Source of the DNA: Bolinopsis microptera
Taxonomy: Eukaryota > Ctenophora > Tentaculata > Lobata > Bolinopsidae
DNA: 64,000 bases
Assembly (NCBI RefSeq): GCF_026151205.1
Contig: NC_087074.1
Location: 8,163,726-8,227,725 of the forward strand
Direction: 5' to 3'
A program made the position numbers and the translations under genes. The notes below the pieces were generated by a model, which worked only from the letters and a program-made list of their open reading frames with translations, was not told where the DNA came from and did no database searches. Numbering within the stretch: position 1 is the first letter of the stretch; each line of letters begins with the position of its first letter. Shown here piece by piece: positions 1-64,000 of the stretch.

Positions 1-1847
1 ATATGGGGTAACACACTTGATTTGAAGCAGTTTACTTTTGCCATCTTTTTAATCATAAAAGATCCAGGATACGGTAACTCTATCGGAATCTTGCCCTCCT
101 GGATTTTTGTAAAGTTATGATGGAAATGATCATCCAGTGACTTGAATCTATCATCATCAGTACACATGCTTGAAATACCAAGCGCCACTATCACATAGGC
201 AAGCTTTATCTCCTTTCTTTCATTTTCTTTCAGATCCTCCTGTCCACAATTTGAATTAAGACAGCAAATAATACTCCAATATTTAGAGATTAGGGTATCG
301 TAGAGCCTCTTTTCGAAATGAGAAAATTCTTCAGTCTCAGGTACCTTGAGGATCACAGAATACAGAGCTGAAACAAGTTCAAATAATTCACGGACAATTT
401 CAAGATGAACCCCAAGTTTAGCCAATAATGGCATCAATCCACGGTTTATAAGGTGCTTTACTTCTTTTTTATTCCCTCTCAAAACAGCATGATAACAAAT
501 AGTTGATATCAAAGTAGCTTCGCTCGAATAATATAATGGATCCTCATTGAAAGAATTAAGAATTGTGAGCAGAGCAGGCGCAATTACTCTTACATCAGGT
601 TCAATAAACATCATCCAGCTGGTTAACAAGTAACAATTATGAATCAATCCGCGATGACTACGTTTAAGATCATTGTCTCGAAGTATGAGCAGCATGACAG
701 GAACTAGTTCTTTAATTATCCCGTATTTTACTACGGTCTTCAAATCAGGTGTTGTGACTAGGTGATCAGTATATAGCACTAAAACTCGTACAGCACTGTC
801 AACGGCATTAATTTTTAGAGATTTGTGCTCTGTCAGATTAATTGTGCACTTTCTGATGATCTTAAGGACGGCTTCAGTAAGGATTGGCACGTCACATTTG
901 TTGAAGATATCTGACTTTGCCTTTATGACCGCTGCTGAAATGGTGTCACAAACCGAGTTCCAAATTAGAATTACACGTTCTATTGGCACATCTTCTTTAA
1001 ATTTTTGACATTTGCTGAAAACTTGGATAGCATAGGGCACTATCCCCGATTTGAAAATTCCTAGCATAAAATCTTCGGACCCGTGAAGAAGAGAAAGGTT
1101 GTGGATCAATGTAACACCTGCTTGTAGAATTTTAAAACTGATGTTCTTCTCTCCTCCCACTATATCTTTAGATTGTACAATGACTGGAAGAATTAGCTGC
1201 ACATACTTAACATCATTCTTTCTGCATAAAAGCTGCCCGAGTATATTAATACAAATAACTTTTTGCAACTCAGTGCACCGTTTAAAAAGGTTCTTTAAAG
1301 CCTGGATGCCGTGATTTTCTGAGAAACATAAAGCTACACTTTCTTCGTTTCCATGGAAAGTAATGGCTTCAACGATACATAAAAATAATCTCAAATGATC
1401 GGGATTACCTTTTTCCAAAAGTTTCCAGTGCTTTTTATGAAATACGATTTGACTGAAAACGTTGCCTAGTACATCCTTGTCACCACGGAATGGAGATGTA
1501 AAGATATTTCCCAAAACAATGTCCAATTTAATCCATTCATCGTTGGCAAGATAGCTATTTATTAGCTGATGCATTCCCTTGAAGTTTTCTTTGCTGTTGA
1601 AGTAGTCAGACTCGGAAAAGGGGGACAATATCAAGGCATCACACAGTTGGGAGATAACACCTGAAATATAGCACCATTATAGAAATAGTGATCTAAATAG
1701 TCTTATTTCTTTATTTATTGTGGATAACGGTTGTTTCAGCACGGAAAACTTAAAAAGTTTTGATAATAATACTACTGAAGGCTTTTACAACAAATACTTG
1801 GGTGTTAACACATCCTGCTTACTACCTTCTAGAACAGCTGAATCCAT
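1..1847 (-). CDS. Tandem family copy A: armadillo-like helical protein, C-terminus off window
   Basis: I read this as a two-exon gene. Exon 1 is 1826-1847 (MDSAVLE, then G|gtagtaag donor), and exon 2 is 1660 down to the left edge after a 'tatatttcag' acceptor. The phase-1 join makes a Gly codon, the same phase as in copy D. I translated exon 2 block by block and found no stop, giving about 560 residues so far. The protein is almost all amphipathic helix with short loops, as in armadillo/HEAT solenoids; there is no signal peptide or membrane segment. It aligns over its whole length with copies B, C and D; shared blocks include HWK..., LKVP(D/E)T and PGSFMIKKM. The last ~120 residues, including the CNEQGDTVLYHLEDL block seen in D, lie outside the window. 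Function unknown; a scaffold role is only a guess from the fold. Confidence 0.7.
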
Positions 1848-2963
1848 TCTTTTACTATCCGTTCAAGTCGTTACCGTTCAGTTCATGCAGCTGCAATAAA
1901 TTGAAACTAAATTAAATACCACAAATAACAAATTCATTCTACTTTTCGAAGGGCAAATGAAAATAATATTGTGATATGTCACCTTCATAGAACTATAAAG
2001 AGTAAACGTATTCTGAAAATGAATTCTTAATTTTCATTGACCTTGTTTTTACTTGTGTTAAGTTCAACATTTGGGAATACCGAGTATTTACTATAATATA
2101 TTATATGGATCCTCAACTCTCATTGAGCATAGCATAACACAAATTTTACTAAAATGAAACGACTTTCTGAGGTTAAATAAATTAAGCTATACAGTATTAA
2201 AGAGTAATACAGTTGCAGTAGTTGAATACAAATTGTTAATTTAACAAAATATTACATACAAATTACAAATAATAAGTTAAGTTTCAAAAATTCTGATTTA
2301 TCTAAGTAGGTTCCTATAATATAAACATTAAAAACATAGTTGACATCAAATTTTACCAATAGTAACTGGTTGCTAGCTTCAACTTTGATTCAATTTTTGT
2401 ATTTATTAAATTATTTAATATCATTGTTCAATAGTCATGAAATGTTTTTGTAAAAACGATATTATTTAAGCACATTTTGCAGAATTCAGCAATTCACACA
2501 GCTCAGTGAGCTAAGGTACAGCCTCTGCAAAATAATTTCCATAAGGATAAGTATGGAGGTATATCATAAATAATAATGTAGCAATAAGGTCAACGTTTAT
2601 AATTGTTGTCTTAAATAAGTCAAGACAGTTTAAGTATTATAAGACGTAAAACGGATTCGATCATAACAGTTTACTTCAGACATAACTGACATTCTACAAG
2701 AGAAAGTATTTCAACTTATAAGCCAACTTAACTGGCTGTAGTGCAAATTGTTTATAAACATTCTTTATAAGTTAACAAAACAAAATATTACAAGTATTAC
2801 TATTTTATAAGTAAAAAGCAATAAAAAATAAGTGAAAAGTATAATTGCATAAAGTTAGTTTTAAAAATACTGAGTTCATTTGAGTAGGTACCTCATATTA
2901 ATAAACATCAAAATATAAACAATCGGCATCATTTTTTGCCAAAAACGACTGGAAAGTATGGCC
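1848..2963. other. Intergenic AT-rich stretch upstream of copy A
   Basis: No coding exon or RNA gene is evident here. The stretch is AT-rich and would hold the promoter and 5' UTR of copy A, since the proposed first exon ends at 1847. I see no convincing TATA box among the many A/T runs. Confidence 0.4.
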
Positions 2964-4234
2964 TACGGGTAAATGCCTCACAGAATGGCTAGCCTCACAG
3001 AATGGCCAAATTTGTAAATGTTTTTGTAACTAATTTTTTATAAAAGACTGGTAGGTTTTGTGGATACCATATGAAACAAAAGTCTTCTGGCAACACTTCC
3101 TGTGGTGAAATCATTAACTAGGACCACATTTTCTGGCATAAATATGACTGTTTATGTAGAAATTTTGAGCACTGAAAAATTTGTTTTCAAATTTTTGAAC
3201 TAAGTTTACATTTCGGTGAGAACTTCTGGCACCAGTATGACAGAAGATGTTCAAAGAATAGTATTCATCAAAAAAAACGAACATTGTTCAATATAGGAAG
3301 AAAAAAATGCTAAAATGGCTACACGCCTCACAAAATGGCCAAAATATGCCTCACAAAATTTGTTTTCAAATTTTTGAACTAAGTTTGCATTTTGGTGAGA
3401 ACTTCTGGCACCAGTATGACAGAAGATGTTTAAAGAATAGTATTCATCAAACAAAACGAACATTGTTCAATTTAGGAAGAAACAAAATGTTAAAATGGCT
3501 AAACGCCTCACAAAATGGCCAAAATATGCCTCACAAAATGGCCAAAATTTAAAACTCCTTTTATTCAATGAAACCATAAGTCTAAAGTATTCACAAGCTA
3601 TTTATTATACAATAACACCCCAGATGGAGTGTTTTTACAGCCGAATGAAGGTTATAAATCATGAAATCAGGGAATTATATGAACAACGCCACACAAAATG
3701 GCCATTTTTGGTGTAGGAAATTATGCCCTTTTTATTCAGTTCTAAGAAATTTCACCTATATGGGGGTGTTAACAAGGCATATTAATACCAGCAGCATGCC
3801 TGAAACAAGAGCCAAAGGTTTTAGAAAAATAAAATTTTCTCGTTTTCTTTTTTTTTTTGCCATTTTGTCAGGCATTTTTTCTTTTTTGTGAAATAATTTT
3901 TCACAGCTCAGTTTTTTCGTGAGTTTTAGGTTATTACCCCATTCCTTAATAGGTTTTCTAAGAACGTGTGGTGATAGAAATTTAAAAAGTATCTCCATCA
4001 ACAAAATTATGGAAATTCAGATTTGGCCATTCTGTGAGGCATGTTTTTTTCGAGGAAGATTTTCCGGCCAATTTTTCTCAAAGAAAAAATGGTTATGAGA
4101 TTAAATGAACCCCCGGGAAGAAAAATATGAGTGTCAACTTAGCTTCTTATGAGATAAAAACTGGAATAAAGTGTGTTTTGTGACTTTGAGAGACCTTCCT
4201 TTTTTTTGGCCATTCTGTGAGGCAAATACCCATA
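2964..4234. mobile_element. Non-autonomous element with inverted ends built on a CCTCACARAATGGCC motif
   Basis: The left end (GGGTAAATGCCTCACAGAATGGC, from about 2967) and the right end (GCCATTCTGTGAGGCAAATACCC, to about 4231) are imperfect inverted repeats. The same CCTCACA(A/G)AATGGCC motif recurs inside at about 2992, 3329, 3507 and 3530, and inverted at about 4024. The interior carries a direct duplication of about 150 bp (about 3170-3310 and 3355-3490). Small reading frames inside have no recognisable product. A flanking duplication is not clear, perhaps TA. It sits between copies A and B. Confidence 0.55.
3170..3492. repeat. Two tandem copies of a ~180-bp unit inside the inverted-end element
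   Basis: The block from TTTGTTTTCAAATTTTTGAA through TTCTGGCACCAGTATGACAG and CATTGTTCAATATAGGAAG appears twice, about 180 bp apart, with a few substitutions. This is a direct duplication within the element. Confidence 0.75.
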
Positions 4235-4452
4235 CTATACGCTGTTATTCAATATTCTTATAATTTAACAATTAAATAATGTTCAATAAATGTGAAATGA
4301 ATTTGTCAAAATAGGCAAGATTCGCATCTCTCGTCAAGAATTTATGCTGAAGTAAAGAACAGCTTCCACAAAAAAGTCAGAATCATAACACTTAAATTCA
4401 GTCATAACTAATGACTGTAATTTTTGGAGAGAAATTGATTCAACTTATAAGC
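4235..4452. other. Short spacer, presumed 3' region of copy B
   Basis: About 220 bp of AT-rich sequence between the inverted-end element and the stop codon of copy B. It probably includes the 3' UTR of B. No other feature seen. Confidence 0.4.
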
Positions 4453-6858
4453 CTAACTGTAGTGCAAATTGTTTATAAACTTCTTGACATTTTCAATGAT
4501 TATTTTGTCGTTCTGGTCCTCCAACAAGCCAAGACATGGTGACACTAAGTCTTCTAGGTGATACAACACCGTGTCACCTTGCTCATTGCAGGGGATAGAG
4601 GTGAGGAATCCGGTAATTCTTATCAGCATAGATCTTTTGTATTCTAATTTCCTCTCAAAGACTTCTTTTATTTCAGCTAGAAACATATTTCAGGACTTGT
4701 TCCTTCATTTCCTCCAGAGTCGCTACTTTACTGTTCTCTTCTTCATGTTGCAGAGCCCCGTAAAAATCCTTTGTGATTTGATCAGAACCATGTTCTGTAA
4801 TATACCAAATATGGGGTAACACACTTGATTTGAAGCAGTTTACTTTTGCCATCTTTTTAATCATAAAAGGTACAGGATACAGAAACTCTATCGGAAGAAA
4901 CTCTATCGGAATCTTGATATCCTCGATTTCTTTAAATTTTCGTTGAAAATGATCATCCAGAGACTTGTATCGTTCCTCATCTGTATAATAAATGGACGAT
5001 ATACCAATAGCTGCGATCACAAAGGCTAGAATTATCAACTCTGTTTCGTGTCCATTTTCGTGTTCACATATTTTACCGGCAGGGCAGCTGAGGTATAAAC
5101 TGAACAAAGTGTTGTAAAGCCGGTTATCAATATGAGATAATTCGTCTGTGTCAGGTACCTTGAGAATCACACTGTACAAAGCATAAATAAGTCCAAACAA
5201 TGTACGGTCACAATCTAGGTAATCACGAAGTTTAGCCATTAGAGGTATCAGTCCGTGGTTTAAAAGATACTTCACATCCTCCTGACTGCCTCTATCTACA
5301 GCCAGATTGCAAAATTCGGCTATAAACTCTGCGAGGGTTGAATAGGAGGTAGGATCCTGATTTAATAATTCGTGAATTTTAGACAAGGCAGGAGCAATGA
5401 CTGTTACATCTGGCTCTACGTTCATCTTCCATCCTATTATCTTGATACTATTACGTACCAGTCCATGAGACTGACGTTTGAGCTCATCATCTTGAAGTAT
5501 AACAACCAAGGCATTGACAACTTCTTTTACAACCCCATACTCTTTGATAGCCTTTAATTTACTAACTTGTTCACAGCTTTGTATTAGTAACCACAATACA
5601 TTAACAGCAGCATCTACAGTGTCAAACTTGATGGTTTGATGTTCTTTCTCATCTATGGCAATATTTCTCATAACTTCTACAATATTCAGTGTCAGTATCG
5701 GAACATGCACTTTGTTGAAATTGTAAGACTCTTCTGATAACACGGCTACAATCGTCTTACAAGTGGCATACCAAATCGTAAGTATACCTTCCAGCGGCGT
5801 TTCTTGCTTCAGTTCTTGACATGTAGTGAGGACTTTAACAGCATACGACACAATCCCTGATTTAAAAACATCTAATATGACCTCTTCACAATCAGACAGA
5901 TTGTAGATCAACCGAACACCTTGCAGCATGAAGCTAAAACCTACCGTGCCCTCTTCAACCATATCTTTAAATCGCACAGCTACAGGAACAGTCAGCTTAG
6001 CATACTGGGGATCACCCGTCTTGTGTACAAGTACTCTAAGTATGTTTAAACAAAATATTTGCTCCATCTCCGTACATTGTTGGTTTTGGAAATATTTCTC
6101 TATGACTTGAACGCCATTGCTTTCAGAGAAATAATTAAAAATACTTGCTTCGTCTCCGTAGATGACAATGTTTTCACTTTTCCAATGATACGAAGGAGTA
6201 CTGCGGAATACTTCCATTCTCCTTTTCTGAGAGCTTTCCAGTGCTTTTGGGGAATTATGATCTTGCTAAAAAGCTCGCTCAGAACAATGTTGTCGTCAGA
6301 AAATGGACCCTGAATTATGTTCCTCATGGCAATGTCCATTTCAATCCATTTCTCATCAGCAATAAGTTTGTTTATTTTCTCATGCATTCCTTTGTAGTTG
6401 TTCCTATCACAAAAGAAGTTAGGCTTGAACATCTGCGGTAGCGGCAACACATCCAAGAGATGAGACACGAAACCTGAAACAGGATTTTCATATTAAATGA
6501 TTTAACATTGAAAATTTACAACTCAAGCATATTATATCATGAATAATAATCTTAGCTATTTACAACTGACTGTGTACATACAATTTAAACGCTTAGGATT
6601 TACAAATAAACACATCAATGCTGATTTTATACCGTATAATGTAGATATAATATCAAATTTTTCGCTTGCAAGGATTGTATAGTCGTCAAAATTACTTCAT
6701 GTGTAATATATTATTATATATAATTAATTATATATTATAATTAATTATATATTATAATTAATTATATATTATAATTACCTTGGATTACAATTACCTTGGA
6801 TTACAATTGGATAACAGACAACATATTTTACTATCTGGCTTTGAAGGGCCAATTTCAT
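4453..6858 (-). pseudogene. Tandem family copy B: armadillo-like protein with two frameshifts
   Basis: This is a paralogue of A and D. The large exon runs 6473 to 4453 after a 'caggtttc' acceptor. Two reading-frame breaks are visible against D. One is near 6160-6185, between ...LLRIIGK and IVIYGDEASIF. The other is near 4686, where one extra T turns KYV-LAEIKEVF into KYVSS-stop and moves the tail (EIKEVFERK... CNEQGDTVLYHLEDL) to another frame. A possible first exon is 6795-6858 (starts MKLALQSQ, ends CCAAG|gtaatt, phase 1 like D), but this is weak. If the assembly is right, the product would end about 80 residues early and lack a continuous N-terminus. Either this is a pseudogene or the breaks are assembly errors. 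Confidence 0.65.
6712..6776. repeat. Tandem AT-rich minisatellite, ~17-bp unit
   Basis: The unit ATATTATAATTAATTAT repeats about four times in a row in the presumed intron of copy B. It is followed by two copies of TTACCTTGGATTACAA. Confidence 0.8.
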
Positions 6859-7343
6859 AACGATATTAATATTATATGACTATCATAAAACTGGGAACAG
6901 ATTTTAAACACTGAAATTTCTAATTTGCATGTAGCTTACGTTTTACTCACAGAGTTGTTATGGTAATATTAATTGAAATGCAGTTTGGGAAATGTGATTG
7001 AGAAACTTTTCAACAGACATTACTAAAAGCAATCCAATATCAAATGTTTAATGTGTGTGAGTAATTGACGATTGGTTGGTTCAATAAAATAGGAAATAAT
7101 CAAAAAGGAATAATTAATTAAACGATAAAAGAGAATTAAATACATTGTATTGTACAGTACAGTGTATTGTAAAGTGTATTTGTTAATATTATAAATCATA
7201 TTATGCTGATTCCCTGCTGTTTACCTATCATTCAAATAATAATTTTAAAGTAAATTAAAAAAACTCGGATGCTATCTGTATAGTATTTACATCAAATTTT
7301 GTCTCAATCATTGTTCAGGAGGAAATGAAAACTTATGGTCAAA
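6859..7343. other. Spacer between copy B and a duplicated B tail
   Basis: AT-rich, with no coding signal that I can support. It may contain the promoter of copy B if the proposed first exon ending at 6858 is right. Confidence 0.35.
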
Positions 7344-7680
7344 CTAACTGTAGTGCAAAATGTTTATAAACTTCTTGACGTTCTCAATGATCCTTTTGTT
7401 GTTCTGATCCTCCAATAAGCCCAAACAAGGTGACACTAAGTCTTCTAGGTGATACAACACCGTATCACCTTGCTCATTGCAGGGGATAGAGGTGAGGAAT
7501 CCGGTAATTCTTATCAGCATAGATCTTTTGTATTCTAATTTCCTCTCAAAGACTTCTTTTATTTCAGCTAGAAACATATTTCAGGACTTGTTCCTTCATT
7601 TCCTCCAGAGTCGCTACTTTACTGTTCTCTTCTTCATGTTGCAGAGCCCCGTAAAAATCCTTTGTGATTTGATCAGAACC
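7344..7680 (-). pseudogene. Duplicated 3' tail of copy B
   Basis: About 337 bp matches the end of copy B (4453-4790). It reads the same 77-residue tail (MFLAEIKEVFERK... CNEQGDTVLYHLEDL...) and carries the same extra T that breaks B. From about 7465 to 7680 I see no or almost no differences from B, while the 3'-most ~120 bp differs at several sites. The match stops abruptly at 7680 in the middle of a codon and runs straight into copy C sequence. This looks like a recent unequal exchange or gene conversion between neighbours. It has no start of its own. Confidence 0.75.
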
Positions 7681-7727
7681 GAATAATATAATTCGGTTAA
7701 TCTTATAATCATAGATCTTTTGTATTT

Positions 7728-8405
7728 GGGGGGGGGGCCAACCATATTAAAGTATATTAAAATGTAGGATTTTTCCCGATTTTGACCCGGGGATATACTT
7801 TAATATACTTTAATATACTTTAATATACTTTAATATATCCCTATCTCCTTGGAGGCCTACATCCAACATTTTTACCCAAAATAAGCTTGAAATGCAATTC
7901 TTAATCGATTCCAAAAAGTTCTTGAAAAAATATTGAAAACTGATGGAGTTATTTCAATTTTAATGAAGTCATTTTGGCTAGTATTCCGAACCGAGATATT
8001 AGGTGCAATTTTCCCAATTTTGTTCATGGAGGTCTTTTTACTTAGTATCCACTATATTCAACAAACACTGAGTTATATCTTTCACATAGAGTTAGTCTCA
8101 TTAAAAAATATTGAAATTTTATCGAATTTGGGCAAAAGCGAATTTGGGCAAAAGCGTATGCCCAAATATGGGCATAATTTTTAAAGCTCATAGCTCAGCC
8201 AATTTTTGACCAATCTGGATGGAAATTCATGTACTAGTCCTAAAACAGGCTTATCTTGCGAATCTGAGTGAAAAATATAGTTCATCATGTAAATCTTAAC
8301 GAAGAATATAAATCTTCTAATTGTAGGTATATTAAAGTATATTAAAATGTAGGATTTTTTCCGATTTTGACCCGGGGATATACTTTAATATACTTTAATA
8401 TGGTT

Positions 8406-8440
<35 letters not shown>
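7728..8440. mobile_element. Small DNA transposon with poly-G/poly-C ends, inserted in copy C
   Basis: The ends are inverted copies: G(10)CCAACCATATTAAAGTAT at 7728 and ATACTTTAATATGGTTGGC(33) at the right. A TTAAAGTATATTAAAATGTA / GACCCGGGGATATACTTTAA module follows the left end and recurs before the right end. The interior has no transposase. The insertion is flanked by GTATTT (7722-7727 and 8441-8446). Removing the element and one copy restores CTTTTGTATTTTGATTTTCT, which matches the uninterrupted sequence in copy B (CTTTTGTATTCTAATTTCCT). This confirms the boundaries. Unequal G and C run lengths suggest slippage or assembly limits. Confidence 0.8.
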
Positions 8441-8441
<1 letters not shown>

Positions 8442-10176
8442 TATTTTGATTTTCTCTCAAAGACATCTTTTATTTCAACTAAAACATACTTCATAACTTG
8501 TTCCTTCATCTCCTCCTGATTTACTACTTTAGCCCTCTCTTCTGCTTGTGGAAGAGCTTCAAAAAGATCCTTTATAAGTTCATCTGGCCCATGTTCTACA
8601 ATATACCAAATATGTGGTAAAACGCTCGATTTGAAGCAATTTACTTTTGCATCTTTATTATCATGAAAGATCCAGGATATGGTAACTCTATTGCAACTTT
8701 GCCTTCTTGGATTTCTTGAAAGTTGCAATAAAAATGATTATCCAGTGACTTGAATCTGGCATCGTCTGTAAATTTGCACGATATACCAAGTGCAGCTACC
8801 ACAAAAACAAGCTTCTGTTCAAGAGTCTCCCCTGTTTTTGTTACCTGTTCCTTGTGTTCACAGTTTGGAACATCGCAGCAAATATAACTCTGGTAGTTAG
8901 CAAATAGGGTATCGAAGAACCCTTTATCGAAATGCAAAAATTCATCCGTATCAGGCACCTTGAGGATCATATCATAAAGAACTGAGAAGAATTTAAACAA
9001 TTTAATCTCATTATCTAACTGGTCAGGAAGGCTAGCCAATATCGAGATCAATCCCTGGTTTAAAAGGTGCTTTAAATCCTCCCGGCTACCTTTTTCTACA
9101 GCCTTATAACAAAAACTGGCGACTAGAAAACGATCAGAGGATGAATAAGACATCGGATTTTCATTGATTGATTTAAGAATTGTAGACACGGCAGGAGCAA
9201 CGACTCTTACACTGGGCTCTACATCCATCATCCATACTATTATCTTGATGCTATTACGTACCAGTCCATGAGAATGACGTTTGAGCTCATCATCTTGAAG
9301 TTGAAGTATAACAACCAAGGCATTGACAACTTTTTTTATGACTCCGTACTCTTTTATAGCAGTTAGATCACTAACGTTTTTGGTTTCATATATTAGGAGC
9401 ACCAAATCTTGTACAGCATTGTCTAGAGCTTTCAATTTGTAGGTTTCGTATTCTTTCAGACCAATAGCAGTTTCTCTAACAATCTCCACTACATTCAGTA
9501 TAAGTATTGGAAGATCAACTTTATCAAACTTAAGTTTAACAGTATCCTTCTTTAAAACTGCTCCAATCATCGTACAAACAGAAGTCCAAACATCAAAAAT
9601 TGATTTTAGTGGCTCTTCTTGCTTCACTTCTTGACATTTAGAGAGGATTTTAACAACAAACGACACCATTCCAGATTTAAAAACATCTGACATGAGGTCT
9701 TCGGAACCTTGGTAATAACACAAAAAGTCGATCAATGTGACACCTTGCAGCATAACTTTAAACCCCATTTTCTCCTCTTCTACCATATCTTTGAATCGTG
9801 CAGCTACAGGAACGGTTAGCTTAGCATATGGAAGAGACTCTGTTTTACTCAAAAGCGAAACGAGTATGCTTAGACAATACTTATGCTCCATTTCCGAAGA
9901 TAGTTTGCTTTTGAAACATTTCTCTAAGAATAGAATGCCATTGTTTTCTGAGAAGTATTTGAAAATACTTTCGTTATTTCCGTGTTGGGTAATGATTTCA
10001 ATAACACGTAGAATTGATAACGAACACCTTGATTCTCCTCCTTCAAGAGCTTTCCAATGTCTTTTAGGTACATTTGTTTTGCCAAAAATCACACCCAATA
10101 TATCATTGTTGCTACGAATATTTGGATCCTCAGCAAGATTCCTTATGGCCATGTCCAATTCAATCCAATTATCATT

Positions 10177-10417
10177 TTTTTTTTTTTTTGAAAATTCAAT
10201 TAATTATTATTATATATATAAATCAAGCGTTACATTTCAGCCATGCAAAATTACAATGACATATTTTGATATACTAATTGATAAATGGAACTGCAATATA
10301 AGTTGCTTAATGTTTGGCCGGATGACAACTAACTAAAAGAGAAAAATAAACTTGATTACATAATAATTAATTCGGCTGAACCAACACATAGCAAGAGCCA
10401 CATTAACGTTGGGGCCG
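10177..10417 (-). mobile_element. Poly-A-tailed retroinsertion (SINE or LINE 3' end) in copy C
   Basis: About 240 bp on the minus strand begin GGCCCCAACGTTAATGTGGC and end in a run of about 13 A. The flanks carry TCATT on both sides (10172-10176 and 10418-10422), the expected short target duplication. It interrupts the second helix of copy C and brings in a stop codon. A stretch GTTGGTTCAGCCGAATT loosely resembles a pol III B box, but not well enough to assign a tRNA-derived SINE family. Confidence 0.6.
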
Positions 10418-10523
10418 TCATTAAGATATATATTTATATCCTCATTAATTCCCTTGCAGTAATCCAAAAGAATCTTTGCCATCGATAGAGATGTTGAAAC
10501 ATTTAGGAGGTGAGCCATAAATC

Positions 10524-11606
10524 CTGAAAATTATATTCTATCATGATTTGACAATATTGATAAAGCAGAGCAATGTCGATAAGTAAAATCTATAATTTCC
10601 TAGCTATTAAGACTGGTGATGGAATACAGCTTAGCTCGAATAGCTCTGCAATGAGTAAATTTCTAGTTTATAGGTGATGAACAAGAATAACAATCTTTAC
10701 TTTTTGACACTTTTAAATAGCTTATAATTATACTTATTATCGTAATTTATTTTTTTAAAGATTAAGAATGAGAATAATAGAAACGACACATTATTGGAAG
10801 TAAAATTTAAATCGAGTTACGATAATAAATAAGACATACTGTTCGATACCTTCGATATTCATTTACAATTATCGATCTGCTGTTAAAAATAATTAAAGAG
10901 AAAAATGGAACAATGCAGTGAATACAGAAATTATTCAATGTGTAGATGAAATAAAAGTCTGCTATTTAAAAATCATTTACTTAATAAATTATAACTGATT
11001 ACCTTGTAATCAAGGTGTAATCATGATATTTTCTCGAATATTATTGTGTCCTTTAAATAATATTCATGCCCAACTAGGGATTTATATTTAAATCCCTAGT
11101 TGGGCATGAATATTATTATTAGTAATATTATTACGTTTAAACTAATGCTAGACTTAGTCTTGGCCCTATTCTCTTTATTCAAGGCTAAGATTTTTTGTAA
11201 TTGCTAGGTTTGCACATCCTTACTCCTGTTGCCTCCAGATTATTGCATTCATTCGTTACTTTTTCACCTTCATATTTCAGGTTGCTGTGTAGTGTGTCTG
11301 ATTTACCTAGAGACAGCTCTTCAAATATCGATACAGGTATTAATTTACTTCCTAGCAGTGAGCTATTGCTTCCCCTAGTCCTACCTATTCCAACAACTGG
11401 ACGTCAATGTGAGGGAAGCTACTTATTTTGACTTTTGTACATTTTTGTATAAAAAATCAATTTTCAAATCGTGTAAAAATGACATTAAAATGAATCCCTA
11501 ATATTATATCGATTCGAAATAAGATTGAACATAAATTATCATTTAAATTTCGGTGCCGTTATTTAAAAATTGCAGGGTCTCAGTTCAACAGACTCAAGCT
11601 AACAAT
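10524..11606. other. Spacer between copies C and D
   Basis: AT-rich region that should hold the 5' end of copy C. I looked for a short ATG exon ending in a phase-1 donor like those of A and D and found none with an open frame. The one notable feature is a 62-bp perfect hairpin at 11056-11117. Confidence 0.4.
11056..11117. repeat. Perfect 29-bp inverted repeat with a 4-nt loop
   Basis: The left arm AATAATATTCATGCCCAACT (then AGGGATTTA) is followed by the loop TATT and the exact reverse complement. It could extrude as a cruciform or fold as an RNA hairpin. It may be a relic of a very small foldback element. Confidence 0.9.
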
Positions 11607-14600
11607 CTACCAACAGTGCAGGTTTTTGATGAACTTCTTGACGTTCTCAATGATCCTTTTGTTGTTCTGATCCTCCAACAAGCCCAGACAAGGTGACACT
11701 AAGTCTTCTAAGTGATACAACACCGTGTCACCTTGCTCATTGCAGGGGATAGAGGTTAGGAATTGGGTGATGGTAATTATTGTACTATCTTCTTGCTGTG
11801 ATTTCAGTTCAATGATAGCCTTAATTTCAATCAAAACAAACTTCAGCACTTGTTCTTTCATTTCTTTTAGAGTAGTTACATCCTTAGTGCTGGTGGGCAC
11901 TTCTGCTTCAGAAATAGACTCGAAAAGAGCACTTACAAGTTCATTTGGTCCAGTCTCTGCAACATACCAAATATGTGGTAAGACATTTGATTTAAAACAG
12001 CTGACATTAACCATCTTTTTTACTAGAAATGACCCAGGATAGGGTGCCTTTATTGGGATTTTTCCGGTCTCAATAATTTCATATTTGTGATGAAAATATC
12101 TTTGCAGGATTTGAAACCTTTTCTCATCTGTATAATGGCAATTTATACCAATAGCTGTTAACACATAGGCACACATATTGCCAATCTCAGCATCATCGGT
12201 ATCAAAATCACAGATAACTGGATCCCAATAGCGATACAGCAGAGCAGTGAAAAGTTTGTCTTTGAAATGATAGAACTGGTCTGTGTCTGGTACCTTAAGA
12301 ATCACTTTATACAGTGTGGATAATAGAACACCCAACATTTTACTCTTGCTGTTAACATTATATAATATTGCCAGTAAGGGCATCATTTGTTGACTGAGCA
12401 GGTGCTTTACATCATCTTTACTACCTTTATCAACAGCTCCAAGACAAACTACAGCAAAATCTGAAGCATAATGTTCAGGGCAAACTGTGACTGCAAAGAA
12501 AGTAGAAAGTGCAGAGAAAGCTGGAGCTAGTAATTTAATATCAATTCCAATGTTCTTCTCAATCATCTTTCCGATTATCAAGAATGAGTTCCCCATCATA
12601 TCATATTTAAAGCAGCGGTTTCTGATTTTGCTATTGTTGCAAACAAATAGTATTCCTTCAATGATTGCTCTCACGACTCTAGATCCTCGAGTGACATTCA
12701 TGTCTTTAGCTCTGTCATCTTCGTCCATAAGAAGTGCAATGACCACAACAGCAGCTTCTACACATGAAAACTTTGATTGATTAAGTTCAACTGAAGTTAT
12801 TGCAATAGAACTGTTGATTATTTTAACAACAGTCTTGGTAAGGTTCAATAGATTATCTTTGCTAATCTTGACTGACTTAGCCTTCTTTAAAATCATTGAA
12901 ATGGTCTTCATAGCTGCAGTCCAGGTGTACAATCCGTTTTCAATTTGTGATCCTTTCTGTTCCTGACCCCTTTTGAATGCACTTGCTAAAAAATGAACAA
13001 CTTCAGAGCTTAGAGAACTTAGTATTTCTATCATTAAACTAGTAGAATTGCGGCAGCAACAAGCAGCGTGAACAACATCAATGCCAAGATGTACAATTCC
13101 ACAGTTTGCTTTTGGCTGTTTCATAATTGTAAAAATGTGCTTTACAAGAGGCAAAATTGGTCTAATAAGTTCAACATCCTCTGTTCTGAGGAGGATTGCT
13201 TTAATTGCATTGAGACAACAAATTTTTTCACCATCGCTTCTTGATTGATCCATGATAATATTACACAAGATTTCGATGCCACTAAACTTGGAGAGATTTT
13301 TTACAGCAACATTCTTGTCTGCATGAATTGCAATTGATTCTATGATATCAAGAACAAAAAGCGACTGCTCTGATTTTCCCCTCTGCAAAGATTTCCAATG
13401 TTTCTGTGGGATAACAATTCCATTGAAAAATTTGTCCAAAAACTCTATGTTTTCAGAAAAAGGAGGCACTTCAGTAGCCATCATGACAATTTTCAATTCA
13501 TTCCACTCATTAGCAGCCAGTCGATCATTAATGTATTGAGACATCTCATCGAAGCTTTCGCCATCCAAGAATCTAGCAAACAGTTGCAGTGGTAAATCAC
13601 CAAAGAGGTCATGTGAATAACCTGAAAAGCTTTCATTTAGAAATTATAGATTTATGCTAGGAGTCGTTCACATGTTACGTAATCAGCAAAGAGGGGGGTT
13701 TCAAATGATTACGGTTGATTGAGGGGCAGGGGGTTTCAAAATTAAACATGCCAGGTCCTTAGGTTTGGATCTCTGGTCCAAAAAAAGTTGTTTCGGGATC
13801 TGATTTTGGGTAAATCAGTCTTTAGCTTCAGATCTAAGGGTTCAATATAAATAACAGGTGCTTGAGACTATCAATTTCGAAATTTATGTTACAAGACAAA
13901 TCATACATTTTCTGGCATTTAACCAGATGATGGAAATTTCATAACGTTTCAGGAGTAAGGGGGGTTGGGTCTTTCAGAGGCGGCTATTGAGGGCGTCCAG
14001 GCGTCCAGGCGTCCAGGCGTCCATGGACGCCCTAAAATTATTATCTGGTGACTGGTGCTTGAAAATAGAAATAGTGATTAGTAATGGTATTCGGAAATAT
14101 CTAACCGCAATATAAGCTCTCTATTCATTCATACGTTCGAATGTAAGCGCACGCATGATCTTTGTGAAATTTTGTGTTGTAGGGTGTCCAATCCTCGTTT
14201 GGACAACTTAGACGTGCAGTTTTAACACATAGTTAATTGTCCCAATTGTAAACGGTACAAAGCACATCAAGCGCATCCACTACAGGTAATCTATGTGATT
14301 TGGTTGTCCAGGACACCTTGCAATCTGAACTGTTATGTTTATTTGCTGTCGCCTGTGACACATTACATACAAGAGAACAACAAATTCACTGTGGCCTGTG
14401 TGTAACTGTAATGTACTTTGGAATAATTTAATTAATTAATTAACTCTCTGCTATGGTAATGGTATTGTATGCAGTCATCGGTGAATAGACATCGGCAGTT
14501 TAGGGGGGGGGGGGGGAAGCTTGGGGCGGCCCCCAAGCCCCACTCCCCAAGTCGGTCGGACACCCAACAAAACTGCCAGCCAGCTCCCACAAGCCGCCTC

Positions 14601-14984
14601 TGGGGTCTTGACTATGGCAGATTAAAAGGGGAGGGGTAAAAATAGCTTTAAAATTTGTAGCTGAATATGTGAACGACCCCAGTTATATTGCCATGCACAT
14701 GGTAAAAATATTTAAAAGAGATACAAAAAATTTTAATTATTACTACTGTTAAGCCACAATATCTCCTATTGTATGCCGTTAACATAGATGGTAGACCTGA
14801 CTTGACAAGATAAACTGAAAATAGGTAAGACCACCATCAGAATCTAAAAGATTTCCAGCTACTTATGTAACTGAAAAATATATACTCATAAAGTGCTGTA
14901 TAAAATGTGACTTAATTTATTTGTTTATTTCATATAGCATATAACTGATAATGTACCTTGGAAGAGATCACGATGAAGTTCCAT
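11607..14984 (-). CDS. Tandem family copy D: complete armadillo-like protein, about 680 aa
   Basis: Two exons. Exon 1 is 14984-14957 (MELHRDLFQ, donor CAAG|gtacat). Exon 2 is 13621-11607, after acceptor gcttttcag. The phase-1 join gives a Gly codon and 680 residues. The intron of about 1.3 kb contains a hAT-type element. The protein is predicted to be nearly all helix, with repeated ~40-residue hydrophobic helical pairs typical of armadillo/HEAT folds. It has no signal peptide or membrane span. Conserved family blocks are IPQKHWK (~90), LKVPDTDQF (~440), PGSFLVKKM...CFKSNVLPHIWY (~520-545) and the C-terminal FLTSIPCNEQGDTVLYHLED. This is the only full-length intact copy of the four seen here. 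I do not recognise the family; it may be lineage-specific. No regulatory site is evident. Confidence 0.75.
13975..14602. mobile_element. hAT-like MITE in the intron of copy D
   Basis: Ends CAGAGGCGGCT and AGCCGCCTCTG are perfect inverted repeats of the CAGRGGCGG type known from hAT transposons. The 8-bp flanks are GGGTCTTT (13967-13974) and GGGTCTTG (14603-14610). They match at 7 of 8 positions, as expected for a hAT target duplication. At 628 bp it is too short for a transposase. It includes a GGCGTCCA tandem repeat (about 13989-14022) ending in the palindrome GGCGTCCATGGACGCC, and a G-run beside a GCTTGGGG/CCCCAAGC hairpin near 14500. Confidence 0.8.
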
Positions 14985-15794
14985 TCTTTGTAGCTTAGAT
15001 CTTGACAGCAAAGATCCTTTCTAGCTGTGATAGGTTTGGCAGATAAAACCAGATAAAATATGGTGGAAAGAATCGAAAGAATTGAAAAAATTGTATTGGT
15101 TTGTTCATATTCGAGGGTGTCTAATTATATAAATAGACAATTACCATTTTTTTAAATATTTGTGTGTTTGAACAATTTTCTGTTTTTAAGGCCAGATGGG
15201 GGGTGGTATTCAATCAAAGTGATCAGATCGTCATCCACCAACATGCTTGTTACCGCCTAATGAGTCTCATTGTTGCTCGCTAGCGAATAGCTCCCGATGA
15301 GATTACTGATTGGGTGATGGAATCACTGATTAAGTGCCAAGATCACGTGTCTGCAATATCTTAAAAGGGTCACAACTCGGTTAAATTGTAAACAACCAAC
15401 TTGAAATTTATCAAACTTCAATTATCAAACCAAACATGTCTAGAAACTTTGAAGCTCCTAGCTGGAAGCGTTCTCACTATGGTGACAATAGCGAAAAAGA
15501 GGGATTGACGTGCCACACCCACTGTAATTAATTAAATTTGACGAAACTTTGCCTCTGTTCTTGAAGTATGAGGTTAACTGTCTTAATATAACAAAATTTG
15601 GGTTTAAGTTAACCTCATGTTTTAAGAACAGAAGCAAATATCAAAATTCTGAACAATGGAATTGTTGGTAACAGTACAAGTAATGGAACACCTGTGCCAA
15701 GTTTCAGATCCTGGGTGCGGCCAGTGCACAGTGGGCCAGAACAGTGGGTCATGCTATATTAGGCATATTTCTGGGCATTGGACATACTGAATGT
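14985..15794. other. Region upstream of copy D
   Basis: Presumed promoter and 5' UTR of copy D at the left side. No other open frame or RNA gene can be supported. Around 15560-15630 there is an imperfect inverted repeat (GAAGTATGAGGTTAACTGTC and a diverged reverse copy). Confidence 0.35.
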
Positions 15795-16760
15795 CATTTC
15801 ATTGGGTTAACCATAAAATATTCAAACAATATACACATAATATAGCAATGACCCTATATAAAATTCTGTAAAAATGGTACAAATTTAGAAACTGAGGTAA
15901 AAATAAAAATAAAACCCTTTGTAATAATATATATAAAAACCACTAAATCACATCACAACAAAAAGTAGTTTAGACCCCCATCCAACTAGAGCACTCCATG
16001 ACCTTTTAGGGTTTAAGAGTGTTGATCAGGTTAAGGTCCAAATCACTTATTGCCGTGGGTGGAAGGGTTCTGGTACCTCTGTACCCCCTGATAGAGATTA
16101 TACAGGTTCTGAGTAGATCAAAACGCAGTCTGCGTCTGACAAATGACATCACATCACAATACCGTTGGCCTTTCTTTAGGCTGATCTTTTCAGCGAGATG
16201 TTTTAGAAACTGTGAAGCCTCAGTTGCCATTCCTCCTGTAGTACTGAACACCAGTGGCGTGAAGGTAGCCTTTTCAACATTGAGGACTCTGTCATTGTAC
16301 TCACGTTTTTTGCTTTTCTCGTGAGATTGGTACATCTGTGAGATGCTCTTGTCACTGTTGGACTGGGCTTGAGGGTGAAGTACCCTTACATCTGTGAATG
16401 CCCTGTCCAGCGGCAACCAAAACGATCTCGCACTGATGTCCAGTCTTGCACCATCTGTCTATTTGTTCCATTAGATAGTTCAAGTGTGTGAGGAACGGAG
16501 AGAAGCTGGGGTTCTGTTTCAACGTCTTTGCAAACAGTGGTTAGGAGTTCAGCTATTGTATCTCTTAGTGAATTGTGTCTAAGTGAAACGTAGCCTCCGA
16601 TTTTGCAGGTTAGAGTATGGTTGATATGATTTTGATTTCCACATACACATAGGGAACTTCTGTTAGCTGTAGACAGTGTAAGATTATATCTGAGTGAGAG
16701 GGCATCAAAGAATTCTTGTTTGTTAAGGACATACCCACATGCTTTTAGAGGGAGTTAACC
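15795..16760 (-). pseudogene. 5'-truncated RLE-type retrotransposon copy
   Basis: On the minus strand this reads the C-terminal part of the same family as the complete element at 22825-26562. It starts with LKACGYVLNKQEFFDALSLR (about 16755), followed by the zinc-binding CVCGNQNHINHTLTC and RHN motifs of the restriction-like endonuclease. The frame shifts near 16420, and the last part (16416-16006) reads FTDVRVLHP... K..EYNDR... RLRFDLLR. The 3' UTR ends at about 15795 with TTGCTATATTATGTGTATAT, the same terminal sequence as the complete element. The PD of the nuclease core is lost (NRQMVQD), and RT and PHD regions are missing. It is a dead 5' truncation. Confidence 0.75.
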
Positions 16761-17149
16761 TGTGTCAAATTTACGTTTTAGAGCAATTTCAGGGCCCTAG
16801 AATGCTTGGATACTTGTAAATTTGAGTTTTTCATCATTTTCAGATGCCTAATTTTGGCCCCAAAAATCGAGTTTTTGAAACAAGCTCATAAAGCGGCTTT
16901 GAGGTTATCTACTTGTAGCTACAGACTTCTTGTGCACCCAGATATCTTTCTTTTTGAAATTGGACAAAAAATGGCTGAGTTATGGGCAAGACGCGTATGC
17001 CCAAATATGGGCGTGTGCACAAAATTCAGCCGTTTTTGCTACATAATGTGGGTAAAAATGTATATTTTTCAATGAAACCACTTTCAGGGTATTGATTGAT
17101 TGAAATAAATGTTCGTGCACATACAGAATGAATGGTTAATAATTTAATA
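16761..17149. other. Repeat remnant with a GCGTATGCCCAAATATGGGC core
   Basis: No gene. GCGTATGCCCAAATATGGGC near 16990 also occurs near 8152 inside the small transposon of copy C, with similar flanking text. The two places therefore share an old dispersed repeat. Confidence 0.4.
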
Positions 17150-17166
17150 TATATGTATATGAATGT

Positions 17167-18675
17167 ATGAAAGATGGCATATTTCCAGATGACCTTAAAG
17201 TTGGAAGGATTAGTCCCATTTACAAGAAAGATAACCAGGAACTCCTTGAAAACTATAGACCTGTATCAACGCTAGCTGTGTTTGGTAAAATATTTGAAAA
17301 GATTATATTCAATAGATTATACAGCTTCTTTCATTCACAGAACTCCTTATATGAAAACCAGTACGGATTCCGTAAAAATCACTCGACCAGTTATGCCCTA
17401 AATTACTCAGTGAACCACGTAGAATCTTGCCTCAAGAAAAAACAACACGTTCTTGGAATATTTATTGATCTTAGTAAAGCCTTTGATACAATATCACATG
17501 AAAAGTTACTGCATAAGTTAGAAAATTATGGAATCCGTGGAAATGCAAATAACCTTATAGCAAGTTACCTGTCGAACAGATACCAGTATGTCTCGGTATT
17601 AGGTGAAGAATCCGATAAACTTCCAGTAGTCTATGGAGTGCCGCAGGGGAGCTGTCTTGGTCCCTTACTTTTTATTATTTATATTAATGACATCCGTAAC
17701 TCATCAATTATAGGAAAGTTTATACTATTTGCCGACGACACTAACATATTTATAGAAGACACATGTGTCAAAAGACTATACGAAAAAGGAAATGAAGTTC
17801 TATCATTTGTGTACAAGTATATGAAACTAAACTTATTACATATTAACATTAAGAAATGTTGTTTTATTCATTTTAAACCCTCACGGGCCAAAGAGGAAGT
17901 AGAAAATGACGAGAACATACTAACTTTAAATAATGTAGTTATTAAAAGAGTTCAAGAAGCTAAATTTCTAGGCGTTATTATTGACGACCAACTTAACTGG
18001 AAATCACATACGCAGTCACTTAACTCAAAACTTAAATGCGAAGTAGGAAAGCTGTGCAGAATACGACACATTGTCCCAAAGCAGTATTATAAGGATTTAT
18101 ATCATACTCTATTTGAATCACATTTAGGATTTGGAATATCTGTGTGGGGTGGTATTAGCAATAACCGACTTGAACCTATCTTTAAAACACAGAAAAAGTG
18201 TATAAGAATTCTGTTTGGGGATAGAGAAGCTTACCTAGAGAAGTTTAAAACGTGTGCCCGAACACGACCTGTTGATAAGCAAAGACTGGGGGTGGACTTT
18301 TACCAAAAAGAACACTCCAAGCCCTTGTTTAAAACCCACAGGTTGTTGACGGTCCACAATCTGTACAAGTACACTTGTCTCTTAGAACTATTCAAAATTA
18401 ATAAGTTAGAGGAACCATTATCACTGTACTCATCATTTAACAGGTCACCACGACGAGAGGATTATTTCATTACATCACAACCATCCTCACAATTCATCTA
18501 CCAATCATCCTACATGTGGAACAGCTGTCGACAAACATCAAGTAAGATAAGTTTTAATACTCCGACAAACGGGTTTAAGAATATATTGAAAATTGCCTTA
18601 CGAGAATTGCAATTCAAGCATGATACACTTGATTGGTGTGAGCTTAATTTTGCCACAAATGAGCTCAAGTTCTGA
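17167..18675 (+). CDS. 5'-truncated LINE reverse transcriptase (jockey/CR1-like group)
   Basis: An intact 502-residue frame. It begins inside the RT fingers (GIFPDDLKVGRISPIYKK, then NYRPVS) and continues through FIDLSKAFDTI, YGVPQGSCLGPLLF and the catalytic FADDT to FLGVIIDDQLNW and the thumb, ending with the ...FK...L block usual for this group. These are RT domains 1-7 in order. The endonuclease and ORF1 that a full element carries are missing, so it is a 5'-truncated insertion starting near 17150. The frame has no stop, which suggests a recent insertion. It could not move without help. The ATG at 17167 is internal to the original ORF2. Confidence 0.85.
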   Translation: MKDGIFPDDLKVGRISPIYKKDNQELLENYRPVSTLAVFGKIFEKIIFNRLYSFFHSQNSLYENQYGFRKNHSTSYALNYSVNHVESCLKKKQHVLGIFIDLSKAFDTISHEKLLHKLENYGIRGNANNLIASYLSNRYQYVSVLGEESDKLPVVYGVPQGSCLGPLLFIIYINDIRNSSIIGKFILFADDTNIFIEDTCVKRLYEKGNEVLSFVYKYMKLNLLHINIKKCCFIHFKPSRAKEEVENDENILTLNNVVIKRVQEAKFLGVIIDDQLNWKSHTQSLNSKLKCEVGKLCRIRHIVPKQYYKDLYHTLFESHLGFGISVWGGISNNRLEPIFKTQKKCIRILFGDREAYLEKFKTCARTRPVDKQRLGVDFYQKEHSKPLFKTHRLLTVHNLYKYTCLLELFKINKLEEPLSLYSSFNRSPRREDYFITSQPSSQFIYQSSYMWNSCRQTSSKISFNTPTNGFKNILKIALRELQFKHDTLDWCELNFATNELKF

Positions 18676-19895
18676 TTTATGTGAGTTACTAAAATGACCA
18701 TATATCTTTTCTCATACATATAACCACTGCACTCCAACCAAAAACATTACTTACACCATACTCCACAAATGACATATATATATATACACAAACACACTAG
18801 TACCGAGCAATCGCACTGTAAAACATGCTCACGATACACTCAAAATTGGAAATATTCAACGGCTTGTATATGAAACTTACACTTACACTCAGTGTACACC
18901 CAGTGTTAACTAGTATTACACACTGGTAAACTCTACGTAACGCGCGAAAATAATAATTCTATGGAGTTTTCATTGTCACATTTCACGTCGACGGGATTAA
19001 ACGCGCGCGCGCGTAACATCTTATCTTACTGCTATCTCAACGAATAAACACACAACGACTTTGACAATTGACCGACGACTTAACGATTGTGAGTTATGAC
19101 GGACTTAACTGTATGGGTCAACTACTAAAACTGCATTGTATACTATCTTAATCATTATACTGGACATGAGATGACGAAGTATCTTGAGCAGCACTTTATA
19201 CCTCCACTTAGAACTTGATTAGTCACGAACAATAGAATCATTATAAATCAATACAATAAAACATCTTGATCAATAAATGCCTAGCAGCACCAGACAGCAG
19301 CCGTGTACCTTTTTCGACTCCACGGAGTCCCTGATGGACTTTTGTTTACTTTTGTTAATAATTTGACCGCAACCTTTCTTTCTCGAAACACAAATCCTAC
19401 TGTACTTCATTACAGTATTAAGATAATATAATATAAAGCAAATCATGTGAATATATGACTACGAAATAGATCTATAGACTTGTCCATAATATTTAATACC
19501 GTATTGATGGTTTTGAATTTTGTATATTGAATTTTAATGTGAAGCGTTTACTCTTCCCCCTCGGCAATTAATTAGAAAGTTAGATTAATGACAATAATTG
19601 CCAAATGACGTAGTAGATATAGATGTTCAATGTTGTAGAGTGATTTCAAGAGTAGTGGTCCACAGGGGCCCGAAAAAGCCGTACAGGCACTTGGGTCCTT
19701 ATCCTTGTCACTAGTCCCAATTGGATTCACTTTACACAAAACGTGAACGTTTACAATTTAGACGTACACATTGGCACGATATTTATTAGAAAGCAAACAG
19801 TATAAAATAATACGTGCGTGCGCGGCTTGAGCCGCGCCGCATAACAATTTATGCGTTTAGGGGCTGGAGTACGCGTGTTTACAGATTAATGAATT
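18676..19895. other. Non-coding region, LINE 3' UTR then unassigned sequence
   Basis: The first ~100 bp are probably the 3' UTR of the LINE, ending near a TATATATATACAC run at about 18773. The rest has no supported gene. CG-rich bits such as CGCGCGCGCG (about 19001) stand out against the AT-rich background. Confidence 0.4.
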
Positions 19896-21311
19896 GTTGC
19901 ATTGTAAATATTTAAAGTTGACGATATATTATGATTTAATAGTAAATTTTTCAAAGCTGGCTTTGGACTTAGGTAAAATTATAATTTATTTATTTAAAAG
20001 AAAAAACCACGGATAGTTTTTAATTTACATAGTCGTATAACTATAATCAAGTTAATCCTGTTTTCAAGAATGCGCGGCTTTGGCGGCCAGTTATTGACTT
20101 GTACATAAAATTGAATTTTAAATAGAAATGTGAATGTATTAAAATTTAAAACTTTCAAAACGGAGGCTTATAAATATTATTATATTATGATTGTAAAATA
20201 AAGGATAAAATTTTAAATTTGTTTCACTAAAATTTGTTTCACACTGTAGACCAAGCTCTGTGCACGGGATGCTTCCTGGAAGAATTCAGTTCTTTTAGCG
20301 GGGCACCCTACCTAAAGCCAAATTGAGATATAATAAATATATTCCTAGGGAAATAATCAGAAATCGAATTCGATTTCTGATATTAATTAATTCTGGTATT
20401 AATACCAATCAAATAATATGATATATAGGAGTAGTAACCATATTTACTATGCAAAATGCCCCAACCACATAGTGTAAATTTAATACATTTCTTTTAAAAA
20501 TATGATATTTTTATTTATTGCTCGCTCTGTTCACTGCACTGTTCAAGGGGAACAATTAAATTTTTACCGTACTGTTTACATTTGTTAATGCTAATTTCAT
20601 GTTCAGGTTTTATGGTATGGTATGTAGTGAAACAGGTTTTTTTGTGAAACAAATTTAAAATTTTATCCTTTATTTTACAATCATAATATAATAATATTTA
20701 TAAGCCTCCGTTTTGAAAGTTTTAAATTTTAATATATTCACATTTTTATTTAAAATTCAGTTTTATGTATAAGTCAATATTAACTGGCCGCCAAAGCTGC
20801 GTATTCTTGAAAACAGATTTAACTTGTTTATAATCATACGAAAACGTAAATTTAAAACTATCCGTGGTTTTAAAAAAAATAAATTGTAATTTTACCTAAG
20901 CCCTTCACATAGCCATGTGTATACGCGTACTGCGTGACGCGCTTGTTTTACAAATTGAATTTGCCGCCTTCGGCGGTCGCGCGCTTCTGCAAGTGAGAGG
21001 GCTCTGGTTAGAGCAACCTAAGCCCGAAGCCAGCTTTGTAAAATTTTTTATTAAATCATAATATATTAACGGGTGATACTCGTAAAATATTTGTAGCGCG
21101 ATGCACTACTGGGTCGCGCGCGCATCAAATAATGCTTCTCGCAACCACAGATTAAGCAGATCGGCGAAATGCGAAGGATTGACATCGTCAATCAAGTAAA
21201 ATATCTGTTCCATATATTGGACCGTCGACGAGTCCAACTCGGCGCGCGTCCTGGTAGGTTGTAAACCTACAAATAATATATCGTCATCATTAAATATTTA
21301 CAATGCAACAT
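19896..21311. repeat. Large imperfect inverted repeat (foldback structure)
   Basis: The left arm 19896-20227 is repeated in reverse complement at 20644-21311. Matching blocks are GTTGCATTGTAAATATTTA, AAGCTGGCTTTGGACTTAGG, CTGTTTTCAAGAATGCG, GGCGGCCAGTTA and AACGGAGGCTTATAAATATT. The right arm is longer because it contains two extra segments (about 20906-21019 and 21070-21270). The spacer is about 415 bp and has no gene. Confidence 0.8.
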
Positions 21312-21782
21312 TTTATTGTAATGGTAATTATTTGAATGGTGTAATGGTACATATTTGAAATTAAAATGAACGAATTTGTATTTCAAATTTTTATATCATT
21401 TATATTTCCATGATTACTTTAAAACAGTTCAAATATCGTTTTACTTAAGTCATACGTTGTATAACCCGCCGCGCACGAGTTCGCTGTTCCCCTGTATCGT
21501 AAAAACGCGATATTAACCTTTAATTTGCTTTTAACAGTTTCTTGTTTAACCTTTGACTTCACCTAATCATGTCACATGTGCTTTCGCGCTTCACACGGGT
21601 CGGCGGGCGCGCGCTACTACAAGCGCAAGAGCTCTGGATAGAGCAAACCTCTGTCCAGAGCGCGTCTTGCATGGTAAGGTATTGATTGACGATGTCAATC
21701 CTTCGTATCTCGCCGATCTGTGGTTGTGAAAAGCATTATTTGATGCGCGCGCGACCCAGTAGTGCATCGCGCTACAAGGTAA
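21092..21782. repeat. Second inverted repeat pair rich in GCGCGC
   Basis: TAGCGCGATGCACTACTGGG at 21094 onward, continuing through GATCGGCGAAATGCGAAGGA and TTGACATCGTCAATC, recurs in reverse complement at about 21676-21778. The arms are about 105 bp. The left arm sits inside the larger foldback structure, so the two structures interlock. A direct repeat also links about 20960-21010 with 21600-21645 (GCGCGC..., AGAGCTCTGGATAGAGCAA-like text). Confidence 0.8.
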
Positions 21783-21943
21783 GGTATAAACCTAAAATGT
21801 ACTTGCTCTATCCATGAGAGCCCTTCCCAGGAAACGTTACTGGTAGGGGCCAATTTTGAAAATAAAAGAAAACGTCTGGTTTCCAACAGAATATTTGCAG
21901 CAGTTGCGCGCGTGTCTTTACTGCGCAACGCACGCCGCGCACA

Positions 21944-22171
21944 ACTGCTACAAACTGCTACAAACTGGCACTAATTGCTACAAACTGGCACTGACTGCTA
22001 CAAACTGCTACTAACTGCTGCAAACGGCGCGCGAATGCGTGGGTATGATTGCAGCAGTTAGTAGCAGTTTGTGCCAGTTAGTGCCAGTTTGTAGCAGTTA
22101 GTAGCAGGTTGTGGCAGTTAGTGCCAGTTTGTAGCAGTTAGTAGCAGTTTGTAGCAGTTTGTGGCAGTTTC
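21944..22171. repeat. Head-to-head minisatellite with units CTACAAACTG / CAGTTTGTAG
   Basis: About eight units of ACTGCTACAAACTGGCACTA type run rightwards to about 22026. After a short GC-rich centre (GGCGCGCGAATGCG) about ten units of the reverse complement follow to 22171. The array is therefore one long quasi-palindrome able to form a hairpin. Confidence 0.85.
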
Positions 22172-22204
22172 TTTGCACTTTGCTCTTCCTGTGTGAGAGA
22201 CACC

Positions 22205-22319
22205 ATTGCAAGCATTCTTGAAAAAAATCTGTAATTAGGTTGTTGTAGAGCCCACAGTCCAGCCATGCACTGGAGAAAGCCTTCGCCCTGGCACCTTTCT
22301 TGATGATGGGGCAAGGCTT
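22205..22319 (+). pseudogene. Old RLE retrotransposon copy, first piece (before LTR insertion)
   Basis: The frame reads VEPTVQPCTGES...LDDGAR and continues after the LTR element at 32820 as LDIAAIGLWSPMEMAFFDIRV. It matches the endonuclease region of the complete element (ADRAAPDVSSRGLWSTFERT FFDV). The GGCTT target duplication of the LTR element lies at 22315-22319. A stop just upstream (near 22217) shows the copy is decayed. Confidence 0.7.
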
Positions 22320-22824
22320 TGTTAGAATCTTAATTCTATTTGTAGCTTGTTTTTGTACTTCATATTACTAACCCTGTATCTCACTTTAGCAAAGGTTTAG
22401 TTCCAGTGATTGTATATACAGTGTTGGGGTAAAGGGACTCCAGAAGGCAGACAAGGCTCGACTCCAGACTCTAGTTGAAGTAACAGAAGAGAGAGGAGTG
22501 TCCAGTGTTTAGTTGACTCCAGACTCTAGCGAAGCAGAAGGGAGAGGAGTGACGTTGTCGACTCCAGACTCTAGCGTAGCAGAAGGGAGAGGAGTGACGT
22601 TGTTTTAGTGATCCCACAGATTCCAGTCGACAGATACTATCTGTGTTCTGTGACGTGGAAAGAGTGGTAAGTAGTTTATAGTTATAGTTTAGTAGTTTAG
22701 TCTAGGAGTTCCCGCTTCCTCTTTCACTTTCATTTATAGTTTCACGTGGATTACCTTTCACTTTACTCACGGTAGTTTTCCCCCAGGGTTTTTATTATAG
22801 TTATCAGTTCCAGTTTAGTTGAAG
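22320..22824 (+). repeat. LTR1, 5' portion
   Basis: Matches 27636-28140 of LTR2. It contains three related blocks of CTCCAGACTCTAG...GAGAGGAGTG (about 22470-22585). The PHD/RT/RLE retrotransposon inserted after GTTTAGTTGAAG at 22813-22824. Confidence 0.85.
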
Positions 22825-25800
22825 TTTTAAACTAATTACAACACTACAAATCTATTACATTTATTGAGGTATGACAATGGAAAGTCCACTACGATGATAA
22901 CAAACAGCGGTGAAGACAAGACAGCAGAAACAGAGAGTGTACAGCTACCAGACACCTGTGATCCGGAGATATCTCAACACCTGTCTTCTGAAGGTATTGC
23001 TTATGTTACACCTGTTGTTTCTCTGTTATGTGGAATCTGTCCCAAAGATCTTATATCAGAACCTTGTAGCATTCAATGTGATTCCTGTAAGACATTTTTC
23101 CATCCTAAATGTCTTGGCAAGTCTGCACCAGTGGACAGTGAACGGTGGGTTTGTCAGAAATGTAGGGATAATGTAGAGAACCAGCAGATCATTGATGCTC
23201 CTGACGAGGAAAATGATATCTGTTATAACTGTCCCGTGTGTAGGAGTGTTGTGGGGGATTCGGATAAGGCATTGGGTTGTGATGGCTGTGAAGAATGGTT
23301 CCATGCACCTTGTTTGTTTATCAGTGAAACCGAGTACGCTGAGATGGATAATGAAGAGATATGGTTTTGTGATACTTGTCAAGCAGTGAAAGCAAACAAA
23401 ATTAATTGGGGCTCAATGGTTGATGAAGAGTTGATAGCTGAGAAAGTCCAAGCTGTTTATCAAGAGATGGTGACATGGAGAAAGAATCTTTTCCTAGTTC
23501 CCAGAGGTAAATCAGGTAGCGACTTTATAAAAGAACTGACTCGGCTCATCCTCTTATTTGCAGATGCTACCAAGTGGGAAAGGCTATCGTTCGCACTGGT
23601 TCATATCTTCTTGCCAATCATGTTGCAAAAACCGTCAAGCAAGTCAAAAGCAAGAGACCATGTAACATATCTCACCAAGCGTTTGGTTAAATGGAAAAAT
23701 GGAGAACTTGACGATCTAATGATGGAGTGCAGGAGTATTCAGAAAGCCTTGGTGCAGCAACAAAAAATCAGCGAGGAATCCAGGAAGAAGAGTTTCTGCC
23801 GACTAATACTTCTTGGGAAAGTTAAACAAGCCACCAAATATGTTGACAGTTCCAATGACACCTTAGGAGTTCACAGCCTAACAGCAAACATTAAACAGGT
23901 CCTTGGGGAGAAACACCCTCCAGCTGTTAAAGCAGATCCAGTTGTTCTGCACCCTCACAGTACTCCTCCACCTCAGGAAGTGATATTTGAGAGGATTGAC
24001 GCAGAGACTGTCAAGAGGGCTTGTTTATATTTGGATGGATCAGGCGACCCAACACTAACGGACTCAGATTTGTGGAAGCATATCATCTGCAGCAAATCAT
24101 TTGGCAAAGCATCAGTGACACTTGCTGAGTCTATAGCAATTGTTGCAAGGCGCCTTTGTAGAGAAGATATCCATCGTAGCTGTCTGAAAGAGTTCACTGC
24201 ATGCAGATTAATCCCTCTTGATAAAGGCCAGGATAAGAACGGGAAACCTGGTGTAAGACCAATTGGAATCGGCGAGATATTGCGCAGAATCATTGGAAAA
24301 GCAGTTATAATGTCTTTCAAAACTGATATACAATATGCTGCTGGCCCACTGCAGACCTGTGCAGGGCTCAAATCAGGAATAGAGGCTTCCATTCATGCAA
24401 TGAGACAGATCTGGGAAGACAGTGACACTGAAGCAATACTACAGGTTGACGCTGATAATGCGTTCAATCGTCTTAATAGAGAAGCAGCCCTTCACAATGT
24501 TCATGAGATCTGTCCTCCGCTCTATCAGTATCTAAAGAACCACTACCAAAAGCCAGCAGACCTGATCATTAATACTACCGAGGACCACTACCAACTTAAG
24601 TCTGAGGAAGGTTCAACTCAGGGAGATGTAGCAGCAATGGCATTCTATGCGTTAGGGATCAAGCCTCTAGTAGATGACCTAGCCACAGCCTCCAAGCCCA
24701 GTGTTTGCAAACAGTCTTGGTATGCAGACGACAGTAGTGCTGGTGGAAAGATTGAAGGTATTAAGATATGGTGGGATACGCTGTTGGAGCAAGGACCAAA
24801 GTATGGATATTACCCAAAAGCCAGTAAGACCGTCCTGATTGTGAAGAAAACCGAGGACCTAGATCTTGCGCAGAAAGTATTCTCAGGCACTGGTATTAAA
24901 ATCGAGTCTGAAGGAGAACGCCATTTGGGTGCAGCAATTGGCAGCGAAGTTTTTAAGAACAAATATGTCTCAGATAAAGTCCATAAATGGTGTCAGGACA
25001 TCAAGCTGTTGTCATCAATTGCTGTTGAGGAGCCCCAAGCTGCTTTGACTGCATATACTAAGGGAATTTGTCACCGGTGGACGTTCATTCAGAGGACCAT
25101 CCCGGGTATAAGTCACTTGTTTCAACCATTGGAGGATTGCATCAGAACAGATTTTATTCCAGCAATCTTGGGTAAGAACGTATCAGACTTGGACCGCTCC
25201 ATATTTGCATTGCCAGTCAGACATGGTGGCCTAGGTATCTCCAACCCAGTTGAAAACTGCAATAGAGAATTCACAGCCTCAGTCACCATCACAAAAGACC
25301 TCACAGACCTGATTATCAACCAGCAAAACACCCTTGAATATTACAACATGTCAATTCAAAATGACACTATAAAAAGTCTCAAGGCAATCAAGGAGAAACA
25401 CTTATTTACGGTTAGCAAATCAATAGAGGACAGTGTAAGAGATCCCAACCTAAAGAGATCTCTCCAGTTCATCAAAGAGAAAGGTTCAGGATGTTGGCTT
25501 ACTGCACTTCCATTGAAGAGATTTGGCTACTCCCTGAACAAGATTGAGTTCCGTGATGCTCTGTACTTGCGTTATGGTTGGGAGATCCCTAACACCCCAT
25601 TTCACTGTGCTTGTGGAGAGAGAAATAATGTGAATCACACACTTATATGCAAGAAAGGTGGCTATGTTTCTATGAGACACAACAACATCCGCGATCTAAA
25701 TGCAGAGCTGCAGCGTGAAGTATGCAGAGATGTAGTGACTGAGCCAGCATTGATACCCCTTGATAATGAAGAAATTGTTGGTACCAATGCTGATAGAGCT

Positions 25801-26562
25801 GCACCTGATGTATCCTCACGAGGTCTCTGGAGCACATTTGAACGAACATTCTTTGATGTCTGTGTTACCCACCCCAACTCACCCACATATGACAAAAAAG
25901 ATATGGAACAGATCTATAAAGTTCATGAAATGAGGAAAATGAAAAAGTACAACAACAGAATCATCCAGGTGGAAAAAGGCACCTTTACTCCACTTATATA
26001 CTCAACAAATGGCGGATGGGGTCCACAAGCCACAAGATACCACAAGAGACTCGCTGAAAAACTATCCCAGAAGAGAGGAGAAGACTATGCGGCTATTATG
26101 TGTTATATGCGCACCAGGATTAGATTCTCAATCCTCAGGAGCACCCTGATAGCGGTCAGGGGTGAGAGAGGGAGACGGCAATCGTATACATTGCCAGTCA
26201 GTGTAACTTCGTTTAACTTGATACCTGCCACCATGGACTATGAATGTTTCTAGACACTATCCTTTTGATATTGAGATATTGGTATTTCAGACCACGTGTA
26301 CATCGTTCCTTTTTTTACGACACAGTAATTTATTGACACTCACAGCTATAATTTTAATCATTGAATCAGTATTTTTATCTGTGCTCTGTGAATGCATCAC
26401 ATGAATCAGTTTTTTAATCTATTAACTTATTACACATTTGTGCTCTGCTTTAGCATCACTTGACTATTTAAAAAAAATTGTTTGTTCAGGCCATGACCTT
26501 ATAGTCAGCCAATTGGCCATTGCTATATTATGTGTATATTGTTTGAATATTCTTTTCTCCTC
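22825..26562 (+). mobile_element. Complete PHD-RT-RLE non-LTR retrotransposon
   Basis: This is a 3,738-bp insertion in LTR1. GTTTAGTTGAAG flanks it on both sides (22813-22824 and 26563-26574), and the uninterrupted LTR2 gives the empty site (TTTAGTTGAAGTCCTCATC). The 5' leader is about 70 bp, there is a single ORF, and the 3' UTR of about 310 bp ends ...TATATTGTTTGAATATTCTT with no poly-A tail. The last ~30 bp recur at the end of the truncated copy at 15795. The lack of poly-A and the single ORF fit the older, endonuclease-of-restriction-type non-LTR clades. Confidence 0.88.
22894..26253 (+). CDS. PHD-finger / reverse transcriptase / restriction-like endonuclease polyprotein
   Basis: The single ORF is 1,119 aa from the first in-frame ATG (22894). 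Two PHD-type zinc fingers lie at residues ~46-90 (C..C...C..C...H..C...C..C) and ~110-162 (CPVC...CDGC..WFH..C...C..C). The RT follows at ~380-720, with VDADNAF (catalytic Asp near 519), EGSTQGD and WYADD (Y610). The C-terminus has a zinc knuckle CACGERNNVNHTLIC (905-919), a RHN motif, and a PD...FFDV...K..KY pattern (P971-D972, D988, KKY ~1020) as in restriction-like endonucleases of R2/R4/NeSL-type elements. It would nick the target and prime cDNA synthesis from it. R2-type proteins use C2H2 or Myb DNA-binding domains at this end, so PHD fingers are unusual. No frameshift is seen, so it may be active. Confidence 0.85.
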   Translation: MITNSGEDKTAETESVQLPDTCDPEISQHLSSEGIAYVTPVVSLLCGICPKDLISEPCSIQCDSCKTFFHPKCLGKSAPVDSERWVCQKCRDNVENQQIIDAPDEENDICYNCPVCRSVVGDSDKALGCDGCEEWFHAPCLFISETEYAEMDNEEIWFCDTCQAVKANKINWGSMVDEELIAEKVQAVYQEMVTWRKNLFLVPRGKSGSDFIKELTRLILLFADATKWERLSFALVHIFLPIMLQKPSSKSKARDHVTYLTKRLVKWKNGELDDLMMECRSIQKALVQQQKISEESRKKSFCRLILLGKVKQATKYVDSSNDTLGVHSLTANIKQVLGEKHPPAVKADPVVLHPHSTPPPQEVIFERIDAETVKRACLYLDGSGDPTLTDSDLWKHIICSKSFGKASVTLAESIAIVARRLCREDIHRSCLKEFTACRLIPLDKGQDKNGKPGVRPIGIGEILRRIIGKAVIMSFKTDIQYAAGPLQTCAGLKSGIEASIHAMRQIWEDSDTEAILQVDADNAFNRLNREAALHNVHEICPPLYQYLKNHYQKPADLIINTTEDHYQLKSEEGSTQGDVAAMAFYALGIKPLVDDLATASKPSVCKQSWYADDSSAGGKIEGIKIWWDTLLEQGPKYGYYPKASKTVLIVKKTEDLDLAQKVFSGTGIKIESEGERHLGAAIGSEVFKNKYVSDKVHKWCQDIKLLSSIAVEEPQAALTAYTKGICHRWTFIQRTIPGISHLFQPLEDCIRTDFIPAILGKNVSDLDRSIFALPVRHGGLGISNPVENCNREFTASVTITKDLTDLIINQQNTLEYYNMSIQNDTIKSLKAIKEKHLFTVSKSIEDSVRDPNLKRSLQFIKEKGSGCWLTALPLKRFGYSLNKIEFRDALYLRYGWEIPNTPFHCACGERNNVNHTLICKKGGYVSMRHNNIRDLNAELQREVCRDVVTEPALIPLDNEEIVGTNADRAAPDVSSRGLWSTFERTFFDVCVTHPNSPTYDKKDMEQIYKVHEMRKMKKYNNRIIQVEKGTFTPLIYSTNGGWGPQATRYHKRLAEKLSQKRGEDYAAIMCYMRTRIRFSILRSTLIAVRGERGRRQSYTLPVSVTSFNLIPATMDYECF

Positions 26563-26574
26563 GTTTAGTTGAAG

Positions 26575-26900
26575 TCCTCATCATTCAGAAGTACCTCATA
26601 TAGTAAGAAGAACATCATCATCAGGAGTAGTAGTTTTAATTTAATAGTAGTTTAATCTAATAGTAAAAAGACATTATTTAGTTTAGTATTGATTTGTGTA
26701 TTAGTTATAGCAGTGTGAGTAGCTGAGTCACACCAATCACATTTCAATCACTCATTCACTATTTGAGGGTGAGTACATAGAGTAACAAGGTTACATTTGA
26801 AACACCATTTATTTGTATAACCTCTTTATTCATCTAATTTGTATTTATAATAATTGAGTATTATTTGTTATTTAATTAACCCAAGAACAGGGTTCCAACA
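26575..26900 (+). repeat. LTR1, 3' portion
   Basis: Continues LTR1 after the retrotransposon. It matches 28141-28429 plus 32781-32819 of LTR2 and ends GGGTTCCAACA. Confidence 0.85.
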
Positions 26901-26901
26901 G

Positions 26902-26967
26902 TGGTAGCAGGAAGTGGTTACGATCCACCGACCTCTGGGTTATGGGCCCAGCACGCTTCCACTGCGC
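26902..26967 (-). other. Extended primer-binding site complementary to initiator tRNA-Met
   Basis: Starting one base after LTR1, this is the reverse complement of initiator tRNA-Met from the 3' CCA back to nucleotide 10. On the minus strand the anticodon loop reads CCCATAAC, between stems CTGGG and CCCAG. The T-loop reads ATCGTAA where initiator tRNAs have ATCGAAA. It is not a tRNA gene. The 5' acceptor strand (positions 1-7) is missing, since the bases there, AGAAAAA, cannot pair with TCCTGCT, and the match stops at G10. It lies exactly where an LTR element carries its primer site. Confidence 0.85.
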
Positions 26968-27635
26968 AGTTTTTCTGTCATTACGATAACTCGATACAGA
27001 AATCTCTAAAGATCACACTTGTTTACAGTGTTGGATGGGTATTTTTTGTGCACCTGTCAGTCTAAGAACGATGTTTCCATTCCGTTCATAGAAAAGAGAT
27101 TTTCGTATTAAGAACTTTGATAGTTATTAGCTAATAGTTAGACTGTATTAATTCTATCGGACGTTTTGTACAAGTATTATATCTCTCAGATCTCACGCTC
27201 AGCGTGGAAGGCAGTCATTTTAGCCACTAGCCTGTTTTACAGCGGATGTTTTTCCCGCGTTAACAGAGATTTAATCCACTTGTACCACGTGACTCGCCGA
27301 ATATGGAATAATCGTTAACTGCTTTTTTAGTTATCTGCTTTCATGACAGTGTATCGACACGTATTTAGGATTAACTCAGATTGAGCCGCGCATTTTTTTA
27401 TATAGCTCAAACTCATAGAAAGTATTTTTAGCGCGCACGACACGTTTTTGTGCAGCGTGCGGGATTAGAATATTTTTAACTTAACATTTTTTCTAGAGTT
27501 TATTTCCTAATTTAACTTGGATAGTCGGATATCTATTTTTTAACAAAGAAAGTATAGGGAGTTATGACTTTAAGATTGTAAAAGTCATGAGTTAAATTAT
27601 TAGTAAGTACTTTTTCTTTTTTAAAGTAGGGGGAA
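26968..27635 (+). other. Non-coding interior of the LTR element, with polypurine tract
   Basis: No ORF of note. The right end AAAGTAGGGGGAA (27623-27635) is the expected polypurine tract for plus-strand priming, directly before LTR2. Homology to gag or a packaging signal is not visible. Confidence 0.65.
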
Positions 27636-28429
27636 TGTTAGAATCTTAATTCTATTTGTAGCTTGTTTTTGTACTTCATATTACTAACCCTGTATCTCAC
27701 TTTAGCAAAGGTTTAGTTCCAGTGATTGTATATACAGTGTTGGGGTAAAGGGACTCCAGAAGGCAGACAAGGCTCGACTCCAGACTCTAGTTGAAGTAAC
27801 AGAAGAGAGAGGAGTGTCCAGTGTTTAGTTGACTCCAGACTCTAGCGAAGCAGAAGGGAGAGGAGTGACGTTGTCGACTCCAGACTCTAGCGTAGCAGAA
27901 GGGAGAGGAGTGACGTTGTTTTAGTGATCCCACAGATTCCAGTCGACAGATACTATCTGTGTTCTGTGACGTGGAAAGAGTGGTAAGTAGTTTATAGTTA
28001 TAGTTTAGTAGTTTAGTCTAGGAGTTCCCGCTTCCTCTTTCACTTTCATTTATAGTTTCACGTGGATTACCTTTCACTTTACTCACGGTAGTTTTCCCCC
28101 AGGGTTTTTATTATAGTTATCAGTTCCAGTTTAGTTGAAGTCCTCATCATTCAGAAGTACCTCATTTATAGTAAGAAGAACATCATCATCAGGAGTAGTA
28201 GTTTTAATTTAATAGTAGTTTAATCTAATAGTAAAAAGACATTATTTAGTTTAGTATTGATTTGTGTATTAGTTATAGCAGTGTGAGTAGCTGAGTCACA
28301 CCAATCACATTTCAATCACTCATTCACTATTTGAGGGTGAGTACATAGAGTAACAAGGTTACATTTGAAACACCATTTATTTGTATAACCTCTTTATTCA
28401 TCTAATTTGTATTTATAATAATTGAGTAT
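27636..28429 (+). repeat. LTR2, 5' portion
   Basis: Starts TGTTAGAATC. It gives the uninterrupted form of the site where the PHD-RT-RLE element entered LTR1. It is itself interrupted after GAGTAT at 28429 by the gypsy element. Confidence 0.85.
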
Positions 28430-28534
28430 TGTCGTGAGATTTATTATTACTAATATGTACTATTTACAGGATGTTTAATATTTAATGTAACTCTGTTAAC
28501 AACTGTCTCATTTGGTAACTCTCGACACACAACA
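28430..28534 (+). repeat. 5' LTR of gypsy element
   Basis: 105 bp, TG...CA. It contains AGGATGTTTAA at 28468-28478, exactly complementary to TTAAACATCCT at 28537-28547 just after the LTR. If transcription begins near 28468, U3 is only about 38 bp. Confidence 0.9.
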
Positions 28535-28536
28535 CT

Positions 28537-28547
28537 TTAAACATCCT
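28537..28547 (+). promoter_or_regulatory. Candidate self-priming primer-binding site
   Basis: The sequence TTAAACATCCT starts 2 nt after the LTR. It lacks the TGG that pairs with a tRNA CCA end but is a perfect 11-nt complement of AGGATGTTTAA in the LTR. In the fission-yeast element Tf1 the primer is the first 11 nt of the transcript itself. The match in length and place suggests the same mechanism here. Confidence 0.6.
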
Positions 28548-28562
28548 CAACTAAACAAAAGT

Positions 28563-31500
28563 ATGGATAAAGTACTGAGACCGGATAGACTAGAACTGGA
28601 CCTAGCTACATCAACTCAAGGAGGAAACGCAAACAAATACACACATTGGAGCACTACGATGGACAACTTCATCGAGACACTGAAAGAAACCGTAACTAGT
28701 GACGAAGATAAATACAAGGTTTTAATAAACTTTATTAGCCCTGATATCTTCCTGCACATATCGGGGCTAACTAAATACACTGAAGCCAGCACCCTCTTAC
28801 AGGCTCTATTCGTAAAGACGAAAAACCCAAACTATGCTCGTCACTGCCTGGCCATGAGAACCCAGAAGGAAGGAGAATCCATCGAATTATACTTACTGGC
28901 ACTAGAAAAACTAGCTAAAGAGTGTGACTTCAAGGAGGTAACTGCTGCAGCGCACCAAGAGGAATGTATCAGAACGGCATTCATATCAGGATTGAGCTCA
29001 CATCAGATCCGCCAACGGCTACTTGAGGATACTAAATCCTTATCTGACACAACTAAGGCAGCTACCACACTTGAGCAAGCCCTCAGGGAGAGTAAGCACT
29101 ACAATCACCGGGCTTCTGACGAAGGTCACTTAGCGGCAACCGATTCATGCTCTGTTGGTCAAGAGTCTATCTCTCATGTTGCAGCTGTTCAGGGCCGTGC
29201 CCAATTCCAATCACAAAAAGGAGGAGACAAACACTGCGGTTACTGCGGCTACAGCCCTCACGACCGAAAAGTTTGTCCTGCAAGAGATGCACCCTGCCAC
29301 AACTGTGACAGACGGGGCCACTTCAGCAGTGTTTGCCGACAACGCAAGAGAAATCCTGACAAACGCTCTGCAGCCATGCACCGGCCTGCTAACGATGATC
29401 ACGTACCTGCTGAGATGGACGCCTATACTCCCTTCCTCGCTGCTACCTCGTCGACTCCTTACCCCTCATCCCTCTCCCACTCCGTAGTAAACGTCAAGGT
29501 AAATGACCATTTCAATGGCTATCTCCTAATTGACACAGGAAGCTCCGAAAGCTTCATTTCTAAAAGTTTTGCTTCTAAATTAGGCGTTAAACTTTCAAAC
29601 TGTAATAATTCAATAACATTAGCATCAGAAAATCATGTGAGTAGAACTGTGGGTGCCTGTCATGTTGATATAAACTTAAATGAACATTCCCTCTGTAACG
29701 TGCGCCTCATGGTTCTTGAACAGTTGTGTTGCGATATCATACTGGGTTTGGACATTTTGAAGGAACACGAGCGCCTGGTACTTTCATTTAGTGGTCACAA
29801 AGCACCCATCGAACTCACCAGTCCCTTTTCTCCGTCAATTTCCTGCTCACTGGCTAAAGCAGATATCGAGCCCCCATCTTTGTTCGCCAATCTCGAGGGT
29901 AATCTCCGTCCTATTGCCTGCGGTTCTCGCAAGTTTTCCGATCAAGAGTCATTTTTCATTAAACAAACCATTGATAGCCTACTTGAAAGTGACATAATCA
30001 GGCCAAGCAAGAGCCCATGGAGGGCTCAGGTTCTAGTTACTGGCCTCAACAAGCCGAACACAAAACCGAGGATGGTTGTAGACTACTCTCGCACGATAAA
30101 CAAATTCACACTACTGGACGCATATCCATTACCAAACATGGAGAGGGTTGTATCTAGCATTGCAAAGTACTCAATCTACAGCACCTTTGACCTTAAGTCT
30201 GCGTATTATCAAATACCAATAATGGAAAACGAAAAGTCTTATACCGCATTCGAAGCCGCCGGAAGGTTATTTGAGTTCAACGTCATCCCCTTTGGTGTTA
30301 AAAATGGGGTAGCAGCCTTCCAGAGAGTCATTGACCAAATCATAGAACAGGAGAAGCTCGAGGGGACTTTCGCCTATCTTGACAATATTACGGTGGCGGG
30401 TGAGTCACAAGAAGAACATGACGAGAATGTGAAGAAGTTTCTAGACATTGTAGAGAAATATAGTCTAACCCTCAACAAGGAGAAAACAGCGGGGCCTACT
30501 ACCTTTATTAATATCCTAGGCTACTTGGTCTCAAAAGGTCAGATGAGACCTGATCCAGACCGCATGGAGCCCTTACTTAAACTGCCATTGCCTAAGGACC
30601 CTGCTTCCTTGCAGAGAGCTCTCGGTTTGTTTTCATACTACTCACGGTGGGTAGAAAAGTACTCAGATATGGTCCAGCCACTCATTAAGGAACCCTCATT
30701 TCCACTGTCAGAGACTTGTAATACTGCTTTCGAGAGTATTAAATCAAAAATCGCAAGTTCATGTATCGTGTGTCCCAATGATCGTGATAATCTCGTCCTT
30801 GAATCAGATGCTTCTGAGTTTGCCCTTTCCGCTAGTCTTAACCAAGGTGGTAAGCCTGTTGCATTTTTCTCTAGGACCCTAAAAGCACATGAACGCAGAC
30901 ACCACGCTGTGGAGAAGGAGGCCTGCGCTATTGTTGAAGCATGTCGAAAATGGCAACATTATTTAGCAGGACGAAAATTCACTCTCATCACCGACCAACA
31001 GGCTATCTCTTTCATGTTTAGTCATCAGACCCACGGGAAGATCAAAAATAATAAGATACAGCGCTGGAGGATCGAGCTCTCCACCTTGGACTTTGATATC
31101 AAGTATCGGCCCGGGCCCGAAAACGTCACAGCCGACTGCCTTTCGCGAGCCTACTGTTCAGCCCTCGCCTATGGTTACCCTGACCTGGTTGATATTCATG
31201 AAAATCTCTGTCATCCAGGTGTGGCCAGGTTATATCACTTTGTTAGGGTCAGAAACATGCCTTTCTCCATCGATCAAGTCAAGAAAGTAACAGCTGATTG
31301 TGGGGACTGTGCTAGGATTAAGCCCAAGTTCATCAGACCTCTAAACCCTCCGCTAATAGAAGCTACAAAACCACTGGACCGAATTAGTATTGATTTCAAG
31401 GGACCCCTCCCATCGAGCACAAAGAATAAGTATATGCTGGTCATCATAGATGAGTATAGCCGGTTCCCCTTTGTCTACGCCTGCCCTAACATGGAATCTT

Positions 31501-32270
31501 CTACCATAATCAGATGTTTATCTAACTTGTTCTCTATGTTTGGCACGGTAGGATATGTACACTCAGACAACGGCCCCTCCTTGATAAGCAGTGAGCTCCG
31601 TAAATTCTTCCTAGATCACGGGGTAGGGTTTAGTAATAGTTCGAAGTACAACCCCCGTGGTAATAGCCAGGTTGAACGTTACAATGGCGTCATATGGAAG
31701 GCTATTCAGCTAGCACTATCAAGCAAAAAGTTCCCTCTGACCCATTGGGAGATAGTCCTACCCGAGGTACTTCATGCTCAAAGGACTCTGCTCTGTACGG
31801 CCACTAACCAGACTCCCCATGAACGCCTTTTCTCCTTCCAAAGGAGATCCGCTTCCGGAAAACCAGTCCCTTCTTGGCTATTGACTCAAAAAAAAGTGCT
31901 GGCCAAGAGGCACGTTCGAAGGTCTAAGTATGATCCATTATGTGACGAGGTCGATCTTGTCTCAGTCAACCCCGCAAATGCTAGAGTCAGGTACCCAGGG
32001 GGCCGCGAGGACACTGTTTCGTTGAGGGACTTGGCACCTCTACCTGTCAGCGAATCTAATGCCGAAAACTCCACAGGATCTGCTGTAAAGGAAATACCCC
32101 CAGTTGCAGTGACCCCCTCTGTTACGGTCGCTCCATCTACTCCCGCTCCCTCTAACCCTCCAACCTCCTCCTGTATCCCTGAACCGTGTCATCTCTCCGA
32201 ACTGCCTGAGCCCAACCCCCGCCGTTCAACTAGGGAATCTCGTCCTCCTGACCGCTTCCAGGCTGGTTAG
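28563..32270 (+). CDS. Gypsy gag-pol polyprotein, about 1,235 aa
   Basis: The first in-frame ATG is 28563 (MDKVLRPDRLEL). Gag comes first, with zinc knuckles near residues 220-255 (CGYCGYSPHD...C and CHNCDRRGHFSSVC). The aspartic protease follows (LIDTGSSESF, ~322), then RT with FDLKSAYYQIP, FGVKNGVAAFQR and YLDN (~605), RNase H (ESDASEFALSASLN, ~747; TDQQAISFMF), and integrase with H-H-C-C (HENLCHPG...CGDCARI) and DDE (SIDFKGP ~943, HSDNG ~1001, VERYN ~1038). The order RT-RH-IN is the gypsy order. Gag and pol are fused in one frame, so no ribosomal frameshift is needed. The RT box is YLDN, not YxDD. The C-terminus is Pro/Ser-rich (VAPSTPAPSNPPTSS) without a chromodomain. Confidence 0.93.
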   Translation: MDKVLRPDRLELDLATSTQGGNANKYTHWSTTMDNFIETLKETVTSDEDKYKVLINFISPDIFLHISGLTKYTEASTLLQALFVKTKNPNYARHCLAMRTQKEGESIELYLLALEKLAKECDFKEVTAAAHQEECIRTAFISGLSSHQIRQRLLEDTKSLSDTTKAATTLEQALRESKHYNHRASDEGHLAATDSCSVGQESISHVAAVQGRAQFQSQKGGDKHCGYCGYSPHDRKVCPARDAPCHNCDRRGHFSSVCRQRKRNPDKRSAAMHRPANDDHVPAEMDAYTPFLAATSSTPYPSSLSHSVVNVKVNDHFNGYLLIDTGSSESFISKSFASKLGVKLSNCNNSITLASENHVSRTVGACHVDINLNEHSLCNVRLMVLEQLCCDIILGLDILKEHERLVLSFSGHKAPIELTSPFSPSISCSLAKADIEPPSLFANLEGNLRPIACGSRKFSDQESFFIKQTIDSLLESDIIRPSKSPWRAQVLVTGLNKPNTKPRMVVDYSRTINKFTLLDAYPLPNMERVVSSIAKYSIYSTFDLKSAYYQIPIMENEKSYTAFEAAGRLFEFNVIPFGVKNGVAAFQRVIDQIIEQEKLEGTFAYLDNITVAGESQEEHDENVKKFLDIVEKYSLTLNKEKTAGPTTFINILGYLVSKGQMRPDPDRMEPLLKLPLPKDPASLQRALGLFSYYSRWVEKYSDMVQPLIKEPSFPLSETCNTAFESIKSKIASSCIVCPNDRDNLVLESDASEFALSASLNQGGKPVAFFSRTLKAHERRHHAVEKEACAIVEACRKWQHYLAGRKFTLITDQQAISFMFSHQTHGKIKNNKIQRWRIELSTLDFDIKYRPGPENVTADCLSRAYCSALAYGYPDLVDIHENLCHPGVARLYHFVRVRNMPFSIDQVKKVTADCGDCARIKPKFIRPLNPPLIEATKPLDRISIDFKGPLPSSTKNKYMLVIIDEYSRFPFVYACPNMESSTIIRCLSNLFSMFGTVGYVHSDNGPSLISSELRKFFLDHGVGFSNSSKYNPRGNSQVERYNGVIWKAIQLALSSKKFPLTHWEIVLPEVLHAQRTLLCTATNQTPHERLFSFQRRSASGKPVPSWLLTQKKVLAKRHVRRSKYDPLCDEVDLVSVNPANARVRYPGGREDTVSLRDLAPLPVSESNAENSTGSAVKEIPPVAVTPSVTVAPSTPAPSNPPTSSCIPEPCHLSELPEPNPRRSTRESRPPDRFQAG

Positions 32271-32670
32271 ACACTTGATCGTGCTTGATCACCGCGTGAA
32301 TTTCGAGACTTTTCACTATTGATGAGACATTTTATATTTGGCAGTTTTAAAGCCTAAATTATAATTTATGCGTGTGTACGTAATGGCGCCGTCACTCTGT
32401 GGCAGCAACCTGATTACTAGTTTACGTAACGCGCGGGGACTTTCGCATATCTGGAAGCCGTCTCCATAAACATTTCTAATCTAATTATCTTATGATATAG
32501 CGCAGCCGCGCGGAGACGATATTACGTTTATATTCGCCGTTTTATATCTCAGTTTTATGAACCGTTTTTTACCGTTTTATAATTTAAATTTTACCCCTGT
32601 TTTATAGTTTTGTGAGAGATTAAAGTAATTTTGACTTCAATATTGACTTCTATTATTTAGCTGGGGAGAA

Positions 32671-32775
32671 TGTCGTGAGATTTATTATTACTAATATGTA
32701 CTATTTACAGGATGTTTAATATTTAATGTAACTCTGTTAACAACTGTCTCATTTGGTAACTCTCGACACACAACA
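32671..32775 (+). repeat. 3' LTR of gypsy element
   Basis: Identical to 28430-28534. Followed by the second AGTAT target copy and then the end of the interrupted LTR2 (32781-32819). Confidence 0.92.
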
Positions 32776-32819
32776 AGTATTATTTGTTATTTAATTAACC
32801 CAAGAACAGGGTTCCAACA

Positions 32820-33015
32820 GGCTTGACATTGCAGCTATAGGTCTGTGGTCACCAATGGAGATGGCATTTTTTGATATCAGGGTTTTACACCCCGGAGCCA
32901 AAAGCAACGCTAATCACAACACCCCAGCAAAGATGTACAGTATAGTATATAGTAAGCATGAGAGAGAGAAAGAAAGGAAATATGGAGACCGCTGTGTACC
33001 AATTCAAACTCAAAA
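32820..33015 (+). pseudogene. Old RLE retrotransposon copy, second piece
   Basis: Resumes the frame of 22205-22319 after the LTR element: LDIAAIGLWSPMEMAFFDIRV LHPGAKSN... EKERKYGD. These are the D and K..KY parts of the endonuclease, matching residues ~970-1022 of the complete element. It is cut at about 33000-33015 by the minus-strand LINE. Confidence 0.75.
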
Positions 33016-33306
33016 CTCGCACAAGATTAGATCTCATTAAAAAGATTAAAATGTATATAATGGAGCTTGTCGAACAAAACATAGCTGAGCACATATAAAG
33101 TTGCCTTTAGTTGAAATTATCATATTAATGCGCTATAAGAGTTGTTAGAGTGGAAACAGGTGCATAGCTACGGCTAGCTAGCTATTCCAAAATTTTAAAA
33201 TTTAACGACTGTTATCAGTCGCATAGCGTCATGCCGTTTTTGCTGGCGAATTGATGGCAGTGTAACTGAGATGGTATGCAGTGAAATTGATTCTGTGATG
33301 GCGTGC

Positions 33307-34626
33307 TTATGGTATTGAGACAGAGTTATTATTAGCATTACGGTTGATGTTGCGCTCTGATTTCCTTAGTCCCGTTATATTGTGTAACATAAAGTTAGGC
33401 CATTCGTCTGTGATGCCCTCGTTTTGTTGATCAATGAGCATGTTTTTTATGCACCTTTTGTAGATGTTAAGGTTGAAGAGACTTGGTAAGGAAGTTGCTG
33501 CGACACTATATCTGTTTATTGCTAATAGTGGACCTTTGTAGAATACTGAATTATTGTAAGGGTGTTTACCGTATTCATCTGACCATAAAGTTGTAAAACT
33601 CGAATACGGATCGGCGACGTTAAATATTGGTGCACTGTTAGGTATTGTTTTCTTTATAGAGGGAGGCACTAGACTTGGGAAGTTTTTCAGCTTATGTATA
33701 AACACTAATGCGTTCTTCACAATGATACTATGAACTGTCAATATTTTGTGTACATAGAAACCAGACTTGGTACTTGCTGGTGGTGTACCATCTTTGTACC
33801 AGTAATTAACAAAACCTGGTAGTATTGCTCTAAGACCCATTTTTTGTTTTACAAATAGTGTTTCTATATGGGATTTGGCAGCAAAACCCCAGACGAGGGA
33901 GCAGTAATTAAGGTGAGACTGAACAAAGCTGTGATATATTTGTAAACGTGCTTCCAGAGGCAAATATTTTTTAAGTTTGTACATGACTCCAATGTATCTG
34001 GCCATTTTCATTTTCATGGCAGAAATATGTTGCGACCAGTTCAGTTTGTTATCTATTATAACTCCTAAGAAACGGGCTTCTGTTTTTCTTTCGATTGTGA
34101 CACCAGAAATTACTACATCGCGATAAATGAGGTTTCTTTGCCGAGAAAAGATCATATAATTCGTTTTTTTAAGATTTAAAGCTAAACCGTTGTTATCTAC
34201 CCATTTAACTAAGACATCGCTAAGAATTTTGAGCTTATCATAAACCTCGTTTATATTTTCTCCTGTTAGGAAAATGTTTGCATCATCTGCGTACATGATG
34301 AAATTAGCTATTTCTGATATTTGAGGAAGATCGTTTATGTAGATAATAAAAAGGAGAGGTCCCAAAATTGAACCTTGGGGTACACCGTAAATAATGGGGT
34401 TGGCTGAGGATTCAGAGGATCCAATAGATACAAACTGGTTTCTGTTCCTAAGATATGATTTAAACCAGTTTAGAGCGAGACCTCTTATGCCATAGTGCTC
34501 GAGCTTATTCAGGAGTATGGAGTGATCCACAAGGTCAAAGGCTTTGCTAAAGTCAATCAAAAGGAGCAAAGTAACTTGCTTTTTGGACATTGAATTGAGA
34601 ATTCTGTCTTTAGCATTAAGAAGTGC
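33307..34626 (-). pseudogene. 5'-truncated LINE reverse transcriptase inserted in the old RLE copy
   Basis: On the minus strand the open frame begins mid-element (LLNAKDRILNSMSKKQ at about 34625) and reads DFSKAFDLVDHSILLNKLEHYGIRG, YGVPQGSILGPLLF, YADDANIF, FLGVIIDNKLNW and an intact thumb/C-terminus to a stop at 33307. The active site YADD is intact. It shares its layout with the LINE at 17167 but is clearly a different family. The N-terminal endonuclease and RT fingers are missing, so it is a dead insertion. The 3' UTR (33306 down to about 33016) shows no clear poly-A. Confidence 0.8.
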
Positions 34627-35010
34627 ATGTTACAGATCGAAAAAGTAACCTGCAATGGCCTTGTATTCTCGACCACCGGAGGTATGGGCCCACAGGCTAC
34701 CATGTTCCTTAAACAAGTGGCAACACTTCTGGCAGCCAAGACCAGCCAGGACAAAAGCCTCATCATCGCAGACGTCGTTTGCGATTTGAGCTACTTAAAA
34801 CAGTTTTGATTGCAGTGAGAGGACACAGAGGACGGTATTATGAGAAAGCAATACCTGATGACGAACTGGACCTAAATCTTGCACACACCACCAGCGATGA
34901 AGACAGGGGTGATGATGTTGATGATGAAGATGAGGAAGTTGATGATGAGGTTGAGAATGTAGAGGAAGAGGTTTCAGAAGAGTGGGCTGAAAAGAAGACA
35001 AGATTCTATT
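34627..35010 (+). pseudogene. Old RLE retrotransposon copy, third piece
   Basis: Reads LQIEKVTCNGLVFSTTGGMG PQATMFLKQ, which matches IIQVEKGTFTPLIYSTNGGWG of the complete element. After a 1-nt frame shift near 34772 it reads RFELLKTVLIAVRGHRGRYY. An acidic tail (DEDRGDDVDDEDEEVDDEVE) follows that the complete copy lacks. With 22205-22319 and 32820-33015 it forms one interrupted element. Confidence 0.75.
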
Positions 35011-35052
35011 CTAATTTATTGATTATTATATTTATTGAAATAAACATATAAT

Positions 35053-35783
35053 ATCCATTACTCCAGGAGTGATGACAGGGAAACAAGCGTTATGCTGGGC
35101 TTGTATAATAAGTCACTGGTAAAGCCTCATATAGAGTATTGTTCGAAAGGCATGGAAACTGGTCACTGATCCTTGAATTGGAAGGTGTTCAAAGATCATT
35201 CACCCGTATGATCGATGGATTGGGCCTCATGACCTACAGAGAGAGACTGGATTACTAGAAGCTCAAAACCTTGCTTGAATGTAGGGTCCGTTTGGATCTC
35301 ATTGAGATGTTCAAGATCCAGGAAGGCTTTGTGGATTATGGGTCTGATATATTTGGTCGTGCTGGTAGGACTGTCTCTGCTAGGTCAAAGCCACACAGAT
35401 TAACCACAAATGAGAGTGACTTCTTTGCCCAAAGGGTCTTGCGCTACTGGAACAGTCTACCACCACTTGTGAAAGCTAGTGAGTCGGTTACTGGATTCAA
35501 AAGGGGATTAGATGCCTTTCCCCTTCATGGATATCAGGCAAATAAGCTTGGCCACTACTGGGAACTGTCATATGACATCTTTGATAGGACAGATGTGTCT
35601 GTGTCTAATAGGAATTTTTATAGAAATTTTAATATTTATGGAATTATGTCTTCTTCATTTGATAGGCTGATGAGTTTCATACTGAGATTTCTTGTAATCA
35701 TAATCCATTTTTCATGTCCTCTGTCAGTCAGCCTTCGGCGGCGCGCGAAAAATGGCATGCAAGGTATGTCAATCAAGATTTAA
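35053..35783 (+). pseudogene. Decayed LINE 3' end (RT C-terminus)
   Basis: Fragments in changing frames read LYNKSLVKPHIEYCS, LEGVQRSFTRMI and TYRERLDY, then from 35271 an open stretch ends with FFAQRVLRYWNSLPPLVKAS and TGFKRGLDAF. This is the typical end of jockey/CR1-group ORF2. Stops and shifts upstream show it is dead. Confidence 0.7.
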
Positions 35784-37213
35784 TTTACAGTTATTAACTT
35801 CTGTTTTCTTAACAGTTTCTAACTAGAATGATGCTCTTTCAAATCATCTTGTATTATACCTAGTAAGTTTATGCGTGGTCTACCCCGTCTACCGTTATAT
35901 GGTTTGCCTGATGTTAGGGCAATTCTTAGAGCTAAGACTGTTATCATCGATAAGAAGAATGTGGCCAAGTAATTACCACCTAGAATTTACAAGCAAATGT
36001 GTATGGTGTGTTTGAAAATGCCCCCAGGGCCTTAAAGATTAATGTCAAAGGCCCTCTGTAATTACACATAAAATGTCTTGACCCCTTGCCGCTTGTGGAA
36101 TATTGGCACTACGTGTATTTTAAATAGGCTGGGGCCTTTGCTAACACTACAATATATTTTGTCTTTTGATGCATACGTTTGGTGTCCGTACTGGTACCCA
36201 TTGGTATTATTTTTTACCCTGACTTATTTTAACATACTGCTGCATGAATTAATTAAATGTGTCCTGGCATGTTTGTTTTATCACTTGCACTGTATAACAG
36301 TCTCTGCTTGTTTTCTTTTAGCTCACAGATCTAGTTATATGAGCTCATTCTTGTGATATGACACTGTGTTGGAGGGAAATGCTTGAAAGCATACTAGTAG
36401 TTAAAACTGTAGTACTATAACGGTAGAACTTCCTATAACAGTTATAGCTTAACTAAGGTAGTACCGTAGCAAATTGTATCCTCTAAAATAATCCAATTTG
36501 TTCAATTTTGTCCAATTTTACGTTTCTACAGGGAACCTTATGCCACTGGTTACGTCAAGTAAAACATTTGACCCTAACCAAACTTATGGGCATGTCGATC
36601 TTATCTCATTGTACACAGCGATGCCAAGTTGAAGTATACAAATCTGATAGAACAAATAACGGTTGATGGTGCAAAAACCTCATCAGTTGATTAATCAGTC
36701 AAATTTCAATGTTGAGGTATGCCTCAATTCCATAGAATAATTCAAGATTTAAAAAAATCAAACTGTGTACGATCTTGTGAACAGCCCAAAGATCAAGAAT
36801 GTACAAGAAAACTTCCGTCATGCTCTAAGATCCAATAGTTCACCACACATGCAACAAATCGATCAATCCTTATATGGACAGTACACATATCATGGTTTCA
36901 TGCTGTTATAGCACTGTGTTTCATGTTTAATATATTGAGCTTTACTGCTGTATGCCAGAGAACTGAGCTAAGTTCAGCAGGAACTGAAAAATTACAGTTA
37001 TTGGAAATAAAGCGTCCACCCACCAGAGTAATTATTTATATAATATGTGGACACATTTTATGTAAAACGAAATGAAGTTCTAGTTAATGTAAATACCATA
37101 CGATAAATGTCAGAAACTTTAGTACTTATACTTTTATAGCTATGAAAATAGCATTGAAAAGGAACACCTGAGGGAAAGGGAGGCTTCCAGGCCCTTGTTG
37201 CTACGCTTGAAGA
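35784..37213. other. Region upstream of the PITPNM-like gene
   Basis: No protein gene seen. It should contain the promoter and 5' UTR of the gene starting at 37214. On the minus strand about 35925-35830 reads GRRGRPRINLLGIIQDDLK, which resembles the tail of another LINE ORF; this is a short, doubtful remnant. Confidence 0.4.
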
Positions 37214-37291
37214 ATGTTGATTAAAGAATATCGCATACCATTGCCCATGTCTGTGGAGGAGTACAAAATTGCTCAACTGTACATGATCCAG
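37214..37291 (+). CDS. PITPNM (rdgB-like): PITPNM-like exon 1 (start codon)
   Basis: 26 codons from MLIKEYRI to YKIAQLYMIQ, with donor CAG|gtttgt. The MLIKEYR start identifies the gene without doubt. Phase 0. Confidence 0.92.
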
Positions 37292-40200
37292 GTTTGTTAA
37301 TAAAGTTTATAGACTAGGTCTGTAAAAGCTCCTTGTTGTAAAATATGGTTTTCTTATTTCATAAATTAGACTCGTTAAAAAAAAACTTACAGCACTTGAG
37401 TAGTTAATACAATAATATCATTGTAACGTCAGGTTAAAATAGTTTACCATCCTGGCCATTTACCTAAATAGATAATAGATATTTATATCATTACTGAAAT
37501 AACAATTTTCCATTTCTTTAGAGGAAAAGTAAAGAAGAGTCTCAAGGTCGGAACAGTGGGATAGAAATAGTAGAGAACAAACCATACACTGACGGACCAG
37601 GAGGCGAGGGGCAGTACACTAAAAAGATATACCACATAGCGGGACATGTTCCTCAGTACATTAAAAGTAAGTTAGCTGGGCATGTTCAGGCATGTTCATT
37701 GTACATCATCAGTTCAGTAAGTAAGACACTCTCATTTGTATTATTTCTGCTCGTACCTCTCCATCGAGAAGAAGAAAACGGTTATTTTTGATCTTTTACT
37801 GTTTAAAAATTTGACTGTGTGTAACGAGGTTTTATTTCAGACGTTATACCCAAGTCAGCGCGGTCACTGCACGAAGAGGCGTGGAATGCCTACCCCTATG
37901 CAAGGACCAAGTTCTCCTGCGAGTTTGTACCTAGATTTGTCCTGGATATCGAGAGCAGATATGTAGCTGACTGTGGGACACAGGTTACTGTTCATTCTTG
38001 CTTTTAGTTATTTGTATCTGTACGTTCATTATAATTGTAGTGGAGAGAACAATAATGTGGAGATCGATTCGTCCCACTTTAATCTGCTTAGTGTACAAGT
38101 TTAGCTTTCGCCTCTCTGTTATTAGGCGGTTATAAAGTATAAGTTAACAGTAACTCTATAGTCTTTTGTCAGTCAACTTAGATGATAGATTACACCACGT
38201 TATGCCATTGTACATATTATAGAATAAAATGAATTAGGAAAGAGTGTTTAAAAGCAAATCCTAATGATTCACAAAGCTGTGATTCTATCACTATGTCCAC
38301 TACCATCCACAATATACCTATCAACCATCAGCATCCCCCCAATGCTCCTTTATATTTTTACTGCGTGCAATTATTGAATACACAGAGTGGGCACGTTCAT
38401 AGCCCAGTTCGGCTCTGTAATAGACTTTAAATACAGCAGCTGTTACGTTAATTAACTGAAGATGCTATTTCCATCCAGAGAGGTTAAATTTCAGAGCGAT
38501 GTTGCTATTTGGGCTGGAATTCCATTGTACGATTTCGCAAGATTCTCAGGCTGTAGAAAATTGCTATGAAACAACAATAATTTATCTTATATAATATTGT
38601 GGAGTTTTACACTTAACCAGATGACAGTAAGTGTGTGTTCCAACGTGTTGAGAACATTAAAGTATGGCAAAGTTTCGAGCTGTCAGCCTTTACAAAACTG
38701 ATAGTTGGTCAAGAGCCGGTTATATTTGTATTTGCAGTAATCTCCGCGCACTCCCTGACTCTCTCAACGGTCTCTGACGTCACAGACCCTGCAATTTGTG
38801 CCCACGTGATTTAACTTGTGCACGTGACACAGTAACGAGACCAGCACGTGGCCTGCAGACAATACTGAATCATGTTTCATTGCCATATGCGTCAGCAGGG
38901 TTTTATGACATATCAGCTAAGGCTCATAAAAGCAATTGCAATTTAGGCGATTTGGGATGTAACTATCGGTGGAGTTTTGTGCACACGCGGTTGTCAGATG
39001 AGCTAGATTAATAGCATACAGGCTGTTCTGAAGTAAATATAAGCTGCATGACGTTGCAGTCTATATTGTTGCGCTCTGTGCACAAGAGTTAATTATAATT
39101 AGCGCCAGGTCACTGCGGGCAACATAAACTACCATCTGTTCAGGCAGCTACATTACTGGCATTCCGCACCAGAATTACTGGCATTCCGGACAACGATTTC
39201 CTGGGATTTGTGGAGGTTTCTAAATATTTTACCAGGCATCTCGACACCTTTTTATCTCGACACCTTCAAATAATAGGACCGTATAAGAGAGCGGATACGA
39301 CAAGAGATATTCACCGTTAGTAAGTTATGTACAGTATTTTCACCTCTAACCACCATATCCTAACTGTAAAGAGTCTTGATCAGTGCTACTAATACTGTAA
39401 CACATGGCCGCATGTTTATTGTTAATGTTAAGATATAATATTTAGAACAAGTAACCAGTTGTGTCATGTAATAATAATATGTTCTCACCTGGTATAACTG
39501 TTTAAATAGTTCATCTGAAAGCCAGAAAGAAGGAGAAGTGAGCCAGAAAGAAGGAGAAGTGAGACAGAGAGAAGGAGAAAGGTGTTATTCAATATACTAG
39601 GAAGGCAGTAACAAGAATAGACTGTATTATATGACTTGCTCACCTCTAAGGTATGGTAATCCTACAAAAGAAGGGTGCGGGGGAGTGTGTTCTCAATTGA
39701 TCAGCACAGTACCAACATCAGTGGAACACTCTAGACTCTAGAGGTACCCTCCGTGTAGAAAACTGTGTTACGTAAAACATATAACCGTAAATTATCCTGG
39801 TAATTACATAATATATAATAACCTGACACCTCATTAAAGCATTCGTCGTATGTATATTGTATAGTTCTCTATTGAACTATCCTAGGAACACATGCAAACA
39901 TACTTTATCATGACTTCATGACGTTGAAGGTGTACATGACATATTATGGTATAATCGCACTGTGTACTGTGTAGAAGCTGAAAACGCCCTCAATTGTGCT
40001 ATGTCCAGCATGTTCTATGCGCGTGAATATAAATAGTTTCTTCCAAACCTTGCTTTAGCTAAGAAAGTGGAGCAAATTTTTCTTTTCTCACCGGGCAGCT
40101 CTTCGGTGAGAAAATGTATTATGTATAATTCTCTCGTTTCCTGGCACATGTATCTAATTAATTGTTTTAAAATTAATTGTTTTAAAACAAGGTCACTGCC

Positions 40201-43200
40201 AGGTAATTGCTCGTTAAGAGTTCATCTCATGACAACGTAAATCTCATGTAAATTAAGTGTTTACAGCTGCTTAATATAATGTGACATGTGTTAATGTGAC
40301 GTGTTTTATTGTTCATGCGAGAAAAATGTACTGTGTCTTATATTATATATATAATAACAATGCTTTTAATTAGCTTTCAATAATGTAAGACGGACTCACG
40401 ACTGTCGTGAATTATCGAATGTGAACCAAATCCCATCATATTAGATTTGAAGTTTATAATTGGACCGGGTAATTGTTTCAGGGAGTGTGGTTATCATTGT
40501 CTCTTTATTATCAATTAAATAAGTCTCATTATAATTATATATACAGTATACACGTTAGTGTACTGTTGGGTGGAACGTCTCAACATTCAGTTTTATAGAC
40601 TTAGAAAAGTAATTATTATTATTATTAGTCAACCTGTTGTTCTCCAGCTACAGTAAGGTTCCTTATCTAATTATCTAATTATCTAATTATATAATATATA
40701 TATAATGGAGTAGTCATCAACGTTTCCCTTCTCAAAAAACTGCTAATTCGTTCACGCTAATTAACAAATTATAGACGTAGATAACGATGGTGAGTTAGTC
40801 TAACTCTACATTATCATATTTACGCTCAATAATCAAGCTTGGGATGGCATAAAGAGCGGTGCAAAATTGGTACTGTCCACATTTATTATATAAGAAGCAA
40901 CAGATATTAATATACTCTAAAATTAGAATTTTAAGAAACCGCCATCGCACGTGTTAAACTTATACCTATAGTTATTGCTTTAAACTTGCAGTTTCTTAGA
41001 TCTATTCATCTGTAGTTTCTCGAGACTTTAGAGTGCGTGCATGTCATATCTAATCTGTTTCTCAAATTAAAAAACATCCGTTGTTAATGCTTATTAATAA
41101 AGCATTGTATATGTTAAAACTGAAAATTGATACACGGTAAAATTGAACATTATATTAACATACAATTCCTAGATATGTTTTATTTCTCGATGGCGAAGAT
41201 TTCATCTTAAAGACAAATTTAGCCATACAAAAATATGGTTACAAAACCCATTATGTACTGTTATTATATAAAATTGGTTGCCAAGATCTACTGAAACTAA
41301 ATACCATTTATCTCTTCATAAAACTGTAATGAAATTACATAACGTTTCAACATCACTGCCTCAACGATGCAAAGCTTCCATGTTCATCGCTTCAAAGTTT
41401 CAGAGGACTTAGATAGTTATAAATATGTCCATTATTCTGATCTTTCGATATTCGACAAGCAAGAAGAAATTATTTGATAATGCTAGCAAGTATGTTATCA
41501 CAGTCCCTCGCCCGAATTGCATAGTGGGTTCATATTATGTACATAATGATGAAAGCCCTATATTGATCAGCTATTGTCCTCACTTTGATTTCTTTTTCTT
41601 GGCCGGAGCCTTTGCAGCTTTTCCACCCTTGGCTCCTTTGGCTCCCTTAGCAGGAGCAGCTCCCTTGCTTCCCTTTCCTTTCGCTTTGCTCTTCTTCTCA
41701 GTCAGACCCCTTGGGAAAGAAGACTCCTCCGGCTCTGGTTCAGGTTCTGGTTCTGGTTCTGGCTCGGGTTCTGGAGTTGGTTCCTTCAAGATGGGATTTC
41801 CTTCCTCATCTAGAGGAATAGGGTGTCCAAACTCGTCCAGGAGGACCGCAGGGGGCTCGGGTGTTGGTTCCACCAACTCAGTTTCACCTCCAAACGAGAC
41901 TTGCTTTTTAAGGGACCTGGCATACATACTCTCGATATCATCCACCGTGTAGAGGGTATCCTTGTGAACCTTCTTCTTGAGGTACAGACATATCCCCACT
42001 CCAGTAGACACCAGACACACGACCACTATGAACGCCAGGATCGTTCCTATCGTGGCGGTGGAGCTCTTTGAACAGCACGATTGTCCCCCGTTCTCAACAC
42101 AGCAGTGCTGGAAGCTGGAGCACTTAACATCACCACACACCTCGTTACCGCATACCAGTATAGGCATGACGAGGATCAATACACCCCACATTATAGATCA
42201 GCTGGATATCATGCAACTTTGAGCAGAGATAACAAACAAATACAGTAACAACAACACAAAACCGTGTAGCTATAATAAGCGGACTAAGTTTGAAAGTTTT
42301 GCAAAATGACAAGTATTATTGGAGATCTGGTGTGTATCGGAGAGGCGGAGTGCTGCAGCATGCACAAAGATAGCTAACAAGTATGATTAAACGAACTGCT
42401 AGCGCTGCCAGTAGATAATTCGAACGGTGTTTTAAATTGCTGCTTGATTGTCTCCCGTAAGCCCCGAATTTACGTGCAGCCAGTTGGGAAGATTAAAAGC
42501 AAGTCGATAATAGTTATTGATGCATATTATCATGGCACATTTTAGTGGTCCAGCACGTATTCTTGCTGTGTTTTTAATTGTGCACACAGTTCTAACTGCA
42601 CAGTATAGCTCTAGTTTTAAAGATCAGCGTTACTGGCTTTCATAGGAGATCTATTCTGGTTTGATAAAGGCATTTTCACAAGGCGTCCGGTTTTGGCGTG
42701 TACTGTATCTAGATTAATGGGAAGCCATTGGAGATCACACTTTAATTACATTGTAGTATTTAAGTGTTAATAACTGCAGAGTCAAAGTATCAGTGTTAAA
42801 CTTTTAGCAGCTGTTGCAGGCATAACTTATACTCATGTAGAATCTCCGGGGGTTTTAAAATATCTGGATACTAGTGGGGAGGTGAACTGTGTTTGTTTTC
42901 ACGCGTGATATTAATGCTGGGGTTTGATTGGTCAATATTGCAAGCTGATTGGTCAATATTGCAAGCTGATTGGTTAACAATATTTTAAATCTCCTGACCA
43001 GTTTACAGATTTGATACATCAACACAGATGTTTATATATGAAATCCTGCTCATCACCTCTTCGGAAACCAATACAGCAAGGAAATTGCATATTGCATCGA
43101 AGTTCGAACTGTGAAGTACCCCAGAAGTATCCCAGAAGTGAAATATAACTGTTCTATTTTGGCAATGTGCCCATTTCTAGTATCGTGACTCCGCTTTACA

Positions 43201-46200
43201 AACCTCACTTTTTGTTCTCTACCAATGCTGTACACGTTATGAAAGTTGACACTACAAGTGCAAGCCTAATGTACTGCACTCTAGGATATAATATGATAAA
43301 CCATTGCGTGAAGCTAATGTATAAATAGTATTTATTATTATTAAATACACAGTGTACAATAATGTATGCGGGATTTAATTACAGTGAAGTAGTGAAGAGT
43401 GTCTCGTTCCCCAGCAAGGATAACTTGAAATACACTGTAAAATTGTAGCTCTATTGTTTGGAAGGTGTGTTGCCTTTCGCTAGATGTGTTGCCTTCCCGC
43501 CTCTCGCTAGGCGTCACACATCCGTACGTGAGCTTAATGTGTTAAATCTTAACTTACAAACTACATTGGTTGAAGACTGAAGAGCTAGTTCCTTTGTTAT
43601 GTAGATTTGTCATACTTCGAGGTTCTCTTTCAACAGAATAATTTCGAAGCCGGTATCAACCTTTCTTGGGTTAATCCTCACAAAGGCCTAGACATTCGAG
43701 TGAAAGATATTATAATTTACTGCGCATTTTTAATGGCCGTCAGTATCTGGCAGGTGATACTGAATTTATATTTTGTTGAAAGAGGAGCTACGTACTTAGG
43801 GTCTGGTTATTGTGCACCGCCACCCTGCAGCAATCCTCGCGAATAAACCGTTATTAAAACAAGTAGCTCTTATCAGTGTGTTTAAACACATGTTTAATGT
43901 TATGTGCGGGAATATGTGTGGGAATTGTATTGTCTTGATCAGGTGATTTGGCAATTATAGTAAATAAGTTAAATGTTTTAAGGAGCTCTTTGATCATGTC
44001 CCCTTTTAGAATGTCACCAGTTTATGTAACAATATCAAGGTTAATACCACGATATAATACATGTCATTAACAACATTTATAATGTGTTTAAATTGTTGTT
44101 AGGATGATCCCAATAAACTAAATCTATGCAACTCTGTTAGTAATAAAATATATTGCTATTTTGTGCTTGTCGATTGAAAGCCAACTACTTACCAATTCTA
44201 AAACAATGGATATTACACCACAGCTGCGTGAAAAGCTGGCCTCTAAATTGTGAGCGTTTTGTCTGGTTATAATTTATACTGCAATTTAGATCTTCTAACG
44301 ACCAACTATTCGCGGCCAGCTATTTGCGGTTGTTCTATAGTTGAGGTCACATTTAACCAACTCTTCCTATAGAGATAATAATAATAAATATGAGTAGGTT
44401 ATGATAATAAACCTGAGTAGGTTCTAGGAGTTATCAAATATCATTACATTTTATCCTGTCCAGACATAAGAATGGATTTTGATCAGCAGCTGAAAATTCA
44501 AAAACCTAGGTATTATAACTATCCTAATAATATCATGTACATGTAGTATAACATTATCTTTTCTGATTACGCCAGTCACGTACGACGACAGTCATAAAAC
44601 GACCGTTAATTGTCCTGGTAGTATTTAAAGTGCAGTGTGGTGAACGGTTTGATTTTAATTGTTTGGTATTCAAACGATCTTCCTGCTCATAGCTGCATAC
44701 CATCGGATCAAGTCATTAGATGTGAAGACAATAGCAAAACAACAATTTCCTGGCGCCTGCACACCGCGTCACATCCTGGCTCTATTGCAGCTGAATTGGT
44801 GCGATAAACATCCAGTAATTTGGTACCAGCACGTTTTTATGCACTCTAATTAACTCCTAATGATGCTATAATATGCAAAGCTGATGTGTGTTGTCTGGCA
44901 TAATAATGTCAACAGTTGCTGGAGCATGTATCCTGTCCTGGTTAACCACATGGTGGAATGCCTGGAATCTTCCAACAGCATTACCAGATCATTCTACGCC
45001 ACAATTTCATTCAACAATTTGATCTATCAAAATAACTGCATATTGATATTCAAAAAATGTGTTCTTGTTACCGAGTCACGTTTCCATGTGACTACTTGTG
45101 AGCCACAAAGCGTCTGAAGCGAGCTCTCGTTTGAGTTCCAGGAGAGCTCAATAAATAGATTGACCAACAATTTACTGATAAATAGCTGATGAAGTGGTCT
45201 GTTAGCAGATTAGAGAAAGAAGGAGTGGCCAAGTTAACGAGTTCAGTGCACTAACATCAGCTTCTTACTTTTTTCTTCTACGTTACTTGTGTCACCACGT
45301 GACAGGTACTAATTGGACTGTGAGTAGGCTTCTGAGTCTGTGATATTATGTTGGCCAGTGAGAGTGAGTGAGACGATAAAATCGGATGTGTATGCTTAGT
45401 ACTTAATTAATATTCAATGCAACGATTTATATACTCTAATTCGACACGTACTCTAGTTCGAGCTAGAAATCACCTCTGTCGAACTAAAGTCCAGGTAGAG
45501 TAGTTGGACTAATATTTTTCCTCCATTTTCTGCTTGTGATCCAACTGCACACGTCATGAACAGTGGTATTAATGAGGACAGAGTTTCGTGTTCTTTCGTG
45601 ATCCTATGGCATGCACTGTTGCTACTCATATACAGTAGTTGCAGTCTGTTGCTGTACGCTATCGGATCACATTGATTGGGATAAAAAGCTCGTATGCTGA
45701 GATGGTACTTTTTTTTTTTTTTTTTTTTAAAGAGAGGCTGGGCCTGGTTGGCCCACGAGAGGATAGCATATGGATGCTTTGCCTACCTCTGGGGTATGGC
45801 AGTCCTGTGGGAGGATGCCAGTGGAATCAAGATGTGTAATCACGGATGATGGTAAGTGTTGTGGGGTGTGTTATAGATAAACGCTTAAGTGGTGGTTGAG
45901 TGTGGAAGAGAGGGGCGAAACAAGACGGCGTTAAAGTAGTCGCTATGTTACACCTGTCTGGTCCAACTCCTCCGGCACCACTAAGCGTTTAGTGTGGTTT
46001 GTAAAATTGACAATGGTGGAGATGTGTTGGTTGTCGAATATTTCATTGACAGAGAGGTAGTAGTCCCGGAAATATTGACCTCTTATTTGGGCAATAGCCG
46101 GGCACTGTCCGAGAAAGTGTGAGACAGTCTCCTCTCCGTCGCCGCATTTAGGACAAGCACTTGTGTCTGATTTGTGAATGGTGTGTAGGTGTTTGTTGAG

Positions 46201-49200
46201 GCCACAATGTCCCGTGATGAGGTGCACTGCAGTTCTGTAATTTTGTCTGTTGTTACTGAGTGTAGTGTTGAGATTTTTGATGATGTTGATGTTTTTATGT
46301 CCAAGTGTCAGTTTTGTGTGTCTGGGACCATTAGTAATCCATGATTCTTGATTAAGTTTTGTGACTTTGTCGTTGATCAGGCGTTTGATGTAAGATTGTG
46401 GAATTGGGCAATTCAAAGTGGATTCACTGGTTGTGCCATTTTTGGCCAGCTCGTCTGCTTTTTCATTACCCTACAATCCGATGTGTGCTGCTATCCATCT
46501 GATCTCTAAGGTGTTAGTGGATCCGAGTGTATTGAGGGTGTCGTAGCAGTCTCTAGTAGTTCTACTCCTCGTTGAAGGTGAGGATATAGCTTGAATAGAG
46601 GAGAGACTGTCTGACCATATGATGATATGTGTGTTTGTGAGATGGTACTACTGAGATGGTATATGTTGCCATGGGGTGGCAAGTCCCCATACATCTTGGT
46701 CAGGTAGTTTCATTACGTCCTAATATATAAGCCCATGAATTACGTGGCGAACTAGGGTACATTTTTCTCTAATAATACCTTCGCAACAATAGGTCGTGTT
46801 GCTGTTGGTGCTTTCACATCTGAGCCCTATTGTAGTTTTGTCCCCATTAATGAATGGGTCCACGCACAATAAGGACCCTTTGCCGTTAATATTACAATTG
46901 GGACTAACGACCATCAGTGGTGGCCGGTGGGGCTTTTATGCCATGTCGAGCGTTTTCCTTTAATACCATCTTGATTCTACGTCAAACAATTGATAATCTT
47001 GATTACACAATGCACAAACCTTGGGAGCCACTAACGTCACCTACCCTACATACACAAACAACCAAAACCACACAAGTTTCGCGTGAACTAATCTTCTTTA
47101 TTTCAGGAGAATATCTTCAATCTGTCACCAGAAGAGTTAGCACAGAGGGAAGTTGGTATGTTTTATTTGAGTACCGATCTTAACATAATGTTATAAATTT
47201 TGAACATAATAACGGTCATCACTCAATCTGCGGACCACCTTGATTGCACCAGTCGGTTATCGAGTTCGAGGTTTCTGCACTGTATCCACTATCCAGGATC
47301 AGAGTAGGGGCTTGTCTGGAAGGGTGTAATTATATTATGCAATTTTGGTAATAATATGATACTTATGTAAATATATCTGTCAAAATATTAACATAATAGT
47401 AATTACTAGGGTTAGTAATGCAATTCTGTTTTATTTCCCAATCGCTCGCATACGGTCACCTGTAAAAGCAATCGTTTACACATTATATATAGAGACTTTG
47501 TCTATTTAACTGTATCCTCACGTGTCAGAGCAATCTTGGATTGTTTTGTAATTCCATATCGGCTACCCGAGTATCATTTGTTATATAATGAGAGTTACAT
47601 CGTAAAAATGGACCATCGTTATTGCAAACACCGCACGAAATTTGAGCCAACCTATTCACGTATGTGGTCAGTGAAATTGAGTGCCGCATCAACGTTTCCG
47701 CATCAAAGTTATGACATACAACTTTCAGAACTCGTTCAGTTGCGCTGCCAGTTTAACCATATCTTGGCAATCACACGTAAACAGACATGCCCATCATGTC
47801 AAAGGTCTACTCAACATAAAATTGGAACGCGCGCAAGCTGATAATTACAGAAAACTGCGCATCACTTACCGCGCGCATTTAATTTTATATATAATATATT
47901 CTATTTAAGTATAATTAAAGCTAATTATTTATTTAATAACATATTATATTTTAGTCATGCAATTCATGCGCTGTGTATAGAAATGACACGTAGATAGCCG
48001 GCCTGAAATCGACCTTACGCCTGCCAATTCTCCAGCAAATGCAGGATAAATACGACGGACGAGAGACTGAATTTGGTCGATATAGAGTCTAATTGTCCTA
48101 CATGATATGGGATAATTTGTTAAGCGGGAACAGTGAGGCCATCTTCACTCTTGCAATCGTTTATGAGATTATGAGATATGAACTGTTTAAAACCGCTTGG
48201 TATCGTTATATGGTATTCTGCAGCTCCCGATGTATAATGTATATACTCAGCACACCGAATACCGATGCCATCTCTTGAATCCCTATTCCGTGTAATCTTC
48301 CCGGACCGGTTTTCACATGTAATCGTTTAAAGGACAAACGAGTTTTAGACTCTAAGCGAAAGTGAACTCACCCTGAAATTTCGCCTTTATAATCTCAAAC
48401 ATGTAACTTGATATTAACCTACGTCACAGTGTAATTCAGAGTAAGGTTCCTTGACGTCATCTGGCAGCTGCAAACAGAAAGAATCATGAATTATGCAAAA
48501 TTTATCCTGTTCATGCTTTGGCGTGTAAAATACATTGTGGTGGCAATTTATGTGAGCCTATTGGCAAATATGTTGTTTATATGAGACAATTTCAGTGTTT
48601 TTAGACGTTGTCACTGACAGAGTAGATGGAGAACCATTAGAAGAAGAGAATCCTCTTCTCTTCAGATCAGATAAAACTGGGCGTGGCCCTCTGAAAGGTA
48701 TAACTAAATTACTTTTTAAAACCAATCATACCATTTATAATCAGAGGTTCGCCATTTTTGGAATAATCACAGTACGTAATGTCACGTGCATTTGTACTTT
48801 GCAGAATGTATGGCTAAAAAAGCAATTTTCACATAACAAGTGAACGACTTTTTTCAGCTACATGGATTAAGGACGAGGAGTGGGAGCATGTTTTCTGTGC
48901 TTACAAACTCTGTAGGGTAGATTTTCCTTTTTGGGGCTTTCAGACCAGAGTAGAGAGGTTTGTTTTATTTTTTAATTAGTATTTTATTAACTACAAGAGT
49001 ACAAGCATTGCATGATGTAGTATGCTCAGCTATTTTCTATTTTAAGCTTACTCTTTTATTTGACTTCGGTATTTCGAACATCCACATGGTTATTAAGTAA
49101 CTGGTCTAATATAGTAAGCCTAAGGCCAGTACAGCGAGGTAATTTTTACCATACTTAATACTTATTCTCATTTAACCCTCAATTACGGTTTTTTGGTGGA

Positions 49201-52200
49201 GCACGGGGGTTCCATAGATCTAACTTATCAACTATTGATGGTTCTTTGCGAAAATACATAGTAAATACAATATTTCACCGTTGCAACGTCATCACCATTC
49301 ACCAAGAACTGATATTGTTTGTTAGATATAGTATATAATGAGTACGGTATAGTTATTGACTAGCGTAGTAGTCATGAAAGCATCATTACACTCAGCCTAG
49401 GATGCCCTGCACTAGTATCTTAGACTGATACACCGCGATTGTCCAGCCAATCTTTTGATTGCAATTTTGACCGTAGTAGCAAGCGTGAGCTCAATTCATT
49501 ACTTGGAGAAATTGTCTTCACTTGTTTCACCTCTTTCAGCAACTTTTATACGAATAAAATAATGCAAATAAAATCAAATTTGCGATTTTATTAAAGCGAA
49601 TGAAATTATATTTGCATAACCGCTTTACGGCCGGCTCCTTTTTGACTACCTCTTTAGGCTTTTATGCTCATTTAACCCATATATTTGTAAAAGCCTAGTG
49701 ACGCAGCGAGATTGTACAACATGTAAAATAGTTCGTTGAATCGAGAATAATTAAATTATTTGGTATCACGAACCTACACACACATTAGGAATATAGCAAG
49801 ATCCCACGATTTAATGTTCCACGATACCAATTATTATTAACTCGTAAACGTTTGTTCCTTGCTGAACATTAGTCACGTGGTTAACCTACGAATTGTGTCG
49901 TATTTGGCACAGCTTATATGCGACTCCCAGTGCTTTGTTGACTTGTGTCCGATTGAAAGGTTGCCAACTGTTAATTCTGATGCGGGTCGGGATAGTTTAT
50001 TATTATCGCACAAATACAAAAATTGTTAAGTAATTTTATTACAGAATTGTGTACTATCGTATAACTAATTTCTAAAGGTAGCTTTTAATTGTACCTTAAT
50101 CCATCCCTCTGATCGATCCACCTCAGAGGCTAATTTTTACTCAACACAACCGCCATTCTTTAGTATTATAACTGGAATATCCTTACTACCTACAATAAAG
50201 ATTTTAAAGCAGTAATTAAAGTTAGAGTCCGTAGACTGCCACGAAATATTATGTCGTTTATAACAATATATTTCCCGTTAAAAGGAGTCTATGGATAACC
50301 TAGTATGATAGGAATTAGGATCATAGCGCTTACATTTTCTTTGTGCAGTGTTCGTTAATCGTAGCTGCATTTGAATACTTCTGGGCGTAACTGCAATCGT
50401 CTAACGTTGATTTGCTTCTGATAATAAGATCCAATTATTCTATTGGAATGAGAGGTTCCACTAACCGATTACTGGTTACTGGTTACTGGTTACTGGTTAC
50501 TGGTTACTGGTTACTGGTTACTGGTTACTGGTTACTGGTTACTGGTTACTGGTTACTGGTTTCTGGTTACTGGTTACTGGTTATTGGTTTCTGGTTACTG
50601 GTTACTGGTTACTACTTACTGGTTACTGGTTACTGGTTACTAATCCATGGTTTTAGTTCACATTTCCAACCTTCAATAATTGTCAATAAGACTTGTCTTT
50701 TGCACCACAATTATCGACATGCTATGACCTGTGGAATTTGTTGTGTCCCACTATTTATGCATCAAAAGAACACAGTAGAGTCAGTAGAGCCAGTATAATA
50801 GCCAGTAGAAAATAGCAGAGCCAGTAGACCTAACACCATCCTTACTATTTGACCCCAGGTACGCCAATGACTACGGTATCAGGAAGATATTGGTGAAGGC
50901 ACACAGGCAGGCTTGGGTCTGGCAAGACAGTTACCATGGACTGACGATAGAGGACATCAGGCAACTAGAATACGAGACCCAGGAGATGCTGCAACGACTT
51001 TATGCTGAGGTAATTATTAGATATTTATAATAGTGGTTACATCGATCACTTTGTGTTTTCAGAGCCATTTACGAAAATCAACTATTATCCCAAATATCCC
51101 AACAATGTATGTGATTATCTTCCAGGGTTCTCTTTTATTGGTTAAACTGTTGGAAATCATAAACAGCTGGTGTTACATGATGATGTCGTAATGAATGTTA
51201 ATTGCTAAGCGTAACTGTTAGTGATATCTACACAACACAGAGGTAGTATTTGGAACTGGCTCCTCTCCAAACACTAGCCGTACATTGTTCCTTGTACTCG
51301 GAACTTTGTCTCCACAAACCAATATTATATTACCTAGATTGAAGAGATTGTAGCTCAGCTCTCTTTCAAGTCCTCTACACGATGATGCATTATATTATGT
51401 GTGTTGTGATATTCATTTTATTCACTATTGTCTTCAGTACATGGAATAGTTTGAGAGGTACGCTTCAGTCTGTAGAGTGAGTTGTAGAGCTTGCACTTCT
51501 TCGTTTTCATGGACATAGTCTCTTAGTGTTTTATACTAATACGCCTGTGAGAATTGATAGCAAGCCGCATATAATGTAGGTAACAGATTGGGTTCGTTTG
51601 AATACCCTGTTGTTGTGTGTATAATAGCGACAACATGAGGCCTCTATTAACATCAGGCATGTGTTTTGAGGCTGGCTTTGGTTTGTTGAGCTTGTTCTTT
51701 TCAAATTTATACTTGATCGCATTATCCGTGCTTCTCATTCTCGTGTGTAGTGCTTTTATACATTTACAAAAGAGATATTATTAAGTTATATATCACAGTA
51801 AAAGGAGGTATTATTAAGTTATATATCACAGTAAGCTGTATAGCTAACAGATTGGGTGTTTGAATAGTTTTTGTGTGCACAATAACGACACAGCATTATT
51901 ATTACCTCTCACCTCCTCTAATACTCATCTAATAATGGTCGAAAGTTTGTCATATATAATAGTAATATATGTAATATATAAATTTATATATAGATTTAAT
52001 ATATAGATATATATATAGTATGTGTATCATGGTTATATCGTGCTTGCCGCTTGGGTATTAGTGATTGCGTGTGTTACTGTGCTGTCGAGACGTGATTGCT
52101 AAGTTACGTTTCGTAGTTCTCTTTGACAGCAGTGTATGAATGACGGAAGGGATTTATCGTATATATTTATATATTATATATATTGTGTTCTCAGTATGTA

Positions 52201-55200
52201 GTAGCATTTACTTGAATTGGTTTGTTGTGAGGATCTCAGGAGATGCCTTCTGTTCGCAAATACCTGTGCTTCAATTCCTCTGTGAGTTTTATTACTTTTG
52301 TTAGCTTACCCACGTGAGTTTTATAAGACTCTGTGACCTGTGTGAACAGAAACTGATAATTTAAGCTGCCAAAACTAAACACTTTCGGATTAACGGAATA
52401 TTTGCTCGGAAATAAGGATGTTAAAACTCGCTAAAAATGCAGATAAAAGATTATGGGAAGGGTCTAAGGATACAGTGTCGTGTACAAAATTGGCAGTGTA
52501 CAGTACTGGGATTTTATCTCAAATATCGTCAATAAATTTAATGCGATTAGGTATTAAGTTCATCTCATTGATGGTTAATTTGGTTGTAGTCTGTAGAATA
52601 TGTCGTTCGTTTCTGACACAATAAAATTTTAACGTCAGCTATGAGATTGGACAATGTAAGAATTCTTTGTAAGTTGCTTTTTTAAGTTAACAAAGGAGTG
52701 TAGCTTGTTCCAAAACTTAACTTGGCTCTTTACCTTCATTATCTCATTAATCTTAAGAAGTGCAGAGGTGATCTGTGTGGGGCAATTTGACAATAAGTTT
52801 AATGTAACTTAGAATGTTACCTTAAACCTACTATACAAAACCCTACACTAACCCAATAATGTAATTCTAAAGGGCAGGAGATGAAATGTGGGTGAACCTG
52901 GGCTGTAACGTGTATATCAATTTCAGGAGGGAACAGGGACCACACCTACTAACTCCGTGATCCCTACCCCCTCTCCTCCTCGGCTAGATGCTATAGCTAA
53001 ACTGGAGAGTTCTTCCTGTCTCTCCCAACTATCTCTTACCGTGTCGGACTCTGAGTCGGAGTACTTTGACGCTAACGGTAAATTTATAACTTTATTCTAA
53101 TTTCTATAATCAAGTTGAAACTTTGCGTCTGCTTTATGAAATTTTTATATGTAGATGGAAATTTGCGTCTGCAAATATTTCTTCTATCTTTTGTCAATGT
53201 TTGCAGACTACAACGACGAAGAAGAAGATCCCCACGCTGTGAGTTCTGATTGTTATGTAAACGATTCAAGCTATGTAAACATGGCCGGCCATGCAAACCA
53301 TGAAAAACAGGCAAACTATGCAGAAACAAGCTATGCAGACCCTGTAGACAGAGAAAACGATGCCGAATATGGAGTTGATATTCGCCATGTTTGCAGCTCA
53401 TGCTGTATATCGTAAATTTAGGTTGACACCATCAAATTCACATCCGCGTCCGACAGGAGCCTTTTTCCAATGTTTATCATTTAACCAGCTTCTGGAAAAT
53501 TGTGCTATAATTAGTAAAGCATCTTACGGGCTAGTTTGACAAGGGTTACAACCTCAGTCCTCAATCATCCAATGCTTCAACCTGGTTTCCTTCAATGCGC
53601 TTATATTTTCTCAGTTCTCTAAGCTTTATAATTCAATTTTTTAATTGAATTCCTTTTGATAAGAAATTTATCAGTACCGTCAACATTGGTTGATTGGTCG
53701 GTTTGCGACACATTTTAGTATTTTGTACCCATGAATTCAATCTAACAAATATTTAACTATTATATGGTATTCTGACGAGTCGAAGTTAATTAATTGTTGT
53801 CATGGTAACTTTTAACGGGAATTCAAAATAGCCTTTTGGTTTCTCTTCATCTGCACTGAACAATTTGAATCTTGGTTTGATTCTGCTAAAATATCGATGA
53901 TTTATTACATCATAATTGTTGATTTGCTGCATCATTGATTTCTATCTATTCATATGAACGGGGTTATCTAAGAATATCCTGGAAAGCGAAAAGCAACATA
54001 ATATCTCCTGAGGTATGGACTCAGGACTGTGGCATATCTTTCGGTTTTTCAGCTAATTTTGAACATCTTGTTTGACAAACATAACAAAGAAAATTATTTT
54101 GAAGCATATTTCAAGCCTGATCTGTGATAACTAGTGCATGGTATTTTTATTCTTTGTTACCATGACAACATGATTTTAGGCTTTTAATGCTTTCAACTTG
54201 GAACTTCCTTATTCATGCATATCAAGCCTTTCATAATTAGATACAACAATCAATTTAAATTTGTTTTAACTTTGCTGGGGTTGTTATACAAAGTATACAC
54301 AGGAGGCATTTAAATGCTTTTTCTTCGACGGCGCTGAGTCATTTCCGCTTTAAAACAAGTCATTTAACAGAAGCTGGACGAAAGGGCCCATGAGAGGATA
54401 GCATGGAAGCATGGAAATGCTTTGCTTGCCTCTAGGGCGTGACATGTTTATAAAAGGTTCACCGGGCTATCTAGGAGAAGTGGAGGGGAGAGTATCTGGG
54501 GTCAGGGTAGTAGGAAAATAAATGCCCGGTGCTGGGAGGGTCATATCCTTAGATGAGGAGCCTGAACTTCATGATCCAGTTCCTCTGGAGCTCTGGCACA
54601 GTAAGACGCGTGTGGCAAGGTTGGCTATAGAAGGGATATGTTGACCGTGAGGTAATAGTCCTGGAAGTACTACCCTCTAAGTGTACGACGGCTGGACACT
54701 CTCCGTGAAAGTGCACGACAGTCTCCCTGTCGTGGTTGCACATAGGGCAGGCACTAGTGTTTGATTTGAAGATAGTATGGAGGTATTCGTTGAGTCCGCA
54801 GTGTCTTTAATATGTCTGGGTTCATTGCATTGGTAATCCAATCTTTCTGGTTGAGTCTGTTGATTTTACTGTCGATACGGTGTTTCAAAAGGATTGAGGT
54901 ACTGTATACGGGGAAATTCAAAATGGAATCGCTGGCTGTACCAATCTTAGCCAGATCATCCACTTTTTCCAACAATCCGGTGAGTGATGCTATCCACCGG
55001 CGGATCTCCAGTGTGTTCAAGTATCTGAGATTATTTAGGGAGTACAGTCTCGTGGTTGAGCACGAGGTGAGGTTTGGATGGAGGAGCGGCTATCCGTCCA
55101 TATCATGGTATGCTTGTTGGTATATTATTATGTTGAGAGGTATTATATGCAAGCTTCCCTGATAGCTGTGAGTTCTGTCTGATAAAGAGTGCTATAAGCT

Positions 55201-58200
55201 GGAAACTTGGAAGATGTTTCTCCAAGAGTGATGTTGTTGTTGTTGTTGTTGTTGTTGTTATTACTTATTGGTGATGATAGCCAGCCCCGCGATCCGCATC
55301 CTGAGTATGTGCGTGACCCATCTGTGTAGCAGGTGATAGAATGTTGTATGTGGTGTTTAGCAGTTAGTCCCGGTATTCGGCTGTATTTGCGCCAGGAGTA
55401 AATGAAAATGTATATGATTGTTTTGCTGATTACATATTACCGATACTTAATTAATATATTATTAGATCTAGAATTAACTTGATTTGCTTCCTCAATCCTA
55501 ACCTTTCTTACTCCGACATGTTCTACTTCTTATTTCACCTAATATCTCGTACTTCACCACCTGTACGTGACCCCATTTCAGTTTTTGTACCACGACAACA
55601 ACGACCACCCCAAGTTGATATCCACCAACTCTGCGGACAGTGCCAAGTCAGACGACTCTCGTAAGTGCCCCAAGGCCCATCAACCTCGTACTTTCACTTA
55701 GCCACGGGGGCTCTGTGTTATTATTTACCCAATACTGGTTTTTAGGAAAGCTTATGTTGTTATTTTGCGCTTGAAGAAGAACTTATGACCTGTAGAAAAC
55801 GGTAAGTTCTATGAATTGCTTATGGTACGGCACAAGACAACAGTCGACCAAAATTTTGAAATTTGTTGCATTTTAACCGTGTCAAATTGGCAAACAAAAT
55901 GTATCTACTTCCGACACAAAGTGTTCATTGTCCAATGAGCATCCTGCCATGCTGCTACAATCGTGTTACTCTCGTGGTTGCCACATGACAGCTTACCTAA
56001 CTGCTATTGGACAGCGCACTTTTTTCACGTTAGTCACATTTATTGAGTACAGTACGGAATAAATGTAGGTGGTAAGTATCGATGTCAATGATATTGGATG
56101 TGAATTGTGAGTTGTGTGCTGTGAATCTAATTTTGCTTAAGCATGAAATCCAGCCCTTCAAGCTGGCTAATATTGGTCACGTTACCTATCAGCTGACTGT
56201 ACCTCGTGAGTCGTGACTGCGTCACTCGGTGACCACGTGCCCGACTGATTGGTGCAGTACCATAAGGTATAATAACCCACTATCTTTCAGATGGTCATGG
56301 AAGGTTGTTGCCCTCGCAGAAGCTGCTGTTTATTGTATTTCACGGAGGTACACTGCTTGACATGAACACGGACACCACCAAACTGGCAGACTGCCAGACC
56401 CTGCATCAGAGTCTGTCTAATGTGATAAACACTCTCTGTCCTACCTACAGAAACAGGTAATGTCATTGAAAGTGCTGATTTTAGCAATCTTTAAATACAT
56501 AACAACAATTTTCGAAAACAGCAATAATCACAAAACAGAATCACAAGAGACCAAACCAACAGACCAACCAAATTGTAGCACTAAAACAATTTCCAACAAA
56601 AACATCAATATTTTATAATTTATATATAAATATAGTCCCCCTGTAGAAAAAAGGCTTTTCAATCGTCACCGTTGGTCAAATCTAAAATCTTGCTACAACG
56701 ATTCAATGGTCAGTTTAGTTTTAACCTCTGGAGTAACAAAGAGATCAGCTGACCGCAAGATCGAACTGATTGTTTCGATGTTAGAGTTTTTGACCCTAAT
56801 AATTTGCAAACGCAGGCTACTTCGGACTAAAGCATCAACTCCAACAACTTTCCGTGGATTTAAACACGATATAAAGCTCAACAACTTTTCAACGAAAATA
56901 TAGACAACCGGATCAAAAATGGCGTTAAGATAAAATAAGTTCTGGGTAGCTTTAATCAAATTTGTATCCTGACTGTCTAAAATGTTCCTAACCACAATAG
57001 TTGGTAGCCAGGAACTGATAGTGAAGAGACCCATAGTGATGGTCCTGATGGAGAGCTTGGTACATTTGTCATGTTCCTTGCAAATACCTCTCACTTTTAG
57101 CTTAATAATGATCCCAACATACACGACTAGAGTTACAAAGCAGCTGGTGGAGAAGATGAGGAACTTAACCAGGAGATGGTTGGTAAGGGAGGAGATGTGG
57201 ACCCAGGAGGTGATGAGACAGGTACCGGAGCTGGCGTTTTCGTTTGGGATGTAGAGGGATATGGTGTTGTCACCTTTCTCTATGTGGTACAGAATCAGGG
57301 TGATGGAAGGGAGTCCCAGGGAGAAGAGGTTTGTCACCCAGGATAGGCTCATGTGCGTTCCTGACTTGTATCTGGGGCAGTTGAAAGTTAGCAACATCTT
57401 GAGAAGAACCTTTTTAGGCACTTTTATTATAATTTTTTTATTTTATTCTTAGCTTCTGACTTAAGGCAAGCACAGTTTTGCTTTAAAAATGACAACATTT
57501 CTTGATTTAATAAAAACCTGAACGGAATGAAAACTCCGAATATTCTGTCGACAGTGACTGGAGAGACAGAAAGAAAGTTGTAGTATGTTATCCAGAGAAA
57601 CAGGTTGGTGCTTATCTCACACAAATGTGAACTATCTCTGCCATACCAAACCCCTGAAGCATATCATAATGTCAAATACAAGCGCTATATCAACAGATTA
57701 AAACCAAGCTAGATTCTCCAGCAAAACTCATAGCAATGGTAACTATGTGCATAATTGTAACCATGGTATCCAACCTAGAGGTAAGAAGATGCAGGCGTGT
57801 AGACTAAGCATGATATCTGACAGGATGACGGATATGTAAGATCGTTTGTGAGTTTCTATAAGATCCTTCGTTCTTCTGCAATACCACATTCTTCGTCCCA
57901 GTAAACCTGGAAAAGTATGTATTAAACTGAAAAATGTGGAAAAAAAACAATCAGAGTTGTTTGCCATAGTCATACTCATAGTAGGAATGGTATTTTTGTC
58001 GGTAAAAACTGCCAGAATAGCGAGACATTTTACTAATTTTGTGTAGTAATATTTCCCTGTCACTAAAATTTTATCAGAATGAAATCCATATTATTTGTGA
58101 AACAATAATGTTGTAGTTGTGTCCATTTAAAGAAATTTATTTATCTAATTATCAATATGTCGCCTGTCAAAGCCCTTGGTACTCTTGGTTCATTTCTTTA

Positions 58201-61200
58201 TTGAAGAACCTTTATCTGATGATACAATTCTCTTAATACATACTTGCCGGACAAAAATAAAGTTTTAACAACTGGGTGAAGACAACAGAACCAAATGTTG
58301 CGATAAGATGCTCACCACAGTTGAGAAGACAAGCTCCAGTCATGAGGATAAATACCACCAAGTCCAATAGTTCGAGCATATCGGCTGTTATCCTACAAAC
58401 ATGTTGATATCTTACTATATTTTAATATATAAAGCGAGTCGATATATATGTATATATCCATACCATTTTACTGACACCACGGCATCAACTTTAACACGAC
58501 TTTCCGCAAAAAACGTGAAAGATATACTTTTGAAACTTTTTTGGCTGGGTCGAATGCTTTTATGGCCTTTAAGTATAAAGAAATAAAAATTGGCCAAGGA
58601 ATAAATAATTTAGGTCCAGAAAATGGACCCCCAAGTTGTGTCAAAACCACAAATTAAATAAATAAGATTGTCTAATTTCTTAACGTCTCTTGACTTTTTG
58701 ACACCACTTTAGACTTTTAGAGAATCACGGGTTTACATAATTCGCATAATTGTTAGAATTAAATATGAAGATGATAACATAATGTGTATGTTGTAACCGT
58801 TGGTTGAATATTTATATTCAGCCAACGGCTGTTTGTTTATAAACAACTTATTTATAAGTTTATAAACTCTTGTTTATAAACAACTCTTGTTTATAAACTT
58901 TTGTTTATAAACAACTTTCTTTGAAACGATTGTCAAAATCTCAAAATTGGAATAAACTATCGAATACCAAATCAGAGTCTCAACGCTATGGCCAGCTCAC
59001 TAAATTGTTGTCTAGTCTAAACAAATAGTTAACCCAAACGTTTTTAAACGTTAAAACTGTCCTTCTTACGGACGCATGGTTTTAACTTATAAATACAGAG
59101 AGATCTGATGTCCTGGTGGGAAGTTCTAGATGAAAGCTGTTATTTTATGATCAAAATCTATTTAGCCAGTAGGCATAGCAAAATTAGTACTTATATAGTA
59201 CGACAGTAGTACTATATAAGTACTATACTACTACTCATGTTCAGACCTCTCATTGAAGGTCGTTCACATATTGTGATATTGCGTAAGCTGGTAGTTACAA
59301 TTTGTAACAGGACGTCAAAACACATAGATTGCAGGGGTAGATCAAAACAATGACTAGTACTAGTACAAGATAAAAACAACAACCAATAAGAAAAATAATA
59401 TACTAGTTGGCAACCGATAAGTTAATATAAGAAGTATAATGATAATGTTTTAATTAGCAAAATATTCTTGTTTTATTTACTCGTTAGTTATTATTTATCA
59501 ACAATCCACGATAAATTTACATAATATATTTATGATCATTAGCTGTTGTACGTATTGACTACACCCTCGATCCTTGTCAGAACGCGGATAAAATATTCAA
59601 CATCCCTCGTCTAACGTCATACAGTAATGACAGGACAATTAATGGTACCCAAACTCCACTTTCACATAATTTAATATTTGGAATATGTTATACGGTTGAA
59701 GAATTAAATTTTAGATATTTCGACTTCCTGACAATTGTCATCACTAACGCTTAAGAGAAAAAAAGGAAAGAAAAGTAGATCCAAAAAAACATTTATGAAC
59801 ATATTATGTATTGTTCAAGTAAGACTTCTAACCAATCGCCCGAAGTTTTTAACCCTAACCATCACATCGACACTAACCCAACACCAAGTCACAAACCCCT
59901 TCCCTAACTCGGAAAATCAAGTTTTAAATATGACTAGAAAAAACTTTCCGTTCCCATAAAACGACGTATCAAGTAAAGCAAGATGCCATACTGACGAAGG
60001 GACAGGAAAAAACAAAGAGGAGCTCTTACTGTCATGATAGATAACTACTTACTGGCTGCAGTTAAACAAAAGAAAGTCAGCCAAAAAAGGTAGCAGAACA
60101 ATTGCCAAACAATTGCCAACAGTTACTGAACAATTGAGACTACGGCAGGAAATATCTGATGTTGTTTACCAATTGACGATTAGCGGCCTGCCCATATATT
60201 ATACTGCTTTCGTGTTCCGAACAGTGGATGGGTCCTGACGTGGCACCTTTATCGAAACACAATAATACAGCTGGTGTTTGTTTATGAATATTAGATAATT
60301 AGAATACGAATTAAGATTGGAAACAAAAGACTGCTACAGATGGTGCCATCGCTTCATGATGTTGTATGCTTCAGATAACTCAATGATGCACAAGATGTAA
60401 CGAGGCTGTTCTACTCTGGTAAAAGTTCATGATACAGTAAAACTCCGATTTACCGCGGCATATTCGTTTCCCCTAAATTGGGCTTAACATACATGGTGTG
60501 ATGGCCTACCGACAGTTGCGCCCATTTAGGCCATTAACAGGTTCCCAATCAGTGACGTGATCTGATTCGTCATGTCAGATTCTCAAAACGACATTACAGA
60601 GGGTCACATAATGTCCAGTTATCCTTGTCGAGGGATGTGATGTCCGTCAAGAATAGTTTAGGGCTATTCGAGACCAACGAGTCACTACTGATTTCCATCT
60701 AGATCACCTGGCCCATGGCATGATTACTGCCAAAAAGCGTAAGTCCTCAAATGATGTTTTGTACAGGATCTCAATCTGCAAAGAGTTCGACGATTATTTT
60801 TGTTTGGTTTTTGTTCATAGAGCTGCACGCCATGTATGTCCAGGTTCATCATAATATATATAATGTGGACTTCTGGGCAATGAGCTTGGTTGTGGGACAC
60901 ACTACTACTCATACTAGGGAAGTTGAGAGGCCTCAAATCAAATCTCATTAAAGAGATATCAACAGAGTGTGAGCCACTGCCTGACTAACCTGTGATTAGA
61001 GTTTGCCAGGCTCTATGAAGGTGGCAGAGAGTGTCTTCTTTGTCCTATCCTTTGTCCGTGATGCTGGTAACAAACTCTTGTTGTAGGTGGTGGTGACATA
61101 AACTCATTTGCATGAATGATACGAGATGATGAGGTTGAGCAAGTGAAAGTTGAAGTTATAATATAAATGAACACAAATCGTACGTAAGCAACGTCAAAAT

Positions 61201-63949
61201 GTACTGCCGAAAAATAAACGTACATAAAGACATAACATAGGAGCATAGTAGAATCGTTAAAACAATGTCACTCTGCGAATCGCAGATAGAGAGGAATGCT
61301 AAGGAGAAAATTGAGGAGAGAATGGGGTGAGATGCGGTGAATATCTGCCAGATGAGGAGAGGAGCCAAGGTGTTGAAGACGTTCGAACTCCAGGGCTGGG
61401 CAGTAAAAGAGTATATGGTAATTATCTTGGCGCCCAGAGAAACAGTATGAACAATTAGGGTTGATTGTGCCGTCTAGTTTGTTCAGAATGGCTTGAACTT
61501 GAAGTGGTGCACGGTTATCCAGAAAAACAGTAAGAATGCGAAAGTTACGCCTGTTAAGAGACCTGAAGAAAATAATGTGCTGTGGTAAAGAGTAGTGGGT
61601 AAGTAGAGAGAGAAGAGGATTAGAGGAAGTGGAAGCAGACCAGTCAGTGGTTCTGGTGGTAAAGTTGTTATCCCGCAGAGTCGACTTGAAATGGCTTACG
61701 GGAAGAGGTACTGCTTTTATTGAGCTGCATGTGGTCTCTTCCTTCGCAAGAGTGTCTGCCATTTCGTTTACTCGTATGTCCTCGGATCTATGTTAGGGAA
61801 ACAGAAGAGCAGAAGGAGGTGAGCATATATCTAGTTCTCTTGTTTCAATGCATAGGGGGCTAGAGTCTAGACGGAGCATCGGCAGATATGGCATGAATAA
61901 GTGACTCACATTAAGTGACTATTGATTAATGCGATTGTTTCCTCTCCCAAAAACTTCTCTCTCATGTATCAGTATATAGAAGACGATCGCGAAGAACTTG
62001 AAGTAATGCATAAGATATGAGAAGCTCAAAATCGCAGCACGACTGTGTATATTAGATTAAGATTTAATTGTCGGAGAGCTGTTAATTTTAAGATTTAAGT
62101 ATCAAAAATAGCTGGAAATGGAAATTCCCAACCGTTTTATATGTTCAAAGATTCTGTTATATAAGTAGTTCTATTTAAAAACCTGATAAACAAACTAAAT
62201 GAGCTAAACGATTAAACGAAGTGCGGCGACAGTGCCATCGGGATCCAACTATTTAACAAATGCTATTATTTTCTATTGGCTGATCTGCGAGCCGGACGAT
62301 ATTTGTCGAGCTATGATTGGCTGAACTGAAAAGGATTACGTAGTTCAGCACAGTCCAATGATTCATGAATTTAGTTGTAGGATTCACTATGTTTCTGGTC
62401 GTTATATAAGTAGTTCTATTTAAAAACCTGATATACAAACTAAATGAGCTAAACGAAGTGCCGCGACAGTGCCATCGGGATCCAACTATTTAACAAATGC
62501 TATTATTTTCAATTGGCTGATCTGCGAGCCGGACGATATTTGTCGAACTATGATTAGCTGAACTGAAAAGGATTACGTAGTTCAGCACAGTCATTGATGA
62601 TGATGAAGGGAGCTCAGAATTCAGGACAATTCAATTAATTGGGTCCTAGGATTCACTGTATCTTCGGCCATTTAGCGATTTAAATTTTCAGTGCTTTCTG
62701 TCATGAAAAAAATGGTCCCCTTGTTCAGCTCCTTAGCATTTAAGATCCACGTCTTCAAAATTATTATTTCATGAGAGACGAGAGTTACTTAATTTGGCTT
62801 ACTTGATTGTGCTTCACAATCAATTTTTTCTTTAGTCTTAACCTTTAAAGTTTCCTAACGTTTCCTAAATTTATATTTTCTGACAATATTCCATTTTCGC
62901 TGATGAATTACCGAGGGAACATGTGTAAGGTGATATGAATGGGTCCCAATCCTCATCGACCGTCTACAATCTACATTCTTACATTGTAAAGGCTTCATTA
63001 TAATACATAATAACCGCAGTATCTTTATTGACTACAAGCATTAAAGAAAATACTACAGAATCCAGAAAACATGGGAGGAACGTGTAAGAAACTTTGATGC
63101 TCTGGATAGTGATTAAATAATCCCTGATGAGATCTGAAAGAGGGCAAACCGTATGTGTTGGTTGTGTCATGTGATAAGAATGACTCATTCCAGACTCATC
63201 GCGTATACTCTTGATTGAACCCCATAGGAAAAGATCAAAGGAAACACTTACAACTACCTTTTACCTCGAGCTTGAGTGGCAAGATATGAAACAGTAGTGT
63301 GAGTTTCCAATCCCAATATTTATCCATCCCCTCGGCCACCTTCCATGTACGTCATGTCCCTGGTGCTAATTTGCAAATAGTTGGTAACGTGTGCTCCATA
63401 CCCCCAAATGTTAGCCAGGTATTACTTAATTAATATAATATGAGGATCCATCAAGTAACCAGTTCCTATAAAAAGCCGGGAGTTTTTTAATGGATTGATA
63501 GTGCGAGTCAAAAAAAGGGGGACCGCAAAAACGGTAAAATTAAGATCAAAATACCGAATACCGATGTGCTGAAACATACTAATATAATTTATGGGCTCAA
63601 GTTGAAAGCTTTTTTCCATCATAAATTCTATATTTTCTCAAATACCAAAATGGAACAGGTTTATCATAGGATGAAGGATCCAATATTATCCATTGCGAAT
63701 ATTTTCTGATCCTTTTTAATTAAACCGCTAGACCGTGAAATCATTACTATGTATGTTTACACGAGAAAGATGTCGTTATTTGGAATTCTATAAACGATTT
63801 CTCCCTTTCAGGATAGAGATAAAGTTAGTTCAATGCCCACAAGTATGTGCCGATGTGGTCGCTTCTCTGGTTGGTTCACTGCCTTCTGTTGGACCAGGTC
63901 AGAAATCACACTCGGATTACGAGACATGTTTTACATTTTTGGTTTCTAA
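37214..63949 (+). CDS. PITPNM (rdgB-like): Membrane-associated phosphatidylinositol transfer protein (PITPNM/RdgB family), 3' part off window
   Basis: Twelve exons in consistent phase: 37214-37291, 37522-37666, 37841-37983, 47107-47155, 48605-48697, 48858-48957, 50859-51009, 52927-53077, 53207-53238, 55582-55660, 56291-56456, 63812-about 63897 or 63949. The start MLIKEYRIPLPMSVEEY is the canonical N-terminus of PITPs, with A at -3. Residues 1-253 form the START-like PITP fold that moves PI and PA between membranes. T59, K61 and N90 fall at the numbers known for PI contact in mammalian PITPs, and an acidic residue near 242 matches the fourth contact. Residues 298-304 (EYFDAND) plus acidic neighbours form a FFAT motif for binding ER VAP. 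KLLFIVFHGG and LVQCPQVC are the segment before the DDHD domain; DDHD and LNS2 would lie beyond the window. Family role: ER-plasma membrane PI/PA exchange during phospholipase C signalling. Introns 3 and 11 hold antisense genes. Confidence 0.93.
37522..37666 (+). CDS. PITPNM (rdgB-like): PITPNM-like exon 2
   Basis: Acceptor tttctttag; reads IEIVENKPYTDGPGGEGQYT KKIYH, donor A|gtaagt. Contains T59 and K61 of the lipid headgroup site. Confidence 0.95.
37841..37983 (+). CDS. PITPNM (rdgB-like): PITPNM-like exon 3
   Basis: Acceptor tttatttcag. Reads LHEEAWNAYPYARTKFSCEF, with N90 in the WNAYPY block, donor CAG|gttact. The next intron is 9.1 kb and hosts an antisense membrane-protein gene. Confidence 0.94.
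37984..41579. other. Intron 3, left part, no gene seen
   Basis: Long AT-rich intron sequence. The only repeat that stands out is three tandem 21-bp units (AGCCAGAAAGAAGGAGAAGTG) at 39520-39582. ORFs here are short and without family features. Confidence 0.5.
39520..39582. repeat. Three tandem 21-bp purine-rich units
   Basis: AGCCAGAAAGAAGGAGAAGTG occurs twice exactly, then once more with changes. Confidence 0.85.
41580..42191 (-). CDS. Small single-pass membrane protein, Cys-rich ectodomain and Lys/Ala-rich tail
   Basis: An intronless 203-aa ORF on the opposite strand within intron 3 of the PITPNM-like gene. Residues 1-~15 are a signal peptide (MWGVLILVMPILVCG). Residues 15-45 hold seven to eight Cys (VCGDVKCSSFQHCC...GGQSCC). 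The membrane span is about 46-72 (GTILAFIVVVCLVSTGVGICL) followed by KKK. The cytoplasmic part has a YTVDDIESMYARS stretch, then two PTPEP blocks, the second an eight-fold EP repeat, and ends in KGAKGAKGGKAAKAPAKKKK. The short CC-CC ectodomain plus one span recalls the VOPP1/WBP1 and Shisa type layouts, but I see no PPxY motif, so I assign no family. Being ORF-intact with coherent signal/TM design, it is likely real. Confidence 0.7.
   Translation of the reverse strand: MWGVLILVMPILVCGNEVCGDVKCSSFQHCCVENGGQSCCSKSSTATIGTILAFIVVVCLVSTGVGICLYLKKKVHKDTLYTVDDIESMYARSLKKQVSFGGETELVEPTPEPPAVLLDEFGHPIPLDEEGNPILKEPTPEPEPEPEPEPEPEPEESSFPRGLTEKKSKAKGKGSKGAAPAKGAKGAKGGKAAKAPAKKKKSK
42192..45708. other. 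Intron 3, middle part, no gene seen
   Basis: Presumed promoter of the antisense membrane-protein gene at its left edge. At 42926-42976 there are tandem GATTGGTCAATATTGCAAGCT units carrying inverted CCAAT boxes. No supported exon. Confidence 0.45.
42926..42976. repeat. Tandem ~22-bp units with inverted CCAAT boxes
   Basis: Two and a half units of GATTGGTCAATATTGCAAGCT. Each contains ATTGG, the reverse of the NF-Y core. This may be chance or a weak regulatory cluster about 740 bp upstream of the antisense ORF. Confidence 0.5.
45709..46700 (-). pseudogene. LINE 3' end: RNase H and zinc-finger tail, with poly-A
   Basis: On the minus strand: RNase H text (HIIIWSDSLSSIQAISS, TLEIRWIAAHIG, GNEKADELAKNGT), then a linker and a CCHC-like finger (CPKCGDGEETVSHFLGQCPA), then a 3' UTR ending in ~20 A (45709-45728 as T on plus). 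RNase H after RT is typical of I/R1/Jockey-superfamily clades such as I and Outcast. The RT is missing, and an in-frame stop and frame changes are present. Antisense to the host gene, in intron 3. Confidence 0.75.
47107..47155 (+). CDS. PITPNM (rdgB-like): PITPNM-like exon 4
   Basis: A 49-nt exon, ENIFNLSPEELAQREV, donor G|gtatgt. It fits the family at the ...NVFNLS..E..R block before the (D)V(D)IV segment. Confidence 0.85.
48605..48697 (+). CDS. PITPNM (rdgB-like): PITPNM-like exon 5
   Basis: Acceptor gtttttag. Reads DVVTDRVDGEP... ending with RSDKTGRGPLK, the conserved F.S.KTGRGPL block of PITPs; donor G|gtataa. Confidence 0.93.
48858..48957 (+). CDS. PITPNM (rdgB-like): PITPNM-like exon 6
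   Basis: Acceptor tttttcag. Reads MCAYKLC-type text (HVFCAYKLCRVDFPFWGFQT RVER), the classic YKL...F..WG.Q.RVE block; donor AG|gtttgt. Confidence 0.94.
48958..50858. other. Intron 6, with a heptamer satellite
   Basis: No gene. Contains the TTACTGG array described separately. Confidence 0.5.
50469..50642. repeat. (TTACTGG)n microsatellite-like array
   Basis: About 24 copies of a 7-bp unit with a few variants (TTTCTGG, TTATTGG, TTACTACT). A 7-bp unit stays in frame only every three copies, and a VTGYWLL-type frame across it is an artefact. Confidence 0.95.
50859..51009 (+). CDS. PITPNM (rdgB-like): PITPNM-like exon 7, end of PITP domain
   Basis: Acceptor gaccccag. Reads KAHRQAWVWQDSYHGLTIED IR.LEYETQE, the HRQA.W..(E/D)W...T.(E/D)(D/E)IR..E..T helix that closes the fold; donor GAG|gtaatt. 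Confidence 0.94.
51010..52926. other. Intron 7, no gene seen
   Basis: AT-rich. A ~27-bp sequence (TATTATTAAGTTATATATCA CAGTAA) is repeated in tandem at about 51777-51836. Short ORFs lack features. Confidence 0.45.
52927..53077 (+). CDS. PITPNM (rdgB-like): PITPNM-like exon 8, Ser/Pro-rich linker and start of FFAT motif
   Basis: Acceptor caatttcag. Reads a TPTNSVIPTPSPPR linker, then SLTVSDSESEYFDAN; donor G|gtaaat. The phase-1 join supplies the final D of EYFDAND. Confidence 0.85.
53207..53238 (+). CDS. PITPNM (rdgB-like): PITPNM-like exon 9, acidic tail of FFAT motif
   Basis: A 32-nt exon, DYNDEEEDPHA, acceptor gtttgcag, donor GCT|gtgagt. The frame stays open for ~55 codons past this donor, to a stop near 53413, so intron retention would give an alternative C-terminus. 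Confidence 0.75.
54360..55265 (-). pseudogene. Second LINE RNase H/zinc-finger tail fragment
   Basis: Minus-strand text NTLEIRRWIAS, KVDDLAKIGTASDSILNFPV, LKHRIDSKINRLNQKDWITN and CNHDRETVVHFHGECPAVVH parallels the fragment at 45709-46700 with many differences. GAGAGGATAGCAT...TGCCTCT in its 3' UTR is also shared. It is more decayed, and there is no poly-A. It lies in intron 9 of the host gene. Confidence 0.65.
55221..55260. repeat. (TTG)n microsatellite
   Basis: About ten TTG/GTT triplets in a row, within the LINE fragment. Confidence 0.9.
55582..55660 (+). CDS. PITPNM (rdgB-like): PITPNM-like exon 10
   Basis: Acceptor accccatttcag. Reads FLYHDNNDHPKL...SADSAK SDDS; donor C|gtaagt. A polar linker with little conservation expected; placed by phase and splice signals. 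Confidence 0.75.
56291..56456 (+). CDS. PITPNM (rdgB-like): PITPNM-like exon 11, lead into DDHD region
   Basis: Acceptor tatctttcag. Reads LPSQKLLFIVFHGGTLLDMN... NVINTLCPTYRNR. The (L/I)(V/I)(L/F)HGG..LD block is conserved in PITPNM proteins; donor AG|gtaatg. Confidence 0.9.
56693..58393 (-). CDS. Rhodopsin-class GPCR nested in intron 11
   Basis: Exons on the minus strand. About 58393-58316 is TM1 (LELLDLVVFILMTGACLLNC, donor G|gtgagc). 57906-57775 is ICL1-TM2 (GLLGRRMWYCRRTKDL...SYISVILSDIMLSLHACIFL; donor G|gttgga). 57653-about 57474 is ECL1-TM3 (GVWYGRDSSHLCEI, then TVDRIF in the DRY place). 57420-56693 is TM4-TM7 and the tail. The first two joins are exact in phase (G|GT and G|GG). Later features: W in TM4, TM6 with SWLP for CWxP, TM7 with NAIFDPVVY for NPxxY, and then a cysteine (SCLNPRK) of the palmitoyl type. 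The third join needs a 53-nt intron (57473-57421, gtgctt...aaaag) or else a frameshift. Upstream exons were not found. Ligand unknown. Confidence 0.65.
58394..61267. other. Intron 11, middle part, no gene seen
   Basis: Could contain the first exon(s) and promoter of the antisense GPCR gene. At 58829-58915 there are four TTTATAAACAA(C/A) type units. Near 59196-59226 a small imperfect palindrome reads TTATATAGTACGACAGTAGTACTATATAA. Confidence 0.4.
61268..61870 (-). pseudogene. Third LINE RNase H/zinc-finger tail fragment
   Basis: The open frame MADTLAKEETTCSSIKAVPL begins at the RNase H end (ADxLA(K)E) and includes a C..C...H...C finger (CSYCFSGRQDNYHILFYCPA), then LSIPLYLRFAE-stop. It is a different subfamily from the two fragments at 45.7 and 54.4 kb. 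RT and upstream parts are missing; in intron 11, antisense. Confidence 0.65.
62155..62670. repeat. Two tandem copies of a ~245-bp unit
   Basis: GTTATATAAGTAGTTCTATT...GCCATCGGGATCCAACTATT...GGATTACGTAGTTCAGCAC...GGATTCACTGT occurs at 62155-62400 and again from 62401 with small indels. No coding potential. Intron 11. Confidence 0.85.
62671..63811. other. Intron 11, right part, no gene seen
   Basis: AT-rich, ends in the ctccctttcag acceptor of exon 12. Nothing else supported. Confidence 0.5.
63812..63949 (+). CDS. PITPNM (rdgB-like): PITPNM-like exon 12
   Basis: Acceptor ctccctttcag. Reads RIEIKLVQCPQVCADVVASL VGSL, matching the family's (I/R)LV.CP..C block. The end is uncertain: donor CAG|gtcaga at 63897, or AA|gtgagc at 63949. 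The gene continues beyond the window. Confidence 0.85.
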   Translation, partial: DRDKVSSMPTSMCRCGRFSGWFTAFCWTRSEITLGLRDMFYIFGF

Positions 63950-64000
63950 GTGAGCATTTACGTCATCTTGATTATATAACTTTCACTGGAGTAAATTTGT

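Follow-up and report, generated by a model that had tools for sequence, protein, structure and literature searches.

Over-long copies of initiator tRNA-Met beside LTRs of the ctenophore Bolinopsis microptera suggest reverse transcription past m1A58 and arrest before m1G9

Within the window analysed here, a 64,000-nucleotide stretch of the Bolinopsis microptera genome (contig NC_087074.1, positions 8,163,726 to 8,227,725, forward strand), an LTR element carries beside its 5' LTR a 66-nt copy of mature initiator tRNA-Met (iMet), and two further LTR-linked copies of the same length were found elsewhere in the assembly. The reading we favour, with a probability of roughly 0.83, is that plus-strand strong-stop DNA was over-extended through m1A58 of the primer tRNA, came to a halt ahead of m1G9 and was then misjoined; the modifications themselves are inferred.

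The 66-nt match adjoining the LTR is not due to chance, and its sole mismatch to iMet (1 of 66 bases) is base 58. Five iMet genes were found, identical over 72 nt and all with A58 and G9, and in none of the five does CCA directly follow base 73; in the window element, U5, the linker base and CCA form one unbroken run. Positions 26902-26967 are an iMet copy with T58, and neither a tRNA pseudogene nor a normal primer-binding site. The initial annotation, made from sequence alone, had described the plus strand as complementary to iMet from CCA to nucleotide 10 with T58 at 26920, and this held (65/66). It had also named two observations that would refute its reading. One, genomic iMet genes with T58 and a matching 5' end, is not met by the five genes found; the other was an inserted tRNA pseudogene absent from other copies, and the segment is indeed absent from ordinary copies, but a pseudogene is ruled out by the arrangement. 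Neither ARAGORN nor Rfam at its gathering cut-off reported a tRNA in the window, which does not contradict a tRNA copy because the copy is truncated.

Table 1. Features of the window element and its tRNA copy (window coordinates).
Feature	Position	Strand	Details
Target-site duplication (TSD), left copy	22315-22319		GGCTT, 5 bp; read directly
5' LTR, first part	22320-22825	+	starts TGTTAGAATC; 506/506 identical to 3' LTR
Later insertion in 5' LTR	22826-26562	+	LINE-like element, PHD fingers and RVT_1; 13-bp target duplication
5' LTR, second part	26563-26900	+	ends GGGTTCCAACA; 0 substitutions and one 2-nt gap against 3' LTR
5' LTR end	26900	+	ends ...GTTCCAACA
Linker base G	26901	+	between LTR and tRNA copy; same base in ordinary family-1 copies
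Mature iMet copy, A76 of CCA back to G10	26902-26967	tRNA sense on -	65/66 identity to five iMet genes
Ordinary primer-binding site, 13 nt	26902-26914	+	also in ordinary family-1 copies
Base opposite tRNA position 58	26920	+	A (T in tRNA sense); genes give T (A58)
Microhomology CGC	26965-26967	+	common to tRNA-copy end and interior partner
Remaining 3' part of interior	26965-27635	+	polypurine tract at its end, 27626-27635
3' LTR, first part	27636-28429	+	
Later insertion in 3' LTR	28430-32775	+	Ty3/gypsy-type element, 105-nt LTRs; target duplication AGTAT
3' LTR, last part	32776-32819	+	first 5 bases are the AGTAT duplication
Target-site duplication, right copy	32820-32824		GGCTT

The LTRs of the window element start with TGTTAG (22320, 27636) and end with CAACA (26900, 32819), and the GGCTT duplication lies outside both of them. 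Compared piece by piece, the pair shows 0 substitutions in 848 aligned bases and one 2-nt gap, which places a rough 95% bound of 0.12 on the later substitutions expected in 66 bases. Given so few LTR changes, T58 was very probably introduced during the replication cycle itself. Later mutation remains possible in principle both for T58 and for the G58 found in a second copy, and is improbable for the young window copy. The window element is most likely a young, integrated member of a Ty1/copia-related group that carries an internal deletion and was produced by faulty reverse transcription.

The two elements inserted later into the LTRs have features of their own. The LINE-like insertion contains a 1129-aa frame in which PHD fingers precede the reverse transcriptase domain. 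The gypsy-type insertion has no TGG primer site directly after its 5' LTR, and its positions 28537-28547 can pair perfectly, over 11 nt, with 28468-28478 within its LTR; such self-complementarity between an LTR and downstream bases resembles Tf1-type self-priming.

Ordinary relatives of the element, which we call family 1, do not share the long tRNA copy. A pattern search returned 19 family-1 joints between LTR and primer site from 18 elements, 14 of them ordinary, and in all 14 ordinary copies read the iMet complement is 13 nt long (with a mismatch in one copy) and gives way to AACTACG, or once AACGACG, which is unrelated to the tRNA. The four non-ordinary elements are the window element (66 nt), L029 (66 nt), L027 (17 nt) and L028 (18 nt). 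The interior of the window element has at least 25 other matches, 40 of 102 candidates having been scored; 20 of these 25 matches have their first base at query position 103 (window 26965), three bases short of the end of the window tRNA copy, and none of the 25 reaches into that copy. For 13 of the ordinary family-1 copies an interior match could be assigned; between their 13-nt site and the base corresponding to window 26965 lie 3.28-3.40 kb in 11 copies and more in two (4.7 and 11.8 kb). From this comparison it follows that the elements do not normally inherit tRNA sequence beyond base 13, and that the window element lacks some 3.3 kb of interior before 26965. The initial annotation had proposed looking for copies with ordinary 18-nt sites; the site of all 14 ordinary copies is 13 nt long. 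Its side idea, that the element now primes with the whole tRNA, finds no support in these 14 copies, nor in any other place found with the joint.

A second family, family 2, behaves in the same way: at least seven ordinary copies could be read (six from the pattern search, plus one that it had missed on account of an indel), and all seven have the 13-nt site (two with a mismatch), then GAACG. Sequence of the tRNA past base 13 was thus seen in 0/14 ordinary family-1 and 0/7 ordinary family-2 copies read. Family 1 meets the Ty1/copia criterion in its LTR (TGTTAG...CAACA, with TG...CA ends) and its 5-bp TSD (GGCTT in the window copy). Family 2 also has 5-bp TSDs (GGCTG, TCCAG), and carries an rve integrase domain (L058) with RVT_2 on the next stretch downstream (L059). 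It is of Ty1/copia type, with integrase ahead of the RVT_2 reverse transcriptase, despite an LTR that starts TATCAT and not TG. The two families share 49% identity over 80 aa at the start of gag and, on the pol side, two collinear stretches (51% over 43 aa and 40% over 86 aa). In the two pieces of family 1 that were scanned (about 2.3 of about 4 kb, from one copy's interior), no rve or RT domain was detected, the only signal being a sub-threshold CCHC knuckle. Family 1 is probably a shortened, non-autonomous relative of family 2, and it is conceivable, by inference, that a family-2-like enzyme copies it.

Two side observations concern related sequences. Of a third LTR family four copies were read (L048, L049, L051, L052): two have a true 18-nt iMet site, and in the other two the site is altered to TGGTAGCAGGCAGCGGTT, with two mismatches to iMet; this altered form is listed at 8 places in the assembly. 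At another locus (L031, C11:3945400-3946400), the tail of a family-1 interior and its LTR are accompanied by about 62 bases of that interior repeated in inverted orientation.

Over-long tRNA copies were sought by pattern across the assembly (264.65 Mb), a search that would miss masked stretches and more diverged copies. The iMet anticodon region, allowing ≤2 mismatches, occurs at 8 places, namely the five genes and three LTR-linked copies (control, 0). Searching for the T-arm joined to CCA while leaving base 58 free gave 9 places: the same three copies, the five genes, which have other bases in place of CCA, and one 18-nt site. Only the three LTR-linked copies (3/9) combine CCA with sequence past base 58. 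The second copy (L029, C10:338149) is 66 nt long, adjoins a family-1 LTR and has G58; the third (L030, C11:8868564), also of 66 nt, adjoins a family-2 LTR and has A58 plus G19A. All three extend beyond base 58 and begin at G10; the base ahead of it is G9 in the genes but T, A and A in the copies, so that the stop lies one base before G9 in 3/3, two of the joints having a 3-nt ambiguity and the third being unresolved. Across the three copies, mismatches to iMet amount to T58, G58 and G19A, that is, 3 in 198 bases, 2 of the 3 at base 58.

If any of 57 bases could form the end, the chance that two other copies share that of the first is 3e-4, or 5e-3 when 4 possible ends are allowed for each. The chance of at least two of three mismatches falling on one named base of 66 is 7e-4 (binomial), the site having been named beforehand. 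Both probabilities are rough and rest on only three copies.

Shorter over-long ends occur within family 1, in L027 (17 nt) and L028 (18 nt). These reach up to the expected m1A58 block, and both are joined at wrong places. The 17-nt copy is followed by AT, a partial repeat of the same bases and then the interior after a loss of about 2.9 kb; the 18-nt copy occurs twice, each time going on at an internal LTR position, in an element with the TSD TAGTT. As a separate observation, positions 487-1802 of L028 hold one insertion with three U5 ends, the first two of which run into the 18-nt tRNA copy and resume at one and the same internal LTR position, with a 7-nt repeat, ATCAGTT. For other tRNAs, a generic search for read-through copies (T-arm, CCA and an LTR-like end) returned 2 places with 1 mismatch and its control 4, and a second such search returned 3 and its control 2; by their letters alone these places do not resemble LTR joints, and nothing convincing emerged. 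No other place with the joint of the window element was found elsewhere in the assembly.

The two classes of end may be set beside the modifications expected on the primer. Human iMet has m1G9 in all copies, m2G10 and m2G26, without evidence for m2,2G26, and loss of methylation at position 9 was considered to remove a block to reverse transcription (PMC7293042); zebrafish Met-CAT shows an m1G9 signature (PMC11417395), and m1A causes both arrest and misincorporation during reverse transcription (PMC4787781). In the present genome we found two TRMT61A-like matches and one TRM10-like match, whose best solved relatives are TRMT61A (5ccb) and guanine-9 methyltransferase domain protein 2 (4fmw). Incidentally, the two TRMT61A-like matches (L055 and L056, at C3:10855359 and C3:10621387) have open frames of the same length, score almost the same, and lie 0.23 Mb apart in opposite orientation. 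By inference, m1A58 and m1G9 would be the two hard blocks expected on an animal iMet, although for this species only the writer genes were found and the marks are inferred. The 17-18-nt and 66-nt classes of end would correspond to m1A58 and m1G9, respectively. As a block, m2G10 was rejected, G10 itself having been copied. The main idea of the initial annotation, that m1A58 was passed with misincorporation and the product kept, is thus supported and strengthened by two further 66-nt copies, with modifications that are inferred and not measured; its proposed stop at G9/G10 (m1G9/m2G10) is refined, since copying of G10 but not G9 fits m1G9 and not m2G10.

At the window joint, CGC, the last three bases of the copy, is found again in the interior, where ordinary copies read TACGCAG, and the copied part may consequently end anywhere from base 10 to base 13. 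The second copy sits in an abundant repeat (at least 40 matches) that is also present at window 17154-18431, in a frame with an RVT_1 domain and no integrase hit, on which grounds we call it LINE-like. Two uninterrupted copies of this repeat (L061, L062) supply the empty site, AAGCG|GTATT; the tRNA copy follows AAGCG, with GCG common to both, and the canonical LTR end CAACA adjoins GTATT, so that the insertion site shows neither duplication nor loss. The LTR pieces of L029 (50-1126) are arranged head to head with a 47-nt filler that could not be identified. In the third copy, a canonical left LTR start follows GATGT and the tRNA copy is followed by TCGTT, that is, there is no matching duplication; its LTR contains an extra 518 nt, and no empty site for the 3' flank was found, the first 380 or so bases after the tRNA copy having no other match (40 of 286 candidates scored). 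Both of these copies lack a TSD, and in both the over-long end is the edge of the insertion and abuts sequence that does not belong to the element. Taken from the two resolvable joints, window and L029, the same three terminal bases (GCG/CGC) served as homology, which is consistent with a DNA 3' end that truly stopped at G10, each end being uncertain by up to 3 bases.

The LTR, the linker base and the mature iMet copy are continuous, and because of this the sequence must be plus-strand DNA copied from a tRNA primer still attached to the minus strand. The steps that follow are inferred. The enzyme would read through m1A58, with misincorporation there in two of the three copies, and would then halt ahead of m1G9; the resulting plus-strand strong-stop DNA would have the end ...CTGCGC-3'. 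Such an over-long end would fail to pair properly with the 13-nt primer-binding site. For the window copy, the terminal CGC may instead have paired with a CGC of the minus strand, either some 3.3 kb deeper in the interior or where that strand was broken or had ended prematurely, after which both strands would be completed. Integration of the product, with a target duplication of 5 bp, is shown. The two other 66-nt copies may have arisen by end joining or one-ended integration. Against this reading stand the A58 of L030, which shows no misincorporation and has its one change elsewhere (G19A), the small number of copies, the uncertainty of the true end (base 10 to 13) in the window and L029, the lack of a known empty site for L030, and the failure of the two generic searches to yield convincing read-through copies of other tRNAs.

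Four other explanations were weighed. In the first, which we consider very unlikely, the primer was cut or degraded at the D arm, or was unmethylated, and reverse transcriptase ran to the shortened template end at base 10, T58 and G58 being ordinary errors. A fixed cleavage site would also give the same stop in three copies, and A58 in L030 is what an unmethylated template predicts; however, the base expected to carry m1A accounts for two of the three mismatches in 198 bases (binomial 7e-4), the stop is one base short of the expected m1G9, and ends of 17 and 18 nt, before base 58, occur in the same family. A second possibility, likewise very improbable, accepts the read-through product and attributes the joint to cellular end joining of finished DNA ends rather than to strand transfer during reverse transcription. 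Two of the three 66-nt copies are indeed joined to outside DNA without a TSD, with a 3-nt overlap in the resolvable one; the window copy, however, has both LTRs, the polypurine tract and a proper TSD around an internal joint, and for that reason its joint most simply predates integration.

That the segment is a functional long primer-binding site, in a lineage now priming with most of the tRNA, can be all but excluded. Its length and almost perfect complementarity speak for it, but the joint was found at a single place and is shared by no relative found, the element has lost most of its interior, and ordinary copies keep 13 nt. Hardly any room is left, finally, for a tRNA pseudogene or tRNA-derived repeat that came to lie beside an LTR by chance or beside which an LTR inserted: the absence of the tRNA copy from 14/14 ordinary copies would agree with it, but CCA starts exactly at the primer site after the linker base of ordinary copies, 0/5 genes have CCA directly after base 73, the same arrangement recurs on three LTRs of two families, and the TSD of the window element lies outside both LTRs. 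The hallmarks of a tRNA pseudogene or tRNA-derived SINE, a tRNA 5' end and independent flanks without continuity from CCA to an LTR, are not met. Over-extension through m1A58 and arrest before m1G9 remains the reading that we prefer.

Comparable products are known from HIV-1, in which plus-strand products P1-P5 range up to full tRNA copies and only those ending at 58, 55 and 54 (P2-4) are described as usable templates (PMC13191261). There, too, plus-strand DNA is copied off the attached tRNA, m1A58 is the main block, and longer products form if A58 is unmodified. The longer HIV-1 products, however, arise in vitro or in TRMT6-mutant cells, whereas here a product reaching the base before G9 was transferred, integrated and inherited, with iMet as primer in a copia-type group; the section on over-extended HIV-1 products in PMC13191261 lists no stop at m1G9. 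Lentiviruses and spumaviruses have a primer over-extension sequence, a consensus of the viral genome next to the site (PMC13191261), which likewise consists of tRNA-complementary bases beyond the 18-nt site. Unlike that conserved sequence, the 48 bases beyond 18 described here are absent from 14/14 ordinary family-1 and 7/7 family-2 copies. Ty1 of yeast belongs to the same superfamily and uses the same primer tRNA, iMet, with a 10-nt primer site. The iMet primer, the short site and irregular ends are common to both systems, which differ in that tRNA sequence is inherited here, in rare rearranged copies. Arrest and mixed misincorporation at m1A, with errors at m1G9, are also the reverse transcription signatures of tRNA sequencing (PMC4787781, PMC11417395), but here they are written in genomic DNA by the element's own reverse transcription. 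In vitro, HIV-1 minus-strand strong-stop cDNA gives large deletions via homology-independent strand transfer (PMC10986323). In the literature searched (titles and abstracts, most subscription journals being outside its scope), we found no report of integrated LTR copies with tRNA sequence to G10, nor of inherited copies with both the base-58 error and the stop before G9. Inserts derived from tRNA at retroviral circle junctions are possible close precedents.

Failure of the m1A58 block has so far been studied in vitro, with mutant tRNAs and in mutant cells (PMC13191261); here, three natural outcomes keep their exact 3' ends, the base at 58 and the joints. With the modifications inferred, the genome seems to keep a record of tRNA methylation and of failed reverse transcription. 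A bolder reading, which we offer only tentatively since we would sooner wager against it than for it, is that the methyl marks of the primer tRNA set the rearrangements of the whole element group. The m1A58 and m1G9 blocks would then yield two classes of plus-strand 3' end, both mismatched at the primer site because the group's site is only 13 nt, and these ends would jump by homology of about 3 nt to give internally deleted, non-autonomous copies, so that genomes would hold a record of past tRNA modification readable without RNA, in the error spectrum at base 58 and the stop sites. Assembled genomes may be searchable for such stop and error marks, as a DNA archive of a chemical property of RNA, and the copies described here point to a concrete way in which internally deleted, non-autonomous elements could form.
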